A stretch of DNA of 11,555 nt, taken from NCBI GenBank assembly GCA_902768605.1, contig CACXLY010000075.1, forward strand, positions 1-11,555, in the 5' to 3' direction. This document shows positions 1 through 11,555 of the stretch, piece after piece. The notes below the pieces were generated by a model. That model was not told the DNA's origin, ran no database searches, and saw only the letters and a program-made list of their open reading frames with translations. This DNA comes from an uncultured Bacteroidales bacterium (GTDB lineage: Bacteria; Bacteroidota; Bacteroidia; Bacteroidales; Bacteroidaceae). Numbering within the stretch: position 1 is the first letter of the stretch; every line of letters begins with the position of its first letter. A program made the position numbers and the translations under genes.

Positions 1-1
1 T

Positions 2-126
2 GGGGGATGGGAGAGATGGGCATTATGGGGCTAATGGGGCTAATAGGGCTAATGGGAGAAATGGGAAGGATGGGAAGGATGGGAAGGATGGGAAGGATGG
101 GAAGGATGAGATTAATGGGGAGGAAT
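2..126. repeat. G-rich 9-bp-period tandem array
   Basis: A run of about thirteen 9-base units with the pattern GGGnnnnAT. Positions 27-53 hold three GGGGCTAAT-type units and 63-107 hold five identical GGGAAGGAT units; the flanking units are diverged. Every unit begins with a run of three or four G, with 5-6 base loops between runs, so the plus strand fits the general G-quadruplex pattern over most of its length. The period is a multiple of three, and the frame starting at position 1 stays open to a TAG at 142-144, reading Gly-X-Y-like triplets. I see no start signal or domain, so I treat it as non-coding repeat DNA, although the tail of an upstream gene cannot be excluded. Confidence 0.85.
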
Positions 127-136
127 GGGACGCTAA

Positions 137-246
137 GCATCTAGTTGGCCAACGCGAAACTTCTAGTTGACTATCTTAACACGTGTCGTTGGCATTTTAG
201 GAACGTGTCGTTGGCACTTTAGGAACGTGTCGCTGGGAATTTATTA
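137..246. repeat. 22-bp-period tandem array 1
   Basis: Five consecutive 22-base units start at 137, 159, 181, 203 and 225. Units 3 and 4 differ at one base and both begin ACGTGTCGTTGG. Unit 5 begins ACGTGTCGCTGG, and units 1 and 2 share the TCTAGTTG variant in the same register. The degree of match falls off outwards, as expected of an ageing tandem array. It lies between the G-rich repeat and the promoter of the OmpA-like gene. Two more arrays with the same period occur at 6575-6684 and 7439-7548. The units are too short for CRISPR. Confidence 0.8.
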
Positions 247-285
247 TCTGCATTTTAGTTTTCATGAATGTTTTTGAGGGATATG

Positions 286-317
286 TTTGGCTGTTTTGCC
301 AAAATGTATTACCTTTG
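286..317 (+). promoter_or_regulatory. Bacteroidota-type promoter of the OmpA-like gene
   Basis: A TACCTTTG box at 310-317 matches the Bacteroidota -7 consensus TAnnTTTG. A TTTG at 286-289 is placed 20 bases upstream of it, as expected for the -33 element. The predicted transcript starts a few bases after 317, leaving a leader of roughly 25-30 bases before the ATG at 350. A 6-bp inverted repeat (TTTGGC at 286-291 and GCCAAA at 298-303) overlaps the -33 element and part of the spacer and could be an operator. Confidence 0.65.
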
Positions 318-349
318 TCTCAAAATAACGAGAAAAACATCAATTAGAC

Positions 350-1501
350 ATGAACCATATCAAGAATTTTTTTACTGCTGCCTTCATGATGCTTTGCCTG
401 ACTGCAAGTGCTCAGACTGACGAGAAGGCCATTTCCTATCCTCAACTTTTCTTCGGTGCTCAAGCCGGCACTCAGGTGACGTTTACCGACTACAACAACT
501 GGGAGTTGTTCACGCCCACTGCCAGCTTCAGCTTCGGTTCTTTCTTTACTCCTGTCGTGGGCGCTCGCCTGAACGTTAATGGTGCTTGGAACAAAGGTGG
601 CTTTATCGACCGCGAAGAGGACTTTAGGTACAAATACAAGTACATGACTACGGACATCGACCTTATGGTCAACCTGGTCACGCTCCTTGGCAAGAAGGAC
701 TACTACCCCATGAATGTCTATCTGATAGGTGGTGTCGGCCTGAACTATGCATGGGATAACGACGAGGCTTTTGCCCACAAGGATAAGTTGATTCTGGCTT
801 ATGATGACGGCCGTTTCAGCCATAATGCGCGCATCGGAGCACAGATTGACTGCAACATTTCAAAGCATTTCAGCATCAATCTGGAGTTATCCGCCAACAC
901 CTTGAGAGACCGCTTCAACAGTAAGCTGCACAACAAAGGCGACTGGCAACTGGTTGGTCAGCTTGGCGTGACCTATAAGTTTGCCGCAAAAAAAGGTGAA
1001 AAGGCTAATAAGGTTAAAGTCGAGAAGGAGCAGGTGGAGTCTGCTGAGGTTTGGGAGACGCGACAGGACACGATTTGGTACGACGATGTCGTCGAGACGT
1101 CTAAGGATGAGAGCGGCTCTATGACGTGGACAGTCTTCTATGATGTCCGCGAGAGTGACTTCAAAGCCAACGAGCAACTGGCTTCAATAGGAGCTTTCCT
1201 GAAGGACCGGCACGAGTGCAAGGTCGATATCAAATCCTATGCAGACGCTAAGACAGGCAATCCGCAAATCAATCTGGAACTCTCGAGACAGCGCATGCAA
1301 AAGGCTGTGAAGGCGCTGACAGAGGCCGGAGTGCCAGCTTCGTCCATCACATCGAACTACTACGGCGACACCATCCAGCCCTATTCAGAGAATGATAAGA
1401 ATCGCGTCACCATCATCATAGCGACAGGTCTGAAGGATGGCAAGGACAAGAGGATGGTGAAGAAGTTCAAGACGAAAGAAGTGCGTTATAGAGTCAAATA
1501 A
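350..1501 (+). CDS. Outer-membrane beta-barrel protein with C-terminal OmpA-like domain
   Basis: This 383-residue protein starts with a signal peptide (MNHIKNFFTAAFMMLCLTAS, cleavage near residue 21-22). Residues about 32-212 alternate aromatic and polar strands (FFGAQAG, YLIGGVGLNYAW, QLGVTYKF), typical of an outer-membrane barrel. A charged linker covers about 213-255. Residues about 258-357 match the OmpA C-terminal peptidoglycan-binding fold: VFYDV, then SYAD in place of the usual GHTD with Asp299, then LELSRQRMQKAV, then a terminal NRVTI with Arg352. The known role of this architecture is anchoring the outer membrane to the cell wall. It lies 34 bases upstream of the HExxH gene and is probably the first gene of an operon. 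ATG 350 is chosen because it gives the signal peptide directly. The basic C-terminal tail (KDKRMVKKFKTKEVRYRVK) is unusual. The specific ligand or partner is unknown. Confidence 0.85.
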   Translation: MNHIKNFFTAAFMMLCLTASAQTDEKAISYPQLFFGAQAGTQVTFTDYNNWELFTPTASFSFGSFFTPVVGARLNVNGAWNKGGFIDREEDFRYKYKYMTTDIDLMVNLVTLLGKKDYYPMNVYLIGGVGLNYAWDNDEAFAHKDKLILAYDDGRFSHNARIGAQIDCNISKHFSINLELSANTLRDRFNSKLHNKGDWQLVGQLGVTYKFAAKKGEKANKVKVEKEQVESAEVWETRQDTIWYDDVVETSKDESGSMTWTVFYDVRESDFKANEQLASIGAFLKDRHECKVDIKSYADAKTGNPQINLELSRQRMQKAVKALTEAGVPASSITSNYYGDTIQPYSENDKNRVTIIIATGLKDGKDKRMVKKFKTKEVRYRVK

Positions 1502-1535
1502 CATCTTAGTTCTCCACTCATATCCTTAAGTCATA

Positions 1536-2819
1536 ATGATTATCAACAGGTTCATAATCCGCTCTCTTCTCATTTGTACTACCATATGCATTCTGGCCTT
1601 GCCCGTTTTGGCTGAAGAGCACGCGCAATCAGGGTATACTCTTCCTAAAGGGAAAGAGATATACATCCCGAAAGATTTGCGCGACAATGACTTCACGAGC
1701 AAAGAGTCCACGTGGAGCTACTACCGAATGGCTTGCACGCCCAATGTGGTCTGCTTTTGGGAGAAAGGGTTTGGCGACGACCTCAGCAAGGCTCCTGACC
1801 TCGATGGGCATCGCATGACCGTTGACCTGAATAATCTCCTGAGCCGCGTCGAGTACTTCTACAACGTCTATCGCGACATGATGGGTTTCCTGCGCCCTGG
1901 CAGCAAGGCCGACAAGTACCGCATGATGGTCATGCTCAAGTATTCCCTGGAAGGCACAGCTTATGGCGGCTGCTACGATAATGTCATTGGTGCCCTGTGG
2001 ATTGCTCCCAATCGTGTTCAGGACAAGACACTTAATTGCATTGCCCACGAGCTGGGGCACTCCTTCCAGATTCAGATTTCATGCGACGGAGAGTCACATG
2101 GCATGGGCGGCGGAATCTTTGAAACGAGTGCCCAATGGATGCTCTGGCAGGTCAACCCGAGATGGACGACGGACGAGAACTACCATTGGGAAGCCTTCAA
2201 GAAAGACATTCACCTGAGCCTCTTCCACCACAAGAACATGTATCACGCTCCCTTTGTGCTCGAGTACTGGAGCGTTCTGCATGGGCTGACTTATATGGCC
2301 GACATGTTCCGAGGAGGTTTGCAGGGAGAGGACTTCGTGCAGACCTATATGCGCATGTATCAGGTAGATGTGAAGAAGATGGGCGATGAACTGCTCGACT
2401 GCTACAGTCGTCTCATCACCTTTGACTTTCCAGACAAGCACAAGGAAAGCGCGCGCTATGCCTGCGAACTGCAGAGCGAACTGACAGACACGCTTGGCGG
2501 ATGGAAGAAGCCCGTCAATGTGCCTGAAACTTATGGCTTCAATGTGGACGAAATACCTCTACCCCCTGCAGGCAAGGACGTCAAAGTGCGCTTCCAAGGA
2601 CTTTCCAAAGAGGACAACGTAGGCTATCGATACAGACTTGTTGCTATCGACGAAGCAAACAACCCTACTTATCTTGATGTCAACTCAGAACATAAGAAAA
2701 CGCTTCGCTACACGAATCCTGGCAATATCAAAAAGCTTTATCTTGTCGTAGTAGGCTGTCCCCAAAAGGAATACATTGCCAGAGAGGCCGCATCATATCC
2801 GTATATCATCAAGTTTTAA
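1536..2819 (+). CDS. Secreted HExxH zinc-metallopeptidase-like protein (DUF6055-like)
   Basis: The 427-residue product has a hydrophobic signal peptide (residues 1-26, ending LALPVLA before EEHA). Its centre carries HELGHSFQ at 171-178, the HExxH zinc-binding and catalytic motif. Glu196, in the segment GGGIFETSAQW, lies 24 residues after the motif glutamate and could be the third zinc ligand of a gluzincin-type peptidase. Further on, about 340-427 looks like a separate beta-rich C-terminal domain (VKVRFQGL, YRYRLVAID, LYLVVVG). From memory the whole resembles the DUF6055 family of Bacteroidales exported proteins; that assignment is not verified and the substrate is unknown. It is flanked by short gaps of 34 and 57 bases with no promoter seen in either, suggesting co-transcription with the OmpA-like gene and the GH43 gene. 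Confidence 0.75.
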   Translation: MIINRFIIRSLLICTTICILALPVLAEEHAQSGYTLPKGKEIYIPKDLRDNDFTSKESTWSYYRMACTPNVVCFWEKGFGDDLSKAPDLDGHRMTVDLNNLLSRVEYFYNVYRDMMGFLRPGSKADKYRMMVMLKYSLEGTAYGGCYDNVIGALWIAPNRVQDKTLNCIAHELGHSFQIQISCDGESHGMGGGIFETSAQWMLWQVNPRWTTDENYHWEAFKKDIHLSLFHHKNMYHAPFVLEYWSVLHGLTYMADMFRGGLQGEDFVQTYMRMYQVDVKKMGDELLDCYSRLITFDFPDKHKESARYACELQSELTDTLGGWKKPVNVPETYGFNVDEIPLPPAGKDVKVRFQGLSKEDNVGYRYRLVAIDEANNPTYLDVNSEHKKTLRYTNPGNIKKLYLVVVGCPQKEYIAREAASYPYIIKF

Positions 2820-2876
2820 CATGGCCTCACAATAGGCGTCTTCTTCAGCACCTGAATCCCACAAAAAGACTTAGAT

Positions 2877-4400
2877 ATGAAAGCAATCAGCACCACCACG
2901 ACACTCGTCTTGTTGACTTTTACCATGGGTCTGGGCATCAACGCTCAGACGGTTGGCAAGCCTACATCTTGGGGAGACATGAACGACGGCACATACTCGA
3001 ATCCTGTGTTGAATGCCGACTTCTCCGACCCAGACATCATTCGTGTGGGAGAGAAGTTTTACATGGTAGCTTCTGACTTTCATTTCATGGGAATGCAGGT
3101 GCTTGAATCTGACGACATGGTCAATTGGCGGTATATCAGCCAGATTTATAACCGCATAGATGAGCCAGGGTGGAACGACAACCAGCACTATGGTGGCGGT
3201 TCATGGGCACCTGCCATCCGCTACCACGAAGGACGGTTCTACGTCTATTTCTGCACGCCAGATGAAGGTCTCTACATGACGACAGCCACCAATGCCAATG
3301 GTCCTTGGGAGCCGTTGTATCTGGTGAAACGTGTTGGGAAATGGGAAGACCCTTGCCCATTTTGGGATGATGACGGACAAGCCTATCTGGGACGCAGTCA
3401 GCATGGTGCAGGTCCCATCATCGTGCATAAAATGTCAGCAGATGGTCGGGAGTTGCTCGACGATGGCGTAACGGTCTATAGAGGTCCTGTGGCAGAGGGT
3501 ACGAAGTGGCTGAAACGCAACGGATATTACTATCTCATCATTCCGGAAGGTGGCGTCAGCTCAGGTTGGCAGACAGTACTCAGAGCCAAAAACATCTATG
3601 GTCCCTACGAGCGACGTATTGTATTGGAAAAAGGCTCCACAGAAATCAACGGCCCTCATCAAGGCTCGTTAGTCGATGCTCCCGATGGCACATGGTGGTT
3701 CTTCCATTTCCAAGACACGCCGGAACGCGGCAGAGTGCTTCATCTGCAACCGGCGCGATGGCTGGACGAATGGCCTTTGATGGGAATTGACAAGGACGGC
3801 AACGGCATAGGAGAACCCGTCAGCTCCTGGCAGAAACCAATCCCATCATCCGGTCGCTCTCTGCCTCAGACCGATGACGACTTCTCAGGGCCATTAGGAC
3901 TGCAATGGCAATGGAACCATAATCCTTGGGACAACTATTGGAGTCTGACAGAGCGCAAGGGCTTTCTGACACTCATCGCTCAACCTGCCGCCTCAATAAA
4001 GGAGAGCCATAACATGCTCATGCAAAAGGTGATGGGATATGTCTGTGAGAGTACAACCAAGGTGGAGATTCGCAGCGATTGCTTCGCGGGACTGGCATGC
4101 ACAGGACGAGAGTTTCGCGGCATAGGCATAAGCCCAGAAGGTATCTTTGTGGAATCTGACGGTCAGCGAACCATGGTGAAGGAAGGCCGCTTCAAACGCA
4201 TGTACCTACGCGTCAAGAATGATTGCCTCCAGCACACCCACCAATTCTATTACAGCCTTGACGGCAAGACTTTCCTGCCGGCAGGCGACTCATTCCCAAT
4301 GCACAATGGCCATTGGAAAGGCATCCGCGTAGGCCTCTTCTGCTATGGTAACAGCGGACGGGCTCGCTTTGACAACTTTAATATGGAGATAAAGGATTAA
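2877..4400 (+). CDS. Glycoside hydrolase family 43 (xylosidase/arabinofuranosidase type)
   Basis: The 507-residue product has a signal peptide (about 1-23, ending GLGINAQ) and a five-bladed propeller GH43 domain at about 38-320. Expected catalytic residues are visible: base Asp51 in FSDPDII, pKa-modulating Asp158 in WEDPCPFWDDDG, and acid Glu224 in LIIPEGGVSSGW. NGPHQGSLVD holds the conserved histidine (261) near the active site. Residues about 333-507 form the second, concanavalin-like domain seen in two-domain GH43 enzymes (DDFSGPLGLQWQWNHNP near its start, ARFDNFNM at its end). The layout recalls GH43 subfamily 12, whose members release arabinose or xylose from plant-wall glycans; exact specificity cannot be read from sequence. 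It is probably the last gene of the operon. Its stop is 14 bases from the stop of the convergent ThuA-like gene. No SusC/SusD genes are in view. Confidence 0.92.
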   Translation: MKAISTTTTLVLLTFTMGLGINAQTVGKPTSWGDMNDGTYSNPVLNADFSDPDIIRVGEKFYMVASDFHFMGMQVLESDDMVNWRYISQIYNRIDEPGWNDNQHYGGGSWAPAIRYHEGRFYVYFCTPDEGLYMTTATNANGPWEPLYLVKRVGKWEDPCPFWDDDGQAYLGRSQHGAGPIIVHKMSADGRELLDDGVTVYRGPVAEGTKWLKRNGYYYLIIPEGGVSSGWQTVLRAKNIYGPYERRIVLEKGSTEINGPHQGSLVDAPDGTWWFFHFQDTPERGRVLHLQPARWLDEWPLMGIDKDGNGIGEPVSSWQKPIPSSGRSLPQTDDDFSGPLGLQWQWNHNPWDNYWSLTERKGFLTLIAQPAASIKESHNMLMQKVMGYVCESTTKVEIRSDCFAGLACTGREFRGIGISPEGIFVESDGQRTMVKEGRFKRMYLRVKNDCLQHTHQFYYSLDGKTFLPAGDSFPMHNGHWKGIRVGLFCYGNSGRARFDNFNMEIKD

Positions 4401-4414
4401 GGCTACCTGCCTTA

Positions 4415-5341
4415 CTAATTCGGACGATAGTTCAGGCGGAGCGAGGCCTTGTCTTCGGTGGGGAAATCGCTTGGGACGGGTTGCGACACCTTTCCCGTTG
4501 CACACCATTCCGAGCCACGAAGCAGGAGCGTCTGGAAGCCTGCACATTGCATGGCAGGATTGTCGTCCAGGCTGTCTCCGCAATGACCAAGCATGATGTG
4601 GAACACCCTACCCTTGCCATATTTGACTGTAAAGACGAGCGGTTCCTCGCGCCCCGAGCCTCGCTGTTCCGTGGAAGAATAGGCCGTGTAGAGCAAGTCT
4701 TTGATGCCGCCGGGACCTCTCATCCTGTCGTACAGCTCGTCGGTAGCATGCTTCCATCGGGCAGGCAACCCCTTGGTGATGGGATGCGAGGCAGCACGGC
4801 AATTGAGCACAAACTCGTGCCTGAAGCCATGAGAGCCTCCGCCTCCGGGAGATGTGTCAGCCTGCAATGCTCCATCCTTCCAATAGAAATAGGGCCCTGA
4901 TGCCTCGTTCCTTCCTCCCCAGCCGCCGAGGGCTATCATCTCGTTGTAGGCAGGCCAGTCCGTGAAGGCATTGTCGGCAGCATGGTAAACCACCACTCCG
5001 CCGCCTCGCTGCACATAGTCCATGAAAGCGGCATTCATGGCAGCCGACCAGCCGTCTCCGTTATAGTCCAAGACCACAAGTTTGTACTTGCCGAAGTCCA
5101 CGGAGAAGTCCGACATGTCTTCTCCCTGTTTGGGAGAAACCGCCACATCGAGGCTGAAAAGCCCCGAGTTCTCCAGCGTCATCTTGATAGCCTGATGGCT
5201 GACGGGCCAGTTGTGGTTGTTCTGCCCGGTAATGATGACGCCACGAATAGGCTTCTTCGCATTGGCGCAGGCAATGGCCGAAAGCAACACAATGCACATC
5301 AACAGAATATGCCCGATACGCTTCATATTTTCAATCTTCAT
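4415..5341 (-). CDS. Exported ThuA-like domain protein
   Basis: The 308-residue product matches the ThuA-like family, a glutamine-amidotransferase-like fold found in sugar-metabolism loci. Visible family segments are VIITGQNNHNW (35-45), GGGVVVYHAADNAF (113-126), HPITKGLPARWKHATDELYD (186-205) and GKGRVFHIMLGH (242-253). The N-terminus is a signal peptide. Translation may start at Met1 (5341) or at Met6 (5326); Met6 gives a more typical signal sequence (MKRIGHILLMCIVLLSAIA), and the bases before it look repeat-like (GAATATTGAAATATGAAG), so 5326 is a serious alternative. Cleavage near Ala28 is likely; Cys25 is a poor lipobox. The biochemical activity of most exported ThuA-like proteins is not established. 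It is transcribed toward the GH43 gene and may be expressed from the promoter candidate at 5416-5423. Confidence 0.85.
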   Translation of the reverse strand: MKIENMKRIGHILLMCIVLLSAIACANAKKPIRGVIITGQNNHNWPVSHQAIKMTLENSGLFSLDVAVSPKQGEDMSDFSVDFGKYKLVVLDYNGDGWSAAMNAAFMDYVQRGGGVVVYHAADNAFTDWPAYNEMIALGGWGGRNEASGPYFYWKDGALQADTSPGGGGSHGFRHEFVLNCRAASHPITKGLPARWKHATDELYDRMRGPGGIKDLLYTAYSSTEQRGSGREEPLVFTVKYGKGRVFHIMLGHCGDSLDDNPAMQCAGFQTLLLRGSEWCATGKVSQPVPSDFPTEDKASLRLNYRPN

Positions 5342-5359
5342 ATTTCAATATTCAAGTTT

Positions 5360-5411
5360 TGGAAGTTATGATGGGAAGTTATAATGGGAAGTTATAATGG
5401 GGAGTTATGGT
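5360..5411. repeat. 13-bp tandem array, left arm
   Basis: Four contiguous 13-base units start at 5360, 5373, 5386 and 5399. Units 2 and 3 are identical (GGGAAGTTATAAT); units 1 and 4 differ at two or three bases. The array sits in what would be the 5' leader of the ThuA-like gene on the minus strand, and faces a related array in the opposite orientation at 5433-5484. Confidence 0.85.
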
Positions 5412-5415
5412 GGGC

Positions 5416-5423
5416 CAAATGTA
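5416..5423 (-). promoter_or_regulatory. Candidate -7 box for the ThuA-like gene
   Basis: Read on the minus strand this is TACATTTG, a match to the Bacteroidota -7 consensus TAnnTTTG. It would start a transcript near 5409 and leave a leader of about 70-80 bases before the ThuA-like start codon. No clear TTTG -33 element is seen about 20 bases upstream, so the call rests on the box and its position. It lies in the 21-base spacer between two inverted 13-bp arrays. Confidence 0.45.
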
Positions 5424-5432
5424 TCGGCTCCT

Positions 5433-5484
5433 CATAACTTCTCTTCTTAACTCCTAATCTTAACTCCTAATCTTAACTTCTCTT
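5433..5484. repeat. 13-bp tandem array, right arm (inverted)
   Basis: Four contiguous 13-base units start at 5433, 5446, 5459 and 5472. Units 2 and 3 are identical (CTTAACTCCTAAT), and the outer ones end CTTCTCTT. Read on the opposite strand the units contain GAAGTTA or GGAGTTA, as in the left arm, so the two arms form an inverted pair that could fold over the intervening 21 bases. The array lies directly after the stop codon of the thioredoxin-like gene and could serve as its terminator, although it lacks a U-tract. Confidence 0.8.
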
Positions 5485-5488
5485 CATA

Positions 5489-5986
5489 TTATTTCACCGC
5501 TTTTGGCGTCCAGTTCTTGAAGAAGCGCAGCACTTTCTCTTGATTGTAGCCCTGCCCCTCTTCCAGAAAGCTCGAGTCCTGAATGTGAATCAACCTGCCT
5601 TCGCCATCGAGGACCACGAAGACGGGAAACCCGAAGCGGCCGCAGCCCGCGAGCCTCTTCATCAGGGCCGCCATCTGCTGCTGCTTTTCCTCACTCTCCG
5701 ACTTACGCGGATTGTAGTTGACGTGGATGTACTCGAAGTTCTCGTCAATCAGTTTGCTGATGGCCGTATCCTTTGAGATGAAGTCAGCAAACCTGAGGCA
5801 CCACGGACACCAGTTGCCACCCACCTGACAGACCACGAACTTGCCCTCCGCTTTCGCCTTCTCGAGAGCCCCGTCAATCTGCTCGATGGGATTGATGTCC
5901 TCGTTATAGACCTTTTTAAGCGCAGTCTGAGCCTCGGCGCATGCGGCCAGCAGAACCGCAAAGAATGTTATGATAGTCCTTTTCAT
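5489..5986 (-). CDS. Exported thioredoxin-fold protein (CPWC active site)
   Basis: The 165-residue product has an N-terminal export signal ([20 protein letters not shown]). The stretch LAAC ending at Cys16 is a good lipobox, so it may be a lipoprotein; cleavage after Ala19 is the alternative. The active site is [10 protein letters not shown] with Cys60 and Cys63, and the expected cis-proline is Pro121 in [11 protein letters not shown]. The insert [20 protein letters not shown] (92-111) makes an extra helix, as in thioredoxin_7/DUF255-like proteins. The likely role is thiol-disulfide exchange or reduction outside the cytoplasm; the substrate is unknown. It is the third gene of a small operon. 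Its ATG lies 4 bases after the stop of the reconstructed YbjQ frame, or overlaps the stop by 4 bases in the frame as sequenced. Confidence 0.87.
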
Positions 5987-6309
5987 TCAGTCAGATAACT
6001 ACTGCCGTTCCGCTTGTGGCCACCATAAGCATAGAGCCGCCCGCTTCCGATGGTTTCATAGTCGATATCGATGCCCACGACGGCACCAGTTCCCATGACC
6101 TGAGCGCGGTCCATCATCTCGCGAAGGGAGGTTTCCTTGGCCTCGATAAGAACCTTCTCATAGCTGCCGGCACGTCCGCCGAAGAAGTCGCGGATTCCAG
6201 CCAAGAAATCCTTGAGCACGTTAGCACCGATAATAGTTTCTCCTGTCACCACTCCCTTATACTCGCGAATGGGATGGCCTTCAATCTGCGGGGTCGTTGA
6301 TAGTATCAT
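5983..6309 (-). CDS. YbjQ/UPF0145 family protein with frameshifted C-terminus
   Basis: Residues 1-90 match the YbjQ (UPF0145, DUF74) family along their whole length: [49 protein letters not shown], then [13 protein letters not shown]. The family is known as a small pentameric fold of unclear function, sometimes described as heavy-metal binding. After Gly90 the frame reads [18 protein letters not shown], which is not the family ending. The neighbouring frame gives [15 protein letters not shown] and a TGA at 5991-5993, which is the family C-terminus. One extra base in the CCC run at 6040-6042 (plus strand) explains this. The repaired product would be about 105 residues, the normal length. It may be a true mutation or a sequencing error. 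The start overlaps the stop of the upstream 52-residue gene as ATGA. Confidence 0.88.
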
Positions 6310-6464
6310 AACCGTTCGTTTATGTAGTTTTTAGTACTCAATTCGTAATACAAAGCCTCCAGTTCCCGTAAGGACATGCCTTTCACGGAAGCCTCTATCT
6401 TGCGTATCAGCTCCTCGCGCTGCATATCCTCCGACTGCGCAAATCCACTATATGTGACATGCAT
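6306..6464 (-). CDS. Small conserved-looking hypothetical protein, 52 aa
   Basis: A 52-codon frame opens with ATG at 6464 and closes with TGA at 6306-6308. That stop overlaps the YbjQ start codon by four bases (ATGA), a typical sign of translational coupling. The product begins [19 protein letters not shown] and continues with a charged amphipathic stretch, [20 protein letters not shown], likely one or two helices. No signal peptide, membrane segment or cysteine is present, so it should be cytoplasmic. I do not recognise the family. Support for coding comes from the overlap, the promoter box 21 bases upstream, and the helical, low-complexity-free composition. A downstream start at Met14 is possible but would lose a quarter of the protein. 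Confidence 0.65.
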
Positions 6465-6484
6465 GATGTTTCAGTTTTTGAATA

Positions 6485-6492
6485 CAAAGATA
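6485..6492 (-). promoter_or_regulatory. Candidate -7 box for the 52-aa/YbjQ/thioredoxin operon
   Basis: On the minus strand this reads TATCTTTG, matching TAnnTTTG. It lies 20 bases before the ATG of the 52-residue gene, giving a very short leader. No convincing -33 TTTG is visible. The placement before the first gene of a tightly packed three-gene set is the main support. Confidence 0.5.
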
Positions 6493-6574
6493 AACATTTT
6501 GTTTGGATTATCACGCATGAGGGAGTCGGTTTTAACAATTTCGTGTACGATTTTGTCATAACGAGCATGATTCA

Positions 6575-6684
6575 GGCTTTATCTGACAGCCCGGCGACAT
6601 GTTTCTAACTGCCCTACTACATGTTTCTAATGGGCCGATGAAACGTTGGTAAATGCCGGACTACACGTGTATGTTTCAAACGTC
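6575..6684. repeat. 22-bp-period tandem array 2
   Basis: Units of 22 bases start at 6575, 6597, 6619, 6641 and 6663. The second and third share the 12-base block ACATGTTTCTAA; the fourth and fifth are diverged but keep the register, with AAACGTTGG and ACACGTGT at the same place. The first matches the second at about 12 of 22 positions. The region between the operon promoter (6492) and this array holds no gene that I can see. The period and the AC-GTGT-like unit starts link it to the arrays at 137-246 and 7439-7548. Confidence 0.65.
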
Positions 6685-6691
6685 ACATTCA

Positions 6692-6720
6692 TGATGCTGC
6701 AATCGCTTCGTGAAGCATCA
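6692..6720. repeat. 7-bp inverted repeat with 15-base loop
   Basis: TGATGCT at 6692-6698 pairs with AGCATCA at 6714-6720 around a 15-base loop. It follows directly after the 22-bp array and has no U-tract on either side, so its role as a terminator is doubtful. Confidence 0.45.
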
Positions 6721-6771
6721 GCATTTCTCACGTGTAGCGTCGGCCGTTCTGCTTTATGAATTATTATTGTC

Positions 6772-6797
6772 TCTAGATTGAACATGTTCAATCTAGA
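6772..6797. repeat. 26-bp perfect palindrome
   Basis: The sequence is TCTAGATTGAACA followed by its exact reverse complement, centred between 6784 and 6785, with no mismatch. It contains the TAG stop (6793-6795, minus strand) of the GLUG-type remnant, so in a minus-strand transcript it would form a hairpin right at the end of that frame. No U-tract follows. It could equally be a binding site for a dimeric regulator or a recombination site. Confidence 0.85.
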
Positions 6798-7438
6798 AAG
6801 AAGAGCTTGCCGCTTCGTCGCTATGAACATCCCATGTCAGGTCGATAGTTGGCGTGAGGATTATCTTTGTATATGTGGCAGCAGCCTCGACTGTAGCGGA
6901 AAAGACATCGCTTGACGCTTTATCCAAAAAATTTTGTAATTTACCGACGTCCCTCAAATCTTTGCCACTGATTGTGTCATTAAGCACCTCGCCCATGCCT
7001 CTGCGGGTCATGGTCACTTGCGGGTCCACATCGATGCTCGTTAAACTGCCTTGCAGGCTACTGTTAGCAGCATCTTCTGGGCACTGAAACGCGCCACCCG
7101 ACCACCTTATTGAAATAGTTCATTCCGTGCTCATCACTCCAATCGGTCACGTCAAATCCGAAAAACGGGCACTTGGTTGTCTCTCTTTTCGTAGCCAAGG
7201 AGAACTGCTCCTCGTGGATGGAACCTCCTGCCACATAGCCGAACAAGCCCTGACAATCGCTGCTGCCGGCATTAATGCTCAGTCCGCTAATCACGTGTCC
7301 CCATCCCTCAAAATGTCCGTTAAAAGGGTGGAGTGACGTTCCGATAGGCGCCCATGCATCGACCTCCAACGTTGGCAATAATCTATTCATTGCTTTGCTT
7401 CGCTTAGACGAAGACGAAACCTCACCTCTTGCATGCAC
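6793..7438 (-). pseudogene. Remnant of a GLUG-type surface protein
   Basis: Two minus-strand frames together form this remnant. The first (7438 to 7064) contains DAWAPIGTSLHPFNGHFEGW, then GHVISGLSI and GLFGYVAGGSI. This is the pattern seen just before and inside GLUG repeats of large Bacteroidales surface proteins (WTPIGT-PFxGxFDGxGHxISGL). It ends at a TAA near 7064. The second frame, offset by one base, is open from about 7115 to the TAG at 6793. It reads SLQGSLTSIDVDPQVT and later ILTPTIDLTWDV, without an ATG near its start. An overlap of about 50 bases suggests one frameshift joined to a loss of the 5' part: there is no signal peptide, and the sequence before residue 25 is not family-like. 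No promoter is seen. What the second half belonged to is not recognised. Confidence 0.6.
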
Positions 7439-7548
7439 AAATGAGGCATTAGCAATTCCTACACGAGGGAAAGCGACTTCCCACGTGTGGGAAAACCAAT
7501 TCCCACGTGTAGGAAAAGCGGTTCCCTCGTGTGGGAAATTCTGGAGTG
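7439..7548. repeat. 22-bp-period tandem array 3 of short hairpins
   Basis: Units of 22 bases start at 7439, 7461, 7483, 7505 and 7527. Each of the last four carries a near-palindromic 16-base element: TTCCTACACGAGGGAA (7456-7471), TTCCCACGTGTGGGAA (7478-7493), TTCCCACGTGTAGGAA (7500-7515) and TTCCCTCGTGTGGGAA (7522-7537). They are separated by 6-base spacers that differ each time (AGCGAC, AACCAA, AAGCGG). Each can form a 6-bp stem with a 4-base loop. The spacing is close to two turns of the DNA helix. It is non-coding and lies between the GLUG remnant and the promoter of the zinc-hook gene. Confidence 0.88.
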
Positions 7549-7598
7549 TCTTTCTAACTTTTTATGGCAAATCATATACATGATAGGGGATTTTTTCG

Positions 7599-7606
7599 TA
7601 CCTTTG
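7599..7606 (+). promoter_or_regulatory. -7 box of the zinc-hook coiled-coil gene
   Basis: TACCTTTG matches TAnnTTTG. It is embedded in ATTTTTTCGTACCTTTGCAG, nearly the same as the sequence at the promoter of the BSP-type gene (10482 onward). No TTTG -33 element is evident. The leader to the ATG at 7706 would be about 90 bases and AT-rich. Confidence 0.6.
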
Positions 7607-7705
7607 CAGGCGCAAAACATTTTTTGCTAATTCAAAACAAATAATTTCAAATTTCTAAAGGGCAAGGCATCAAGAGCCTACAACCCCTATAATATCGAAT
7701 CACGC

Positions 7706-10435
7706 ATGAATTTCTTCAAAAGGAAAGATAGGGACGAGCAGAAGCCGGTGGAGCAAGAGAGTCAGCCCCGGGAGGCTGCTGGGGCTCCCGCAGAGGGCGG
7801 TATCAACTTCATCATCGAGGACACTACGGACAATACGCCGGGACGGCGCGATGCCCGCATCCTGAACTCCACGCAGCTTCAGCGCGTCAAGGATGCCAAG
7901 CGACTGGCGGAAACGAAGTTGCAGGGACTGGAGGAAAGCCTGGAACGCCTTAAGGCTCAGCAGCAATGGCTGAGGCGCTTCAACGAAACGAACATGATAC
8001 TGGAACGCGAGAAGAAGCGTCTCTTCGAACTTGGCAAGCAGAAAGCCATCTTTGCCAAAGATGCGGCCATGCTGGACCGCTACGACCTCTTCGAGGGCAT
8101 CCACGGCACCTACCAGAAGCTTGCTGTCGTGAAGGACCAGATAGGCAGGGACAAGCGCGGACTGAGCATCTTGGAGCGCGAGACGGACGAGAACCGCCAG
8201 AAGATGATTGACCAGGAGAAGCGCGAGGGGCAGGCACGGGAGGTGCTCAAGAATGCCACCGTCACCCTGCAAAACACCTTCGACCACGTCTGCTCGGCCT
8301 ATCAGCTGACGGGCGCTAACGAGTCGCTCGAAGCTGAAACGGCCTTCCTGCTCGACTATAATAATAAGGTAAAGGAGGAGATGACGGCGCTCTCATCGCT
8401 CATTAGCGAGAAGGAGAGGCAGACGGCTGCGCTTGCCGCTGAGCTGGAAAAGATTCGCACAAGGCATCAGGGCATGGAGATTCACGAGAGCATGCTGCTC
8501 CACAGCGAAGCAATACTCCTGCAGCTCAAGCATTTGGAAGACAGGAACAAACGCCGTGCCGACCTCCAACTGAAACGTCAGAATGCCATCAAGCGTCAGA
8601 ACGAGGAAAACGAGTTGCTGGGCAAAGCTTTCGGGCAGTTTCAGGACGTCGTCTCGCAGACAGAGACGGCAGATGCGGAGCTGAGCATGCACCGCTCCTA
8701 TATTCAGGGACAGGACGGTCTGATGCTTCAGGAACGCGCCCTGATGCTGAAAGGGCGCAGGCAACAGCTGCTCTCTGCCTTGTCGCTCTGGAAGCGCATC
8801 AGCACTGGCTACGAGAGCATCGAGGAGAGGAGCAAGCGGGTGACGGCTCTGCGCCTGCAAATACAGCATCTGGAGGACGGCGTGCGCGAGCTTGAGACTG
8901 AGGCGGGCAAGGCTCAGCGGCTTTGTAAGGAGAAGGAATACACCTACTTGCTGAGCAAGGGACAGGACATCATCCAGCTCAGGGCTGACCTCAAGGAGGG
9001 CGTCAGCTGCTCCGTCTGCGGCGCCACGCATCACCCCTATCACAGCGACACGATGCTCGACCAGAGCAAACTCATCGGACAGATGAAGACGGACTACGAG
9101 CTGCTTGCCTCTGAGTCGAATGCCAAGCAGCAGCAACTCGCCGAGATGCAGGCAGAACTGGCAACGGCAAAGGGGCAGCTCAGCGCCGAAGAGGAAGCCC
9201 TCAACGCCATCCGCATCCGTCAGAACGAGGATGTGCTGGAGTGGAAACTCTATGCGCAGCTTGACCCGACGTTCGCAGAATGTTCTGAGAGCACGAATCT
9301 CGCTGCCAGGACATCCATGTTGAGGCAATTCATTGAGAACGTCAGCCGAGATGCAGAGAAGGCTGAGAAGGAACTCGAGACGTTCACTTTCCACCAAAGC
9401 AGCATCGCCAAGATAAGCGAGGAGCTGCAGAAGCTGGAACAGAAGAAGAGCGAGATTAATGTCCGCTTGGGCGAACTCAATACGGGCCTGCAAGTGCTCA
9501 GCAGAGAGGTGGAACAGACGGGCAACCAGCTGGAAAGCACCAACAAGCAGTTCACGCGTATCTACGAGAACATGCAGGCTGCCATCACCATCAAGGACTG
9601 GTATGCTGTCTGGCAAAAAGCGCCGGAACAGCTCTACGAGAAGATTCAGAAGTTCAGCACCGACTGGTTTGCTACCGAACAGGAGATTACGGCAAGGCAG
9701 GCTGCCCTCGATGTGGAGCTTGCCAACCTCGAAGGCATGAGGTCGCAACTGCAGTCGCTCGCCCGCTCTTTGCAAGTCACAGAAAAGCGGGCAGAAGACA
9801 TCAAAGGACTGAAGGCTGAGAATGCAAAGGCATATCAACAAATGATTCCGGAGCGCGATGCCAAGACGTTGCATCAAAAGCATTTACAAGCCGTGAAAGC
9901 AGCGCAGGAACAATACGAGAACGAGTGCAGCAGGATGGACGATATCCGTCACGACAACGACATCACTCAGGGTCGTCACGACTACTACCTGGCACACATC
10001 GACAGGCTCGAAGGAGAACAGACTCAGCTCAATGAGAAGCTCGACCTCTGGATGCACGCCTTCAACCTGCAGCACCCGCCTGTCCAGTTGGGCGAACTCG
10101 ACGAAGTCTTTGCCGACGGCAAGGATTGGAGCAAGATTCGCAGCAACTTGAAGCAAATCAACACCGACATGCTGTTGTGTCAGGCAAAGGTGGAGGACCT
10201 GAACAGCCGCATCATTGCCCTCGAAGCAGAGGACGGGCGTTGTAGCGCTCAATCGCCTGACATACAAGAGACTATCGCAGCAAAGCAGCAGACGCTCACC
10301 AAGCAGCGAAGCGAGACAATGATGCAGATAGCTCGACTCGCCGTTCAGCTGGAAGACCACGAGCGCGCACTCTCTGCCGAACGAAACTCGGCTGAGATGT
10401 CTGCGCGAAGTCATCCGGAAATAAACCTCGCTTAA
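7706..10435 (+). CDS. Headless Rad50/SbcC-like coiled-coil protein with zinc hook
   Basis: This intact 909-residue protein is almost wholly charged, heptad-like coiled coil from about residue 55 to the end. At its centre is CSVCGATHHP (Cys435, Cys438), the CxxC zinc hook by which Rad50/SbcC dimers join. The arms on either side are of similar length (about 380 and 470 residues), as in an antiparallel SbcC arm pair. What is missing is the ATPase: there is no P-loop GxxGxGKS in the N-terminus, which is a short Pro/Glu-rich tail (residues 1-50), and no LSGG signature or Walker B near the C-terminus, which ends SHPEINLA. No SbcD nuclease gene is adjacent. The segment AMLDRYDLFEGIHGTYQKLA (121-140) recalls the arm region of SbcC. 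It has its own promoter. Its function is unknown; a tethering or structural role is inference. Confidence 0.75.
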   Translation: MNFFKRKDRDEQKPVEQESQPREAAGAPAEGGINFIIEDTTDNTPGRRDARILNSTQLQRVKDAKRLAETKLQGLEESLERLKAQQQWLRRFNETNMILEREKKRLFELGKQKAIFAKDAAMLDRYDLFEGIHGTYQKLAVVKDQIGRDKRGLSILERETDENRQKMIDQEKREGQAREVLKNATVTLQNTFDHVCSAYQLTGANESLEAETAFLLDYNNKVKEEMTALSSLISEKERQTAALAAELEKIRTRHQGMEIHESMLLHSEAILLQLKHLEDRNKRRADLQLKRQNAIKRQNEENELLGKAFGQFQDVVSQTETADAELSMHRSYIQGQDGLMLQERALMLKGRRQQLLSALSLWKRISTGYESIEERSKRVTALRLQIQHLEDGVRELETEAGKAQRLCKEKEYTYLLSKGQDIIQLRADLKEGVSCSVCGATHHPYHSDTMLDQSKLIGQMKTDYELLASESNAKQQQLAEMQAELATAKGQLSAEEEALNAIRIRQNEDVLEWKLYAQLDPTFAECSESTNLAARTSMLRQFIENVSRDAEKAEKELETFTFHQSSIAKISEELQKLEQKKSEINVRLGELNTGLQVLSREVEQTGNQLESTNKQFTRIYENMQAAITIKDWYAVWQKAPEQLYEKIQKFSTDWFATEQEITARQAALDVELANLEGMRSQLQSLARSLQVTEKRAEDIKGLKAENAKAYQQMIPERDAKTLHQKHLQAVKAAQEQYENECSRMDDIRHDNDITQGRHDYYLAHIDRLEGEQTQLNEKLDLWMHAFNLQHPPVQLGELDEVFADGKDWSKIRSNLKQINTDMLLCQAKVEDLNSRIIALEAEDGRCSAQSPDIQETIAAKQQTLTKQRSETMMQIARLAVQLEDHERALSAERNSAEMSARSHPEINLA

Positions 10436-10491
10436 ATCTTAAATAAGTATAAACTCTAAGCCCGAAAGAATCGACTCTAAACATTTTTTCA

Positions 10492-10499
10492 TACATTTG
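10492..10499 (+). promoter_or_regulatory. -7 box of the BSP-type peptidase gene
   Basis: TACATTTG matches TAnnTTTG and sits in ATTTTTTCATACATTTGCAG. The leader to the ATG at 10541 would be about 35 bases. The gap of 105 bases after the zinc-hook gene, plus this box, indicates separate transcription. No -33 TTTG is seen. Confidence 0.6.
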
Positions 10500-10540
10500 C
10501 AGCCGCAATACTTTTTATCAACATATTTCAGAATAACAAA

Positions 10541-11356
10541 ATGAAACGCACACTCACACTCATCGTTGCTGCCGCTTTCGCTATCGGCAGCCAGGCTCAA
10601 GCCATCTACAAGGCAACTAAGTACCACGCTCCCATCAAGGTGGAGAAGAAGTGGAAAGGCTACAACCCCGGAGACGTTGAATTCCACGACGAAGCTCCCG
10701 AAAGCGAAGGTTCTAAGATTTACCATAACATCATCCCCAACCCTGCTCCTTATATTCAGGAGAATGCCCTTCGCGTGCTGCAGACGCTCTATTGGGGACC
10801 GAAAGACCCGAATGTGCCTCGTCTGAAGCGCATCGTCTATACCATCAAGGACTATAACGGCATCAGCGAGAAATACGGCAGCGGCGACTATGTCGGCATC
10901 CGTTACTCTACAAACTGGATAGAACGCTGCTTTGCCGGCAACGACACTTTGCGCCTTGACTACGAGACCCGCGGTGTCCTCTATCACGAGCTTACCCATG
11001 CCTACCAGCTCTCGCCAGAAGGTTGCGGTGAGTACGACAACAAGAGCGAATACTGGCTCTTCATCGAAGGCCTTGCCGATGCTGTTCGCGTGGCTTGCGG
11101 ATGCTTCGACCAGGACTTCAGCAGCAAGGACCGCACCCGTGGCGACACCTGGCGCAAGGGCTATCGCGTGACCGGCTACTTCCTCTACTGGCTGCAGCTC
11201 AACAAGGACAAGGACTTCATCCGCAAGTTCAATCGCAGCGCCGTAGAACTCAAGCCATGGAGTTGGGACAAAGCCATGAAGCACATCCTCGGCGACAAGC
11301 CCGAGAACACGACCGACGCGCTCTGGCAGGAATACATGAAGGCAGTAGGAGACTAA
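10541..11356 (+). CDS. Secreted basic secretory protein (BSP) family HExxH protein
   Basis: The 271-residue product has a clean signal peptide (MKRTLTLIVAAAFAIGSQAQ, cleaved near 20-21). The core HELTHAYQ (149-156) is the zinc-binding HExxH motif, followed by FIEGLADAVR (174-183) with Glu176. This pairing is the hallmark of the plant and bacterial basic secretory protein family of putative metallopeptidases. Preceding strands such as VYTIKDYNG and the final helix DALWQEYMKAVG fit the family, and the length is close to the usual size. Peptidase activity in this family is predicted, not generally proven. It would act outside the cell or in the periplasm. It is the second HExxH exported protein in the window, but unlike the one at 1536-2819 it has the EGLAD motif, so the two are not recent duplicates. 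Confidence 0.88.
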   Translation: MKRTLTLIVAAAFAIGSQAQAIYKATKYHAPIKVEKKWKGYNPGDVEFHDEAPESEGSKIYHNIIPNPAPYIQENALRVLQTLYWGPKDPNVPRLKRIVYTIKDYNGISEKYGSGDYVGIRYSTNWIERCFAGNDTLRLDYETRGVLYHELTHAYQLSPEGCGEYDNKSEYWLFIEGLADAVRVACGCFDQDFSSKDRTRGDTWRKGYRVTGYFLYWLQLNKDKDFIRKFNRSAVELKPWSWDKAMKHILGDKPENTTDALWQEYMKAVGD

Positions 11357-11371
11357 AAGCCTCCCCCCCAG

Positions 11372-11391
11372 CCCCTCTCCGAGGAGAGGGG
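11372..11391 (+). terminator. GC-rich hairpin after the BSP-type gene
   Basis: CCCCTCTCC and GGAGAGGGG flank a central GA, so an 8-bp stem with a CGAG tetraloop can form 15 bases after the stop codon. It is preceded by a C-run (CTCCCCCCCA). The following bases are AGAAAAAT rather than a U-tract, so in the plus direction it is not a classical intrinsic terminator; on the minus strand a short T-run follows it. Similar C/G-rich palindromes are common between Bacteroidales genes and may be repetitive elements. Confidence 0.55.
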
Positions 11392-11482
11392 AGAAAAATG
11401 GTAAATGGTTTAAGTTTCGAATGTTGTGATTTTGGGGGAAGTTAAAGGACAATAGCTTTTGCAGCCAAATCCGGGCAAAAGG

Positions 11483-11555
11483 AATGAAGAGTGTAGAATG
11501 AAGAATGAAGAATTTGCTACCGCGCTGAATTAAGAATTAAGAATTATGAATTATG
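11483..11555. repeat. 7-bp-period AT-rich repeats at the window end
   Basis: Two short runs: GAATGAA-type units (about 11497-11516) and GAATTAA/GAATTAT units (11527-11554, four in a row). They are separated by a short unique segment, GCTACCGCGCT. Their composition and position resemble the repeat-rich intergenic DNA elsewhere in the window. No gene is visible between the hairpin and the window end. Confidence 0.7.

Follow-up and report, generated by a model that had tools for sequence, protein, structure and literature searches.

A family of headless, SbcC-derived zinc-hook coiled-coil proteins in Bacteroidales

The gene, its product and its upstream element

The window, an 11,555-nucleotide stretch of DNA from an uncultured Bacteroidales bacterium, carries an uninterrupted plus-strand frame of 909 codons (Table 1), as the preliminary description had stated. 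Its product has the hook CSVCGATHHPYH between two long arms, with the pattern C435-x-x-C438-G-x-x-H-H-P-Y-H. In an AlphaFold2 model made from a 64-row alignment, the two arms are helices only, with short breaks and no strand; the first 54 residues have no predicted structure, and the hook loop has low confidence. The mean pLDDT is 79 and the pTM 0.34, and therefore the model does not fix the rod's path in space. Relatives were counted among the matches listed (120 of 376 plus 120 of 305), which comprise 215 proteins; the 14 shorter than 800 aa were left out. The hook was present in all 201 remaining relatives among these matches, and a Walker A motif (G....GK[ST]) in none. Thus, the central hook with long arms on both sides that was first read from the letters is borne out by the motif's position, the predicted helices and these relatives. 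Because the hook cysteines are conserved, we predict that the protein joins as a zinc-mediated homodimer. Source annotations, where given, call the relatives "hypothetical protein", except for two that are labelled "SbcCD ATPase subunit" although the ATPase is absent.

Upstream of the gene lies TACCTTTGC, which we take to resemble the Bacteroidota -7 promoter element. In 12 of the 13 loci checked, that of the window among them, the pattern TAnnTTTG occurs no more than 220 bases before the start. It stands 27 to 32 bases from the start in 10 of these 12 and only farther away in the window and L020 (107 and 121 bases). Because TANNTTTGC is no rarer than chance in the window (three sites versus 1.29 expected) and a sigma-70-type scan yielded no promoter upstream of the gene, we consider the own promoter that was claimed earlier likely only.

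Table 1. Features of the headless gene and its upstream region in the window
Feature	Position	Strand	Basis
TACCTTTGC, -7-like promoter element	7599..7607	+	Likeness to the Bacteroidota consensus
Headless SbcC-derived zinc-hook coiled-coil protein, 909 aa	7706..10435	+	ORF, family, purifying selection
Residues 1-54, variable N-tail starting MNFFKRK, no predicted structure	7706..7867	+	Alignment, AlphaFold2
Residues 55-419, N-terminal coil arm	7868..8962	+	AlphaFold2, alignment
Residues 435-448, zinc hook CSVCGATHHPYHSD	9008..9049	+	Motif, family alignment
Residues 450-902, C-terminal coil arm	9053..10411	+	AlphaFold2, alignment

Missing heads and descent from SbcC

The absence of a Walker A motif, signature and Walker B, also claimed at the outset, was established by profiles, motif scan and AlphaFold2 together. 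In the window protein, no Pfam head or hook model was over cut-off: neither an N-terminal Walker A lobe (AAA_23) nor a C-terminal lobe with the LSGGE signature and Walker B (SbcC_Walker_B) was found, and the SMC hinge PF06470 gave no match at E up to 1. Pfam had no over-cut-off match for the three members scanned (window, L095 and L087), PF00149, the metallophosphoesterase of SbcD/Mre11, included. NCBIfam likewise had none for the window protein, P0212 and P0197, with only sub-threshold coiled-coil similarity in the window protein. A divergent ABC head built from both ends was looked for by structure prediction and profiles and is ruled out: both AlphaFold2 models are free of strands, and the head profiles found nothing. 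LSGGE-like strings occur by chance in other members three times (residues 17, 104 and 170). A fold search was uninformative: the top rows, which were the long coils found in MukB, condensin, Wadjet, Smc5/6 and Rad50, reached TM-scores of about 0.1 to 0.16.

The tree and arm counts used the window protein, 4 of 23 named loci and 20 of the 29 headless matches of the family sample; left out were G127 and G195 (which contain stops), G086, G120, G135, and G004 (the locus L005). These 25 headless rows form a single clade (support 100/100), sister to SbcC proteins of about 1250 aa. Among 31 long relatives, 20 were fetched and 19 read, L069 being hidden by an overlapping ORF in the filter. The sisters have heads, and sbcD is adjacent in all 19 loci assessed. 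In one of them, L068, AAA_23 and SbcC_Walker_B are both over cut-off; residues 55-905 of the window protein align to its residues 234-1084, each of the 19 positions read in that range being shifted by the same 179 residues, and the alignment stops before the C-terminal lobe. Alignment and tree thus establish a coil descent shared with SbcC. The ATPase motifs are destroyed in 4 of the 19 headed sisters, in three branches, with the C-x-x-C retained; grouping these four as one clade was rejected (AU p 1.1e-5).

With 25 rows of conserved length in one clade, a recent truncation or sequencing error is ruled out. Head loss is common to every clade member read and, judged from these comparisons, the headless proteins are a family and not a broken sbcC, against which the preliminary description had also argued. 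In an order sample of 294 genomes, the only headless match was G005 (query P0212, at most three candidates scored per genome), and three long frames of 1244 to 1267 aa were seen. Viral contigs gave 13 pattern matches with no relative among them, and in a defence library the window protein was weakly similar to the LmuB coil and P0212 had no similarity. Five loci at first suggested longer fusions, L093, L097 and L102 by an in-frame extension at the N-terminus and L091 and L101 by additional ORFs; these are probably hisS read antisense.

SbcD ends in a helix-loop-helix, which in SbcCD docks on the root of the coil and grips it. Profile comparison established that early-branching headless proteins start with this element. 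An HMM of the SbcD tail matched headless N-termini (best E 1.1e-8; the 22 matches include several near-copies), with 23 of 225 N-termini scoring better than the best of 4500 shuffles, and matched none of 32 headed SbcC proteins (best E 28). A reverse HMM ranked 14 of 19 SbcD C-termini above every non-SbcD protein in a set of 357, and a profile-profile comparison gave E 1.7e-10 over a short match of 36 columns at 11% identity. AlphaFold2 predicts the helix-loop-helix at residues 36-74 of P0212. The SbcD motif LDLARxxYxxRYGxxMPxEL resembles LTAEEAARQWFxxxFGTxMPEEV at the early headless N-termini; unlike SbcD, the headless proteins lack the nuclease and capping domains. The SbcD-tail HMM found no match in the window protein, whose residues 1-54 occupy the site of the helix-loop-helix in earlier branches, and the element was not found in the window's branch. 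Because early headless N-termini carry this element, the family is what remains of an sbcDC operon that has lost its nuclease and head lobes. This origin is new here, as are the SbcD piece kept by early branches and the sisters with a dead ATPase.

We then compared the arms. The spacing from K71 to C435 is 364 in all aligned rows, and that from C435 to W808 is 373 in all aligned headless rows. Neither arm contains an indel among the 25 headless rows or the 64 aligned homologues, establishing a fixed arm length. Gap columns were zero in both arms of the 25 headless rows (mean identity 38-40%), 0 and 9 in the 19 headed sisters (28-31%) and 16 and 45 in ten 1150-type SbcC proteins (24-26%), a set more diverged than the headless one, so that the counts are not identity-matched. 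Since N-arm length is also fixed in 19 of 19 headed sisters and coil length is conserved in vertebrate Rad50 (PMC5082667), the fixed length is inherited and does not by itself demonstrate that the protein acts as a spacer. The length-conserved coiled-coil spacers in the accessible part of that source similarly combine fixed length with diverging sequence; Rad50 itself excepted, those examples differ in having no zinc hook.

Descent by loss, decayed active sites in other SbcCD of the group and stops in 2 of the 29 headless matches (G127 and G195) might suggest a pseudogene on its way out. We find this barely credible, because conservation contradicts it: the hook is intact in every long relative among the matches listed, the arms lack indels and the upstream element recurs. 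Moreover, in eight comparisons pN was 0.11-0.17 (0.006-0.09 in the hook region), far under a pS of 0.60-0.74, dN/dS being rough because synonymous sites are near saturation. These values indicate that the headless gene is under purifying selection.

SbcCD, RecN and SMC in the carrier genomes

The preliminary description had suggested modulation of a resident SbcCD and had asked whether a full SbcCD exists elsewhere in these genomes. SbcC and SbcD were both present in the same 9 of 42 headless genomes. In the other 33, among them all 16 that are close relatives of the window, no SbcC (PF13558 over cut-off) or SbcD (strong match) was found, although PF13558 is not fully sensitive: of 31 genomes with a long frame it was over cut-off in 24, and it would miss an ATPase-dead SbcC. 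In the 16 close genomes, SbcD was over cut-off in none, with weak sub-cut-off matches in 10; a strong match with an SbcD alignment was likewise found in none, with one weak match (G014, 2.7e-4). No sbcD lies beside the headless gene at 24 loci, and no constant operon partner was seen across the loci examined. The resident SbcC in the nine is of a different type, with hooks CPxCGx... or CPVCRQP, no HHPYH and gapped arms. A hook that joins or competes with full-length SbcC, or a coil root that occupies SbcD, would be permitted by the SbcC descent and the early-branch docking helix. Nevertheless, because 33 of 42 genomes have no SbcCD over threshold, such regulation is unsupported as a general role, and we judge it improbable.

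Heads might instead come from another gene, so that the complex would still be an SMC-like motor. The coil roots are retained, and a head could therefore dock there; recN is over cut-off in 38 of the 42 genomes, and frames of 365-415 aa with weak similarity to SbcC_Walker_B exist, which by their size we presume to be RecF. However, neither TIGR00618 nor PF13558 detected an SbcC over cut-off in any of the 16 close genomes, and no head gene was seen beside headless loci. Six of the small Walker A and weak TIGR00618 matches there were assigned to other proteins: L028 is TsaE by Pfam, L027 and L033 are TsaE-like by sequence, and by sequence we take L025, L026 and L029 to be ABC proteins of other kinds. 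We regard a split ATPase as very unlikely.

We searched for SMC with the hinge model because the matches of TIGR02168, seen in 23 genomes, all stayed below cut-off and mostly covered coil segments. The hinge was found in 0 of 51 genomes; a control on 14 named genomes detected it in 10 but not in Caulobacter, which has SMC, and therefore the absence of SMC is not certain.

Proposed function of the rod

That the protein needs a job not resting on ATP-driven head engagement is supported by the absence of heads across the clade. With moderate confidence, we propose that it is an SbcC-derived hook and coils without ATPase lobes, acting as an ATP-independent, zinc-dimerised spacer or tether of fixed length. 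In this reading, a Bacteroidales SbcC (Rad50) lost both ATPase lobes together with the SbcD nuclease, while coil and hook remained; in early headless proteins the SbcD helix-loop-helix stayed fused to the coil start, and the window's own branch lost that piece later. By analogy with known Rad50 hooks, one zinc ion held by four hook cysteines would join two copies into a rod or V with two arms of about 54 nm each, as estimated from 364 residues per arm. Two partners at the free arm ends may thereby be held a set distance apart.

The protein resembles SbcC/Rad50 in its antiparallel coil arms around a mid-protein C-x-x-C hook and in sharing coil descent with the 1250-aa Bacteroidales SbcC; it differs in lacking the N- and C-terminal ABC lobes and an adjoining sbcD, with SbcCD not found in most genomes searched. 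In the accessible portion of the open-licence literature, we found no headless Rad50/SbcC family. Fusions of Mre11 and Rad50 (SbcD and SbcC) occur in Mimivirus, plasmids and a phage (PMC3175470) and share the order SbcD then SbcC; there, a Mre11-like and a Rad50-like domain are joined, and two of these fusions showed no trace of one P-loop segment, whereas the headless clade lacks both ATP lobes and the nuclease throughout. Archaea-specific SMC-related proteins (ASRPs: ClsN, Sph1/2) share a zinc hook within long coils and a weak NCBIfam coil similarity, but they carry Walker A and B according to PMC9389158, where some candidates without these motifs were discarded. Against the NCBIfam model NF045487 for ASRPs, the window protein scored 21.6 bits (cut-off, 300 bits).

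As a special case of the spacer or tether, the rod may bridge DNA segments or link DNA to the envelope. Consistent with this are the lack of a detected SMC hinge, an ancestor that was a DNA-repair complex, and Hi-C data (PMC10197239) on two Bacteroidetes without a condensin homologue, with arm alignment in B. caecimuris. In addition, an M.FF.KK-like N-terminal motif, picked after viewing sequences (128 of 200 versus 2 of 357 controls), could anchor a membrane or partner. On the other hand, the headless protein has no recognised DNA-binding domain and no ATPase for loop extrusion, the window protein carries a net charge of -3 over its first 50 residues, and the hinge control was incomplete. We therefore think a chromosome tether unlikely, if conceivable. 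Equally tentative is a broader suggestion, that selection in this SbcC lineage acts on the zinc-clasped rod and not on ATPase or nuclease. Catalytic parts were lost at least four separate times among the sampled rows (three ATPase-dead full-length branches and the headless clade). The headless rod would then serve as structure without a motor, perhaps tethering chromosome or envelope, in bacteria without a known condensin.

The arms and hook of Rad50/SbcC are usually treated as subordinate to the ATPase heads. Yet bacteria of the gut and rumen include some that seemingly keep the zinc-clasped arms alone, without motor and nuclease, which suggests a structural job for the arms. With arms of exact length, a hook and SbcCD mostly not found, the headless clade offers a natural experiment in which the tether exists apart from the motor, and a direct system for asking about the rod acting alone. 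It also bears on a question raised in PMC10197239, namely, what organises the chromosomes of Bacteroidetes without known condensins.

Headless zinc-hook proteins as a family

A Pfam scan of the window protein gave no match over the cut-off, and NCBIfam found coil similarity to SMC, Rad50, and ASRP, all sub-threshold. AlphaFold2, supplied with a 64-row alignment of homologues (A2), predicted helices within residues 55 to 419 and 450 to 902 and no strand; residues 1 to 54 had no predicted structure, and the hook loop was of low confidence. Because the pTM was 0.34, this model does not fix how the rod runs in three dimensions. With the hook in place, no Pfam domain over the cut-off, and a model of helices only, the zinc hook between long arms and the absent head claimed in the preliminary description were borne out.

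Features of the window and ATPase motifs of four headed SbcC proteins
Feature	Position	Strand	Observation
Headless protein gene	7706-10435	+	unbroken frame, 909 codons
M.FF.KK-like start	7706-7726		
Zinc hook CSVCGATHHPYHSD	residues 435-448		window protein
BSP-type peptidase (PF04450)	10541-11356	+	Pfam
DUF6055 protein	1536-2819	+	E 2.3e-109; function unknown; between OmpA-family protein and GH43 enzyme
ThuA-like, thioredoxin-like, YbjQ genes	4415-6309	-	ordinary
L073 (sbcDC locus of G029)			Walker A, signature, Walker B ruined
L076 (sbcDC locus of G099)			Walker A, signature, Walker B ruined
L077 (sbcDC locus of G078)			signature, Walker B ruined
L079 (sbcDC locus of G096)			Walker A, signature, Walker B ruined

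Two protein searches, represented by the best 120 of 376 and the best 120 of 305 matches, yielded at least 215 different relatives among the matches listed, 201 of them at least 800 amino acids long; the 14 shorter ones were left out of the hook and Walker A counts. The hook C-x-x-C-G was present in all 201 and the Walker A pattern G....GK[ST] in none, so that the protein is not simply a broken sbcC, as had been argued from its intact frame. LSGGE-like strings in 3 of the 201 (residues 17, 104, and 170) were not at the expected signature position. The named headless loci belonged to metagenome-assembled genomes that bore the label Bacteroidales, Bacteroidaceae, or Prevotellaceae; rumen or other ruminant samples were the source of many. 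Among 251 genomes from the family of sample genome G005, with at most three candidates scored per genome, 63 had matches: 29 headless (29 to 82% identity; two, in G127 and G195, with an internal stop), 31 with frames of 1195 to 1356 amino acids (18 to 28% identity), and three with frames of 615, 615, and 1130. No genome had the headless and long kinds together, and in a sample of the order none of 294 genomes besides G005 had a headless match. The headless protein is a family, not an accident.

Relationship to headed SbcC

The long relatives of the headless proteins are SbcC. One of them, L068 (1252 amino acids), matched the PRK10246 SbcC model at 5.6e-90, under that model's cut-off, and contained AAA_23 and SbcC_Walker_B over cut-off. 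Twenty of the 31 long matches were fetched and 19 were readable (L069 was masked by a longer overlapping ORF); all 19 had sbcD immediately upstream, and their hooks read C[PS][VLI]CG..HHPY. Window residues 55 to 905 correspond to L068 residues 234 to 1084 at a constant offset of 179 (at each of the 19 positions listed for this stretch), and thus the missing part is the two head lobes. In a careful tree with three 1150-aa SbcC rows as the outgroup, the 25 headless rows (the window, 4 named loci, and 20 sample genomes) formed a single clade (100/100) beside the 1250-aa SbcC; head loss was common to all members read of this clade, which is sister to headed SbcC. A quick tree, rooted on the branch to the 1150-aa and 1030-aa SbcC (13 rows), set these off from the headless and 1250-aa proteins by a 100* branch.

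Arm length was conserved. The distance from K71 to the first hook cysteine, C435, was 364 residues in 25/25 headless rows, 64/64 rows of A2, and 19/19 headed relatives; at about 0.15 nm per residue, this makes an arm of roughly 54 nm. From C435 to W808 there were 373 residues in the 25 headless rows and the 64 rows of A2, and 370 to 375 in headed relatives. Realigned headless arms contained no gap columns (mean identity 38 to 40%, minimum 26 to 29%), and those of the headed sisters contained 0 and 9 (mean 28 to 31%). Ten 1150-type SbcC gave 16 and 45 (mean 24 to 26%) and three 1030-type gave 117 and 224; being more divergent or very small, these sets are a loose control. Eight comparisons with the window protein gene gave a pN of 0.11 to 0.17 and a pS of 0.60 to 0.74; the corresponding dN/dS-type ratios of 0.04 to 0.16 are rough because synonymous sites are near saturation. 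Values of pN dropped to 0.006 to 0.09 in the hook region and were 0.20 to 0.50 in the fast-evolving N-tail.

Four of the 19 headed SbcC, all full-length, had ruined ATPase motifs in intact frames and retained C-x-x-C hooks. The SbcD neighbors of L073 and L076 had also lost active-site residues, metal-binding ones among them, whereas the SbcD proteins of L077 and L079 retained the active-site residues checked. These loci apparently encode pseudo-SbcCD complexes in which the reading frames and the hooks are intact. The ATPase-dead proteins fell on three branches, and a single clade was rejected (AU p 1.1e-5); the long branches of L076 and L079 call for some caution here. Catalysis has thus been lost repeatedly in this group while the rod was kept.

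A remnant of SbcD at the N-terminus

When an SbcD model (A1) was run against 44 genomes, the headless frames of G162 (E 6.8e-5, SbcD positions 358 to 411) and G203 (E 2.5e-4, positions 361 to 411) unexpectedly matched. An HMM of the SbcD C-terminus matched 22 of 225 headless proteins (domain E <0.01, best 1.1e-8), in each case immediately before the coil; several of these are near-copies. Within the first 140 residues, 23 of 225 exceeded the best of 4500 shuffles; the same N-terminal scan matched neither the window protein nor any of 32 headed SbcC (best E 28). A reverse HMM, built from 15 loci picked after the match was noticed, ranked 14 of 19 SbcD C-termini above all non-SbcD proteins in a set of 357 (ten at E <0.05), and the remaining five were among chance matches or gave none. 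Profile-profile comparison gave an E of 1.7e-10 over 36 columns. For the listed relative P0212, AlphaFold2 predicted, with moderate confidence, a helix (36 to 48), a loop, and a helix (54 to 74) at the SbcD-like site. In Mre11-Rad50, this helix-loop-helix binds the root of the coil (PMC7260605, PMC3175470).

Early headless branches carried the helix-loop-helix, and the ten rows without it, window included, formed one clade (100/100). Fifteen rows were scored as bearing it, four of them (L089, L093, L094, and L100) by visual inspection; of these four, L093 had not been part of the HMM set, and HMM support for L089, L094, and L100 was weak or absent. The most parsimonious history is a deletion fusing the 3' end of sbcD to the beginning of the coil-coding part of sbcC, accompanied by the disappearance of the nuclease and the C-lobe, and then a single loss of the helix-loop-helix. 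We infer this order of deletions.

Genomic context and possible role

Nine of 42 headless genomes had SbcC_Walker_B above its cut-off, and the same nine had a strong SbcD match. In the window's 16 closest genomes, neither SbcC nor SbcD exceeded threshold; ten of these genomes gave SbcD-model matches that were weak and below cut-off, in frames of 360 to 441 amino acids, and with A1, G014 had a weak match (2.7e-4). A full sbcCD elsewhere in the genome, as the preliminary description had entertained, therefore holds for the nine and not, over threshold, for the closest 16; we infer the status of the window's source genome from these kin. Since 38 of the 42 had recN above cut-off (one more copy, in G016, had an internal stop), genome incompleteness does not account for the absence. 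Of the 31 sample genomes that had a long frame, 24 exceeded the SbcC_Walker_B cut-off; the model missed all four ATPase-dead SbcC and three others, so inactive SbcC could escape detection. In ten genomes, a second protein of 1138 to 1152 amino acids had very strong SbcC_Walker_B scores; these proteins, which include L117 (G058), the one inspected, and others on contigs of G017, G149, G189, and G249, we take to be MukB/JetC-like.

In 19 of 24 headless loci, hisS was located upstream on the other strand (Pfam identified HisS in L001; none is within the window), and sbcD adjoined the gene in none of the 24. A clustered BSP-peptidase relative was immediately 3' in 13 of them, antisense ORFs having masked it in the window and in some others; in several close relatives of the window, a BSP-peptidase-like protein was followed by queC and queF. 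Of 13 loci checked, 12 had a TAnnTTTG element ahead of the start. The loci examined had no constant operon partner, and hence the cargo cannot be read from neighbors.

An SMC hinge was detected in none of 51 genomes (headless, headed, and three other Bacteroidaceae) by a search of imperfect sensitivity, which found it in 10 of 14 named control genomes but not in E. coli, Bacteroides ihuae, Sulfolobus, or Caulobacter, the last of these a miss. Canonical SMC is apparently missing from this group, consistent with a Hi-C study that reported no condensin homologues in its two Bacteroidetes (PMC10197239).

Rad50 hooks are constitutive dimer joints (PMC6969161) and extremely stable (log K12 of 20.74 for a hook peptide; PMC5093744). 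With hook and arms alone, the protein should form a rod bridged by zinc, free at both ends and lacking an energy source, as would suit a spacer or tether. The free ends might bind DNA, the envelope, or a protein. Among 200 relatives of 840 amino acids or more, 128 had an M.FF.KK-like start, a pattern chosen after the sequences were seen, versus 2 of 357 control proteins; it might anchor the protein to a membrane or to a partner. This start and the family's conserved blocks, around the hook (residues 405 to 475) and near 590 to 597, are where we would look for candidate partner sites. The headless protein is probably a spacer or tether, and it is unlikely that what it tethers is the chromosome.
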